Shown here in pieces: positions 1 through 51,566 of a DNA stretch of 51,566 bases. The notes beneath the pieces were generated by a model. It was not told the DNA's origin. It searched no databases and saw only the letters and a list, made by a program, of their open reading frames with translations. The stretch's first letter is position 1, and every line of letters starts with the position of its first letter. Source of the stretch: Bernardetiaceae bacterium (lineage in GTDB: Bacteria; Bacteroidota; Bacteroidia; Cytophagales; Thermoflexibacteraceae); NCBI GenBank assembly GCA_025057115.1, contig JANWWZ010000019.1:1-51566 (forward strand). The letters are read 5' to 3'. Both the position numbers and the translations under genes were made by a program.

Positions 1-66
<66 letters not shown>

Positions 67-156
67 ACAAAGCTTTCCTACCTCATCCTGCGCGCCTACC
101 TTGTCAATGAACGCAATGCCACCAGAACTATATAGCCCAGTGACTTAGCTAAGCCT

Positions 157-187
157 CAAATATATGGCTTAGTAGCTTTTCTCCAAA
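157..187 (-). promoter_or_regulatory. rRNA operon promoter (Bacteroidota -33/-7 type)
   Basis: On the minus strand, TTTG at 187-184 is followed after 19 bases by TATATTTG at 164-157, a full match to the Bacteroidota consensus TTTG-N19-TAnnTTTG. An A/T-rich tract (AAATAAAATTT) lies just upstream, as in strong rRNA promoters. Transcription should start near base 150, giving a leader of about 85 bases before the 16S. The palindrome CTTAGCTAAG (144-153) sits over the predicted start site. Confidence 0.75.
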
Positions 188-542
188 ATTTTATTTCCCC
201 GTCTTATCAACTTCAACTCACCACAACTCCTTGCGAGTTTGGGACTGCAAATTTCATCTGTCAAAACTAAATATGCAATACCCTCCTCTAATTTTTTTAT
301 TAAAACATTGCTCCAGTCACTTAACCTTTTACAGCTGGATTACAATTAGTTGATTACCAGGAAAAAACGAAATAGCTAAAGACTTTTCCCCCTAAAGGTT
401 TTTATTGCATTGCCTTGCTCTTTCACTGGCTCTCCAAAGTGGCAGATTGGACAGTTCTTTCAAAATCCTTAGAATGTCTTCAAAGTAAGTTAAGCCAAGC
501 AGAACTTGGCTCTACCTTCGCTCAACCTGTTACCGTCTTTTT
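188..542. other. non-coding stretch upstream of the rRNA promoter
   Basis: I see no open reading frame, tRNA or strong hairpin here. It separates the rRNA promoter from the helicase remnant. The last ~60 bases may already belong to the remnant: one plus-strand frame stays open from about 501, but I cannot recognise conserved residues before about 543. Confidence 0.5.
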
Positions 543-1419
543 AATAACATAGTAGCACAAGTGCGCAAAAGCAATGCGAAATCGGGTCAGATGCCGCGCT
601 GGAGAGGTAGCCGCGCACCGCTTTCTTCCTGCCTTTCACAATTTCTTAGGCTCAAAATGCAAAACTGACAAACTAACCATGAAATAGAAATGCAAGTAGT
701 GCGTCCTGTACTGGCATTGCAACAACGATGGTTCGCAGTCCCTGGCGCTGATGAACTACTAATAGAGTATTTGTGCACAGAGAAGTGTTATCACTTGTTT
801 ACATATCCATTCGAAGACAGGTACACGAAGCCTTAGCTGCAGTTGCCTACCGCTTAACAGTTCGCCAATCCCTTACCTTTTCCATGACTATGGACCATGG
901 ATTCGAATTGCTTTCTAACCAACCCGCTCCAATTTTATGAGGCACTGGCGGAGGATCTGTTTACTACCGAAAATTTACAAGAGGGTTTATTAGCAGCTAT
1001 TAACAAGACTAAGATGGCACGCTGCAAATTTCGCCATATAGGCATGATTACCATATAGGCATGATTAGTGGATTAATTTTTCAAGGCTACCCCAACAAAA
1101 AAAACAACCTTTAAACACTTGCAATCTTCTAGCAAGCTCTTGTTTGATGTATTGAAACAATACAACCCTGAAAATTTGCTCGTTGCGCAAGCCTATAGAT
1201 AAGTAGTTGATATTCAGCTAGACTATTCCATACTTGAAGCAGCTGTGCAGGGAATTAGGCATCAGAGAATCATTTTTAAACGCCCTGGAAACCCAACTCT
1301 CTTTGCTTTTCCTGTTCTAGATGGATCGGCTGCGCGAGCAACTTTCCTCCGAAACTTTAGAAGAACGGATTGCAAAAATTGCAAAAATGGTTCTTCAACT
1401 CGAAAAATCAGGCTTATGA
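543..1419 (+). pseudogene. decayed 3' part of a ligase-associated DEXH-box helicase gene
   Basis: Three-frame reading of the plus strand recovers, in order, blocks that recall the C-terminal third of ligase-associated (Lhr-like) DEXH-box helicases: MPRWRGSRAPLSS (591), LALQQRWFAVPGADELL (714), YHLFTYPFEDR (789), VHEALAAVAYRL (821), HGFELLSNQPAP, FYEALAEDLFTTENLQEG (933), SGLIFQGYP (1067), LQSSSKLLFDVLKQY (1119), NPENLLVAQAYR, FAFPVL, and finally MDRLREQLSSETLEERIAK ending LQLEKSGL-stop at 1417-1419. The frame is broken by a TGA (666), shifts near 820 and 930, a 17-bp tandem duplication that brings in a TAG (1034-1067), a shift in an A-rich run (~1094-1108), a TAA (1200) and a shift near 1320. 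The N-terminal ATPase domains are absent. The family match rests on remembered family sequence, but the order and spacing of blocks make chance unlikely. The gene is dead in this form. Confidence 0.85.
1034..1067 (+). repeat. exact 17-bp tandem duplication
   Basis: The unit CCATATAGGCATGATTA occurs twice back to back (1034-1050 and 1051-1067) inside the helicase remnant. Removing one copy restores a continuous reading frame from the block ending FRHIGMI into SGLIFQGYP, so this is an inactivating slippage or duplication event. A smaller in-frame 9-bp duplication (ATTGCAAAA twice, 1369-1386) lies further on. Confidence 0.9.
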
Positions 1420-1457
1420 GCTGGTTAAAAGCCCATTGAAAAGCACTTTATTTAACC

Positions 1458-4157
1458 TTACACTCGAATGCCAACTATTGTAATGTCGTCGCGTTGTTCT
1501 GTTCCTTGCATATGTACGTCAAGACTTGCTTCTATCAGGCTTTTTTGCTGCTCAGCGGGTTTGGTGGCATGAAGTTCTAACATTTCGCGCAAAGTCTTAG
1601 AACCGAATTTTTGTTTATTGAGATTGTTCTGGTCTGCAAAGCCATCTGTAAACATGTATATCATATCGCCTTTTTCGAGAACTGCTTCATAGCGACTGTA
1701 GTTATAGTCTTTGCGTTGCAAACCACCTAAAGAAGCGCGGTCGCCTTTTAGAAAATATAGCTTATTTTCTTTAGCGACAAAAAAGTATAATGGTCGGCGC
1801 GCTCCAGCGTACACGATGCGCAATTTATTATTTTCCAACCTTTCCATTATTACAAGGCATACATCCATGCCATCGTCGTTTACTTTGTCTTGTTGCTTGA
1901 GAATGGCGCGCAGCTTGCGATCCATCATCTCTAGTACCATAACAGGGTCATATATCTTGCGCAAGCTGATAATTTCGTTAAACAATTGATGCGCAATCAA
2001 AGTCATAAACCCTCCCGGCACTCCGTGACCTGTACAATCTACAACAGCAAAAAATACCTTGCTGCCTTTTTCTGCCAGTATGGGCATGGAAGAATTTTCT
2101 CTTTCTTCGTTTTTTAGATAGTCTAGCCAGTAAAAATCGCCTGATACAATGTCTTTAGGTTTGTAAACGACAAAGTATTCGCCGAAAACTTCTTGCATTT
2201 GGGCGGCACTGGGCAGCATGGCTTCTTGAATAGTTTGAGCATAACGGATGCTATCAGTGATATTTTTGTTTTTGCGGCGAATAATTTCGTAGGCATTAGA
2301 GTTATCCAGCGCAATGGAAATGTAAGAAGCAAGCGTGCTAAGTACTTTTCGGTCTATTTCGTTATAAGCATTGGGTTTCATGCTCTGCACAGTAATAACA
2401 CCAATGGCTCTATCTTCGCGAACTAAAGGCAGATAAAGCAATGACTTGGGCATATCTTCTGTTACCTGAAAACTAGAAGCATTCAGGTATTTGGCGTAAT
2501 CTACCGCTAAATCGTTAATTACCACTTCTTTGCGATTTTTTAAGCACCAGCCCGAAAAACTAGGCTTTTCTATTGATTCCGAGTGATAGGATTGTTGCTT
2601 GCCATTGGCAATAAAATCCATGAACTCTATCTTTTTCTCTGCTTCGTTAAACACTCCTACGCCAAATACAGAGGCATCGAGCAAGGAAACTACATTGGTG
2701 TTGATAGTGGAAATGAGCTTCTTAAAGTCTAAGATAGCAGTAATTTTTTGTCCAATAGCACTGAGGGTTTTAATGTTGTTGTAGGCTTGGGTAATTTCAT
2801 CGCGTTGGCGCTCAATTTCCTTCTTTTGCTGATTGATTTTGCGCAGGGCTTGATAGCCGAAGATAATGGCAAGCAATAAGACAAAAGCTACAAAAGCAAC
2901 TACATAGAGAATCTGAATAGTGATTTGTCGCTGCGTTTCTACCGTAGTGATGCGTCCTTCTTTTTCAAGGATAGTAGCGCGCAGCCTTTGAACTAATTCT
3001 TGCGATTTTTGCTGGGCATTTTCATAGGCTACGTCGTTTTCTATCAGGGCTATTTCAAGGTTTTTGAGATACTTTTTCAGGTTTTCGCGCTGAGCAGGGG
3101 TAATGTCGCGTTCGTTGTTGAGTTTATCGGCTACCCGCTCCATTTCGCTGCGAATCTGGTTGCTCTTTTCGGCTAAAATCTGCTTGCGTAGCTCTAATTC
3201 GTTGATGATGCTGTAAAAATCATCGCGGTAGTTAATGATGGTAGAGTCTAAAGACTCACGCATAGGGATGCGAGGCTCGCGCAAACCTTCTGACTTGACT
3301 ATGATAAACACATAGTTGCCTTTCTCGTCAAAATCAAACTTAGCAATTTCATAGCCATCAATTATGAATTTGCTCACATCCACCTGAGAGGATTTGATAA
3401 CAAATTTGCCCTCCTTATCTGTTATGTAAGTTACTCCATCAACTTTTATCTTAAGGTTGGGAATGGGCAAGTAATTTTCATCGTAAATGGTTACATTCAC
3501 CACTGCCTCTTCTGGTTTTTCTGATTCTTTTCGGGGAGCGGTGTCTCCTCTGGGCAGGCGCAGCATTACAAAGCCAGCGTTTTGGAAAACCCGTATTTTG
3601 TCTGGAGGGATTCGCCTGCCTGAAACAGTGAAAGCAATGTCTTTAGTCAAGGGTACATTTTCCGGCAAGCGAGCTGAAAAGAAACCATGGGCATCAGTAG
3701 CTACTTTCTCCGAGTAGTTGCCTACTTTGACAAGTACATCTACTGCTTGCTGGGGCTCATTATTAGCTGAGATAACCTGTCCTTGAAAAAAGCCGGAAAT
3801 ATTTTCCATCAAAATTCTAAACTCTCTCGTATTGGCAAAATACTTGACATCTTTTACCCGCATGTCTCGGCGGAGTACTCGTACTTCTTTAGGTTGTTGT
3901 TCGATAGGTCGTGAAAGAGGGATGGAAAAATAGCCATTTTCATCTGTATCGGTGAAGGCACTCTTTTCAATAGATACTTTGGCGCCGGCAACGGGTTTGT
4001 TATCTACGTCAAACACCTTACCTGTAACGATGAAATCTTGTTGTGCATAACTTATCCCAGTAGTAAGCCATGCAACATAAATAAGTAGCCAAAGGCGGTA
4101 GCGCTGCATAAAAAATAGCCTCATAAGTGCGATTGTAAAGTTAAAGTTATGCGTCAT
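1458..4157 (-). CDS. PP2C/SpoIIE-type serine phosphatase with GAF domain and carboxypeptidase-regulatory-like repeats
   Basis: Membrane-bound signalling protein. A signal sequence (start possibly at 4124 or 4109 instead; both ATGs leave a better signal peptide) is followed by three beta-sandwich repeats of carboxypeptidase-regulatory type (about residues 42-110, 115-205, 225-290; FIVTGKVFDVDNKP opens the first). Then come a long coiled coil (~315-425), one membrane helix (~430-452), a GAF domain (~480-635) and a C-terminal SpoIIE/PP2C phosphatase (~655-899) with DSIRYAQTIQEAMLP, GDFYW and the metal-binding VVDCTGHGVPGGFM. The architecture suggests a periplasmic input domain controlling a cytoplasmic phosphatase; the target is unknown. 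It starts 19 bases after the nuoL-like gene and is probably co-transcribed with it. The final gene of the run converges on the helicase remnant. Confidence 0.88.
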   Translation of the reverse strand: MTHNFNFTIALMRLFFMQRYRLWLLIYVAWLTTGISYAQQDFIVTGKVFDVDNKPVAGAKVSIEKSAFTDTDENGYFSIPLSRPIEQQPKEVRVLRRDMRVKDVKYFANTREFRILMENISGFFQGQVISANNEPQQAVDVLVKVGNYSEKVATDAHGFFSARLPENVPLTKDIAFTVSGRRIPPDKIRVFQNAGFVMLRLPRGDTAPRKESEKPEEAVVNVTIYDENYLPIPNLKIKVDGVTYITDKEGKFVIKSSQVDVSKFIIDGYEIAKFDFDEKGNYVFIIVKSEGLREPRIPMRESLDSTIINYRDDFYSIINELELRKQILAEKSNQIRSEMERVADKLNNERDITPAQRENLKKYLKNLEIALIENDVAYENAQQKSQELVQRLRATILEKEGRITTVETQRQITIQILYVVAFVAFVLLLAIIFGYQALRKINQQKKEIERQRDEITQAYNNIKTLSAIGQKITAILDFKKLISTINTNVVSLLDASVFGVGVFNEAEKKIEFMDFIANGKQQSYHSESIEKPSFSGWCLKNRKEVVINDLAVDYAKYLNASSFQVTEDMPKSLLYLPLVREDRAIGVITVQSMKPNAYNEIDRKVLSTLASYISIALDNSNAYEIIRRKNKNITDSIRYAQTIQEAMLPSAAQMQEVFGEYFVVYKPKDIVSGDFYWLDYLKNEERENSSMPILAEKGSKVFFAVVDCTGHGVPGGFMTLIAHQLFNEIISLRKIYDPVMVLEMMDRKLRAILKQQDKVNDDGMDVCLVIMERLENNKLRIVYAGARRPLYFFVAKENKLYFLKGDRASLGGLQRKDYNYSRYEAVLEKGDMIYMFTDGFADQNNLNKQKFGSKTLREMLELHATKPAEQQKSLIEASLDVHMQGTEQRDDITIVGIRV

Positions 4158-4176
4158 AAAATCAAAAGTTTTGCAA

Positions 4177-6813
4177 TTAGTCGGTTATGTCGTCGTAAGT
4201 GAATTTTTCTCCCTTTTCAAGGAGGGAGTCAGCTTGGTAAAGCAATTGACGAGCTTGCGTCAAATAATACTGAAGGCTACCTATTGCTTGGTTGCTGAAT
4301 TGCTTTCGCAACAAAGCCGTTTGGATTTGCAGGCGAAGGTCGCGCCCGCGATAGAGCTTTCCCCGAAGGTGGCTTAGCTGCTTATACCATTGTCGGTAAA
4401 CCTTGTTGAAGGCGGCTAGGGCTGCCTTATTGCGTCCAAACTCAGCCTTTCGCAATTGACTATCAGCAATTTGTGCTGCCTGTTGATTCATTTGTTCAAA
4501 ATACTGATCGCGTATGTTAGTGATGTTGCCAAAAGCAACTTGCATTTGCCGATAGTTTTCTAAGACTTCTTCCCACTGCTGTTGCCAGAGTTTTACTTTC
4601 TCTTGTAGGGATATTTGTACAGTATCAGGCAGCTTGTCCTGAGGCGTGGTAGTTTCTGCTGGATTCGCTGGCTCTGGTGGTAATAGATCTGTAGCAAGGC
4701 TATCTGTAGTTTGTGCCAGCAAGTTTATCTTCTCTGCTAATGTAGCGCGACTTATTTGGAAATGCTCAATAGCTGCATGTAAATCTGGCAAAGCATTTTG
4801 AGCTTGATGGGCAGGCTGGCAGGAAGTAAGCAACCAAAGCACTAATAGGAGCAAAAACACAAGGGTGGTAATGTAATACCCTTGTACTTTTCCTTGCTGC
4901 AACGCTCTTGTTTTTTTGCCTAGCCAAGCTGTGGTAAGATAACAAAGTCGTACAAAGCCATCTACTAGTTTATGGTCCAGCCATGCCTGCAAATGGGCAA
5001 GCACTACAGTAGCTTTAGCCATTAATTCGATGGGGCGATCTAGCCATTGTTGTTCCCATTGTGCTGTTTTTCGGCTAATGGCGACAAAAATCGGCAACAA
5101 ATACCGCTCCAAGTAGTTTCCGATAGCAGTAAAACTAAAGTAGCGACTTCCTTCCGCCCAAATGCGAGGTTGAGGGGATAGAGCGCGTTTCTGATTCAAA
5201 AAAGCGGCAAAAGAAGTTTCGGTGTGTTTCCAGAGCTTGTAATAAAGCATATCCAAATACAAAAAATTGTATGCGGTGCGCCAGATAGGCAAGCGAGCCA
5301 GTTCTTCTTCCGTAGCGAGAATATTTGTACGACAGCAGTAAATTCTCCACGCTATTGCTGCGCCGCCTACAAGCAAGCCTACTGCAAGCACCGCTATCCA
5401 CCATGAATGTAATGGCGTAGGTAACTCAACAAAAGCCGTCAATGCACTGGAGCGCCACTGTAAAGGAGAAGTAGAAAAAGCTATAAAGAAAATAAATCCG
5501 CTTAAGGCTATTAGTGCAAAGGTTTGCCACCGATCGTGTGAAGTAGCAAAATAGTTCCTCGAATTGCGTTGGCGGGAATAGAAGGCTAAAAACCAAAGGC
5601 GAGCTGTGTAAAATGCCGTTCCTAGAGAAGTAAGCAATAGCACAACGAAACAAATTGCATTGGCTTGCATGACACTTGCCAAAATGCTCTCTTTGGAAAG
5701 AAAACCGGCTGTCAATGGAACTCCTGCCAGTCCAGCACTTGCCAAGGTAAACAATCCAAATAGAAGCCGCTTTTTGGACAGTCCACCCATTTGGCGAAGG
5801 TCTTGCGTACCCGCATAGTGAATTGCCATCCCAGCGCAAAGAAATAAAGTAGCCTTGTAGAAGCCGTGAGTGAGCAGATGTAAGAACGCTGCTTGAGGCT
5901 TATCTGCTCCTAGAGCTGCTAGCATAAGACCTAGTTGGGAGATGGTGGAGTATGCTAATGTTCGTTTTATATCGTATTGAGTGGAGGCGGCAAGGGCTCC
6001 TAAGAGAGCTGTCAGACTACCTATCCAAAGAGCCATTTGCAACACCTCAGGGGCAAGCCCAGCATGTACGCGGATTAGCAAGTAAATGCCCGACACAACC
6101 ATAGTAGCCGCGTGCATCAAAGCAGAAACAGGCGTAGGTCCTTGCATGGCATCTGGCAACCATACTGAAAAAGGCAACTGGGCTGATTTTCCCAAGGCAG
6201 CTAGCAAAAGCCCGAAACCTATCCACTGATACCAAGTTTCTTGTATGGGCTTGCATAGAGCTGATAGCTCAAATGAGTGAATAGCTGCCCAAGCACTTGC
6301 CAGAGCAAGAAAAAACCCTAGATCAGCTAAGCGGTTGATTATAAAGGCTTTGTTAGCTGCTTTTGCCGCCAGTACTCTTTTGCGCTCAAAGCCGATTAAC
6401 GCCCAACTACAAAAGCCTACAATTTCCCAAAAAAAGAACATAGAAAGTAAGTCAGCGCTAAGTGCCAAGCCATTCATTGCAAAGGTAAACAAGCCCAATA
6501 AAGCAAAATAATCGCCTTGGCGCTGGGCATGACGCATGTAATCCCATGAATATATTTGTACAGCAAGGGAAACTGTATTAACCATAAGCAACATAGTGCA
6601 TGCCACTGCATCGGCAGACCAGTAAAAGGCAACATCCTTTGACCAATGCCATACAAAGACTTCAGTAAAATGAGCATGGGCATACATGTAGCCTATCCCT
6701 GCCAAGTTTATCAGCGTTCCCCATGCTGGTAGGGTCTTACTCCATCGGAAAGGCAAGAGCCATGCGCCTAGTGCACCTACTAATGGCATCAAAGTCCACG
6801 ACAGGAGTTGCAT
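4177..6813 (-). CDS. nuoL: NuoL-like proton-translocating subunit with an extra C-terminal helical domain
   Basis: Residues 1-662 are a full NuoL/ND5-type antiporter-like subunit of respiratory complex I: FFFWEIVGF with the membrane Glu130, LGKSAQLPFSVWLPDAM with Lys209, LMHAATMV with His234, HGFYK with Lys320 and FLSKES with Lys374, then the long lateral-helix region (~530-640) and a final membrane helix (~645-662). NuoL proteins normally stop about there. This one continues for ~215 residues (about 4180-4827) from a lipobox-like LLTSC into a Pro/Thr linker and a charged, Gln-rich helical domain resembling nothing I recognise. No nuoK, nuoM or nuoN lies beside it; neighbours are a DUF5916 protein and the PP2C phosphatase. 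It could be a complex I subunit encoded apart from its operon, or a subunit of another ion pump. Confidence 0.85.
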   Translation of the reverse strand: MQLLSWTLMPLVGALGAWLLPFRWSKTLPAWGTLINLAGIGYMYAHAHFTEVFVWHWSKDVAFYWSADAVACTMLLMVNTVSLAVQIYSWDYMRHAQRQGDYFALLGLFTFAMNGLALSADLLSMFFFWEIVGFCSWALIGFERKRVLAAKAANKAFIINRLADLGFFLALASAWAAIHSFELSALCKPIQETWYQWIGFGLLLAALGKSAQLPFSVWLPDAMQGPTPVSALMHAATMVVSGIYLLIRVHAGLAPEVLQMALWIGSLTALLGALAASTQYDIKRTLAYSTISQLGLMLAALGADKPQAAFLHLLTHGFYKATLFLCAGMAIHYAGTQDLRQMGGLSKKRLLFGLFTLASAGLAGVPLTAGFLSKESILASVMQANAICFVVLLLTSLGTAFYTARLWFLAFYSRQRNSRNYFATSHDRWQTFALIALSGFIFFIAFSTSPLQWRSSALTAFVELPTPLHSWWIAVLAVGLLVGGAAIAWRIYCCRTNILATEEELARLPIWRTAYNFLYLDMLYYKLWKHTETSFAAFLNQKRALSPQPRIWAEGSRYFSFTAIGNYLERYLLPIFVAISRKTAQWEQQWLDRPIELMAKATVVLAHLQAWLDHKLVDGFVRLCYLTTAWLGKKTRALQQGKVQGYYITTLVFLLLLVLWLLTSCQPAHQAQNALPDLHAAIEHFQISRATLAEKINLLAQTTDSLATDLLPPEPANPAETTTPQDKLPDTVQISLQEKVKLWQQQWEEVLENYRQMQVAFGNITNIRDQYFEQMNQQAAQIADSQLRKAEFGRNKAALAAFNKVYRQWYKQLSHLRGKLYRGRDLRLQIQTALLRKQFSNQAIGSLQYYLTQARQLLYQADSLLEKGEKFTYDDITD

Positions 6814-6911
6814 GCATGCAAAGTAAAAATTTTAAAAGGTAGAAAAACGGCAGGCAGAAAGTTGAAGGAGGGCAAATTTTTCACCATAGTTCCTTAGTCG
6901 TACCCCAAGGT

Positions 6912-9128
6912 TTAGAATTGTTTTAAATACGAAATTTTGCCAATCAAGTGGCGGCTTGTTCGTCGTTGCCCCACGTCATCTTCAAAACTACGTTGGTTAA
7001 AAACTAAATAAACAAAAGACAAAGGTTGAAATTCCCAAGAAAGGCGCACATTCCACACTCCGCGCTGAGCTAAAGCGTTGAACTGATAAAATCCCATTAG
7101 TTGCAAACGCGGGTGAAAGGCTAGACGGCTCTCCATACTCCACAGTTGCACTGCTATATTTTTCTTTTCCACCCCTACCCCACTAAAGACATTGTTTTGG
7201 TAACTGAAGTTAAACTGAAAATAGGGTATAGGAGCAAAGCGCAAGTTGCCTTCTAGAGTGAGCAGGCTTCCATTATAGTAACCCCCTGCTGCAAGGTAGG
7301 CAAAGTAAGACACCTTTTTCGACCTATCGCTGCCTGCCATGGCACTGAACTGCCAGTAGTGATAGTTACCAGGCGAAATATCGATGCCCAAAGGGCTAAA
7401 AGTTTCTTCTATTCGCTGAAAAGTAGGGTCTATAAAAACGCCGAAAAAACCGCCTGTTTGGAAATCTAACCAAATGGGATTCAGTGAAAGGCGAGCTTCT
7501 TGTAAAGCTCCTGTGTGAGCGTTGAAATAAATTTCGGAAAAGACCCCTGGTTCAAAGCCGCGCATTCCCTTAGGCATCCAGGGCTTGCGAATAATTAAAA
7601 ACCCCCCTGGTGTAATGGCTACCACATTTTGGCGAGATACAAATCCTACTTTGGGATTAAACCGCTTTGTTATTACCGAACCAGTAAGCCATGCCACCAG
7701 ATTGTTTGCATCGTAGCGAAATTGTGCAAATCCTGCCCATCCTTTGCTTGCAGGGTTACTATCAAGGCTTTTCATTGCCATGGCATTAAGGTTGAGCGAC
7801 TGACTAAAGCGCGTAAAGACATCCGTAGCTACCACTGCGTTGTAACTAGCTGCCTGCCCATTAAGCGCCTCTTCATGACGGTAGGTAACAATACTTCCTA
7901 GTCGGTTTTGCGTTCCAAAGTTGTGTGAATAGCGTCCTATTGCGTAAGTAACTGGTGCATGGTCTGGTGTACCGCGCTGGCGCATGAGCATGCCACCGTA
8001 GTTCTTTTTTTCTGACCGATATACATAGCGCGCTCCGGCAGCAAGGGGCAGAGGGTTGCCTTGGTCATCCAGACCGATGCGGCGGCTAAAAAAAGGCTGA
8101 ATGCGCAAAGTTCCTTGTTCAGAATCTTCATCAGGAGTAAGCCCAATTCCAAAAAGACTTGCATTTTCCAAGAAGAACTGCCGACGTTCAGGGAAAAATA
8201 CCGAAAAACGCGACAAGTTATTCACCTGCCTATCCACATCGGCTTGGGCAAAATCGGTGTTAAAAGTTACATCTAGTACGCTATGAGAACTGGTAGCCCA
8301 TTTCATCTCTCCGCCAGCTTTTAAGGAAATTGGAATTAGCCCACTAGGTCCGTCAGCCTGATAGTTGAGTGTTTGCAAAGCATAAGGTATGAGTTGGATG
8401 TTAGTAGAGGGAGGAGGGGGTTGAATGCCTACCAATTCGCCTGCATAGTCCATGCGCAAAGGACTAAAAGCGCGGGGGTAAGGCGACCAAGCACTTTGTT
8501 CATTGGTAGCGCGGCGAGTGCGGAAAAAATTAATACCCCATGTAACTTGACCGCCAGAAGGTTTTTTGTAGCGCAAGGTTTGCCATGGGATGGCAAATTC
8601 TGCTGTCCAGCCGCTGTCGAGCCGTTGAGTGCGCACTATCCAACGACCATCCCACTCAGTGTCAAACAGTTGATCGTCAAAACTAAGCAGATCGCGTTGG
8701 CAGCCATAGGGATTGGTTATCAATACCATTGCATTGCGCTTGTCGTAAAATCCATCTATGGCAATGCCAAAGAGGTCGTGGGCTTGATAGTCGAAATCGC
8801 GGCGCAGGTCGGGGGCGCGCAGTGCTTTTTTCCCTCCTGAATCCCGACAAAATGCACCTATGTATAAAAAGCGATGGTCGTAAAGAGCCTTTACTTGCGT
8901 ATCAAAGTTGACTTTTTGTCCTTGAAATGGCTCAACTTGCACAAAATTGCTTACAGAAGGAGCAGTAAGCCAGGGGAGATCGTTTAAATACCCATCAATT
9001 TTCGGAGGAATTGCTGCGGGTACGGCAATTATTTTGCGCCGCATGGAATCTGGCTTGAATACCTCTTGTCCCCAAACTGTATTTTGCAGTGCTAGAAAAA
9101 GGGGCAGGAATTTGCACAACAGTTTCAT
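6912..9128 (-). CDS. DUF5916 domain outer-membrane protein with N-terminal CBM9-like domain
   Basis: A Sec signal peptide (MKLLCKFLPLFLALQNTVWG) precedes a carbohydrate-binding-like beta-sandwich (about 30-230; PPKIDGYLNDLPW is the usual opening of the CBM9-like domain in this family) and a long DUF5916 region (~240-738) with alternating aromatic/polar strands typical of an outer-membrane barrel. Motifs such as FFPERRQFFLEN are characteristic of the family. It ends in an aromatic-rich strand (KISYLKQF) as outer-membrane proteins do. The substrate is unknown for the family. It follows the CoA-transferase gene by 62 bases on the same strand; I see no metabolic link between them. Confidence 0.85.
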   Translation of the reverse strand: MKLLCKFLPLFLALQNTVWGQEVFKPDSMRRKIIAVPAAIPPKIDGYLNDLPWLTAPSVSNFVQVEPFQGQKVNFDTQVKALYDHRFLYIGAFCRDSGGKKALRAPDLRRDFDYQAHDLFGIAIDGFYDKRNAMVLITNPYGCQRDLLSFDDQLFDTEWDGRWIVRTQRLDSGWTAEFAIPWQTLRYKKPSGGQVTWGINFFRTRRATNEQSAWSPYPRAFSPLRMDYAGELVGIQPPPPSTNIQLIPYALQTLNYQADGPSGLIPISLKAGGEMKWATSSHSVLDVTFNTDFAQADVDRQVNNLSRFSVFFPERRQFFLENASLFGIGLTPDEDSEQGTLRIQPFFSRRIGLDDQGNPLPLAAGARYVYRSEKKNYGGMLMRQRGTPDHAPVTYAIGRYSHNFGTQNRLGSIVTYRHEEALNGQAASYNAVVATDVFTRFSQSLNLNAMAMKSLDSNPASKGWAGFAQFRYDANNLVAWLTGSVITKRFNPKVGFVSRQNVVAITPGGFLIIRKPWMPKGMRGFEPGVFSEIYFNAHTGALQEARLSLNPIWLDFQTGGFFGVFIDPTFQRIEETFSPLGIDISPGNYHYWQFSAMAGSDRSKKVSYFAYLAAGGYYNGSLLTLEGNLRFAPIPYFQFNFSYQNNVFSGVGVEKKNIAVQLWSMESRLAFHPRLQLMGFYQFNALAQRGVWNVRLSWEFQPLSFVYLVFNQRSFEDDVGQRRTSRHLIGKISYLKQF

Positions 9129-9190
9129 AAATACTGCGTAGAGGTACAGGCATAACTAATACAAGAGTGAAAGGGTTGACAATCGGTGCC

Positions 9191-10363
9191 TCACATTGCA
9201 ATTACTTTGTTTTGGCTTAGGGCTTTGATGTGACTTTCCGAGTAGCCCAGTGATTGCAAAATTTCTCCCGTGTGCTGACCGACAGAAGGGGGTTGCAAAC
9301 GCAAATCAAAATGCGTTTGACCGTATTCAAGAGGGATGTTGGGCAACTTAGCCATTGAACCATCGGGCAGTTGAGTCAGCAACAAGCTATGACCAGCATT
9401 GAGGTGAGGATCGTCAAACAGATCTTCAGGGCGCGCAATAGGGGCAAAGGGAATTTCAGCTTCTTGGCATCGGCGAATGATTTCGTCTTTAGATAGTTGT
9501 TCCATCATATTTTCAATAGCAGGCAACAGCCAATCGCGTTGTTCAATGCGGGCATTATTGGTTTGCAAGCGCGGGTCCGCTATCCACTCTGGGCGATTGA
9601 ATGCTCGACAAAACTTTTCCCAGTGTTTGTCGCTGATGATACCAATAAATACTTGCTCATTATCCGCAGTGCGAAAAGTGCGATATACCGACCATGCACT
9701 TACGCGGGCAGGCATGGGAGGAACAGGAGTTTTGGCTATAGCTCCATAAGCCATGTGCTGCCCCATGAGAAAGGCTGTGGTTTCAAATAATGCACTCTTG
9801 ACAAAAGTTCCTTTGCCTGTTTGCTGGCGCTGGTAAAGTGCTGCCAAAATGCCAATAACTCCAAACATGCCTCCTGTGATATCTACAATGGAAGTTCCAG
9901 CGCGCAAGGGCATTCCTGGAGGTCCAGTCATGTAAGCCAGCCCTCCCATCATTTGTACTACTTCGTCCATTGCATGGCGTTTTTCATAGGGTCCGCTTAG
10001 AAAGCCTTTAAGCGAGCAGTAAATGAGTCTATCGTTAACCGATTGCAAGCTGCTGTAGCCATAGCCCAGCCTTTCCATCGTACCAGGACCAAAATTTTCT
10101 ACCACTATGTCAATTTGTGGCACAAGTCGGAAAATGATTTCCTTGCCTTCGGGGGATTTTAAATCTACTGCAAGGCTTTTTTTGTTGCGGCTGTAGTAGG
10201 TAAAATATCCCGTTCCAAATCCCTTGAGCTGGCGCGTGGGATCGCCTTCAGGAGGCTCCACGTGAATGACCTCAGCTCCTAAATCTGCCAGTATCAGCCC
10301 GCAAGCAGGTCCCATGACAGCATGGGTGAACTCCAGCACTTTTAGCCCTTGCAAAGGAAGCAT
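9191..10363 (-). CDS. CaiB/BaiF family (class III) CoA-transferase
   Basis: Transfers CoA between carboxylic acids through an aspartyl-CoA thioester. The N-terminus (MLPLQGLKVLEFTHAVMGP, then ADLGAEVIHVEPPEGD) is the Rossmann-like opening of the family. The catalytic Asp is expected in the GxSIVDITGGM block and is present as Asp161. At 390 residues it has the normal length. The acid substrate cannot be read from sequence; formyl-, succinyl- and carnitine-type members look alike. It is divergent from porZ across a 150-base gap and is probably the first gene of a unit with the DUF5916 gene. Confidence 0.9.
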   Translation of the reverse strand: MLPLQGLKVLEFTHAVMGPACGLILADLGAEVIHVEPPEGDPTRQLKGFGTGYFTYYSRNKKSLAVDLKSPEGKEIIFRLVPQIDIVVENFGPGTMERLGYGYSSLQSVNDRLIYCSLKGFLSGPYEKRHAMDEVVQMMGGLAYMTGPPGMPLRAGTSIVDITGGMFGVIGILAALYQRQQTGKGTFVKSALFETTAFLMGQHMAYGAIAKTPVPPMPARVSAWSVYRTFRTADNEQVFIGIISDKHWEKFCRAFNRPEWIADPRLQTNNARIEQRDWLLPAIENMMEQLSKDEIIRRCQEAEIPFAPIARPEDLFDDPHLNAGHSLLLTQLPDGSMAKLPNIPLEYGQTHFDLRLQPPSVGQHTGEILQSLGYSESHIKALSQNKVIAM

Positions 10364-10514
10364 ATGATAAATGTGTTTAATTGACGTGCTTCAAAGTTCT
10401 TGACGTCAAAATTAGCCCAAATTTATTAGCCTTGTGCAGAAAACACTTCTTTTGCAAGCACACGAAGAGATTGACCCATCCTCCTTAAATTTGTTAAAGT
10501 TGTCTTTAGGAGCC

Positions 10515-12776
10515 ATGAAGAGAGGTTGCTACTCTTGCCACAGGATGATTGTTGTTTATTATTGGCTCTTGAGCATAGGCAGTGCTGGATGGATTGGCAA
10601 CGTCGCCGGGCAGGAAATTCCAGTAGGAACCTGGCGCGTACATGCTTCTTTTAGCCAGATGAACTGCTTGGTAGCCGCAGGGAAACACCTTTACGCTGCT
10701 TCCACCAACGGACTGATGCGCTACGATCTTGTCAGCGGAACAGTAGAAACTTTAGACAAAACCAATGGACTTACAGGCAATCATTTTAGCGCACTGGGAT
10801 GGCACTCTCCTTCTCAAACTTTAATTATTGGCTATACAGATGGACAAATTGATTTACTTACCAGTGAAAAAATCATCAATATTCGCACCTTAGCTACCGC
10901 TACTTTGATTGGAGTGTTGACCACTTCTCGAGGCATTAACCACATTTTAGTGCACGGCAATGTGGCTTATTTATCGCTACCTTTTGGCATTGCGGTATTG
11001 GATTTGAGCACCTATCGCCTGCGCGAAACCTATTTGAACTTAGGCGAGGCAGGGCAAACTATTCCCATTTTTCAAACTGCTCTTTGGAAGGACAGTCTTG
11101 TTGCTGCTACTTTGCAAGGCATTCGCGCCACTTGGCTCTCTGGTCAAGTCAATCGGATGGACTTTCGCAGCTGGCGTACCGTACTTGCCTCTCCTGGTGT
11201 GCGAACTGTTGCCGCATTTGGCGACCTCTTGCTAGCGGGAGTAAATAACGCTGGAGTTTTCCGCTACGAAAGTGGACGATGGACACCGCTTCCCATTCCC
11301 CCAGCCCAATATCAGCACATTGATATAGATTCCCAAGTAACTACCGTAAGTCTTGCCAACGGAAAACTGGTAGAATGGACCTTGAGCGGACAAACCCAAA
11401 TCATTGCATTGCCAGAACTCAAAGCCCCTCGACAATCGATTCGAGTTAATAGTCTGCGCTATGTAGCTGACTTTGAAAATGGCTTGCTCGAAATACAAGG
11501 CACCCAAATACGACGGCTAACCCCTCCAGGACCATTCATTCCCCAAGTGCGGCAAATTGCTGTGGAAGCAGAGCAATTAATAGCATTTTACGGAGGATTT
11601 ACTGCCAACGGATTGCCACAAAACGATGACAATGGCTTCTCCACATTTTCTATCGGAAATTGGAAGCACTATAACCGAGTTGCACAGCCGAACTTTCCTC
11701 CCGCTACTGATTGGCTAGCAGCAGCGCGGGCAGGCAATCAACAACTTTGGCTAGCTTCCTTCACAGGAGGACTATGGCTGTGGCAAATGGCTAATAATCG
11801 ATTAGAGCGCCTCAACGATGCTCCAGCAGTGCGCATTACAGGACTGGCTGCAGATCCTACAGGAGCTCTATGGCTTACAGCTTTTACTTCTAGCAGTACT
11901 CCTTCTGTTTTTCGCCGTTTACCGCAGGGTATGTGGCGGGCTTATTCGTTGGGAGTAGCCAACGGCAACAATGCCCTTGCTCCAGTTATCGATAATGCTG
12001 GCAATGCTTGGGTACGACTCAATCCCGCTACGGGAGGGGGGCTAGTAATTGTTTCCCCTGAAGGAAGAGTGCGGCAGCTAAGTACCCAGCGCGGACAAGG
12101 AGCTCTCCCCTCTTTAAACGTGCTCTCTCTTGCCTGCGACCAACAAGGAACCATGTGGGTAGGAACTGATAACGGGCTGGTGGTGTTCTTTGATGCCGCC
12201 AGCGCAATAAACACCAATACTGATGGACAACGCATTGTATTTAACTTGCGAGAGCTGTTGCGCGGCGAAGTAATTTGCAGCATCGCCATTGATGGTGGCA
12301 ATCGCAAGTGGATAGGAACTTCCCGCGGTGTGTGGCTCTTTTCTGCTGATGGAGCCCAGCAAATCTACCATTTCACGGCTAGTAATAGTCCGCTTCTTTC
12401 CGACTTAGTGCAGCAGATTGCCATCCATCCACAAACTGGCGAGGTGTTTTTTGTAACAGATAAAGGGCTTGTTTCCTTTCGCGGCACGGCTACTGAAGCC
12501 AACCTTAGTTTCGACCATGTCCGGGTATTTCCCAACCCCGTCCCTCCTAAGTTCAATGGACTTATAAGTTTTGATGGACTAGTAGCAGGAGCAATTGTTA
12601 AAATTACTGACGCAGCAGGTCGGTTAGTGTATCAAACTCGTGCAGAAGGCGGCAGAGCTGTCTGGAACGGTCTAGACTATCAGGGAAGAGCTACTTGCGG
12701 TGGGGTGTATTTGGTTTACATGTCCGATGCGCAAGGAACAGAGCGATTGGTTACTAAGTTCGTGAAAGTGGAGTGA
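10515..12776 (+). CDS. porZ: PorZ, type IX secretion system surface beta-propeller protein
   Basis: PorZ is a surface component of the type IX system that helps attach anionic lipopolysaccharide to cargo. The mature N-terminus (EIPVGTWRVHASFSQ, LYAASTNGLMRYD) and repeated WVGTDNGL, KWIGTSRGVWLF and VFFVTDKGL blades fit its two beta-propellers. The last ~80 residues (VRVFPNPVPPKFNGLISF to LVTKFVKVE) form a type-A C-terminal sorting domain, which PorZ proteins themselves carry. Length (~750 residues) matches the family. I chose ATG 10515, just after an AGGAG; ATG 10545 is the alternative. An upstream GTG at 10434 would add a non-signal leader and is unlikely. It stands alone, divergent from the CoA-transferase. 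Confidence 0.85.
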   Translation: MKRGCYSCHRMIVVYYWLLSIGSAGWIGNVAGQEIPVGTWRVHASFSQMNCLVAAGKHLYAASTNGLMRYDLVSGTVETLDKTNGLTGNHFSALGWHSPSQTLIIGYTDGQIDLLTSEKIINIRTLATATLIGVLTTSRGINHILVHGNVAYLSLPFGIAVLDLSTYRLRETYLNLGEAGQTIPIFQTALWKDSLVAATLQGIRATWLSGQVNRMDFRSWRTVLASPGVRTVAAFGDLLLAGVNNAGVFRYESGRWTPLPIPPAQYQHIDIDSQVTTVSLANGKLVEWTLSGQTQIIALPELKAPRQSIRVNSLRYVADFENGLLEIQGTQIRRLTPPGPFIPQVRQIAVEAEQLIAFYGGFTANGLPQNDDNGFSTFSIGNWKHYNRVAQPNFPPATDWLAAARAGNQQLWLASFTGGLWLWQMANNRLERLNDAPAVRITGLAADPTGALWLTAFTSSSTPSVFRRLPQGMWRAYSLGVANGNNALAPVIDNAGNAWVRLNPATGGGLVIVSPEGRVRQLSTQRGQGALPSLNVLSLACDQQGTMWVGTDNGLVVFFDAASAINTNTDGQRIVFNLRELLRGEVICSIAIDGGNRKWIGTSRGVWLFSADGAQQIYHFTASNSPLLSDLVQQIAIHPQTGEVFFVTDKGLVSFRGTATEANLSFDHVRVFPNPVPPKFNGLISFDGLVAGAIVKITDAAGRLVYQTRAEGGRAVWNGLDYQGRATCGGVYLVYMSDAQGTERLVTKFVKVE

Positions 12777-12810
12777 AATGCAAAGGATGCACTTATTTAT
12801 TTCAATGTTC

Positions 12811-12855
12811 TAACAAAACAAAAGGCTCCTGGTGGAAAGATTTCTACCAAGAGCC
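12811..12855 (-). terminator. intrinsic terminator of glnN
   Basis: On the minus strand a GC-rich hairpin (GAGCC arm at 12855-12851, GGCTC arm at 12828-12824, extended by an ACCA/TGGT pairing) is followed by TTTTGTTTTGTTA. It lies 15 bases past the glnN stop. It may also slow plus-strand readthrough from porZ, but no T-run follows on that side. Confidence 0.7.
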
Positions 12856-12869
12856 ACGAAGGTTAGTTA

Positions 12870-15053
12870 TTACTTAACAAATAGCAATTCGCGATATTTG
12901 GGGAATGGCCACATGTCATCAGGAATAACTAACTCGAGTTTGTCGATGTGGTAGCGGATGATGTCGAAGAAAGGCTTTACTTTTTCGCAGTAAGCAATAG
13001 CGCGATGATGTGTATCGAGTTTATTAGCCTCTTTACGAGCTTCGATCATCTCATCCACCTTAGTTTTGATCACTTTGATGTGATGAGAAATTTCTTGAAT
13101 GAGGTCCTTGAGGTTATCCGCTTCTTCTTGCAAACCTAGTTCTTTGAGTCCTTTGGCATTGTCGATGAGTTTATTTTGATACTCCAACGCGGCAGGAATA
13201 ATTTGATTGCGGGCAAAGTTGCCCAAAGCACGGGACTCAATTTGTATCCGCTGGGCGTAGGTATGGAGCATTACATCCACGCGGGCTTCTAGCTCTACCT
13301 CGCTAAAGATGCCGTTGCCTACAAGCACTTGACGGGATTTTTTGCTCAAGTAGGCTTCTAGAGCATGGGGAGTAGTTTTTATATTAGAAAGTCCGCGACG
13401 CGCTGCTTCCTCTACCCATTCTTCACTATAACCATTGCCCTCAAAACGAATGTTTTTAGATTGCTTGATGTACTCGCGCAATACATCTACGATTGCTACT
13501 TCTTTTTTCTTGCCGGCTTCTATTTGCGCATCTACTTCTATTTTAAATTTCTTCAATTGGTCCGCTACAATAGTGTTAAGCACAGTAAGAGCAGAAGCGC
13601 AGTTAGCCGAGGCTCCCACAGCGCGGAACTCAAATTTATTACCTGTAAAGGCAAAAGGCGAAGTGCGGTTGCGGTCGGTGTTATCCAGCAAGATAGGCGG
13701 AATTTTGTCGATGCCCAGTTTCATGTACATGTTATCGCCTTTGTCTATTTTAATGTTGCCATTATGCTCTAGTTCATCGAGCACTTCGGTAAGTTGCTGC
13801 CCAATGAATACAGACATAATAGCCGGTGGGGCTTCATTTGCACCTAAACGAAAATCATTCCCTGCAGAAGCAATAGAGGCACGCAACAAGTCAGCGTGAT
13901 CGTGAACAGCTTTGATGATGTTGACAAAGAAAGTAAGGAATTGTAAATTTTCTTTGGCTTTGGTAGTAGGTTGCAACAAATTAACTCCCGTATCAGTAAT
14001 TAGCGACCAGTTGCTATGCTTACCACTGCCATTGATGCCTGCAAAGGGTTTTTCGTGCAAGAGCACTTTAAAGTTATGACGCTCAGCCACCTTGTCCATA
14101 ATGTCCATCAACAACTGGTTATGGTCATTGGCAAGGTTCATTTCTTCAAAGACGGGTGCGCACTCAAACTGACTGGGAGCCACTTCATTATGGCGAGTGC
14201 GCAGAGGAATGCCCAACTTATAAGCCTCTATTTCTAGGTCTTGCATGAAAGCCCTTACGCGAGAAGGAATAGAGCCGAAATAGTGGTCTTCCAGCTGCTG
14301 CCCTTTAGCGGGTGCATGCCCAAACAAGGTACGTCCTGCCATCACCAAGTCGGGGCGAGCAAGGTACAAAGCGCGGTCGATGAGGAAATATTCTTGCTCT
14401 ACTCCTAAGGTAGCATATACGTGAGCTACATCCTTGTCGAAATATTCGCAAACGGCGGTAGCTGCCTTGTCCAAAAGAGCCAGTGATTTTAACAGAGGTG
14501 TTTTGTAGTCCAATGCTTCTCCTGTGTAAGCAACGAATACGGTAGGAATACACAAGGTTTTACTACTGCCGTTTTCAATGATAAAAGCAGGAGAAGTGGG
14601 ATCCCATGCCGTATAGCCGCGTGCTTCAAAAGTGTTGCGAATGCCTCCGCTTGGGAAGGAAGAGGCATCGGGTTCTTGCTTTATCAGCGCGCTGCCTTTG
14701 AATTTTTCTATCACTTTGCCATTTTCTGCAGGTTCGAGAAAAGCATCGTGTTTTTCTGCAGTAGCTCCTGTGAGAGGTTGGAACCAGTGCGTATAGTGGG
14801 TAACCCCTCGCTCTAAAGCCCATGTTTTCATCGCAGCAGCTACTGCATCGGCAAGGGCTTCGTCTAAGTTTTCTCCTTTTTGCACATAGGCTTTAAGTTT
14901 TTTGTACATATCCGATGAGAGGTATCTCTTCATTGCCTCATCACCGAATACGTTGATACCATAGTAGTCAGACACTCTTTTAGAAGGTGGCTCCACGTCT
15001 ATAATGCTGCGCGAAGCTGCTTGCTCTAGTGCAATAAATCTGAGTTTGGACAT
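12870..15053 (-). CDS. glnN: glutamine synthetase type III
   Basis: Forms glutamine from glutamate, ammonia and ATP in the cytoplasm. At 727 residues it has the length of the GSIII class, much longer than GSI or GSII. The N-terminal SDYYGINVFGDEAMKRYL and THWFQPLTGATAEKHDAFL blocks are GSIII hallmarks. The catalytic core follows, with GVEQEYFLIDR (metal-binding glutamates), RTRHNEVAPSQFECAP and INGSGKHSNWSL, then FRAVGASANCA. The C-terminal ~200 residues are helical, as in the dodecameric class. The gene is monocistronic, closed by its own terminator. Confidence 0.97.
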   Translation of the reverse strand: MSKLRFIALEQAASRSIIDVEPPSKRVSDYYGINVFGDEAMKRYLSSDMYKKLKAYVQKGENLDEALADAVAAAMKTWALERGVTHYTHWFQPLTGATAEKHDAFLEPAENGKVIEKFKGSALIKQEPDASSFPSGGIRNTFEARGYTAWDPTSPAFIIENGSSKTLCIPTVFVAYTGEALDYKTPLLKSLALLDKAATAVCEYFDKDVAHVYATLGVEQEYFLIDRALYLARPDLVMAGRTLFGHAPAKGQQLEDHYFGSIPSRVRAFMQDLEIEAYKLGIPLRTRHNEVAPSQFECAPVFEEMNLANDHNQLLMDIMDKVAERHNFKVLLHEKPFAGINGSGKHSNWSLITDTGVNLLQPTTKAKENLQFLTFFVNIIKAVHDHADLLRASIASAGNDFRLGANEAPPAIMSVFIGQQLTEVLDELEHNGNIKIDKGDNMYMKLGIDKIPPILLDNTDRNRTSPFAFTGNKFEFRAVGASANCASALTVLNTIVADQLKKFKIEVDAQIEAGKKKEVAIVDVLREYIKQSKNIRFEGNGYSEEWVEEAARRGLSNIKTTPHALEAYLSKKSRQVLVGNGIFSEVELEARVDVMLHTYAQRIQIESRALGNFARNQIIPAALEYQNKLIDNAKGLKELGLQEEADNLKDLIQEISHHIKVIKTKVDEMIEARKEANKLDTHHRAIAYCEKVKPFFDIIRYHIDKLELVIPDDMWPFPKYRELLFVK

Positions 15054-15154
15054 TGCTCAAAAAGTTTGATGAACGTTTTAATTCAATCCAATTTTGCGGG
15101 CTAATATATGCCATTTTTACAAAAACACACCAAAATTAAGACAACAAAAAAGAA

Positions 15155-15185
15155 AAAAACGCTTTTTTAGCCCTGTTAGGCTAAA
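15155..15185 (-). terminator. probable terminator of the DUF4136 lipoprotein gene
   Basis: Stem TTTAGCC (15185-15179, minus strand) pairs with GGCTAAA (15172-15166) across a short loop; a long T-rich run (GCGTTTTTTTCTTTTTT) begins a few bases later. It is 10 bases past the stop codon. Confidence 0.5.
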
Positions 15186-15194
15186 GTTAATTCT

Positions 15195-15770
15195 TTACAA
15201 GTCGTATTTTGGATATGGTTTGAGGCGCTTGAGCGGAAATTTGCTGAATAACTTTTGCAGCGATCGGCGTACGTTTTCATAGGGATTGTCCGCATTGCCG
15301 ATAGCTGCCCCTTGCCACACTGCTTTTTTAGACTGTCGCTCAAAAAAGAATAGTTCAATAGTGCCTTTTGCTTCCGTGATGAGTTGTGTTTGGCGTTGGG
15401 TCCATGAGTTCATCATCGCTGGACCCCAAAAGAACGGGTCATACAATCCCCACATGGGCGTTACCCACATAGGCGGAGTGCTAGTGATTTGCTTTTGAGA
15501 TACTTGCGCTTTGGACTTGAAGGAAATCAACAAATCGGGAGCCACTGTATCGGCTTTCAATCCGCGTGCTTCTAATTCTTCTTGAATGCCGTAAATCATT
15601 TCATTTTCCGCCAATAAGCTGCCATACACGCGCTCTTCAGGAGGACGTTGCAAGAAAGCAAAGGTTTTGTATTGGCTGAAATCAGCATTTTCATCTTTTC
15701 GCACATATACTTTTATAGAAGAGCAAGAAAGTGCTATCAAGCCTATTGCTAACACTACTAAAGTTCTCAT
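15195..15770 (-). CDS. DUF4136 family lipoprotein
   Basis: A lipoprotein signal (MRTLVVLAIGLIALSCSS; lipobox LALSC-like with Cys16) is followed by the DUF4136 opening VYVRKDENADFSQYKTFAF and the usual GIQEELEARGL and PDLLISF blocks. A Met/Pro/Trp-rich stretch (PPMWVTPMWGLYDPFFWGP) interrupts the fold, as often in this family. The C-terminal ENVRRSLQKLFSKFP helix is typical. Function is unknown; it should sit on a membrane facing the periplasm. Confidence 0.87.
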   Translation of the reverse strand: MRTLVVLAIGLIALSCSSIKVYVRKDENADFSQYKTFAFLQRPPEERVYGSLLAENEMIYGIQEELEARGLKADTVAPDLLISFKSKAQVSQKQITSTPPMWVTPMWGLYDPFFWGPAMMNSWTQRQTQLITEAKGTIELFFFERQSKKAVWQGAAIGNADNPYENVRRSLQKLFSKFPLKRLKPYPKYDL

Positions 15771-15860
15771 AAGTCAGGGAAGCTACTAAAGAAAACAACC
15801 AAGCTGAAGGATAAAATTCTAAAGTGCGGGGCATGTTTTATAGAAACCAAGTTAAAATTT

Positions 15861-16646
15861 TCAAGGGATATTAATGTCTCCCTTTAGGTAAAGGGCTGCA
15901 TAGCCTCCTATGCGAACTCGATTGCCGTGAAGTTCGCAGAAGAGTTCGCCGCCGCGCTTGGAAAGTTGCCGAGCTAACATTTTACTTTTGCCGAGCCGTT
16001 CTGCCCAATAAGGAATTAAAGTGCTATGAGCAGAACCTGTAACAGGATCTTCGTTAATGCCTACTTTCGGAGCAAAAAAACGAGAAACAAAATGGCATTC
16101 CTTACCTGGGGCGGTAGCAATCACGCCAAGGGCATCTAACTTTGCCAGTGCGTTCCAGTTTGGAGAAAGGCTAATTACCTCCTCTTCGGTCTGATATACA
16201 CAAACATAATCGCGAGAACGCAATATGCGCTGCGGCGCTATGCCCATTGCTGCTATTAATTCGGGGAGAGGTTCGGCAGGTTGTGGCGGCATGCTAGGAA
16301 AATCCAGTTCTAAGTAGTCATTCTTGCGATAAACTTTTAGCAATCCACTGAGAGAATGAAAGTGCACAAAGTTATCAGGGCACTCTAATTCGTTGAGAAT
16401 TACGTAAGCAGCTGCTAAAGTAGCATGCCCACACAGATTAACCTCTGTTTGCGGAGTAAACCAACGGATTTCAAACTCTCTACCTTTAGGCACGAAAAAA
16501 GCTGTTTCAGAAAGGTTATTTTCCGCTGCAATAGTCTGCATAAGGGAGTCAGGTAGCCACTCTTCTAAGGGGCATACAGCAGCAGGATTGCCGCCAAACA
16601 CATGCCGACTAAAAGCATCGACGTGGTAAATGGGAATTTTTCGCAT
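15861..16646 (-). CDS. PhzF family isomerase-like protein
   Basis: Two diaminopimelate-epimerase-like halves. The start at 16646 (MRKIPIYHVDAFSRHVFGGNPAAVC) fits the family; an open frame to 16694 only adds an unrelated leader. ENNLSETAFF contains the conserved catalytic-type Glu, LCGHATLAAA and DPVTGSAHSTLIPYW are signature blocks. At 261 residues the length is normal. Such proteins in Bacteroidota are generic isomerases of unknown substrate; no phenazine genes are present, so the phenazine name should not be taken as function. Divergent from the OsmC gene with only 55 bases between the starts. Confidence 0.9.
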   Translation of the reverse strand: MRKIPIYHVDAFSRHVFGGNPAAVCPLEEWLPDSLMQTIAAENNLSETAFFVPKGREFEIRWFTPQTEVNLCGHATLAAAYVILNELECPDNFVHFHSLSGLLKVYRKNDYLELDFPSMPPQPAEPLPELIAAMGIAPQRILRSRDYVCVYQTEEEVISLSPNWNALAKLDALGVIATAPGKECHFVSRFFAPKVGINEDPVTGSAHSTLIPYWAERLGKSKMLARQLSKRGGELFCELHGNRVRIGGYAALYLKGDINIP

Positions 16647-16701
16647 TGCAAAAGGTCGATATTTTTTGGCGTAATTTGTAGAATCAAATAACAAAGTGCA
16701 A

Positions 16702-17121
16702 ATGATAGTTGAAATTAAGCGCGTACATCTGCCCTTTCACATGCAAGCATTTAATGAAGCGGGCAAAATGGTAGAAATAGACGCAGCTGCTCAAATAGGG
16801 GGCAGCGATGCTGGCATGCGACCTATGCAGCTAGTGCTAGCAGCTCTGGGAGGATGCGCTGCAATAGACGTGATTGACATTTTGTCCAAGCAAAGGCTTG
16901 TATTGCAGGATATTCGCATTAAAGTGGAAGGGCAACGAGCCCACGATCAAATCCCTGCTGTTTTCAAACAAATTCACCTGCATTTCACCTTGACTGGAGA
17001 TATTCCCCTCCACCATGCACAAAGAGCTGTGGCTTTGTCAGTAGAAAAATACTGCTCAGTGGCAGCCATGTTGCGCTCCACGGCGGAGATTTCTTACGGC
17101 GTGGAAGTATTCTCTCCATGA
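16702..17121 (+). CDS. OsmC family peroxiredoxin-like protein
   Basis: Small cytoplasmic thiol protein of the OsmC/Ohr fold, 139 residues. The two reactive cysteines are at Cys52 (in AALGGCAAIDV) and Cys118 (in SVEKYCSVAAML), spaced as in the family. ATG 16702 is preferred to the GTG at 16696. Members reduce organic hydroperoxides, but this subgroup (YhfA-like) is not well characterised. It converges with murF, 45 bases apart. Confidence 0.88.
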   Translation: MIVEIKRVHLPFHMQAFNEAGKMVEIDAAAQIGGSDAGMRPMQLVLAALGGCAAIDVIDILSKQRLVLQDIRIKVEGQRAHDQIPAVFKQIHLHFTLTGDIPLHHAQRAVALSVEKYCSVAAMLRSTAEISYGVEVFSP

Positions 17122-17166
17122 ACGGAGATGTAAGAATGCAAAAAGATGCCCTAAAGTGTTTAGCAA

Positions 17167-18480
17167 CTATCCGAAGAGCAGGTCTGCAATGGTTTCTAGC
17201 CCAATGCCGCGCGAGCCCTTTAGCAAAATATAAGCATGGTGGAAAGGATTTTTCTGCAACCAATCAGAAAGCTCTTTTTTAGTTTGAAAAAATAAACCAT
17301 TGGGGTATTGGCTGTGAATCTTGTAAAATTCATTACCACAAAATATAACTTTCGCAAAACCAACTTGCAGGGCTTGTTGTGCTATCTGACAATGCTTTTC
17401 ATAGGCATAACTGCCCAGTTCTAACATGTCCCCTAAAATGGCAATTTTATTCATAGCTGGTAGGCGCGAAAAACTTTCTATAGCAGCCCTCATGCTAGAA
17501 GGATTGGCATTGTACGCATCCATAATGATTGTATTGCTCCCTAACCTACAAATTTGGGAGCGATTGTTAGAGGGCTGGTATGCAATAATGGCTCGGTGAA
17601 TTTTTTCTTGTTCTACGCCAAAGTAGGTTCCTATGGCAATCGCTGCCAAAATATTGTCGAAATTATAAGCACCGATAAGCTGGGTATTCCAAAGGTTGCC
17701 TTCTTTGTCGCGATAGCAAATAAAGGGGGTAGCTTCTACAAGCGTTGCAAAGGCAATGCTCTCTGGGGTGCCATAGCCAATTGCGTTAGGAGTTCTTTTT
17801 GACAGGTCAGCCAGTAGTGGGTTGTTCAAATTGACAAAAGCGCTTCCTTGATAGTGCGAAAGGTAGTCGTATAGCTCTGTTTTGGCGCGGATAACGCCCT
17901 CAACACTGCCAAAACCTTCTAAATGCGCCTGTCCAATATTGGTAATCAACCCGAAATTAGGTTCTGCAATCTGGCAGAGGGTTTGAACATCCCCTATGCG
18001 ATTGGCGCCCATTTCAACAACGGCAATTTCTGTCTCTGGATCCATCTGCAGCAAGGTGAGCGGCACTCCAATGTGATTATTGAGATTGCCTTGAGTAGCA
18101 TGTACGCGGTAACGCTGTCTTAGAACAGCAGCCACTAGCTCTTTGGTAGTAGTTTTGCCGTTGGTGCCTGTAATGGCAATGATTGGCAATTTTAACTGCC
18201 TGCGGTGATACTTTGCTAGATCTTGAAGGCTTTGCAGCACATTTTCAACAAGCAAAAAGCGCTCGGAAGTTACTACCTCAGCGCGGTCCACTACTGCATA
18301 AGCAGCTCCTTTTGCCAGTGCTTCTCCAGCAAACTGATTTCCGTCAAAACGCGCCCCTCTAAGGGCAAAAAAAATGCATTTTTCTGGTAGTTGGCGCGTA
18401 TCGGTGCTTACAGTAGGATAGCGGCAATAATATTGATACAGCGTTGAGGTACTTAAATATGCAGGCATGAATGAGCACAT
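17167..18480 (-). CDS. murF: UDP-N-acetylmuramoyl-tripeptide--D-alanyl-D-alanine ligase
   Basis: Adds D-Ala-D-Ala to the UDP-MurNAc-tripeptide, the last cytoplasmic step of the peptidoglycan precursor. Mur ligase domains in order: N-terminal substrate domain (STDTRQLPEKCIFFALRG), central ATPase with P-loop TGTNGKTTTKE at ~104-114 and NHIGVPLTLL plus EMGANRIGDV, and C-terminal domain with IMDAYNANPSSMRAA and LGDMLELG. The start ATG (18480-18478) shares its A with the TGA stop of the upstream E1 gene, so translation is probably coupled; an in-frame ATG at 18468 would also serve. Confidence 0.96.
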   Translation of the reverse strand: MCSFMPAYLSTSTLYQYYCRYPTVSTDTRQLPEKCIFFALRGARFDGNQFAGEALAKGAAYAVVDRAEVVTSERFLLVENVLQSLQDLAKYHRRQLKLPIIAITGTNGKTTTKELVAAVLRQRYRVHATQGNLNNHIGVPLTLLQMDPETEIAVVEMGANRIGDVQTLCQIAEPNFGLITNIGQAHLEGFGSVEGVIRAKTELYDYLSHYQGSAFVNLNNPLLADLSKRTPNAIGYGTPESIAFATLVEATPFICYRDKEGNLWNTQLIGAYNFDNILAAIAIGTYFGVEQEKIHRAIIAYQPSNNRSQICRLGSNTIIMDAYNANPSSMRAAIESFSRLPAMNKIAILGDMLELGSYAYEKHCQIAQQALQVGFAKVIFCGNEFYKIHSQYPNGLFFQTKKELSDWLQKNPFHHAYILLKGSRGIGLETIADLLFG

Positions 18481-20897
18481 CAATAGATTGGTGGATATTT
18501 TCGTGGATCGACTTCGTGCATCATTTCATAGACAGCATCGAAAATATCTTCTGGGTTGGGTTTTGAGAAATAGTCTCCATCGGAGCCATAGGGTGGTCTG
18601 TGTGGTTTGGCTGAAATGCAAACGGGCTTGGCGTCTAGATAATAATAAACATCCTGTTTATCAACTACTTGCTGCATCATGTAAGCCGAAGCACCTCCAG
18701 GTACATCTTCATCGGCAAAGATGACGCGGTTAGTTTTGCGCACCGATTGCCCAATGATGCCAAACCTATCAAAAGGAAGCAATGTTTGTACGTCAATTAC
18801 CTCTGTTTCAATGCCTACCTTAGCCAGGTCTTCAGCAGCTTGCATCACGATGCGGCACATAGAACCATAGGTTACCACTGTTACATCTCTGCCTTGCCGA
18901 ATGATTTCTGGCACTCCTAAAGGGACAGTAAACTCGCCAATGTTATCTGGAAGGCGTTCTTTGAGGCGATATCCGTTGAGGCATTCAATTACCAAGGCGG
19001 GATCGTCGCCCAAGAGAAGAGTATTATACATGCCAGCGGCTTGGGTCATGTTGCGCGGCACTAGTACATACATCCCGCGCAAGCTACCTAAGATCATGCT
19101 AATAGGAGAACCAGAATGCCAAATGCCTTCCAGGCGATGCCCACGCGTGCGGACAATCAAGGGGGCTTTTTGTCCTCCAGCAGTGCGGTAGTGCAAGCAT
19201 GCCAGGTCATCAGAAAGGGTTTGCAGGGCATAGAGCAGATAGTCTAAGTATTGGATTTCAGTAATGGGACGCAAGCCGCGCAAAGCCGCTCCGATGCCTT
19301 GTCCAATAATAGTAGCTTCGCGAATGCCTGTATCATCTACGCGCAATTTTCCGTATTTTGCCTGCAGCCCCGCAAAACCTTGATTTACATCACCGATTTT
19401 GCCCACATCTTCCCCGATGGCAAAAACGCGAGGGTCGCGCGCAAGCATGGCATCGAAGCAAGCTTGCAACACTTGGCGACCATCTACCCATGGCGATTTA
19501 TCCGAATAAATGGGCTTTACCTCTGGTACGTTAAGTGCAGACTCCTCCGATTCACTATAAAGATGCGAGCTAAAACGCCTTTCGTTCTCTCGGGTTGCTT
19601 TCTCCACCCATTGAATCAGCTCTCGGCGGGCAGGCAAATCCTGACCGCGTAGAACGCGTAAGCCATGCTTAGCTGCCTTCATGGCATCCAACCGAATGGG
19701 ATGGATAGTGCGAACATACTCAGAGCGAATAGCGTGTAACTCTTCTTTTATAGAAGGGTCATTGCAGGACTCTGCGGCTTCTGAAAGCAAGCGCAGCACT
19801 TCTTGCTGGTCAGCTTTCATGGACTCTACATAGGCTTTCCAAGCGTTATTCTTGGCTTCATTAGCCCGCTGCTTTGCTTTTTGGTCTATTTCTTCTAGCT
19901 CTTCAGCGGTAGCGTAGCCATTGGTAATTATCCAGAGCTTCATTTGTCGGATGCAATCGTACTCGGCTTCCCACGCTAGCCTTTCTTTGGACTTATAGCG
20001 CTCGTGCGAGCCCGAAGTAGAGTGACCTTGTGGCTGAGTCATTTCCGTAACATGAATTAGGCAAGGTACGTGCTGGCGGCGGGCAATATCAGCTGCTATT
20101 TGATACACTTGGCAAAGTTCATCATACTGCCACCCCTTCACTTGAAACATTTCAAAGCCAGGTTCTTTTTCGGTGCGCTGAAAGCCTAATAGAACTTTAT
20201 AAATATCGCCCTTAGTTGTATGATATTCTTGGGGTACAGAAATGCCATATCCATCATCCCAGATAGAAATCACCATCGGAATTTGCAATACACCAGCGGC
20301 ATTAATAGCTTCAAAGAACAATCCTTCAGAGGTAGAAGCATTGCCAATAGTACCAAAAGCCACTTCATTGCCGTTATGGGAAAACTGAGTAAGGTGCGCT
20401 AATTGGGGATTATGACGGTAAAGTTTAGAGGCAAATGCCAGTCCTACCAGCCGAGGCATCTGCCCTGCAGTACAGGAAATATCAGCAGAGGAATTGTACT
20501 GGTCCATGAGGTTTTTCCACTTGCCTTGCTGGTCTAGGCTGCGCGTGGCAAAATGCCCATTCATGCAGCGCCCGCCAGTAGCTGGTTCAAATTTTATATC
20601 GGTGTGTGCGTAGAGTTGAGCGAAATACTCTTCTAAGGTCAATGCACCGAGAGCAAGCATAAACGTTTGGTCGCGGTAGTAGCCAGCACGGAAATCGCCT
20701 TTTCGAAAGGCTTTTGCCATGGCAATTTGTGCAATCTCTTTGCCGTCGCCAAAAATGCCGAACTTAGCTTTTCCCATAAACACTTCCTTGCGACCTATTA
20801 AGCTCGCATGGCGGCTTTCGCAAGCAATGCGATAATCTTTGAGAATTTCCTCTCGGGTAAGAGAAAAAGTAAGGGCAGCGGCTTCGGTGCGTATCAT
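18480..20897 (-). CDS. fused 2-oxoacid dehydrogenase E1 component, alpha and beta subunits in one chain
   Basis: TPP-dependent decarboxylase of a pyruvate or branched-chain 2-oxoacid dehydrogenase complex. Residues ~1-400 are the alpha part (FRKGDFRAGYYRDQTFM, RLVGLAFASKLYR, DDGYGISVPQEY, HSTSGSHERYKS); ~460-805 the beta part (FAIGEDVGKIGDVNQGF, EATIIGQGIGAALRGLRP, HRLEGIWHSGSP, ADEDVPGGASAYM). The usual TPP-Mg motif GDG...NN reads GNA...DD here. No E2 or E3 gene is nearby. The fused form is common in Bacteroidota. It overlaps the murF start by one base and follows the hydroxyacid dehydrogenase by 52 bases. Confidence 0.9.
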   Translation of the reverse strand: MIRTEAAALTFSLTREEILKDYRIACESRHASLIGRKEVFMGKAKFGIFGDGKEIAQIAMAKAFRKGDFRAGYYRDQTFMLALGALTLEEYFAQLYAHTDIKFEPATGGRCMNGHFATRSLDQQGKWKNLMDQYNSSADISCTAGQMPRLVGLAFASKLYRHNPQLAHLTQFSHNGNEVAFGTIGNASTSEGLFFEAINAAGVLQIPMVISIWDDGYGISVPQEYHTTKGDIYKVLLGFQRTEKEPGFEMFQVKGWQYDELCQVYQIAADIARRQHVPCLIHVTEMTQPQGHSTSGSHERYKSKERLAWEAEYDCIRQMKLWIITNGYATAEELEEIDQKAKQRANEAKNNAWKAYVESMKADQQEVLRLLSEAAESCNDPSIKEELHAIRSEYVRTIHPIRLDAMKAAKHGLRVLRGQDLPARRELIQWVEKATRENERRFSSHLYSESEESALNVPEVKPIYSDKSPWVDGRQVLQACFDAMLARDPRVFAIGEDVGKIGDVNQGFAGLQAKYGKLRVDDTGIREATIIGQGIGAALRGLRPITEIQYLDYLLYALQTLSDDLACLHYRTAGGQKAPLIVRTRGHRLEGIWHSGSPISMILGSLRGMYVLVPRNMTQAAGMYNTLLLGDDPALVIECLNGYRLKERLPDNIGEFTVPLGVPEIIRQGRDVTVVTYGSMCRIVMQAAEDLAKVGIETEVIDVQTLLPFDRFGIIGQSVRKTNRVIFADEDVPGGASAYMMQQVVDKQDVYYYLDAKPVCISAKPHRPPYGSDGDYFSKPNPEDIFDAVYEMMHEVDPRKYPPIY

Positions 20898-20949
20898 CTC
20901 CGATGTGCGTTTGAATTGGGCTTTATAAAGGTTTTACAAAAATACGCAT

Positions 20950-21885
20950 TTAAGCCATAAGCCGCGTGAGTTTATCCACCAGTACGCGATTAATTCGCTG
21001 ATAGGACTCGTGGGTCCAACCTGCCACATGAGGAGTAAAAATCACATTAGGTTGGGCAGCAAGCCATTCAAAGTCAACAGCTTGCTCAGCGGTAAGCCGT
21101 TCGAGGGACTCTTGTTCTAATACATCTAAACAAGCTCCTAGCAATTTTCCCTTTTGAAGTCCTCGGCGCAAAGCAATAAAGGGCACAATTTCTCCGCGCG
21201 AGGTATTGATTAGCCAAATCGGTTTGGCAAATTGATCTAGAAAATCCTCATTTATCCAACCACGTGTTTCCCAAGTTAAAGGAATGTGCAAGCTAAGTAC
21301 ATCGGCATGTTGCAGCAGATCACTTAAGGAGGCTTCACGGGTGAAAGCATCGGAAAAACCTGTCTTGTATTTGTCGTAAGCCAGCACAAGGCAGCCAAAA
21401 CCACTTAAACGGCGGGCAAATGCCCGTCCCGTATGTCCATACCCGATAATGCCGACGGTTTTCCCCATCAACTCGTATCCGCGATGGGCTTCGCGCTGCC
21501 AAATTTTTTGCCGTACAAGACGATCAGCCAGGAGCATTTTATTCATCAGGGCTAGAAGCATTCCTAAAGCGTGTTCTGCTACAGCATCGCAGTTACCCTC
21601 AGGAGCCGTAATTAGCTGAATACCGCGCTGAGAGAGCAAATCAGTGTCTATTTGGTCAGTGCCGGAGCCTGCACGCGCCACCACTTGGAGAGAAGTAGCT
21701 TTGTCAATTAATTCTCTATCCACTGGCGTTTTGGAGCGAATCACTATTACTTGATAAGATGAAATGATGCGCAAAATTTCAGAGCGAGTAATCAAGGGCT
21801 GGTAATCAGGAGTAAACCCTGCCTGTAAAAGCAACTCAGAAAGAGAGTCGTGCATTTTGTCTACAATTAGAACGCGCTTTTGCAT
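20950..21885 (-). CDS. D-2-hydroxyacid dehydrogenase (phosphoglycerate dehydrogenase-like)
   Basis: NAD-dependent oxidoreductase, 311 residues. RAGSGTDQID (~71) is the substrate-loop type seen in phosphoglycerate dehydrogenases, GIIGYGHTG (~146-153) the NAD site, and Arg in TSRGEIV, Glu in VLEQES and His in FTPHVAGW form the catalytic set. There is no ACT regulatory domain. The start at 21885 (MQKRVLIVD) is fixed by the gldJ terminator at 21891-21921: the longer open frame to 21936 would have to be translated through that hairpin. SerA is plausible, but glyoxylate or other hydroxyacid substrates are possible. Confidence 0.87.
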   Translation of the reverse strand: MQKRVLIVDKMHDSLSELLLQAGFTPDYQPLITRSEILRIISSYQVIVIRSKTPVDRELIDKATSLQVVARAGSGTDQIDTDLLSQRGIQLITAPEGNCDAVAEHALGMLLALMNKMLLADRLVRQKIWQREAHRGYELMGKTVGIIGYGHTGRAFARRLSGFGCLVLAYDKYKTGFSDAFTREASLSDLLQHADVLSLHIPLTWETRGWINEDFLDQFAKPIWLINTSRGEIVPFIALRRGLQKGKLLGACLDVLEQESLERLTAEQAVDFEWLAAQPNVIFTPHVAGWTHESYQRINRVLVDKLTRLMA

Positions 21886-21890
21886 AGCAA

Positions 21891-21921
21891 ACAAAAAAGC
21901 TACTCGTTTGTGCGAGTAGCT
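21891..21921 (-). terminator. intrinsic terminator of gldJ
   Basis: Perfect 9-bp stem AGCTACTCG/CGAGTAGCT (21921-21913 and 21906-21898, minus strand) with a 6-base loop, followed by TTTTTTGT. It lies 30 bases past the gldJ stop and just before the hydroxyacid dehydrogenase start. Confidence 0.88.
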
Positions 21922-21950
21922 CATAAGATAGTACACTCAAGCCAAAATTT

Positions 21951-23210
21951 TTATTTATTGCCTCCGGCGCGAATCATGGCACAACGAAAACCAATAGTAG
22001 CAGTAGCAGAATCTTCATCTAGGAAGCGGCGCGTACCTATTGCCAGCCAATAAGCTACGTCTTTCCAAGAACCGCCTTTGTAAACGCGTTGCTTGTTGTC
22101 TATGATACTAAAAAAGTCGCGCTTGTTATAATAGGAAGCAGGGTCGAGGTAGTCCGCATTCTTGGGACGAAAACCACCTGCAAAATGCAATCCCTTGCCA
22201 TCTGTACGGACAGGGTTTAAATCGCTTACATCCTCAAAAGATAGGGGTCGGTAAATATCCTCTACCCATTCGTTTACATTGCCTGCCATGTTATACAATC
22301 CGTAATCATTGGGTGGGTAGGCATAGATCCATTCTGTAATCATGGCGCCATCGTTGAGCTTTCCAGCGATGCCAGCATAGTCACCTCGGCCGCGCTTGAA
22401 ATTAGCGAGAAATTCGCCCATATGCCGTCCATAAGGATTGCGCAAAGAATGTCCGTCCCAGGGATAGAGTCGGCTATAGTCCTGCATTTCGTCCAAGTAT
22501 TGGGTGGCTATCAACCCTTTGGCAGCGTATTCCCATTCTGCTTCAGTAGGCAAGCGGTAGCCAGGGAGTACTATGCCACTTTCCAGTGGAATGCGTTCCC
22601 CTGCTTTGGCGGCGGCTTTTTCTTCCTTGTTACCATTCTTGAGGGCAAGACCGCGATTAACTGCCTCTGTGCGCCATACGCAGTAGTTTACTGCTTGCCG
22701 CCAAGAAACTCCTACTACTGGGAAGAAGCGGAAACCAGGATAGCGCAAGTAATGGTCTATATACGGGTCATTAAATGCCAGCTCTGCCGCCCATACTGTC
22801 GTATCGGGCAGGGCTTCTGTGTAGTACTGCTCGCCAGAGTCGCGTACGTAGTGCAAGTATTCAAGCCAGTGAATATTCGCCACTTCAGTTTCGTCCATGT
22901 AGAAAGAGGCTACTGTAACAGTGCGTTCAATGTTATCGCGCGTTAGGGGCACATCCTCTTCGTGGGCTCCTAGAATATGGCGACCTCCTTCAATGTACAC
23001 CAAATTAGGACCTTCTGGCTGTCCTTTGAACTTGCGCACTGCAAACTCGTTGTTTTTGTTTTTTCCGCCGGTGCTGTATTTCAATCCAGTAGTAGTGGAC
23101 TGTTTACCTGGATCCACACTTGTAGGCTTTTTGCCACCACACTGCAGAAGAGCGAACATTACAACGCTTGCTAAGGCAAAGGTGGCAGAAAAACGAAGGG
23201 CTTTATTCAT
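21951..23210 (-). CDS. gldJ: GldJ, gliding motility / type IX secretion lipoprotein
   Basis: Outer-membrane lipoprotein of the formylglycine-generating-enzyme (SUMF1) fold, needed in Flavobacterium for gliding and for stability of the type IX GldK partner. The start at 23210 gives MNKALRFSATFALASVVMF and a lipobox ALLQC; upstream in-frame Met codons have no signal peptide. Family features: SFYMDETEVANIHWLEYL, PDTTVWAAELAFNDPY, GVSWRQAVNYCVWRTEAVN, LANFKRGRGDYAGIAG, YPPNDYGLYNMAGNVNEWV, DPASYYNKRDF and VYKGGSWKDVAYWL. GldK also has this fold, but these blocks and the absence of gldL, gldM and gldN point to GldJ. At 419 residues it is shorter than Flavobacterium GldJ, lacking the long insert before VYKGGSW. 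Confidence 0.88.
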   Translation of the reverse strand: MNKALRFSATFALASVVMFALLQCGGKKPTSVDPGKQSTTTGLKYSTGGKNKNNEFAVRKFKGQPEGPNLVYIEGGRHILGAHEEDVPLTRDNIERTVTVASFYMDETEVANIHWLEYLHYVRDSGEQYYTEALPDTTVWAAELAFNDPYIDHYLRYPGFRFFPVVGVSWRQAVNYCVWRTEAVNRGLALKNGNKEEKAAAKAGERIPLESGIVLPGYRLPTEAEWEYAAKGLIATQYLDEMQDYSRLYPWDGHSLRNPYGRHMGEFLANFKRGRGDYAGIAGKLNDGAMITEWIYAYPPNDYGLYNMAGNVNEWVEDIYRPLSFEDVSDLNPVRTDGKGLHFAGGFRPKNADYLDPASYYNKRDFFSIIDNKQRVYKGGSWKDVAYWLAIGTRRFLDEDSATATIGFRCAMIRAGGNK

Positions 23211-23315
23211 ATAACAAAAGGACTTTGATTCCGCCATGCAAATACAACTATTTTTTAACAAGTTTTTTGCCATTCCCTGCAAAGAACGAAAAAAAACAGC
23301 AAATAGTGTGCAAAG

Positions 23316-24266
23316 CTACGGGTTTAGCAAGGAAGGGATATTGGTCTCGCGAATAAAGTACAAGGGACGCCTCCTTACATCAGTATTAATCCGACTGATG
23401 TACTCGCCTAAAATGCCGATGCTAATTAATTGAACCCCGCCTAAAAACAAAATAGCAATGATGAGAGAGGTCCAGCCGCGCTCCACAGGCAAATTAGTGA
23501 AATATCTAATGTACAAAGAAATGCAAGCGAAGATGAAAGCAATCATCGAAACGCTAAAGCCCATGAAAGTAACCAACTTAATGGGAAAGTTTGAAAAAGC
23601 TGTAATGCCGTCTAAGGCAAAGCGAATCATTTTTGAGTAGGTATATCCTGTTTTGCCTGCATGGCGCTGGTCGCGGTCGTATTCTATGTAGGTTTGGCGG
23701 TAACCTATCCAGGCAATTTGACCTCGCAGGAATTTGTGATTTTCTGGCATTTGGCGCAAGGCATCGGCTACTTTTTTATCCATAATGCGGAAATCTCCCG
23801 TGTCAAGGGGAATATCGATAGTGGTAATAGCTGCCAACAAGCGATAGAATAAACGCGCCGTGAGTAATTTCATAAAACTTTCGCCCTTGCGCTGGCGTCG
23901 CTTGGCGTAAACCACTTCATAACCTTCCTTCATTTTGGCATACATGGCGTTGATCAACTCGGGAGGGTCTTGTAAATCAGCATCGATGATAACCACTGCT
24001 TGACCACAAGCCGCATCAATCCCTGCACTTACTGCTATTTGATGCCCAAAATTTCGACTTAAGTCAATATATTTTACTTCTGGATGTGTTGCGGCAAGGC
24101 TGCGCACTACTTCCAAGGTGTTGTCCCTACTGCCATCATTGACAAAAATTAACTCATAACTCAACTGCAAGCCCTGCATCACAGCAGTAAGCCGCTTATA
24201 CAAGGGTTCAATATTTAAAGATTCGTTGTAAAGGGGAATGACTACAGAAATGGCTGGAAAATTCAT
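23316..24266 (-). CDS. family 2 glycosyltransferase, polyprenyl-phosphate sugar transferase type
   Basis: GT-A fold of dolichol/undecaprenyl-phosphate sugar synthases: PAISVVIPLYNESLNI at the start, FVNDGSRDNT, DLSRNFGHQIAVSAGID and the metal-binding IDADLQDPPEL (~93-103), then TGDFRIMDK and HKFLRGQIAWIGYRQ. Two membrane helices follow (~236-260 and ~270-295), with GEYISRI near the end. It most likely charges a polyprenyl phosphate with a sugar for envelope glycan assembly. Its ATG overlaps the agmatine deiminase stop (ATGA), so the two are co-translated. gldJ follows after 105 bases. Confidence 0.9.
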   Translation of the reverse strand: MNFPAISVVIPLYNESLNIEPLYKRLTAVMQGLQLSYELIFVNDGSRDNTLEVVRSLAATHPEVKYIDLSRNFGHQIAVSAGIDAACGQAVVIIDADLQDPPELINAMYAKMKEGYEVVYAKRRQRKGESFMKLLTARLFYRLLAAITTIDIPLDTGDFRIMDKKVADALRQMPENHKFLRGQIAWIGYRQTYIEYDRDQRHAGKTGYTYSKMIRFALDGITAFSNFPIKLVTFMGFSVSMIAFIFACISLYIRYFTNLPVERGWTSLIIAILFLGGVQLISIGILGEYISRINTDVRRRPLYFIRETNIPSLLNP

Positions 24267-25324
24267 ACTACCTCGGGCTCCTGCTGACTAAGACAATGAA
24301 AAGCTCCTAATCCCCAGATGATATCAGTGCAGTCCAATCCAATAATGCGCCTCTCTGGGAAGCACTTTTGGAGTATTTCAAGGGCTTGATCGTCTTGCTG
24401 ACAGCGGTAGGTAGGCACTACCACTACGGCATTAGCAATATAAAAATTAGCATACGAAGCAGGTAAGCGCATTCCTTGGTAAACTACTGGCTCAGGCATG
24501 GGAAGTTCTATCACGTCTAGCAGTTTTCCATTCAGCAAACGCATTTTGCTAAGTTTTTTAAGATTATTTTGCAAAGGAGCGTAATTTTCGTCAGTGGAGT
24601 TGTGTTCTACTACGGCTACCACTGTATGGGAATTGACAAATCTAGCAATATCATCTACATGTCCATCGGTATCATCTCCAGCAATGCCCTCTTCTAGCCA
24701 AAGGACTTGTTCTATCCCGTAGTATTCTGCCAAATACCACTCGATTTGCTCTTGAGAAAGATGAGGATTTCGGTTAGGATTGAGCAGGCAAGAGGTAGTA
24801 GTAAGCACGGTACCTTCCCCATTGAAATCCACTGCGCCGCCTTCCATGATAATGTCAGGGCGAAACAAAGGCAAATCGAGGTACTCAGCAATGCGCACTG
24901 GAATTTGATTATCCAAGTCATAAGGAGGATACTTGCCTCCCCAGGCATTGTAGTTCCACTTTACAATGGCTTTGGGAGCTTCGGCTTCGGGATTAATTAC
25001 AAAAGCAGGGCCATGGTCGCGGCACCAAGCATCATTTGTTGGAAAAAAGTGGAAATGTATCGCTTCCAAATTTGCTCCAACAGCTTGGAGTTGCTCTGTG
25101 GCAAAATGCTTCATGGCTTGATCGTTGACGTTGATGTGCACCTGCTCACCACTGGCAAGTGCCTTGACAAACTCAGCGTAAACGGGAAATATCGCGTCAA
25201 TTTTCCCAGGCCAAGAGGCTTCTTTGTGGGGCCAGCTAAGCCATGTAGCGCGATGCCTTGACCATTCTGCAGGAAAGTAATACCCTAATGACTTGGGCGT
25301 TTTCCCAGTAATTTCCTTCAACAT
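24263..25324 (-). CDS. aguA: agmatine deiminase family protein
   Basis: Converts agmatine to N-carbamoylputrescine and ammonia, a route to putrescine. Amidinotransferase-fold motifs: FPAEWSRHRATWLSWPH at the start, TNDAWCRDHGP, EGGAVDFNGEGT, GDDTDGHVDDIARF (Asp/His pair) and the nucleophile Cys344 in WGLGAFHCLSQQ. Length 353 is normal. A Porphyromonas-type peptidylarginine deiminase would be longer and secreted; there is no signal peptide here. It begins 10 bases after the FKBP gene and overlaps the glycosyltransferase start by 4 bases. Confidence 0.92.
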   Translation of the reverse strand: MLKEITGKTPKSLGYYFPAEWSRHRATWLSWPHKEASWPGKIDAIFPVYAEFVKALASGEQVHINVNDQAMKHFATEQLQAVGANLEAIHFHFFPTNDAWCRDHGPAFVINPEAEAPKAIVKWNYNAWGGKYPPYDLDNQIPVRIAEYLDLPLFRPDIIMEGGAVDFNGEGTVLTTTSCLLNPNRNPHLSQEQIEWYLAEYYGIEQVLWLEEGIAGDDTDGHVDDIARFVNSHTVVAVVEHNSTDENYAPLQNNLKKLSKMRLLNGKLLDVIELPMPEPVVYQGMRLPASYANFYIANAVVVVPTYRCQQDDQALEILQKCFPERRIIGLDCTDIIWGLGAFHCLSQQEPEVV

Positions 25325-25334
25325 GCATCAGTCG

Positions 25335-26012
25335 TTATTCCACTCCCAGCACTTCTACTTCAAAAAACAAAGTTGCATTAGGAGGAATTACGCCACCTGC
25401 TCCATAAGGACCATAACCCAAATCTGGCGGAATGAGCAAAATTGCTTTAGTGCCGACTTTTAACTTAGCAATTCCTTCATCCCAACCCTTGATCACTTGC
25501 CCTGTCCCTAAAGTAAAAGAAAATGGCTGGTTGCGATCTACAGAGCTGTCGAACTTAGTACCGTCTTCTAAGTATCCCGTATAATGCACACGAACGTTTT
25601 TTCCATTGGCGGGGAACTCTCCTTGTCCTTCTTTGAGAATTCTAATGCCCAATCCACTAGGCTGGAATACAAATCCTAAACGCCGTTCTGCCTTTGCCCA
25701 CTCTTGTAGTGCTTGTTGAATAAAGAGCATTTCCACTGCACTGATTTTCAAATTTTTATCGTTGGCAATATCGAGTAAATACCCCATGTCATTAGACTTG
25801 CCAACTTTCACTTTGCGGGCAAGTTTTCCATTGAGCAACAAGAAAAAATCTTGTTTCTGTGCAAAACGCGCACATAATCCACTAAAAGAAGGAGAAGCAT
25901 AACAAAAATCAGCAGGGGTAGTTTGCTTGGGAAGACATTGCTCACAGTTTTGTTGAGCTATTGCAATATTTAGAGCCCAACAGGCGACAATAAACAGCGC
26001 AGTTTTTTTCAT
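25335..26012 (-). CDS. secreted FKBP-type peptidyl-prolyl isomerase
   Basis: Proline isomerase for folding exported proteins. A signal peptide ([20 protein letters not shown], cleavage near residue 20) leads into a Cys-rich N-terminal segment and a helical FKBP_N-like region (~50-115). The FKBP catalytic domain (~120-225) has [44 protein letters not shown] and [16 protein letters not shown], complete for activity. GldI, another gliding protein, is also an FKBP lipoprotein; this one lacks a clear lipobox but lies three genes upstream of gldJ, so a related role is possible. Confidence 0.9.
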
Positions 26013-26089
26013 CTATTCACAACGGTTTCATCAGTAAGCAAATTTATGCAAAACTTTAGCGGAAGAGCCTCTGCGCTGTTAAAAAAGGT

Positions 26090-26485
26090 TTAGTTTGCTT
26101 TACGAACTTTTGCCGTGGCGTAGTACCGTTGCAAAAGCCATTCGATGCCTTCTTCAAAGGAATTGGTAAGTTTAATGTCCCGCCTTCCAGCAAAAAGCAA
26201 AATGGATTTGAGCATAAGTTGAGTAAAATCATTAAAGCCAAAGATAGTAGCAGCAAGTATTTGTGGTTTATTCTCCCGAGCTAAATCTTTGGCATAAGAA
26301 ATTAGTTGGCTGTTGTAGCGCGTATTGCTTACGTTCATTATGCTCAGGACCGAACCCAAAGGGCGAGAAAGCGAATTTTTGCGGAGTTGTTTCAAACTTT
26401 CTATTGCTTCTTCAGGCGAGGCGTTGCTCAAATCCGTGTAAAGCACCTCCACACCCTTGTAGATAATAAATTTACTGCTAGCCAT
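26090..26485 (-). CDS. small STAS/SpoIIAA-like protein of unknown function
   Basis: 131 residues with no signal peptide. The pattern FIIYKGVEVLYTDLSN, then SVLSIMNVSNTRYNSQLI, IFGFNDFTQLMLKSI and a final SFEEGIEWLLQRY helix resembles STAS/SEC14-like (SpoIIAA) proteins found in many Bacteroidota. These folds bind nucleotides or lipids or act as anti-sigma antagonists; I cannot tell which applies. It leads the minus-strand run toward gldJ (77 bases before the FKBP gene) and is divergent from the P-type ATPase. Confidence 0.7.
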   Translation of the reverse strand: MASSKFIIYKGVEVLYTDLSNASPEEAIESLKQLRKNSLSRPLGSVLSIMNVSNTRYNSQLISYAKDLARENKPQILAATIFGFNDFTQLMLKSILLFAGRRDIKLTNSFEEGIEWLLQRYYATAKVRKAN

Positions 26486-26595
26486 AGAGCTTCTGTTTAG
26501 TTGATGGTTTGTTATGTTGTTACGAATATAGCAAATAATGGCGCACTTTTTAAAAGTTTGGCTAAATTTTGCACGAAAACATTCAAACTTCAGTT

Positions 26596-29292
26596 ATGCA
26601 ATATCATGCCCTTGAGGTTTCTCAAGCCTTAGCACACCTGCATGCCCGCCCCGAGGGTTTGTCCGATAAACAAGTCCAATTGCGAAGAAATCAATATGGG
26701 TATAACGAAATTCCCCAAGCGAGCAGAGAAAGTCTTCTGTTAATGTTCCTCAAACAGTTCAACAGCTTGCTTGTATTTGTACTAGTGGGCGCGGCTGCTA
26801 TCTCGTGGATTACTGGTCATCAAGTGGATACTTATGTAATTCTGGCTGTGATCATCATTAATGCTACTATTGGATTTTCTCAAGATTTGCGCGCTGCCAA
26901 TGCCGTAGCTGCCCTTAAAAGTTTGCTAGTGCCTTCGGCAAAAGTCTTGAGAAATGGACAAAGAATCACCTTGCCAGCGCGAGAACTAGTTCCAGGAGAT
27001 ATTATCATTTTGGAAGAAGGCGATAGCATCCCTGCAGATGGTCGTTTGATAGAAAGCAAAAATCTCCGCGCCATAGAAGCTCCCTTAACAGGAGAATCCG
27101 TTCCAGTGGAAAAGAGCGTAGAACCCCTCCCCGTTGATACTCCTCTGGCAGATAGGCGCAACATGCTCTACAAAGGAACTTTCATCGCAGCAGGTTTTGG
27201 AAAAGCCGTCGTAACAGCTACAGGGATCAATACTGCCATTGGTGAAATTGCTCTTACTTTAAGCCAAATCAAGCCTGAAAAGACTAACTTCCAAAAGAAG
27301 ACTGACGCCTTGGCAAAGCAAATGGCATTGATAGCCATCTTTAGCGCTATCTTGCTTTTTTGCATCGCTTACTTTTACCAAAAAACTCCCTTAGATGAAG
27401 TGCTGCTAGTAGCTATTGCCGCTTTAGTTTCTTCTATTCCTGCTGGTTTGCCCGCTGTGCTTGCCATCGTGCTTGCCATTGGTGCCAATCGCATGGCTAA
27501 ACGCAATGCCATCATTCGCGAGTTTACCGCTACAGAAACCTTAGGCTCTGTAACCACTATCATCACTGACAAAACGGGTACTTTGACCCAAAACACCCTT
27601 ACCGTTTGCAAAGTACTCGTGCCCAACATGCCTGAATGGCAAGTTACTGGTCAAGGCTGGTCTCCTATTGGCAATTTCATGCATGGACAAACAGTTGTTG
27701 AGCCTAGGGAAATACCTCTTCTTAGGCAACTACTCATCATATGCGGATGGAGCAATAATTCTGACATCCAGCATGATAAAGAAAAAAATGTCTATCGTTT
27801 GGTAGGGGATCCCACAGAGGGAGCCCTGCTAGTGCTGGCTCACAAAGGAGGTTTTTTCCCAGGTCATGACCCCAGCATTGAGAAAATAGATGACTTGCCT
27901 TTTAACTCCAACATGAAAATGAGGGCTACGCTGGTGAACAATCAAGGCAAAAAACAACTCCTTGTTGTAGGCGCCCCTGAAAAAGTTCTTGCCAGATCGA
28001 CCTTTTTAGCCACTCCTGAAGGCATTTTGCCATTAAATGAAGCATGGATGCATCAACTTAAACAGCAGATAGATGCTTGGTCGATGGAGGCTATGAGGGT
28101 ACTTGCCCTTGCCTGGCGCGAGGAACCTTTTCAAACCCAACGCATCGACGAACAAGAAATAAACAATTTAATTTTTGCTGGCATGGTGGGCATGATAGAT
28201 CCTCCCCGACCAGAAGTTAACCAAGCAGTAGCGGCTTGTAAACAAGCTGGCATCCGCGTCATCATGGCAACAGGCGACCACATCAATACCGCTCTTGCCA
28301 TTGCCCGTGCTACTGGTATTATCGACAGTCACACACCTCACCAAGCTCTTGCCCTCACTGAACAACAATTACTGGCACTAGATGAAAAAGAATTTGAACA
28401 GGCAGTGTACACCACCAACGTATTTGCCCGACTTACTCCTGGAATGAAACTGCGCATTGCAGAAACTCTACAACGCAGAGGTGAGTTGATTGCCATGACA
28501 GGCGATGGAGTAAACGATGCCCCAGCCCTTAAAAAAGCCGATGTAGGGGTAGCTATGGGAATCATGGGAACGGATGTTGCTCGCGAGGCTGCAAAAGTGG
28601 TACTAGCAGATGATAATTTTTCCACCATCGTAAGCGCTGTAGAAGAAGGACGCATCGTATTTATCAATGCTCGCCAAACTAGTTTTTATCTACTCACGAC
28701 CAATTTTGCTGAAATCATTACATTAGTAGTATCTATTCTTTCTGGCTTGCCCGTTCCGCTGACTGCCACTCAAATTTTATGGATGAACTTAGTAACAGAT
28801 GGAGTAAGCGATATTGCTCTAGCCACCGAGGCAGGACATGGCCAAGTACTCAAACAAAAACCCATTGATCCCAAGGAAAACATCCTCAATGCAGAAGTTT
28901 TGCCGTTTTTGTTGATTAATGCCAGCTTGATGACCTTGCTCACCATCATAGCTTTTAAATGGTTCATGACCGAAGGAATTGAAAAAGCCCGTTCGGCTGC
29001 TTTTGTGATCATGGCATTTTGTCAGATATACAACGTTATCAATATGCGTTCGCTAAAACTTTCCATTTTTCAAATAGGGTTGTTTACCAACAGTTACATC
29101 AATGTAGCCCTTTTGATTTCTATTGCAGTCCAAATAGCCATTATTGAGGTGCCTTTCTTGGCGAAGATGTTTCACTTCCAACCTATTCCAGCTGATGAGT
29201 TTATTAGCTTGGTATTAGCGGCTTCTGGAATTTTTTGGCTAGGCGAAATATATAAGTTTATTCGCTATCGGCTTATTGAGTCCGATGAATAG
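26596..29292 (+). CDS. P-type cation-transporting ATPase (P2A-like) with unusual PAGLP motif
   Basis: 898 residues with the full P-type plan: N-terminal cation-ATPase domain (LSDKQVQLRRNQYGYNE), TGES actuator loop (~165), phosphorylation Asp325 in DKTGTLTQN, nucleotide-domain Lys in GDPTEGALLVLAHKGG, MTGDGVNDAPALKKADVGVAMG hinge (quoted in part) and C-terminal helices. M5 keeps Asn and Glu (TTNFAEIITL) and M6 keeps NLVTDG, as in Ca2+ pumps. In M4, however, the Ca2+-site PEGLP reads PAGLP (~282-286), replacing the site-II Glu, and M8 has Gln (FCQIYN) where animal SERCA has Glu. The ion may be Ca2+, Na+, H+ or another. ATG 26596 is chosen over the TTG at 26569. Confidence 0.88.
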   Translation: MQYHALEVSQALAHLHARPEGLSDKQVQLRRNQYGYNEIPQASRESLLLMFLKQFNSLLVFVLVGAAAISWITGHQVDTYVILAVIIINATIGFSQDLRAANAVAALKSLLVPSAKVLRNGQRITLPARELVPGDIIILEEGDSIPADGRLIESKNLRAIEAPLTGESVPVEKSVEPLPVDTPLADRRNMLYKGTFIAAGFGKAVVTATGINTAIGEIALTLSQIKPEKTNFQKKTDALAKQMALIAIFSAILLFCIAYFYQKTPLDEVLLVAIAALVSSIPAGLPAVLAIVLAIGANRMAKRNAIIREFTATETLGSVTTIITDKTGTLTQNTLTVCKVLVPNMPEWQVTGQGWSPIGNFMHGQTVVEPREIPLLRQLLIICGWSNNSDIQHDKEKNVYRLVGDPTEGALLVLAHKGGFFPGHDPSIEKIDDLPFNSNMKMRATLVNNQGKKQLLVVGAPEKVLARSTFLATPEGILPLNEAWMHQLKQQIDAWSMEAMRVLALAWREEPFQTQRIDEQEINNLIFAGMVGMIDPPRPEVNQAVAACKQAGIRVIMATGDHINTALAIARATGIIDSHTPHQALALTEQQLLALDEKEFEQAVYTTNVFARLTPGMKLRIAETLQRRGELIAMTGDGVNDAPALKKADVGVAMGIMGTDVAREAAKVVLADDNFSTIVSAVEEGRIVFINARQTSFYLLTTNFAEIITLVVSILSGLPVPLTATQILWMNLVTDGVSDIALATEAGHGQVLKQKPIDPKENILNAEVLPFLLINASLMTLLTIIAFKWFMTEGIEKARSAAFVIMAFCQIYNVINMRSLKLSIFQIGLFTNSYINVALLISIAVQIAIIEVPFLAKMFHFQPIPADEFISLVLAASGIFWLGEIYKFIRYRLIESDE

Positions 29293-29442
29293 CAAACGGG
29301 AAAAGGCTTCAGAAGAAATACCTTCTACATTCAGCTCAAAATTTCATTTGGTCATCGTTGCAAAAAGCAAAAATTGAAGCCGTTGTATTAAAAATTGAGG
29401 CTAGGTTAGCTTAACAACCAAGAGCAATTTTACCGCACAATT

Positions 29443-29482
29443 AAAAAAAATGAAGCAGAGATACCTAAAGAAGCATCTCTGC
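29443..29482 (-). terminator. intrinsic terminator of hppA
   Basis: On the minus strand the 8-bp stem GCAGAGAT/ATCTCTGC (29482-29475 and 29462-29455) is followed by TTCATTTTTTTT. It lies 22 bases past the hppA stop. The rest of the 212-base gap to the ATPase stop holds nothing I recognise. Confidence 0.85.
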
Positions 29483-29504
29483 GCAAAGTTTAAATCACTT
29501 TTAG

Positions 29505-31703
29505 TTACTTGATAAATGGCGCCATCACTAAGGCTACAATCGAGATGAGTTTGAGCAAAATATTAAGAGAAGGTCCTGAGGTATCCTTGAAGGGGTCGCC
29601 CACGGTGTCGCCTACCACAGCAGCTTTGTGCGGATCTGATTTCTTGTAATACCTCTGCCCGTTAATTTCTACTCCTTCTTCAAAGCTCTTCTTGGCATTA
29701 TCCCACGCCCCGCCAGCATTGGACTGAAAGATAGCCAACAACACTCCTGAAACGGTTACACCTGCCAGAAGCCCCCCTAGCGCTTCTTTTCCCATTCCAG
29801 GAAGTAGACCAATGACTACTGGTGCTGCTACTGCTAATAGTCCGGGCAATACCATTTGTCGGATAGCAGCTTGGGTGGAAATTTCTACACATTTGCCGTA
29901 TTGTGCTTTTCCGTCAGCTTCTTGGAAGGCTTTGCGGTCGGCTTCGCTCCAGTCTTTTTGGTCTTTGTCGCCATTGCGACGCATGACTTCAAGCGCCTTT
30001 CTTAACTGAGGAATTTCATTGAACTGCCGACGAACTTCCTCAATCATGAACATAGCTGCTCGTCCTACTGCTCCCATCGCCAAGGCAGAAAAGACAAAAG
30101 GCAACATGCCTCCAATGAGTAGACCTGCCATTACACTAGCTTTGGAAATATCAATAGCGGGTAACTCAGCAGCAGTCATGTAAGCACCAAAAAGAGCCAG
30201 AGCAGTCAAAGCTGCTGAAGCGATGGCAAATCCTTTACCGATGGCAGCAGTGGTGTTGCCTACTGCATCGAGTTTATCGGTGCGGCTGCGCACTTCTTTG
30301 GGCAGTTCGCTCATCTCGGCAATTCCACCGGCATTGTCTGAAATAGGTCCGTAAGCATCTACCGCCAATTGAATTCCTAAATTAGAAAGCATTCCTACCG
30401 CAGCAATAGCAATGCCGTACAACCCCCCAAAATGAAAGGCTAATACAATGGAAATAGCAATAATTAGCACGGGCAGGGCAGTGCTCATCATTCCTACGCC
30501 TAACCCAGCAATAATGTTAGTAGCTGGTCCAGTTACGGATTGGCGCACAATAGAAAGCACTGGGCGTTTGCCCATACCAGTGTAATACTCGGTGATAACC
30601 CCCACTAGTACTCCCCCGATAAGCCCTATTACAGTGGCAATAAAAATGCCCAGTGAAGTAAGTTCCCGTGTGCTGTTGTACAAAGGATCTTTAAATATCC
30701 ATTTTTCAGGCAGTACTGCGGTAATAATAACGTAGGAAAGCACAAGCATGATGGCTGAGGAACCGAATTCGCCTAAGTTAAGTGCTTTTTGAGGATTGCC
30801 TCCCTCTTTCACTCTTACGAAAAATGTTCCGATGATAGAAACCAGAATTCCTGCTCCTGCCAGCATTAGTGGCAGCAAAACTGCTGAAAGTCCGTTGAAG
30901 GTTTTGTCTAGTCCAATAAACTCATTAGTGATAAAGGCTGCTCCCAGTACCATTGTACCAATGATAGAGCCTACGTAACTTTCAAATAAATCTGCTCCCA
31001 TTCCCGCTACGTCACCCACATTATCTCCTACATTATCTGCAATAGTAGCAGGGTTGAGCGGATGGTCTTCAGGAATTCCCGCTTCTACTTTTCCTACCAG
31101 GTCTGCTCCCACGTCAGCAGCTTTGGTGTAAATACCTCCTCCCACACGAGCAAATAAAGCAATAGAGGAAGCACCAAAGGAAAAGCCCGTCATTACTGTA
31201 ATAACGCGGGTTACAGAAACAGAATCATTACTGCCAAATAAGTGGCTATAGAGAATAAAAAGTAAACTCAACCCCAGCACGCCGAGCCCTACTACACCCA
31301 TGCCCATGACAGAGCCTCCCGCAAAAGCTACTTTAAGAGCTTTGCTAAGCCCTATTTGGGCAGCAGCCGTAGTGCGTACATTAGCCTTGGTAGCCACGCG
31401 CATACCTATAAATCCTGCCAAAGCAGAAGAGAGCGCCCCTAACACAAAAGAAAGAGCCACTAAGGGCGAAGAAGTTTGCTCATTGGCAGTAATACCCAAC
31501 ACGATAGCGATGGCACCTACGAAAACGGCTAATACCTTGTACTCTGCCTTTAAAAAAGCCATGGCTCCTTCTGCAATGCGCGCCGCGATGGATTGCATTT
31601 TAGCATTTCCTGCATCTTGCTTGCTTATCCAAGCTGAACGAAGAAAAACATACAACAGACCTGCAATACCCAGTGCTGGTAGAAGATAAACTAAGTTTTC
31701 CAT
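29505..31703 (-). CDS. hppA: membrane-bound ion-translocating pyrophosphatase (K+-dependent type)
   Basis: Hydrolyses pyrophosphate and pumps H+ or Na+ across the inner membrane; ~16 helices, 732 residues. The catalytic loop has [41 protein letters not shown] and [18 protein letters not shown]; the last loop has [17 protein letters not shown]. The segment [13 protein letters not shown] has Ala where K+-independent enzymes have Lys, so it should be K+-dependent; many of those pump Na+. I chose ATG 31703 ([15 protein letters not shown]) because the 42 extra codons of the open frame cover a probable promoter (31755-31786). Confidence 0.95.
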
Positions 31704-31754
31704 GCCAATATGTTTTTTTGTTGTAGTGATGAGGTTAAAAAATTTTGACGCTCG

Positions 31755-31786
31755 CAAAATAAACCACCAACTCGCTGATTTCCAAA
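31755..31786 (-). promoter_or_regulatory. possible hppA promoter
   Basis: On the minus strand TTTG (31786-31783) is followed by TATTTTG (31761-31755), close to the Bacteroidota -33/-7 pattern but with spacing about two bases longer than ideal. It would give a leader of about 45 bases before the hppA ATG. Confidence 0.4.
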
Positions 31787-31814
31787 AATGTGCTTGCCGT
31801 TTACCCAGAGTAGA

Positions 31815-31844
31815 TTGCACAGTAACCACCTTTGTCTATATTTG
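31815..31844 (+). promoter_or_regulatory. promoter of the FMN hydroxyacid oxidase gene
   Basis: TTG (31815-31817), 19 bases, then TATATTTG (31837-31844): a full match to the Bacteroidota promoter pattern. Transcription should start near 31851, leaving under 20 bases of leader before ATG 31870, or an almost leaderless message if ATG 31855 is used. Confidence 0.7.
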
Positions 31845-31869
31845 AAAGCGACCAATGCAAAGTATAAAG

Positions 31870-33156
31870 ATGACGAGTAAATTTTCAGCTCTCCAGTGGC
31901 AGCGGCACATTTACGTGAATGGTTTTGCTGGCAGAACACCCATTGTGCCAGCGCGTTGGCAAGAACTCTACGAAAAAGGCAAAGCAGCCATGTCTCAAGA
32001 GGCGTTTGCCTACATTGCTGGTGGTGCTGGGCTGGAAAAAACTATGGAAGCCAACCGACGTGGCTTTGCGCGTTGGCACATCTTACCTCGCATGCTGCGC
32101 AATGTAGAACACCGCAGCACAAGCGTTACCATTTTTGGCAAAACCCTTCCCTCTCCTTTTCTTCTCAGCCCCATAGGGGTGTTAGAAATGGTACATCCCG
32201 AAGCTGATTTAGCAGTAGCCCAAGCAGCCGCTTCGATGGGCGTCCCTTTCATATTTTCTAATCAAGCATCTGTGCCTATGGAGCAAACAGCTGCTGTGAT
32301 GGGCAACTCTCCACGATGGTTTCAACTTTACTGGAGCAAGTCCGATGAACTAGTGGCTAGTTTGGTACAAAGGGCTGAAAAAAGCGGATGCCAAGCCATT
32401 GTAGTAACTCTTGATACTACTATGCTAGGCTGGCGCCCACGCGATTTAAATTTGGGCTATTTGCCATTTATGGAAGGCAAGGGGATTGCCCAATACACCT
32501 CTGATCCTGTTTTCATGCGCCTGGCTCAAGAGCAAATGCGTCAACCCCAGCCTTTGGAAACAAAACCTAAGCCTACCTTGAAAGCAATGGCAGGTTTGTG
32601 GAAAATGGCAAAGACCTTTCCAGGCAATCCAATAGTTAACTTTTTCTCTCCTTTGCCAAGGGCGGCAGTGCGCTTGTTTGTCAATATTTATTCTCGTCCT
32701 TCTCTTACATGGGATAACTTGGGTTTTTTGCGACAAATTACCTCCCTTCCTATCGTGTTAAAGGGCATCCTGCATCCTGAAGATGCCCGCCGTGCCATAG
32801 ATGAAGGCGTAGATGCAATTATGGTTTCTAATCATGGAGGTAGGCAAGTAGATGGCGCCATCGGAGCTATCGATGCCTTGCCGGAAATTGTCAAAGCGGT
32901 GGAAGGAAAAATCCCTGTGTTGATGGACAGCGGTATTCGCTCAGGAGCAGATGCTTTTAAAGCTATTGCACTGGGAGCTACTGCAGTAGGCATTGGCAGA
33001 CCGTATGCCTTTGCCCTTGCCATCGGAGGAAAAGAAGGCGTAGAAGAACTTTTGCGGCACTTCCTTGCCGATTTTGAGCTCACAATGGCACTGGCAGGTT
33101 GTTGCAGCGTAGAAGAAATACGCTCTGCAGGGTTAAAAAGAGTTGTAGAGTGTTGA
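31870..33156 (+). CDS. FMN-dependent alpha-hydroxy-acid oxidase (lactate 2-monooxygenase-like)
   Basis: TIM-barrel flavoenzyme oxidising 2-hydroxyacids such as lactate. AFAYIAGGAGLEKTMEANR near the start, SPFLLSPIGVLEMVHPEAD, FIFSNQASVPMEQ, WFQLYWSKSDELV, VTLDTTMLGWRPRDL, VLKGILHPEDARRAIDEG and the catalytic-His block VSNHGGRQVDG (with Arg) are all present, as are DSGIRSGADAFKAIALGA and IGRPYAFAL for FMN phosphate. At 428 residues it carries an extra ~50-residue segment between the GWRPRDLNLGYLPF block and the barrel's later half, as in lactate 2-monooxygenase-type members. ATG 31855 is an alternative start, but the predicted transcript begins only 4 bases before it. Confidence 0.88.
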   Translation: MTSKFSALQWQRHIYVNGFAGRTPIVPARWQELYEKGKAAMSQEAFAYIAGGAGLEKTMEANRRGFARWHILPRMLRNVEHRSTSVTIFGKTLPSPFLLSPIGVLEMVHPEADLAVAQAAASMGVPFIFSNQASVPMEQTAAVMGNSPRWFQLYWSKSDELVASLVQRAEKSGCQAIVVTLDTTMLGWRPRDLNLGYLPFMEGKGIAQYTSDPVFMRLAQEQMRQPQPLETKPKPTLKAMAGLWKMAKTFPGNPIVNFFSPLPRAAVRLFVNIYSRPSLTWDNLGFLRQITSLPIVLKGILHPEDARRAIDEGVDAIMVSNHGGRQVDGAIGAIDALPEIVKAVEGKIPVLMDSGIRSGADAFKAIALGATAVGIGRPYAFALAIGGKEGVEELLRHFLADFELTMALAGCCSVEEIRSAGLKRVVEC

Positions 33157-33172
33157 GAAATGGTGCAAGTTC

Positions 33173-34276
33173 TTACTGCAACAGTTCTGCTAATCTTTCT
33201 TCTAGAGCTTGTCCGCGCAAATTTTTGTCTATGATAATGCCGTTTTTATCCACTAGCACGGTCATGGGAATGCCTTGAATGCGGTACAAAGGCACAACAG
33301 CAGACTGCCAGAATTTGAGGTCCGAAACGTGAATCCAGTGCAGACCGTCTTCCTTGATTGCTTTAAGCCATTGCTCTTTATCGCGGTCGAGGGATACGCC
33401 TAAAATTTCAAAATCTTTGTCTTTGAAGCGGTTGTAAATGCGCACTACATTGGGGTTTTCTCTTCTACAAGGTCCGCACCAAGAAGCCCAAAAGTCAATC
33501 AGCACGTATTTGCCACGCAGGGAAGAAAGTCGTATTTCTTTTCCTTCTGGGTCAGGCAAAGCAATTTCTGGCGCAGGTTGCCCGATAACCGTTTTGCTAA
33601 TTTCTTCCAGTCGCTTGCCAAAGTCCAGCACGTATTCTGAGTCTGGATACAGCTCTGCTAACTGTTGGTGCAATTGTTTGAGAAAGGCAAATTCTTTATC
33701 TGGATCCAGAGCGCCTGCCGCCACAATGGCAGCAATAGAAGGCGGATTATTTCGTATAAGTTGCTTTACTTGAGTAATAGTTTGGGAAGCGATAGCATTG
33801 TAGGTGGACATGAGTTGTTGGCGCTCTGCCTTGCCTTTTAAAATCAGCTCCTGGAGGCTATCGATCTTTTTGCGAAAAGATTTTTCCAGTTCGTAAAACT
33901 CAAGCAAATACTCTGTATCTGCCGAGCCAGTTATTTTGAAATCTCCCTCCATTTGTCCTGCCGCCTGAATTTGAATGGTTTCTGGACGGGCAAGTACAAG
34001 ATCGATAAATTGCACATTGTACAAATTCAAAGAATAAAAAGCAGGCGAGGTAATAGGCAAGGTGATGCGAAAATTGCCGTTTTCATCAGGGCGCACCGAG
34101 TCGATAAGTTGATTTTTATCTACTCCCTGCCGAAGAAGGTAAACCATTTTGCCTGGCTGGGGGTGGGTTATTTTCCCCTCAATAAGGGCAGTGGTGTTAT
34201 TTTGCCTGTTGCCACTTTTCCAGCAAGAGACCAATAGCACACTAGCCGAGCACAAAAAAATTGTAACGCGATTCAT
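33173..34276 (-). CDS. TlpA-like thioredoxin lipoprotein with DUF4369 domain
   Basis: Periplasm-facing disulfide reductase. MNRVTIFLCSASVLLVSC gives a lipoprotein signal with lipobox LLVSC, which selects the start at 34276 over 34300. A DUF4369 beta-domain follows (~30-125; IEGKITHPQPGKMVYLLRQG), then a helical spacer (~125-230) and an AhpC/TlpA thioredoxin domain (~235-367) with DFWASWCGPCRRENPNV and the cis-Pro segment GIPMTVLVDKNG. Such proteins are widespread in Bacteroidota. No cytochrome c maturation gene is adjacent. It converges with the FMN oxidase gene, 16 bases apart. Confidence 0.9.
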   Translation of the reverse strand: MNRVTIFLCSASVLLVSCWKSGNRQNNTTALIEGKITHPQPGKMVYLLRQGVDKNQLIDSVRPDENGNFRITLPITSPAFYSLNLYNVQFIDLVLARPETIQIQAAGQMEGDFKITGSADTEYLLEFYELEKSFRKKIDSLQELILKGKAERQQLMSTYNAIASQTITQVKQLIRNNPPSIAAIVAAGALDPDKEFAFLKQLHQQLAELYPDSEYVLDFGKRLEEISKTVIGQPAPEIALPDPEGKEIRLSSLRGKYVLIDFWASWCGPCRRENPNVVRIYNRFKDKDFEILGVSLDRDKEQWLKAIKEDGLHWIHVSDLKFWQSAVVPLYRIQGIPMTVLVDKNGIIIDKNLRGQALEERLAELLQ

Positions 34277-34378
34277 TTTTGCTACAATACGTCTAACCAT
34301 CTTTGTTGATAAGATTTCAAAGTTAGTTCTACCCGTGCAGAGAAGTACTAAGTTTTGGATTATTTAACAGTGGAGTAA

Positions 34379-35836
34379 TTAGTCTATCATATCGCCTGCT
34401 GGATTTCTGCCTGCTGCCCAGAGCAGTTCAGTGAAAGTTTTGGCATATTTAAATTGGAAGTCAATTAATTTTTGCTCTCCTTCTAGCAATTTAGCCTCGC
34501 GACTGTTGACCAAAAACAAAGAACTTTCGCCATTGAAGAACTTAATTTGCTCTCCATTGAGCAAACGTTGATAATTGTTTACCATCTGTTCCTGCAAAGT
34601 GATCTGTTGGCGAAGATTAATTAGCTCATTATAAATAGCATTCAGTTGGTTAAGGATTTCGCGGTTTAATTGCGACAATTCAAGCCGACTTTGTTTGAGC
34701 TTTAGGTTTATTTGCGCCAGTTTTGCCCTTTCTTTTCGCAAAAATAAGGGAAAGGAAAAATCAATGCCATACTTGTAGTTGTTTCGGAAAAATGCCCCTG
34801 CATTGGATTCGTCAAAAAAAGGCGAGTGGGCTAAAAAGTTGTAATTCAAGTTAATAGTGGGTTTGAGCATTTCTATTGCCAGGCGCCGGCTTACTTCTAG
34901 CTGTTTGATTTTCAAATCTAGCTTGACAAGCTCGGGATGATTTTCGCGGGCATATTGCAACAGGGTTTCTAAAGGCTCCGTGCTTTCTAGTTCGTTTAGG
35001 TAGAGAGCAGGGAAAGCATTTTCTGGCAGTTCAAGAGGTTGATCGTCTTGATCCCACAAATGAGTAGAGAGAATTAAACGAGCGTTATTCCAGGAAACGA
35101 GGCTATTGTTAAGAGCTACTTGGCGCTCCTGGACGGTAATTTTTGCTTCTACAGAATCGATAGCAGCTAAGTCCCCTTGTGCAATGCGCATTTTGACGGC
35201 ATGGTATCTTATTTGCGCCAGCTCCACTCCCTTGCGAGCCAGTTGTAATTGTCTGTAAGCAGCGTACCACTGCCAATAGTCTTTCGTAGCCTCTAGAACT
35301 ATTTTATTAATTATCTTGATTTGTTCTGCTTCTAGGATTTGGCTCATGTACTGGGCTTGTTGCAAAACAGCACGCCGTTGGTCGAAAAGCAATCCTTGAG
35401 CAATTGGTATTCCCAGCCCTGCATAGAGCAATCCTGTGGGCGGAGTATTTTCTTTGGGATTGATATATGCGCCAGCATTGCGTTCAAAGCCAGCCTTCAA
35501 ATCTACGCCTATCCAAGTAGGGATTTTAATTTCACTGCTGAAGTTGTTGAAATAAGTTTGCTTTTTGAATTCTTTCAATTCGTGGCTTGCTGTTATTTTA
35601 GGGTCGAAGAAGCCGCGAGCAAGGCGGATTTCTTGGCGTCCCACTTGAGAAAGTAGCCTGGCTTGCTTTACGATGGGATGCCCAATTGCCAGTTGTCTGT
35701 AAAGGTCTTTGAGAGTAAATAAAGTGGAGTCGCTACTGGCTTTTATTTTATCTTCTGGCCAGCAAATAAAACAGGCAATAGCAACAGATACCTTAGAGAG
35801 AAACCGTCTCATGCATGGATGGGATTCTCTTCTCAT
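34379..35836 (-). CDS. TolC family outer-membrane efflux/export protein
   Basis: Outer-membrane channel of a tripartite exporter. A signal sequence starts at ATG 35836 or 35812. Two OEP repeats with long amphipathic helices follow (GHPIVKQARLLSQVGRQEI in the first; ENHPELVKLDLKIKQLEV in the second), with YKYGIDFSFPLFLRKERA and a final QFKYAKTFTELLWAAGRNPA. Length 485 is normal. The ATG at 35836 overlaps the stop of the HlyD gene (ATGA), which argues for that start and coupled translation. Last gene of the ABC-HlyD-TolC unit. Confidence 0.9.
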   Translation of the reverse strand: MRRESHPCMRRFLSKVSVAIACFICWPEDKIKASSDSTLFTLKDLYRQLAIGHPIVKQARLLSQVGRQEIRLARGFFDPKITASHELKEFKKQTYFNNFSSEIKIPTWIGVDLKAGFERNAGAYINPKENTPPTGLLYAGLGIPIAQGLLFDQRRAVLQQAQYMSQILEAEQIKIINKIVLEATKDYWQWYAAYRQLQLARKGVELAQIRYHAVKMRIAQGDLAAIDSVEAKITVQERQVALNNSLVSWNNARLILSTHLWDQDDQPLELPENAFPALYLNELESTEPLETLLQYARENHPELVKLDLKIKQLEVSRRLAIEMLKPTINLNYNFLAHSPFFDESNAGAFFRNNYKYGIDFSFPLFLRKERAKLAQINLKLKQSRLELSQLNREILNQLNAIYNELINLRQQITLQEQMVNNYQRLLNGEQIKFFNGESSLFLVNSREAKLLEGEQKLIDFQFKYAKTFTELLWAAGRNPAGDMID

Positions 35837-37191
35837 TTTTTGTCAGGGGTATCAGTGGGTTGGTCTGGAGCTTTTTTGAGGCTGGGGGGAAAACCGTTGA
35901 GTTGTCGCCATATTTCATACCATAGAGGCACGTCATCTAACATAGCCCAACCTAGAACGCCGGATCCCTGTCTAAGTTGTCGAGGCCAGGGCTCATCTTC
36001 AGGGTCTGGCTTAACGAGCACGCGATACTTGCCATCCTTGCTATCTACTGCATCTATGACGGCAATTTGGCCTCCGAAAGTACCTACTGCCACACTAGGC
36101 CAGCCCGAAAACTGCAAAGCAGGCCAGCCGTCAAATTCCAAACGAACCTTTCTACCCACAGACAGCAGGGGTACATCCATAGGCTTTACGTACAATTCTA
36201 CCGCCACTTGGGGATTAGCCGGCATGATGGTAGCCACCGGTTCTTGCTCTTTAATCGTTTCCCCAATCCCTGCCTTAAGTGCCTTTACTACAATACCATC
36301 TTGTGGAGCTCGGCACACGTATTGCTCGCTGCGGATTTTCATGTTAGCATATTCATTTTTGAGCTTAGCCAACTCTGCCCGTGCATTGGCAAGACCTGCT
36401 AGGGCATCGTTTAAATCAGAACGAGCCTTAGAAATTTTTTCTAGGTACTCGGCGCGTTTTACATTCAGTTCGATTTGCGTGTTGATAAGTTCTTGTTGAG
36501 ATTGCAAATATTTGTTTTCTGCAGATACTACTTTGGCACTGGTTTCTTGTAGTTTGCTTCGCCGCGCTTCAAGGGTAATTAAAGCAATGAGCCCTTGGCG
36601 CACCATTTCTTCTCCTGCTTCTTGTTGGCGCTTGGCAATGAGCAAATTGACTCTTTCAGCTTCTAGCTCGGCGCTGTCAGTGGCAACTTTCAAGCGCATT
36701 TGCCGAATTTTATTGGTTTGCTGAGCTAAATTTAGGTCGAGGGCTTGTTGCAAGGCAGCAATTTGAGCCTTGTAGCTTTCTATTTTACCCAAATAGCCTG
36801 CAATGGCTTCTTCTTTGCCCTTTATTTGTTCTTGCAAGCGAGTGAGCAATTCAGGGTCAAAATATTTTTCTCTAATTTCTTCCAGCACCAAAATAGTGTC
36901 TCCTGCTTTGACGTACTGCCCTTCCATTACATGCCATGCCTTAATCCTGCCCGCGATGGCAGATTCCACTGTCTGTGGGCGGTCTTCTGGGTTGAGAGCC
37001 GTAACGCTGCCTTCTGCTTGGATGTTTTGTTGCCAAGGCAGAAACAAGACAATGAAAAAAATGGTGCCCATTCCTGCCAGCCAGTGCGCCAGCACTTTTG
37101 CTGCCTTAGGCATTAGGAGTACGTCAGAAGTGCTCAAAAATTTCTTGCTAATATTTTCATCTATTTCCCGATGGCTTGAAATGCCTAGCAT
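35833..37191 (-). CDS. HlyD-type membrane fusion protein
   Basis: Periplasmic adaptor linking the ABC component to TolC. A short cytoplasmic N-terminus, one membrane helix (~40-60, GTIFFIVLFLPWQQNIQA), a biotinyl-lipoyl half (GRIKAWHVMEGQYVKAGDTI), a long alpha-helical hairpin (~105-305) and the second lipoyl half (VCRAPQDGIVVKALKAGIGETI), then the beta-barrel domain. The open frame to 37215 starts with TTG, so ATG 37191 is preferred; that places it 17 bases after the ABC gene stop. Its stop overlaps the TolC start. Confidence 0.92.
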   Translation of the reverse strand: MLGISSHREIDENISKKFLSTSDVLLMPKAAKVLAHWLAGMGTIFFIVLFLPWQQNIQAEGSVTALNPEDRPQTVESAIAGRIKAWHVMEGQYVKAGDTILVLEEIREKYFDPELLTRLQEQIKGKEEAIAGYLGKIESYKAQIAALQQALDLNLAQQTNKIRQMRLKVATDSAELEAERVNLLIAKRQQEAGEEMVRQGLIALITLEARRSKLQETSAKVVSAENKYLQSQQELINTQIELNVKRAEYLEKISKARSDLNDALAGLANARAELAKLKNEYANMKIRSEQYVCRAPQDGIVVKALKAGIGETIKEQEPVATIMPANPQVAVELYVKPMDVPLLSVGRKVRLEFDGWPALQFSGWPSVAVGTFGGQIAVIDAVDSKDGKYRVLVKPDPEDEPWPRQLRQGSGVLGWAMLDDVPLWYEIWRQLNGFPPSLKKAPDQPTDTPDKK

Positions 37192-37208
37192 AGGGCTGAA
37201 GTTTATAT

Positions 37209-39392
37209 TTAACAACTTAATACTATTTGCTGATAATCAGGATTGTTTTGAAGTTCTTGGTAAGTTCCTTCCAAGTATATGCGTCCATTTTTGAGGATAA
37301 TGTTGCGGTCGCATGCTTGCATGAGCACTGGGTCGTTAGAAACAAGCAACAACGTCCAAGGGTTGGTGCGGTCAACGAGGAAATTGAGGAGCTTGCGTTT
37401 TTCATCTTTTTGCAAAACGGAGAAGAAGTCATTTAAAATCAGTAATTTAGGTCGCTCGGCGATGCATCGAGCAAGTGTAAGACGCACATGCACACTGCTG
37501 GGAAAGGACTTGCCCCCCGCTACTAGCTCGGTTTGCAATCCATTAGGCAGTTCATTGACTAGGTCTATAAGTCCTACTTTTTCCAAGGCCCACACTACGT
37601 CATCAAGGCTAATGGAGGCTTTGCCCATAGTAATATTATCCAAAATAGTGCCTTCGAAAATGTTGTCGATGGCGAAGTTAGAAGCCACTATATCGCGCAG
37701 AGCGTTGAGGCTAATATCGCGCAGAGAAACATTGTTGTAAGCTACCAAGCCTTCGTAATTATCCAATATACCTGAAAATATGCGCACTAAAGTGTCCTTG
37801 CCAGAGTTGTTGAAGCCAGATAAGCATATGCGCTCCCCAGGAGCGATATCTAAATCAATGCCATTGAGTACGTATTTACTGCTGTTGGGATAGCGATATT
37901 TCAAGTTTCTAATTTTTATTGCAAGCCCTTGTTGAATAACATTAGTAGGCAGCGTAATGCCATTTTGTCGCTCTATGGGCAAATCAGTTACATACCCCAC
38001 TTTGTCCACTGCCGTGAGCATATCATAAATAATGCTCATGTTGAGAATGACTTTTTCCACTGAAGAAAGAATAAGAATGATTACAATTTCCGAAGCAACA
38101 AACTGACCCAGTAGAATTTGTCGGTTAATTACAAGGGAAACCCCAATTACCAGCAGCCCGCCAGTTACAATAGTTTTAAAAGCCACTACGTTGCCAAACT
38201 GGGTCATGAGTACTTTAAAGTGCTTTTTGCGATAGTACAGGTAATTATTGACCAAGTTTTCAGTTTTGCTAAGGGGCAGTATGGTATGACCTGCCAGTTT
38301 AAAGGCTTCCACACTTCGGGCAAGCTCTTCCAGCCAGTGCACTACTTTGTACTTGTACTTAGACTCAACAATACTTGTGCGAAGACCTTCTGGACCAGTG
38401 AAATAAAATATAGCAGACAAAATGCCTACAAGCACTAAGCCAAAAACCAGAAAAGCAGGGTGATAAAAAGAAAGCAAAACAATTCCAAAGACAATTTGTA
38501 AAACAGCACTAGCAAGGTCAATGAGTACTTTGGGCAGGCTTTTTTGAATGGTGAGAATGTCAAAAAAGCGGTTCATTAATTCAGGAGTGTATTGATTGGT
38601 TACTGCTTCGCTTTGTACGTTGGGAATGCGATAGCTGAACTCAAACGCAGCTTTTACAAAGATGCGTCGCTGTATGACTTCTACAATGTGATACTGCAAG
38701 ATTTGCAATATGCCCGCTGCTGCCACTCCTATAATTACAAAAGCAATAATCAGCACAATGGAGCTAAAAATCACTCCCCCTGCTACCAGTTCCATAATTG
38801 CCTGAACGCCCAGGGGCAAAGTAAGGCTAATGACAGCAATGATAACTGCATAAAAATAAATATACCAGATATCGCGCTGCTCTAGTTTTAATAAGCGGAG
38901 CATGCGCTGCATAGGAGTAAGGTGTTTACCTTGATACTTGTTCTCCTGGTCGGAAAACAAAGAAGTACGAGGAAAGGGAGTGAGATAAATTACATTACCT
39001 GTTTTATCTGTTGCTAAATCCAAATGCTCTACCGACTCAATTTCTTCATATACTTCCTTTCCATCTGCTTGATAGCGATAGCCTTCCAAAAAACCGTACT
39101 CATTTTTAACAATTACCAAAGGACAAAAATGCTGGTGCTGCTTTGCAAATACTAGCAAAGGTATTTGAGCAGATTGGAAGAGCAATTTAATCTTTTGTTG
39201 CGGTATGCTATTGCGCATCAGCAGCATTTCAATCTGCCCACTTTTATCAGTAAGTAGATTAATAAACTTATCTATGTCTTCTTCACACTCTGTTGCATCG
39301 TCATATGGATCAAAGAAGTTAAACAACTTTTCTCCATGCTTAATCAGTTCTGCTAATCGTTTGATAATGGGTATTAATTGCTTTGAATTCAT
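37209..39392 (-). CDS. ABC exporter (permease-ATPase fusion) with degenerate ATP-binding domain
   Basis: Type I secretion-like exporter, 727 residues: an N-terminal domain (~1-160) without the C39 peptidase Cys/His residues, five to six membrane helices (~175-460) and a C-terminal nucleotide-binding domain (~490-727). The NBD keeps its overall shape (YPNSSKYVLNGIDLDIAPGE; FEGTILDNITMG) but departs from every ATPase motif: Walker A GFNNSGKDT has Asp533 for Ser/Thr, the LSGGQ signature reads FPSSV (~630), Walker B ends LILND instead of LLDE, and the H-loop has Asn686 (VSNDP). Related Bacteroidota exporters share the Asn and altered signature, so part of this is a family trait. First gene of a three-gene unit; no substrate gene is adjacent. 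Confidence 0.88.
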   Translation of the reverse strand: MNSKQLIPIIKRLAELIKHGEKLFNFFDPYDDATECEEDIDKFINLLTDKSGQIEMLLMRNSIPQQKIKLLFQSAQIPLLVFAKQHQHFCPLVIVKNEYGFLEGYRYQADGKEVYEEIESVEHLDLATDKTGNVIYLTPFPRTSLFSDQENKYQGKHLTPMQRMLRLLKLEQRDIWYIYFYAVIIAVISLTLPLGVQAIMELVAGGVIFSSIVLIIAFVIIGVAAAGILQILQYHIVEVIQRRIFVKAAFEFSYRIPNVQSEAVTNQYTPELMNRFFDILTIQKSLPKVLIDLASAVLQIVFGIVLLSFYHPAFLVFGLVLVGILSAIFYFTGPEGLRTSIVESKYKYKVVHWLEELARSVEAFKLAGHTILPLSKTENLVNNYLYYRKKHFKVLMTQFGNVVAFKTIVTGGLLVIGVSLVINRQILLGQFVASEIVIILILSSVEKVILNMSIIYDMLTAVDKVGYVTDLPIERQNGITLPTNVIQQGLAIKIRNLKYRYPNSSKYVLNGIDLDIAPGERICLSGFNNSGKDTLVRIFSGILDNYEGLVAYNNVSLRDISLNALRDIVASNFAIDNIFEGTILDNITMGKASISLDDVVWALEKVGLIDLVNELPNGLQTELVAGGKSFPSSVHVRLTLARCIAERPKLLILNDFFSVLQKDEKRKLLNFLVDRTNPWTLLLVSNDPVLMQACDRNIILKNGRIYLEGTYQELQNNPDYQQIVLSC

Positions 39393-39585
39393 AAGCTCAC
39401 TGTATAGGTGATTTTGCTAGAAATTTTGCACAAAACGCCCAAAGGCTTCTACTCAAAACATCGGTGAAATGTTTTTTAAAATTTCTTTAAAAAATGTGAA
39501 AACACAAATATCCGCCCTCTCACTCATCCTTTGTGAGAAATAGAACTACACCTGCAAGAAACACCGAGAGCAGCGTCTTAATAAT

Positions 39586-40968
39586 TCACGGGGTTTGGCA
39601 CTCAATCACTCTACTTATGATCTCCACGAAATAAGCGCCTTTGTGTGGACCTGTCCAATTCATTTCGCGGGTTTCGGGTGCATAGTAATGATAATACTCA
39701 TCTGGAGTAATATAACCGACATAGCCACCATTAAAGCTAGTAATGAGCAGGTGGAGCTTTTTGTTAGCTGCTTTAGCCATCAACTCAGAAGCAAATTCGC
39801 CAGAGATATCGCACGGCAAGCCAAGAATAAGTAAATTGTTGAGACGCATTACAGATAGGTAAAGTGGTTGTTTACCAAAAACTAAGTTGAATACCTCAGG
39901 ACGCAAAACGGTGTGATCGGTAATGCGCAATTGTGGATCACCTAAATACAGAGGAATTTGCCAAGCACCTGATTTGTACAAGGGTTCTCCTGTTGATTTA
40001 ACAAGGTCGATAGCGTGAACAGCAAGACGCGTTCCTAGATCGCGAGCCAGTTCGTAACTATCTAGCCCCCAGTTATAATTAGGTACATGGCTGGCTACCA
40101 TGCCCGAGGCAAACAAAGCAAATTCCACCTTGCGGCTTTGAATAAGGGAATCAATTAAATAGCCAGGATAGTCGCGGCTGAGCTCTAAAAGGCGAGGATG
40201 TACGCAAATGGCATGGGCTTGGTAAGCCACCACCATTGCCCGAGCGCTATCTCTACGAATGAACTGCAAACAGCGCAAGTAACCATCAATAGGCGGTGGG
40301 CGTTTCTTAGACAAGCGATTGCTCATTAACCCAGGCAAATTGACCATGTCAAAAGCAACGTAGGACAAATGGCTAGCACTTCGCTGGGCTTGTTGCAAGG
40401 CGGCAATAACGGCTTGGCATATCATTCTTACTACTTCATGGCGATAACCTCCTGCCATTAGCTTGCCCGCCAGATTCCCTGCCCATCCTCCTATGCCACT
40501 GTGAGTATGAGTAGCTGTAAGCAGTGCATTTTCGAAAAGAATGCCAGTAAGCGGTAGTAAATGCTTTTGTAGCCATGTAGCTACCGAAGGCGGAAATATG
40601 AGCAAATCCGCACTAACAATAGCAAACCATTGCTTATTGCATTGCCATGCTATTGCGTATACATATAAAGAATCGTGAACGCGTTCAAATGCACCGCGGC
40701 TAATGCCATAGCCTGCCATTGCAATGGGCTCGGCAGGCACAATAGGCACTTTAGCCCAACCTGCTTTGGCTTGGCAAGTGTTTTGGCTTAAGGTCCATGC
40801 TTGTTGTTCTATGGCTTGTAATTGTCTTGAGTAAAAATCCTGTTCCTTGTAGTGCCGCTTGTCGATTGGCTTAAACAACAGCAGTCCTAATGCTACTAAT
40901 AACAGTCCCGTAAAAAATATGAATAAGCCAATAAATTTCACTTTTTTGCCAAGTTTGGAAATTTTCAT
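39586..40968 (-). CDS. membrane-anchored neutral/alkaline ceramidase-like hydrolase
   Basis: Neutral ceramidases cut the N-acyl bond of ceramides at a zinc site. After a short basic N-terminus and one membrane helix (~12-33) comes the catalytic-domain fold: MAGYGISRGAFERVHDSLY, a zinc-ligand block ATHTHSG, a second His in AHAICVHPRL, Glu in DISGEFASEL and Tyr in YVGYITPDEYY. The nucleophile region usually reads GD-S-PN; here it is SGMVASHVPN, so activity is uncertain. At 460 residues it lacks the C-terminal Ig-like domain of full ceramidases. Start 40968 is chosen for the anchor helix. The 193-base gap to the ABC gene holds only a weak hairpin (39518-39538). Confidence 0.78.
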   Translation of the reverse strand: MKISKLGKKVKFIGLFIFFTGLLLVALGLLLFKPIDKRHYKEQDFYSRQLQAIEQQAWTLSQNTCQAKAGWAKVPIVPAEPIAMAGYGISRGAFERVHDSLYVYAIAWQCNKQWFAIVSADLLIFPPSVATWLQKHLLPLTGILFENALLTATHTHSGIGGWAGNLAGKLMAGGYRHEVVRMICQAVIAALQQAQRSASHLSYVAFDMVNLPGLMSNRLSKKRPPPIDGYLRCLQFIRRDSARAMVVAYQAHAICVHPRLLELSRDYPGYLIDSLIQSRKVEFALFASGMVASHVPNYNWGLDSYELARDLGTRLAVHAIDLVKSTGEPLYKSGAWQIPLYLGDPQLRITDHTVLRPEVFNLVFGKQPLYLSVMRLNNLLILGLPCDISGEFASELMAKAANKKLHLLITSFNGGYVGYITPDEYYHYYAPETREMNWTGPHKGAYFVEIISRVIECQTP

Positions 40969-41217
40969 ATCACCACAGTGCAAAATTACTTGGCAAGGGA
41001 GTAATTTTTTCACCTAAAAACATGCAACTCAAATTGGAGATAATATAAATAAGAGCAGGGCAATACCCTGCTTCTATTAATTTGACGATGAAGCAAATTT
41101 GATATAGATATCACCACTTTCAGCTAATACGAATAGTTCTTAATACAGTTTCAACCTTCCGAATTTGCTTTTAGAAAAAACTTTTGCCAAACTTGAGAGC
41201 AATAATACACTGTCCAT

Positions 41218-41610
41218 ATGGAAGAGGAATACGTACTAGCTACACCTGCTCAGCGCTTTTTGGAAGCTCTCATAGATGCCTTTTTTATTTTTATTTTGGC
41301 ATTATTATTAACAACTATTAGCGCAAGGCTGATTAAATTAGCATATTTAATTAGCATTATTTACAATCTTACTAAAGATGCCATTCCCGCCTTGAACGGG
41401 CAAAGCATAGGCAAGAGGCTCTTAAAAATTAGAGTAATCAAACAAGATACTTACAAGCCCATTACAGGAGATTGGGCAACGGCAATTGTTAGAGGAATTC
41501 CCCAGCAAATACCGATTTTTAACTTAGTGGATGCTTTAATGGTATTTTCAACAAACCGTCAGCGTTTAGGGGATCGATGGGCTAAAACAATAGTAGTCCA
41601 AGAAAGATAA
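41218..41610 (+). CDS. RDD family small membrane protein
   Basis: 130 residues with two or three membrane segments. The conserved Arg and Asp of the family are in TPAQRFLEALIDAFF, followed by a hydrophobic helix, NGQSIGKRLLKIRVI and the C-terminal RQRLGDRWAKTIVV. The molecular role of RDD proteins is mostly unknown; some are proposed ion exchangers. It lies ~100 bases before the TonB receptor on the same strand. The 249-base region upstream, shared with the divergent ceramidase gene, contains a GCAGGG/CCCTGC hairpin (41055-41071) of unclear role. Confidence 0.88.
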   Translation: MEEEYVLATPAQRFLEALIDAFFIFILALLLTTISARLIKLAYLISIIYNLTKDAIPALNGQSIGKRLLKIRVIKQDTYKPITGDWATAIVRGIPQQIPIFNLVDALMVFSTNRQRLGDRWAKTIVVQER

Positions 41611-41707
41611 GTAATTGTTTAAAAATTTTTTCTTTGTAGCTTGGCGCGGCTAAATTTTTGGACGCTCAAGGTTTCATAATTGTTTAACTCTTAAATTTTT
41701 GCACCAT

Positions 41708-44281
41708 ATGAAAAACATATTAACAACGATAGCTCTTTTATTTTTCATTGCTCACCTCTATGGACAGGAACTCAAGGGAAAAGTAACTAACCCAAATGGA
41801 GAACCGCTGCCCGGCGTTTACGTGAGCGTGCTGGAAGCCAACAAGCACACAGTTACCAATGCTGAAGGCCTGTACAGTCTTTCCCTAAGAGCAGGTACTT
41901 ACCGAGTGCGTTTTAGTTCAGTGGGTTATGAAGTAAAAATCCAAGAAGTTACCGTGCCTGCAGAAGGAATTGCTTTAGATGTAACTATGGAAGAAAACAT
42001 TACCCAACTTGCTGAGCTGGAAGTAGTAGGCACGCGAAATCTCAACCGAAGTATTGTCGAAACTCCTGCCCCGATAGATGTGATAGATATTAGCACTATC
42101 ACTGCTAAGACAGGGCAATTAGACCTCAACCAATTATTGCAGTTTGTAGCTCCTTCCTTCAACTCAAATCGACAAACTGGATCCGACGGTACCGACCATG
42201 TGGACCCTGCTTCCTTGCGCGGCTTGGGACCAGACCAAACTTTAGTGCTTATTAATGGAAAGCGACGGCATCAGTCTTCCCTGGTCAATATTTATGGCAC
42301 GCGAGGACGAGGAAATACTGGCACCGATTTAAATGCCATTCCGATTGCTGCCATTGAACGGATCGAAATCCTGCGCGATGGAGCCGCTGCACAGTATGGC
42401 TCTGATGCCATCGCTGGGGTTATCAACATTGTGCTAAAACAATCGGTCAACGAATTAACACTTAACGCCAATGCTGGCATGCATCAAGCCAAATATCGCT
42501 TTGATGATAAAAATTTTGATGGACAGAATTATAACCTTAATGCCAACTATGGTTTTACATTAGCTAAAAAAGGATTTGTAAATTTAACAGGGGATTTTAA
42601 TTTTCGCGACCATACTAATCGCGCTAATACTCATCCTGACGACCTAGCGCGCCGCGAATTCGGAGATCCCCGCATTCGGAATGCTTCTCTTTACTTTAAT
42701 GCTCGCTTGCCTGTTAGCACTAAAAGCTATTTGTATGCTTTTGGAGGCACTAATTTCCGCAAAGGAAGTGCCTATGCATGGACGCGTTTTCCAGACAGCG
42801 AACGCAATATACCCGCTATCTACCCCAACGGCTTTGATCCTATTATCGGTTCAGATATTACAGACCATGGCTACACCGCAGGTTTTCGCACCTTAGCCAA
42901 GAGTTGGGACGTAGACCTTTACGCTACTTACGGACACAACCGCTTTCTTTACTCGGTGCGCAATACCCTTAACCGTTCTATGGGAATGTCCACTCCGCGC
43001 CAGTTTGACGCAGGAGGCTTTGGATTGGGACAGTTTAACAGCGGCATAAAATTTAACCGATTTTTCAAGAATGCTTTCAGAGGCCTAAACCTTGCTTTCG
43101 GCTCTGAATTCCGTTTAGAACATTACAACATTGTTGCAGGTCAGCGAGAGTCATGGGATAATTATGATCCGCGTTTTCCAGGTGGTTCGCAAGGCTTCCC
43201 TGGATTTCGTCCTGCAGATGAAATTCGCGCCAGCCGCAACAACATTGGTGCCTTCATAGATGCTGAAGCTGATATAAGTCGCTCTTTTATGGTAGGGGCT
43301 GCTGTGCGCTTTGAAAATTACAGCGACTTTGGCAGTACCCTCAACGGCAAACTTGCTCTGCGCTTTGCTTTCACCGACAAAATTGCCTTGCGCAGCACGG
43401 TAAGTACAGGTTTTCGCGCTCCTTCCTTGCCACAAATCTACTTTAATTCCACAGTGACTAACTTTATCAACGCCCAGCCCGTAGAAGTATTGATTGCGCG
43501 CAATAATAGTCCAGTAACGCGAGCCTTAGGCATTCCACCCCTTAAACAAGAAACCTCACTCAATGGTAGTTTAGGACTTACCATTACGCCATTAGACAAT
43601 TTAACCCTTACTATAGATGGTTATTATGCAAAAATTGACAATCGCGTAGTGCTAACAGGTCAGTTTAGTGACCAAGATCCTGACATAGGACAAGAATTGC
43701 GCCGCTTGCGAGTAGGAAAAGCGCAATTTTTTACCAATGCCATTGCTACCACCACTCAAGGCTTAGATATAGTGGTGGTTCACAATGCTAGTATAGGAAA
43801 AGGCAAACTCACTTCCACGCTGGCTGCTAACTTCAACCGCTTGACCATAGACCAAGTAAAAACCTCACCACGTCTTGCTGGCAAAGAAGACATTTACTTC
43901 GATCTTAGAGAACGTTACTTTGCTATTGCAGCCGCTCCGCAGTCAAAAATCAATCTGACGTTGGACTATGCTGTCGGCAAATGGAGTGCATTGCTGCGTT
44001 TAGTGCGATTTGGAGAAGTAATTCTCGCCAATTGGAACTATGATGAGAATGACTTAGATATTTACTCTCCTAAAATCACCACTGACATAGGGGTGCGCTA
44101 CGCTTTCAGCAAGCAAATAGCCCTGGCTCTAGGCGTTAATAATATTTTTAACGTTTATCCGGACCAGTCGGCTCCTAGCCTTACCGAGTCGGGAGGGGCT
44201 TGGGATCCTGTACAAATGGGCAGCAATGGTGCATTTTACTATGCTCGCCTAAGGGTGCAACTGCCAAATAGGCAGAAATAA
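41708..44281 (+). CDS. TonB-dependent outer-membrane receptor
   Basis: Gated barrel for uptake of large nutrients. Signal peptide (MKNILTTIALLFFIAHLYGQ; ATG 41708 preferred over the TTG at 41699), a carboxypeptidase-regulatory-like domain (~20-105; LKGKVTNPNGEPLPGVYV), a plug domain (~110-240; SLRGLGPDQTLVLINGKRRH, ERIEILRDGAAAQYGSDAI then AGVINIVLK) and a 22-strand barrel ending in FYYARLRVQLPNRQK. No SusD partner is present, so it is not a typical glycan SusCD pair; the sequence is nearer to siderophore- or cofactor-type receptors, but the ligand cannot be read. Confidence 0.92.
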   Translation: MKNILTTIALLFFIAHLYGQELKGKVTNPNGEPLPGVYVSVLEANKHTVTNAEGLYSLSLRAGTYRVRFSSVGYEVKIQEVTVPAEGIALDVTMEENITQLAELEVVGTRNLNRSIVETPAPIDVIDISTITAKTGQLDLNQLLQFVAPSFNSNRQTGSDGTDHVDPASLRGLGPDQTLVLINGKRRHQSSLVNIYGTRGRGNTGTDLNAIPIAAIERIEILRDGAAAQYGSDAIAGVINIVLKQSVNELTLNANAGMHQAKYRFDDKNFDGQNYNLNANYGFTLAKKGFVNLTGDFNFRDHTNRANTHPDDLARREFGDPRIRNASLYFNARLPVSTKSYLYAFGGTNFRKGSAYAWTRFPDSERNIPAIYPNGFDPIIGSDITDHGYTAGFRTLAKSWDVDLYATYGHNRFLYSVRNTLNRSMGMSTPRQFDAGGFGLGQFNSGIKFNRFFKNAFRGLNLAFGSEFRLEHYNIVAGQRESWDNYDPRFPGGSQGFPGFRPADEIRASRNNIGAFIDAEADISRSFMVGAAVRFENYSDFGSTLNGKLALRFAFTDKIALRSTVSTGFRAPSLPQIYFNSTVTNFINAQPVEVLIARNNSPVTRALGIPPLKQETSLNGSLGLTITPLDNLTLTIDGYYAKIDNRVVLTGQFSDQDPDIGQELRRLRVGKAQFFTNAIATTTQGLDIVVVHNASIGKGKLTSTLAANFNRLTIDQVKTSPRLAGKEDIYFDLRERYFAIAAAPQSKINLTLDYAVGKWSALLRLVRFGEVILANWNYDENDLDIYSPKITTDIGVRYAFSKQIALALGVNNIFNVYPDQSAPSLTESGGAWDPVQMGSNGAFYYARLRVQLPNRQK

Positions 44282-44306
44282 ATGAAGAGTTTTGCCTACG
44301 TATTTG

Positions 44307-44314
44307 TAACTTTG
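44307..44314 (+). promoter_or_regulatory. possible -7 element for rpmE2
   Basis: TAACTTTG matches the Bacteroidota -7 consensus and lies 35 bases before the L31 start. No TTTG sits at the proper -33 distance, so this is tentative. Confidence 0.3.
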
Positions 44315-44349
44315 CATGCTTTTCCGAGACAAAGTAAAACTATTATAAA

Positions 44350-44598
44350 ATGAAAAAGGGCATTCATCCTAACTATCGCGAAGTGGTATTCTTGGATACA
44401 CAAAGCAATTTTAAATTTATCACCCGCTCTACCGTTGAAACAAAAGATACTATCGTGTGGGAAGATGGCAAAGTGTATCCACTTGTCAAAATCGAAGTAA
44501 GCTCGGCATCGCATCCGTTTTATACTGGTAGTGGCAAGGCTTATATTGCTACTGCAGGACGCGTAGAGAAGTTTCTCAGGAAGTACCACAAGAAGTAG
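44350..44598 (+). CDS. rpmE2: 50S ribosomal protein L31 type B
   Basis: 82 residues: [46 protein letters not shown]-like ([17 protein letters not shown]) and [10 protein letters not shown] are typical of L31. The zinc-binding Cys residues of the C+ form are all missing, so this is the zinc-independent form. It is followed by a good terminator. Confidence 0.97.
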
Positions 44599-44612
44599 TC
44601 GTTTTATTGGAC

Positions 44613-44656
44613 AAAAAAATCCTTTCGGGTTCTTACTCGAAGGGATTTTTGTTTTT
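44613..44656 (+). terminator. intrinsic terminator of rpmE2
   Basis: Stem AAATCCTTTCG (44617-44627) pairs with CGAAGGGATTT (44638-44648) and is followed by TTTTTGTTTTT-type sequence, 15-20 bases after the L31 stop. Confidence 0.88.
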
Positions 44657-44705
44657 GCTACTTTCAGGCTGGTTCTGAACAAACTTTCGGTAGTTAGTTG
44701 AGGTA

Positions 44706-44747
44706 CCATAAAAAAATACGCTGTCAGTAAAACCGACAGCGTATTTT
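44706..44747 (-). terminator. intrinsic terminator of the GH9 gene
   Basis: On the minus strand a perfect 13-bp stem AAAATACGCTGTC/GACAGCGTATTTT (44747-44735 and 44725-44713) runs into a T-rich end. It lies 38 bases past the GH9 stop and faces the rpmE2 terminator. Confidence 0.88.
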
Positions 44748-44785
44748 AGTTGCTCGCAAATATTTCGTGTTTGTTCTGTTTGCGC

Positions 44786-47700
44786 CTATTCACTATTCCA
44801 TGCCACGCCTACTACGCCACGTACATTAATTCTAATTGGATTTTCCATTGTGTTGGCACAGTCATTGAAGATGCGCACTACTCCACTAAGTGTAGCATTG
44901 CCTATGCCTTGCATTTCGATAGTAATGCTCCGAGTTTGACCTCCCGGAATTACGATGTTGCCGCTACCAGCTCGTTGGAAACCAGTAGGCAGTTGCCAAT
45001 TGCTAAACAAGGTGATAGGTGCAGCCGAAGCGTTCTTTACTAGAACGTTGCGCATCACACTGCCGTTAGGTTCGATGAAGCCAAAGTCCACTACTTCATT
45101 AGTGCCTGTTAGCTTGACATCAGTTCCAACATCCAGTACGTTGTTGTTATTGACATCGTACCACACTTCTATGTCGTAAGCGCCCGGCTCGTTGCCGTTG
45201 ATAAGCGTAGTACCCTCGTAGATGGGAATCTGCTGTGTTACTTTGTCAGTAGAAATTAGACCAGCAAAAGACCAGTCGTTGCTGTTGTTCCATTGCGCAT
45301 TGTGGTTCAGAGTAAGCACTATGGTACGGCGATGGAACTGCGGTCGATTGGGCTGGGTGTTTGCTGGTGTATAAGCACTAGACCGAAGAAGAGTACTATC
45401 TATACCTATCGGGTAAATCGGATTGCCTGCCCACGAAATTTCTATGTAGTGCAAATCCCCACTAACGTGAACAGGTCCGTTAATAGTAGGAGCAGGATTT
45501 CCATCGTGTCCATCAATGGTTATACTATTTAGTGAAGCACCTGGATCGAGGGTATAATAGTAACGCATGCTGAGATTACTGCTGCCGCGGGCAGGCCAAG
45601 CACTGCGGTTATCTAAGGTCATGCGCAATTGTGTGGTAGTAGAAGTGCTGTTTACTACGCGAGCAGTTACCGAGAACTCCAATGGTTTTACTACAGGTTG
45701 CGGGAAGTTCGGAGTTAACGTGCTGGCGCCATTAGGATCAAGAGCGGCTAGTGCATATACCATAGGCGAAGTGAAGTATAACCGTGGCTCGTTGCTTTGC
45801 TGCGTCCAGTTTCCAGCACGGCGAGGGAACACCCACCTATCTTCTTGCGAACCACCGTCGAGTGTGTAATTACCCCAAAGATTATTATCGGGTCCTGGTA
45901 CGATGGCACCATACGGAATGTGTCTTGGAGGAAGGTTGGCTAAGACAGTGTTGTTAGCTGAAGTGGTAGAAGGTATAAAATGCGAGATACCAGCAAAGAA
46001 CCCTGTGGCAGTTAAATGCGACAGATAACGCACACTGTTCACACTTTCTAGCCCAGGTATTTCATTGGAGTTATAGCCACACATATAGCTTAACCGACGG
46101 TTATTATGCCCTAATACACCATCAATGTTGCGCTTGGCAACTTCTCTTAGCCTATCGCGCAAGTTTTCCCAAGTGGCAGGATAGCCAGTACCAGAAGGGG
46201 TAATAGGGCTAGAAAGAGGAGTCGCTTTATTCGGATCTGTACTAGTATTTATCTCTATATAGCGAGCAAATGCCAAGCAGGCTATGGCGGCTTCTATGAC
46301 AGGGCGCAGGCTGCCATTACCACGCAATCGGCTAGCAGTAAAGTTAAACAATCCATCAGAGCCATACTGAGTAGGATTCTTCAGTAAACGGTTATCAACA
46401 GGGTCAGTAGGAGTAGGACCATTGTGTGGTATGCTTGCTGCTGGAGTACTACTGCCACCCATAAAGAGATGCCTTAGCGCATTGCGATAGCTAACAATGC
46501 TAGTAACGCCAGATGGGAAAGGAGCATCAAGTCTAAATAGTAACAAAGTAGCTGGTATCTTGTAATCTACTGGCGAGCCTAATATATCTCTTCCATGATT
46601 AAACACCTCTCCTGCTGCGGTTGAGATAAATGCGCGTGCATATGTACCCGCTTCATTGAGCAGAGAATAACTACTAGGACCTGTAAGATAAGGTCCAGGC
46701 TTGGCCTGTTCTGCTAAATATATCCAAATGGCAGCCCATGCCATATTGTCATGTATCCATGATAATATGCGATGATCGTTGGGCTCATAAATAATTGCCG
46801 GACTAGAACTTGTCGGACCAGTGTATTCATAATAATCTGGCACAGGAGGATCATAGTTATTTCCTGTAGTCGATTCGGAAGTTTCAAAGCGATGACCTGT
46901 TCCATTAGTCACCACTTGTATGCCATTGCTAATGTTTCCATCACTGTCGTAAGGCTCTATGCGCACTAAATTGTTTGACATGTCTTTGGCTACTCCAAAC
47001 ACATTTGGATTGGTAATAATGGAAGTTGTGCCAGATGTTGGACAAATACTACATAGGGTAAAGGTAGCGAAATTGGGGTAACCTGCACCATAGTCGAGCA
47101 TTTTATTAGCACCGTGCGTATAACGGAAACAGAAACTGTACAGCCTACGAGCAGCAGTAAGCAGGTCATCAGCATAGGTATCCATGCCCGTGACCCCTAC
47201 TGCGCGGAAAGTTCTTGAGGCGGCTGCTAAGGCTGCTGCCATAGAAGCCACATGCGATACATAGGGCGCATCTTTATCTGCGTAGAAGAAACGCCTTACT
47301 GGGCGGCGAGAGGCAGGCAACTGATGAATCACCTCAGCGGCTGCCCACTCGTGAGTTTTGTAGTTAATATCAGCGGGTATAGAACCACTTGCATTATTAG
47401 GTATAAGATTGTTCGCATAGCGAGAGCCATCTGCTCGTCGGTCAGTTACAAATAGGTAGATTTTATACGTGCTTTCGTCATTAGGGTTGGTAAAAGTAAA
47501 ACACTTGTCTTTAAAGAAATCCGAAATCCATTTGAGGGTGCCAAGCATGCTATTGCGCAGCTCGGGATGGTTATTGTACACGTTTGGATAGTCCAGATAG
47601 CTCCATGCTAGCATAGAGGCGACATGCGCCATAGAAACCGTTGTCTTAGTAAAATCGGAAGCCCCTTCATACAGCCCTCCTACTAAGTTGACTGCGGGGA

Positions 47701-50700
47701 ATAGGTCGCCGCCATTGGCACTGGGTTCAGTATGGGAGTTTCCGCGCCACTCTACGCGGTTAGGCAGATGAGTGCCGTTAGGGAGAGTTACTCCTGCAGT
47801 TACGTTGCCTGAGCGCTGGGTTTCAAAGTAATAGAGAGAGCGTTGCAGAGCTTTTACGTAGTCGTGTACGGGGGGAGGTGGAGGAGTAGGAGCAGGAGGG
47901 ACTTGCCCGGGTGTAGTGGGAATATCCCCGCAAAGCAGCACTCCGTTTTCGTAGAAAGGAATAAATTTAGCATTGCTGGATTCTCTATTAGGAATCGCAA
48001 AAGCTGTACGAGCAGGTAAAAGTGCATATCCCCAGTCATTAGTGAGGTTAGCAGCGTTAGAGAAAGTAATTTTTAGCACGGCATGACGCACCTCGTGGCG
48101 TTTTGCCCATGCTATGGGAGATTTCACTAAATAAGGTCCACCCGGCCAAATTAAGTGTAGGTCTGGCGCGGAAGGGGTAATACCTGCCAAGAAATTTTGT
48201 GCTGTTTGCAACGGATTAATTGTAACACGAGGAGCTGGACGAGCTCCGCCCGGAGGAACATCAAAAAGATAGTTAAAAGCTCCTGAAGTTGGATTGCGGA
48301 AATAAATTTCCACATAACAAAGTTGATGACCTGTACCATTAGTAGCTACTACATTCACTTTTGCCATTGCTGCTGGCCCTGGAAGTAATGTGACCCCATC
48401 TGTAGATGGCTCAAAGGTAGCACCATCGAGGTCGCCATATTGATTTCTATCTGCGTCTGGAACCGCTGAGATACCCCAATAAGGATTCCGCAGGCGTAAT
48501 TCAGTTACAGTAACTCCTGGTTCTAAGGTGAAATAATAACGCACAGAAGCTGCTGAAATGCCTCGTGCTGGCCAGCGGCTGCGATTATTCACTGTGATGC
48601 GAACTTCGCATATTCTAGCGGCAGTAGGAGAAACTTCATTAGTACCACTGGCATCTCTGGGTACATCTTCTCGACGCGCATGTACAGGGAACTCCATGCA
48701 AGACCAGAAAGAATTAGAGGGTATGGGGTCAGGTATGTCGTCGCCTTGTCCATCGCCATCAGCATCGGGCAAAAACTCTCGAGGAAAATGAGCTGGTAAC
48801 GGCGTTCCTCCATACCGGGACACCATATTAGCCAACACTCCTGTAAAGCAAGGTTGATAAAACGTAGCTACTTCTGTGTAGCGAGCAGGGTCGGTAATAG
48901 AGTTGGGTCGTGTATCATCCCAACGAGGTCCTCCGATGAGTGAACCAATAAGCCGGTTTCTGTTTTGCGGGGTAAAACTGATTGTTGTGGGATTTCTATC
49001 ATCGTGACCGCCCCAAGAACCTATAGCATTAGCATGCAAACCAATATCTTCGTTTAGACATCCGGGAATGTTCATGCCCACGAAGAAATTGCGCTTTTGG
49101 GGGTTGTTGCCAAAAATGTAAGACACTTGACTCTCCGCCCAAGAGATGTACTGCCCTTTTTTGACTGCGTTGGGAACGTCTTTGGCAAAGCAAAGGGCAA
49201 TCCACATGCGGGGAGTCAATTGTTCAAATACACCCCAGGCTTCAAAGGGATCGCTCGAACTTGCTCCTTGTGGGAGAGTATCCCAAGGTCCACCCATTAC
49301 ATAGGTCAGTCCTCCGGGAGAAGTAGGACGGCTGATGATAAAATCAATGGTATTTTCTAATGCCTGCCGATAGCGCGGGTCGGAAGGAACTAACCGATTG
49401 AGCAATATTGCCACAAAAGTGTCGTAGTTCATGTAGCTGGGTCCGCGCAAGGGTAGCACAGAACGGGGAGTAACGGGAGTGCCACCTAAAGTAGTAGAAG
49501 GGGGGGTATTGGGCGCAAGATCAGTCAAACAGTTATCAAAAAATTGAATAGCCTTATTGAGATGGTGTGTTGCCAAAGGAGTATTTCCATTTTTCTCTAC
49601 TTCTGCCAAGTGCATCCACACATGTGCATAGGCTATTTCGTCAGAAATAATCCGCAATGCCTCTGCCACGCTACGGGCGGTATAATACATATAGTTTCCC
49701 CAGTCAGTTTGCACGCTGTTGGGTAGTTGATGATTGTCTGCTGGTGGAGGCGGTGAAAATGAAGTTTGCTGAATAATATATGCGGGGTCAGCCGAGCTTC
49801 CATTAGAACCGCAACTGGCGTTGCAAACTTGCATTGCCATGTTAGGGAATTGGGTAAAGTCTATTTTTTCTGGAAACTTATTAGGTCCGTAGGCAGGAAA
49901 GCTTGAGGCATTTACAAAAGCATCAAAATAAGCTTGATTATGCCTCCAGTTGGCATTGATAATAGTGCCATCTGCTCTCTTAAAAGCCCCTAAACCGCGA
50001 TATTGAGCCATGAAGTTGTGCAATCGTAAGGCTCTATCGTAAAGCAAATCAGCATAGGAAATATTGCCTACTCGCCGAAAAAGGATAGAGGCGGTAGCCA
50101 TGGCTGCGGCATATTTGGCAACGTGCGGCGTATTAGGCACGTCTTTGTCTATGTAGTAGTGAGGACGCTGAGGCACCCGATGCACAATAGTACTAGAAGA
50201 AGCGGCGATAGCATGCTCTGCCCTATAATCTGAAACAACGCAAACAATCCGGTACGTAGAAGGATCATTAATATCAGTGTATAAAAAACTGCGCAACATG
50301 TAGTCCGTTCCCCACTTGATGTTTTCCAGCAAGTAAGGTAGCTGCCCTGTAGAAACGAACTGGTCGTACTGTTCTACTCCTGCCCATGCCAACATGCAAG
50401 TAGCAAAGCCGATAGAAGAAGCCCATTTAGGATGGTCACCTGCGTCTCGGAAGCCACCCTGCAATGCACCTGCTTTGTTAGCATCGGTGATATGCTGTCC
50501 CAAACCATTCCACATGCCACCGGGAGGCAACTGCAAATCATACCCATCATAAGTGTGCTGATTAGCGAGCCACCGCACGCGGTTCTGTCCCGGTGCATAC
50601 CCATAAGGAGGCATTACACCTGAGCGCTGAGCATCATAAAAGTAGATAGACTTCTGCAACGCTTCAGCATAATTAATCTGAGATTGTGCCCATATCTTGC

Positions 50701-50785
50701 TTGTAACAAGCAAGCATAAAAAAACGCTAACACATGTCTGCAAAAACTTTGCAGTCCATGGAATTGATGTAAAATTATTCTTCAT
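44786..50785 (-). CDS. giant secreted double-module glycoside hydrolase family 9 protein (GH9-CBM3-GH9-CBM3)
   Basis: A 1,999-residue secreted enzyme, probably an endo-beta-glucanase. Signal peptide (start ATG 50785, cleavage near IWAQ). Module 1 GH9 (~40-665): GGFRDAGDHPKW (~110) holds the two catalytic-side Asp residues, WAESQVSYIFGNNPQ precedes the C-terminal part, and YTEVATFYQ holds acid Glu638. A DADGDGQGDD calcium-type loop and a CBM3-like domain (~695-955; NNRSRWPARGISAASVRYYF, then FYENGVLLCGD) follow, then a Pro-rich linker. Module 2 GH9 (~975-1665) has GGLYEGASDFTK in place of DAGD and QQSNEPRLYF for the acid Glu. A second CBM3-like domain (~1675-1850) and an Ig-like/choice-of-anchor domain (~1855-1999) end the protein. 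I see no standard type IX C-terminal signal. It is monocistronic with its own terminator. Confidence 0.88.
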   Translation of the reverse strand: MKNNFTSIPWTAKFLQTCVSVFLCLLVTSKIWAQSQINYAEALQKSIYFYDAQRSGVMPPYGYAPGQNRVRWLANQHTYDGYDLQLPPGGMWNGLGQHITDANKAGALQGGFRDAGDHPKWASSIGFATCMLAWAGVEQYDQFVSTGQLPYLLENIKWGTDYMLRSFLYTDINDPSTYRIVCVVSDYRAEHAIAASSSTIVHRVPQRPHYYIDKDVPNTPHVAKYAAAMATASILFRRVGNISYADLLYDRALRLHNFMAQYRGLGAFKRADGTIINANWRHNQAYFDAFVNASSFPAYGPNKFPEKIDFTQFPNMAMQVCNASCGSNGSSADPAYIIQQTSFSPPPPADNHQLPNSVQTDWGNYMYYTARSVAEALRIISDEIAYAHVWMHLAEVEKNGNTPLATHHLNKAIQFFDNCLTDLAPNTPPSTTLGGTPVTPRSVLPLRGPSYMNYDTFVAILLNRLVPSDPRYRQALENTIDFIISRPTSPGGLTYVMGGPWDTLPQGASSSDPFEAWGVFEQLTPRMWIALCFAKDVPNAVKKGQYISWAESQVSYIFGNNPQKRNFFVGMNIPGCLNEDIGLHANAIGSWGGHDDRNPTTISFTPQNRNRLIGSLIGGPRWDDTRPNSITDPARYTEVATFYQPCFTGVLANMVSRYGGTPLPAHFPREFLPDADGDGQGDDIPDPIPSNSFWSCMEFPVHARREDVPRDASGTNEVSPTAARICEVRITVNNRSRWPARGISAASVRYYFTLEPGVTVTELRLRNPYWGISAVPDADRNQYGDLDGATFEPSTDGVTLLPGPAAMAKVNVVATNGTGHQLCYVEIYFRNPTSGAFNYLFDVPPGGARPAPRVTINPLQTAQNFLAGITPSAPDLHLIWPGGPYLVKSPIAWAKRHEVRHAVLKITFSNAANLTNDWGYALLPARTAFAIPNRESSNAKFIPFYENGVLLCGDIPTTPGQVPPAPTPPPPPVHDYVKALQRSLYYFETQRSGNVTAGVTLPNGTHLPNRVEWRGNSHTEPSANGGDLFPAVNLVGGLYEGASDFTKTTVSMAHVASMLAWSYLDYPNVYNNHPELRNSMLGTLKWISDFFKDKCFTFTNPNDESTYKIYLFVTDRRADGSRYANNLIPNNASGSIPADINYKTHEWAAAEVIHQLPASRRPVRRFFYADKDAPYVSHVASMAAALAAASRTFRAVGVTGMDTYADDLLTAARRLYSFCFRYTHGANKMLDYGAGYPNFATFTLCSICPTSGTTSIITNPNVFGVAKDMSNNLVRIEPYDSDGNISNGIQVVTNGTGHRFETSESTTGNNYDPPVPDYYEYTGPTSSSPAIIYEPNDHRILSWIHDNMAWAAIWIYLAEQAKPGPYLTGPSSYSLLNEAGTYARAFISTAAGEVFNHGRDILGSPVDYKIPATLLLFRLDAPFPSGVTSIVSYRNALRHLFMGGSSTPAASIPHNGPTPTDPVDNRLLKNPTQYGSDGLFNFTASRLRGNGSLRPVIEAAIACLAFARYIEINTSTDPNKATPLSSPITPSGTGYPATWENLRDRLREVAKRNIDGVLGHNNRRLSYMCGYNSNEIPGLESVNSVRYLSHLTATGFFAGISHFIPSTTSANNTVLANLPPRHIPYGAIVPGPDNNLWGNYTLDGGSQEDRWVFPRRAGNWTQQSNEPRLYFTSPMVYALAALDPNGASTLTPNFPQPVVKPLEFSVTARVVNSTSTTTQLRMTLDNRSAWPARGSSNLSMRYYYTLDPGASLNSITIDGHDGNPAPTINGPVHVSGDLHYIEISWAGNPIYPIGIDSTLLRSSAYTPANTQPNRPQFHRRTIVLTLNHNAQWNNSNDWSFAGLISTDKVTQQIPIYEGTTLINGNEPGAYDIEVWYDVNNNNVLDVGTDVKLTGTNEVVDFGFIEPNGSVMRNVLVKNASAAPITLFSNWQLPTGFQRAGSGNIVIPGGQTRSITIEMQGIGNATLSGVVRIFNDCANTMENPIRINVRGVVGVAWNSE

Positions 50786-51034
50786 ATTTACTGTAAATAA
50801 AAACTTTCCCTTATTCGCAGAGTGCATTTGCCCACATTTGTTAACCTTTCATTAGGATACATTATGACCTATTTGATAATCAAAGTTCTCTACAAATTTT
50901 TTTAGTGATACCCTGTTATATAAGCCTCGCCCACAGACTCTTTATTATAAATTTTTGATCACCTATGAGGTGCATCGGCAAAGTGCAGCAGTAGCACTCG
51001 GCATACCTTGATTAATAAGAGTTTTATTTATATA
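50786..51034. other. divergent intergenic region between the GH9 and delta-60-repeat genes
   Basis: 249 A/T-rich bases between two divergent starts, so it must hold both promoters. I could not find a complete TTTG-N19-TAnnTTTG match on either strand. A small stem AGTGC/GCACT (50976-50992) near the plus-strand gene has no obvious role. Confidence 0.5.
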
Positions 51035-51566
51035 TGAAAATGAAAAATCGTTACCAGAGAAGCGTTTGTTTTTTTCTATGGTTGGTGGCGGCCGTTTGTT
51101 CGGTGGGCAGGGCGCAAGCACCGCTGAATTTAAACGGGTGGCAGCCTGCTGGCGGCAATGTGCTTGCCGTAGCGCAGGATAATCAGTATGTGTACTTGGG
51201 CGGCACTTTTACGCGCATGATTAAACCCGGCACGGCAGGTGCTTTTACTCGTGGTACAGGTGTGCAAACAGGAAGTGGTGCGGTAATAAATGGCTTTCCC
51301 ATCGTTAACGGCACCATCTTAGCCGTAGCTCCTGATGGCTCTGGAGGATGGTACATTGCAGGAGAGTTTACCCAAGTAGGAGGGCAGGCACGCAATCGGA
51401 TTGCACGTATTATGGCTGACAACAGCGTTGACCCTGCTTGGAATCCAAATGCGAACGGGACGGTGCGCTGTATTGTGGTGGATGGCACTCAAATCTATGT
51501 GGGAGGTGATTTTACCAGCATTGGCGGACAAGCTCGCAACCGGATTGCTCGGCTTAGCACGGGAGG
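51035..51566 (+). CDS. secreted delta-60-repeat beta-propeller protein, 5' part (runs off the window)
   Basis: The frame opens at ATG 51035 and stays open to the edge (177 codons). A signal peptide (MKMKNRYQRSVCFFLWLVAA, cleavage near GRAQA) is followed by repeats of the form GNVLAVAQDNQYVYLGGTFT, GGWYIAGEFTQVGGQARNRI and QIYVGGDFTSIGGQARNRIA with DPAWNPNANGTV between them, the delta-60-repeat pattern common in large Bacteroidota surface proteins. Proteins like this usually end in a type IX sorting domain, which would lie outside the window. Confidence 0.85.

Follow-up and report, generated by a model that had tools for sequence, protein, structure and literature searches.

Some polyproteins are known to be processed at an internal signal peptide, and a bacterial case close to the present one is FbcH of Bradyrhizobium japonicum, a cytochrome b/c1 polyprotein. 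The lipobox follows the pattern [LVI][ASTVI][GAS]C, and the enzymes Lgt and LspA are usually portrayed as working on signal peptides at the N-terminus. The literature that we searched, mostly at the level of titles and including PMC10924467, yielded nothing on an internal lipobox. No signal peptidase II polyprotein was among the literature matches listed, and no fusion of NuoL with a lipoprotein was among the best 10 of 23 matches listed. Here we describe a gene in the window, a stretch of 51,566 nucleotides from a Bernardetiaceae bacterium, that probably encodes a polyprotein in which the complex I subunit NuoL is joined to a lipoprotein resembling DUF2959 and which is split at an internal lipobox; we infer the lipidation and the cleavage from the features described below.

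The gene is a single open frame of 878 residues, in which a NuoL subunit is followed by a tail of about 214 residues. This agrees with the original prediction, which had NuoL running in frame into a helical domain of about 215 residues. The tail extends from about C665 to D878 (nucleotides 4821-4180) and is followed by the stop codon (4179-4177). The parts of the gene and its neighbor are collected in Table 1.

Table 1. Parts of the fused gene and the adjoining gene, with coordinates in the window
Feature	Position	Strand	Basis or remark
Whole fused gene, nuoL and lipoprotein domain	4177..6813	-	878 codons and stop; fusion common to 4/4 genomes of the genus
NuoL core, residues 1-640	4894..6813	-	Pfam PF00361 (E 1.4e-68) and PF00662; NCBIfam NDH_I_L above cut-off
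TM16 (last NuoL membrane helix) and flank, residues 641-664; proposed second role as type II signal peptide	4822..4893	-	Counterpart of the final helices in unfused NuoL; lines up with the signal peptides of free-standing relatives
Lipobox L662-T663-S664-C665; proposed cut S664/C665	4819..4830	-	LLTSC identical in 4/4 fused genes; Cys invariant in 8/8
Variable stretch after the Cys, residues 666-734: predicted helix 678-710 and Pro/Thr-rich linker	4612..4818	-	Structure model and divergence
Helical domain, residues 730-867, with three of the four long helices of the model	4213..4626	-	AlphaFold2 model, conserved core, relatives
CarboxypepD_reg, GAF and SpoIIE-phosphatase gene	1458..4157	-	19 bases past the nuoL stop; same neighbor in 4/4 genomes of the genus

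The first part of the protein shares its antiporter-like core with E. coli NuoL (3rko) and cyanobacterial NdhF (6hum). Pfam placed Proton_antipo_N at residues 62-103 and Proton_antipo_M at residues 119-396. In NCBIfam, the NDH_I_L subfamily was narrowly passed (411.1 versus 407.5 bits), and the stricter equivalog PRK06590 was not reached (427.6 versus 556 bits). Residues 597-652 of the 656 in NdhF aligned with residues 605-660 of the fused protein, which include TM16 and the region before it, with an i-Evalue of 6.2 that is not significant alone.

With the tail alone, nothing in Pfam passed its cut-off (the best was Pentapeptide_4, E 0.0024, 18.4 versus 38 bits), and NCBIfam gave no hit at E <= 1. 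A profile of the four tails known from the genus (A1) was searched against 291 genomes of the order and found 10 genomes at E <= 0.01. These comprised the four fused genes, four free-standing genes belonging to family f14 (E 6.5e-13 to 9.4e-5) and two weak matches, in G039 and G177, which we discarded as unconvincing or weak. All four free-standing proteins start with a lipoprotein signal peptide, ending in LVIGC, LVISC, LVFAC and LLTAC, respectively. Three of them possess a C-terminal domain of the NADase_transloc or F5_F8 type (L034:8705-9910, L035:8195-9397 and L036:3215-4378). When the free-standing f14 sequences were added to the profile (A3), matches appeared in 23 of 395 genomes of the class, and besides the bacterium's own genome the full-length strong ones were found only in G373 and G291 (E 4.8e-13 and 6.6e-12), both lipoproteins. 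The other 20 genomes were set aside for short or weak matches, many of them to the signal peptide; among the discarded matches, the open reading frames were inspected for G177 and for 5 of these 20 (L043, L044, L045, L047 and L048). A homolog search with the tail alone, which had been proposed as a check, thus recovered four free-standing lipoprotein relatives in the order, and the enlarged profile recovered two in the class. Together with the alignment of their lipobox cysteine to that of the fused proteins, these relatives support the earlier proposal that a former lipoprotein gene was joined to nuoL.

The relationship could be followed further by profile comparison. After the signal peptides of the free-standing proteins had been cut off, hhalign gave a probability of 97 and an E of 5.7e-11 for the tail against the f14 lipoproteins, compared to 11 and 0.0026 for a reversed-sequence control. 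The lipoprotein of G291 (L041), which was found with A3, passed the Pfam cut-off of DUF2959 (PF11172) with 28.1 versus 26.8 bits. The f14 lipoproteins matched a 9-member DUF2959 set with probability 95 and E 2.5e-8 (reversed control, 18), and the tail compared directly with this set gave probability 33 and E 4.6e-4 (reversed control, 0.25). PF11172 had no match in any of the four tails at the Pfam gathering score. In 395 genomes of the phylum it matched 16 at E <= 0.001, with 11 above the cut-off, and the bacterium's own genome was not among them. This search also found a free-standing DUF2959 lipoprotein above the cut-off in G012 of the sister genus g7 (L121); we rejected it as a direct relative because the tail profile had no match in that genome. 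Judged from these profiles, the tail is a distant and indirect relative of DUF2959, linked through intermediates, and by Pfam's rule falls outside the family. The genomic context of the free-standing relatives gave no hint of function.

A model of the tail made by AlphaFold2 from three sequences contained four long helices at residues 678-710, 730-780, 785-835 and 841-867 (pLDDT 77.7, pTM 0.72). Foldseek compared this model with the PDB and returned generic helical bundles with a best E of 6.2e-3 and no usable relative, and the A3 profile found weak, mostly coiled-coil matches among PDB sequences (best E 0.0056). The model of the full-length fused protein was discarded (pLDDT 36, pTM 0.29) and is no guide to the structure of the junction.

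The junction reads VLWLLTSCQP, and after TM16 (about residues 641-664) the frame continues as LLTSCQPAHQ. In all four fused genes LTSC stands where a lipobox does, at the outer tip of a hydrophobic helix (the pattern scan matched the window gene and the copies L030 and L031), and LLTSC is identical in the four; three of these genomes are close, with NuoL cores 87-95% identical, so the conserved junction represents about two lineages rather than four. Between the window gene and its counterpart L009, in which synonymous sites are saturated, identity was 64% in TM16, 26% in the linker after the cysteine and 52% in the helical domain. When the fused and free-standing proteins were aligned, the lipobox cysteine was invariant in all eight and TM16 occupied the place of the signal peptide. 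The likeness to a lipoprotein does not extend to an N-terminal signal peptide, since the cysteine is residue 665 and the signal would be the last helix of the preceding polytopic protein.

The position of the lipobox was compared with the ends of 31 unfused NuoL proteins, eight from the family and another 23 that were best matches in the order. Their C-termini lay 18-25 residues (median 19) past a conserved anchor motif before TM16, and in 4/4 fused proteins the residue before the cysteine is position 20 past this anchor. In none of the 31 did the lipobox pattern occur within the final 32 residues or a cysteine within the final eight. As a control, we scanned 509 internal hydrophobic segments in 67 of the 207 open reading frames from 15 chosen, non-random stretches of DNA, and found six internal pattern matches. 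Three were copies of the fused gene; the other three, judged by eye, lay inside hydrophobic stretches and had no soluble domain after them.

Positively charged residues (KK or KR; GKKTRALQQGK) are found just before TM16, as expected for a helix with its N-terminus inside. From known NuoL structures, we take TM16 to be oriented from the cytoplasm to the periplasm, as a signal peptide is. With this topology, the earlier claim that the domain probably lies outside the inner membrane holds. The bacterium's own genome contains one LspA gene and one Lgt gene. The five residues after the cysteine are QPAHQ in the window gene and EPVNR, EPVNR and EPVNG in its relatives. An arginine within five residues past the cysteine, which is present in two of the three relatives and absent from the window gene, was counted against cleavage. 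In Capnocytophaga canimorsus, the surface-export signal after the cysteine is minimally K-(D/E)2 or Q-A-(D/E)2, according to PMC5080379. None of the four fused genes has the surface-export signal described for Capnocytophaga and relatives, so that a protein facing the periplasm, whether from the outer or the inner membrane, seems likelier.

On balance, we favor a scheme in which the last helix of the polytopic subunit serves as a lipoprotein signal peptide and signal peptidase II splits the protein into NuoL and a lipoprotein in a fixed ratio of 1:1. The NuoL part would insert normally, and TM16, passing from the cytoplasm to the periplasm in the orientation suggested by NuoL structures, would expose L-T-S-C at its outer end. 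Lgt would then add a diacylglyceryl group to Cys665, and LspA (signal peptidase II) would cut between Ser664 and Cys665. The expected products are a NuoL of ordinary length and a lipid-anchored, periplasm-facing lipoprotein with a helical bundle, in equal number.

It is possible, if somewhat doubtful, that the domain stays covalently on NuoL. TM16 would then tether a periplasmic domain to the distal part of complex I, where it could bind another envelope protein, and Cys665 would be either free or lipidated and uncut. The single continuous frame in four genomes is consistent with this arrangement, and so is the strong constraint on the domain, which would be on the periplasmic side. TM16 presumably packs against the complex, and this could hide the helix from Lgt and LspA. 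However, a lasting attachment leaves unexplained why L-T-S-C is conserved beside a fast-changing linker, why in the alignment the cysteine takes the lipobox position of the free-standing lipoproteins and why the proposed cut site coincides with the normal end of NuoL. The conservation of the lipobox could come from the short junction, or from lipidation without a cut. Because the conserved lipobox is located at the outer end of TM16, just where unfused NuoL proteins end, we consider cleavage and release likelier than lasting attachment. The part of the original prediction that made the domain a part of NuoL is therefore doubtful.

An internal start codon would offer another route to a separate lipoprotein. 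In that case the tail would also, or mainly, be made as its own protein and the fusion would be a mere overlap of genes, which we regard as unlikely. Three relatives do have methionines 34 and 16 residues before the cysteine, the first of which gives a long but passable signal peptide, and the window gene has GTG and TTG codons within TM16. However, the window gene has no methionine in the 66 residues before the cysteine, and a leucine (CTA) stands where the relatives have Met -34, so this start is not conserved. Starts within TM16 would leave the front of the signal peptide without a positive residue.

In the 13 genomes of the family, the bacterium's own included, the tail profile matched in four, which are exactly those of its genus, and always within a NuoL frame; there was no match in the nine others. 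The fused frames in the four genomes were 884-921 codons from stop to stop. NuoL was matched in 10 of the 13 genomes (E <= 1e-40), and the six outside the genus had no tail. In the order, NuoL had a match in 289 of 390 genomes (E <= 1e-50), and among the matches listed, frames longer than 750 codons occurred only in the four genus genomes, the next being 747 and 740. The possibility that the tail is present in every close homolog of NuoL, raised earlier as grounds for refutation, is thus true within the genus and fails outside it, both in the six family genomes and among the order matches listed. In the three closer genomes (3 pairs), dN/dS was 0.14-0.18 for the whole tail, 0.20-0.37 for the linker and 0.09-0.10 for the helical domain, the last being lower than the 0.14-0.155 of the NuoL core; pairs with the window gene were excluded because their synonymous sites are saturated. 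Because the fusion is in frame in 4/4 genomes of the genus and dN/dS is low, we regard the fusion as a feature that selection maintains throughout the sampled genus, under purifying selection. A neutral fusion, itself without function and formed when a lost stop codon let nuoL run into a neighboring lipoprotein gene, would fit the confinement to one genus in these searches. It is very improbable, since the helical domain is under stronger constraint than the NuoL core and the frame has been maintained across saturated synonymous divergence. Although the sequence comes from a draft assembly in 86 contigs (3.0 Mb), an assembly or sequencing artefact, including the sequencing error that had been named as a possible refutation, is refuted by the same in-frame junction in four genus assemblies.

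The complex I genes that were sought in this genome are scattered. NuoL lies in the window (the whole of contig C10), and two further Proton_antipo_M genes, taken by eye as NuoM (C11) and NuoN (C44), and a NuoD-family gene (C22) lie on three other contigs. NuoM is near atpD and NuoN adjoins rpsT (named by eye); no other nuo gene was recognised by eye in 14 kb around the NuoD-family gene. In G009, G010 and G041 the unfused NuoL gene also looked solitary, and in G044 it did not. The protein type encoded next to the fused gene, with CarboxypepD_reg, GAF and SpoIIE-phosphatase domains, had 14-22 matches in each genus genome and 22-73 in the nine other family genomes. At nine sister-genus loci (L097-L105) that hold its best homologs, the longest frames in the preceding 1.5 kb were inspected by eye, and we found neither nuoL nor such a lipoprotein gene; the stretch for L104, near a contig end, was possibly shorter than 1.5 kb. 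Elsewhere in the window are a protein of 2013 residues with four Glyco_hydro_9 stretches and CBM_3, apparently a double cellulase (44786-50827, reverse strand), a PorZ-like protein of the type IX secretion system (10434-12776, forward strand) and a protein with a partial match to the N-terminus of neutral/alkaline ceramidase (39586-41013, reverse strand).

Cleavage at the internal lipobox, if true, would mean that what the lipoprotein pathway recognizes is a helix with its outer end rather than an N-terminus, and would make the gene a bacterial counterpart of the viral polyproteins that are split at internal signals. It would also link the biogenesis of complex I to an envelope lipoprotein and give a handle on the DUF2959-like family. 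Compared with known systems, the fused protein differs from the 31 unfused NuoL proteins in having both a tail and a lipobox. With the DUF2959 lipoproteins it shares a helical lipoprotein domain, linked through intermediates; however, its tail is fused behind a polytopic protein and has no PF11172 match. The likeness to FbcH is that two respiratory-chain proteins are encoded in one frame and separated at an internal signal peptide. In contrast, FbcH gives rise to two subunits of one complex through an ordinary signal, whereas the fused NuoL would carry a lipoprotein-type signal and yield a lipoprotein as its second product.
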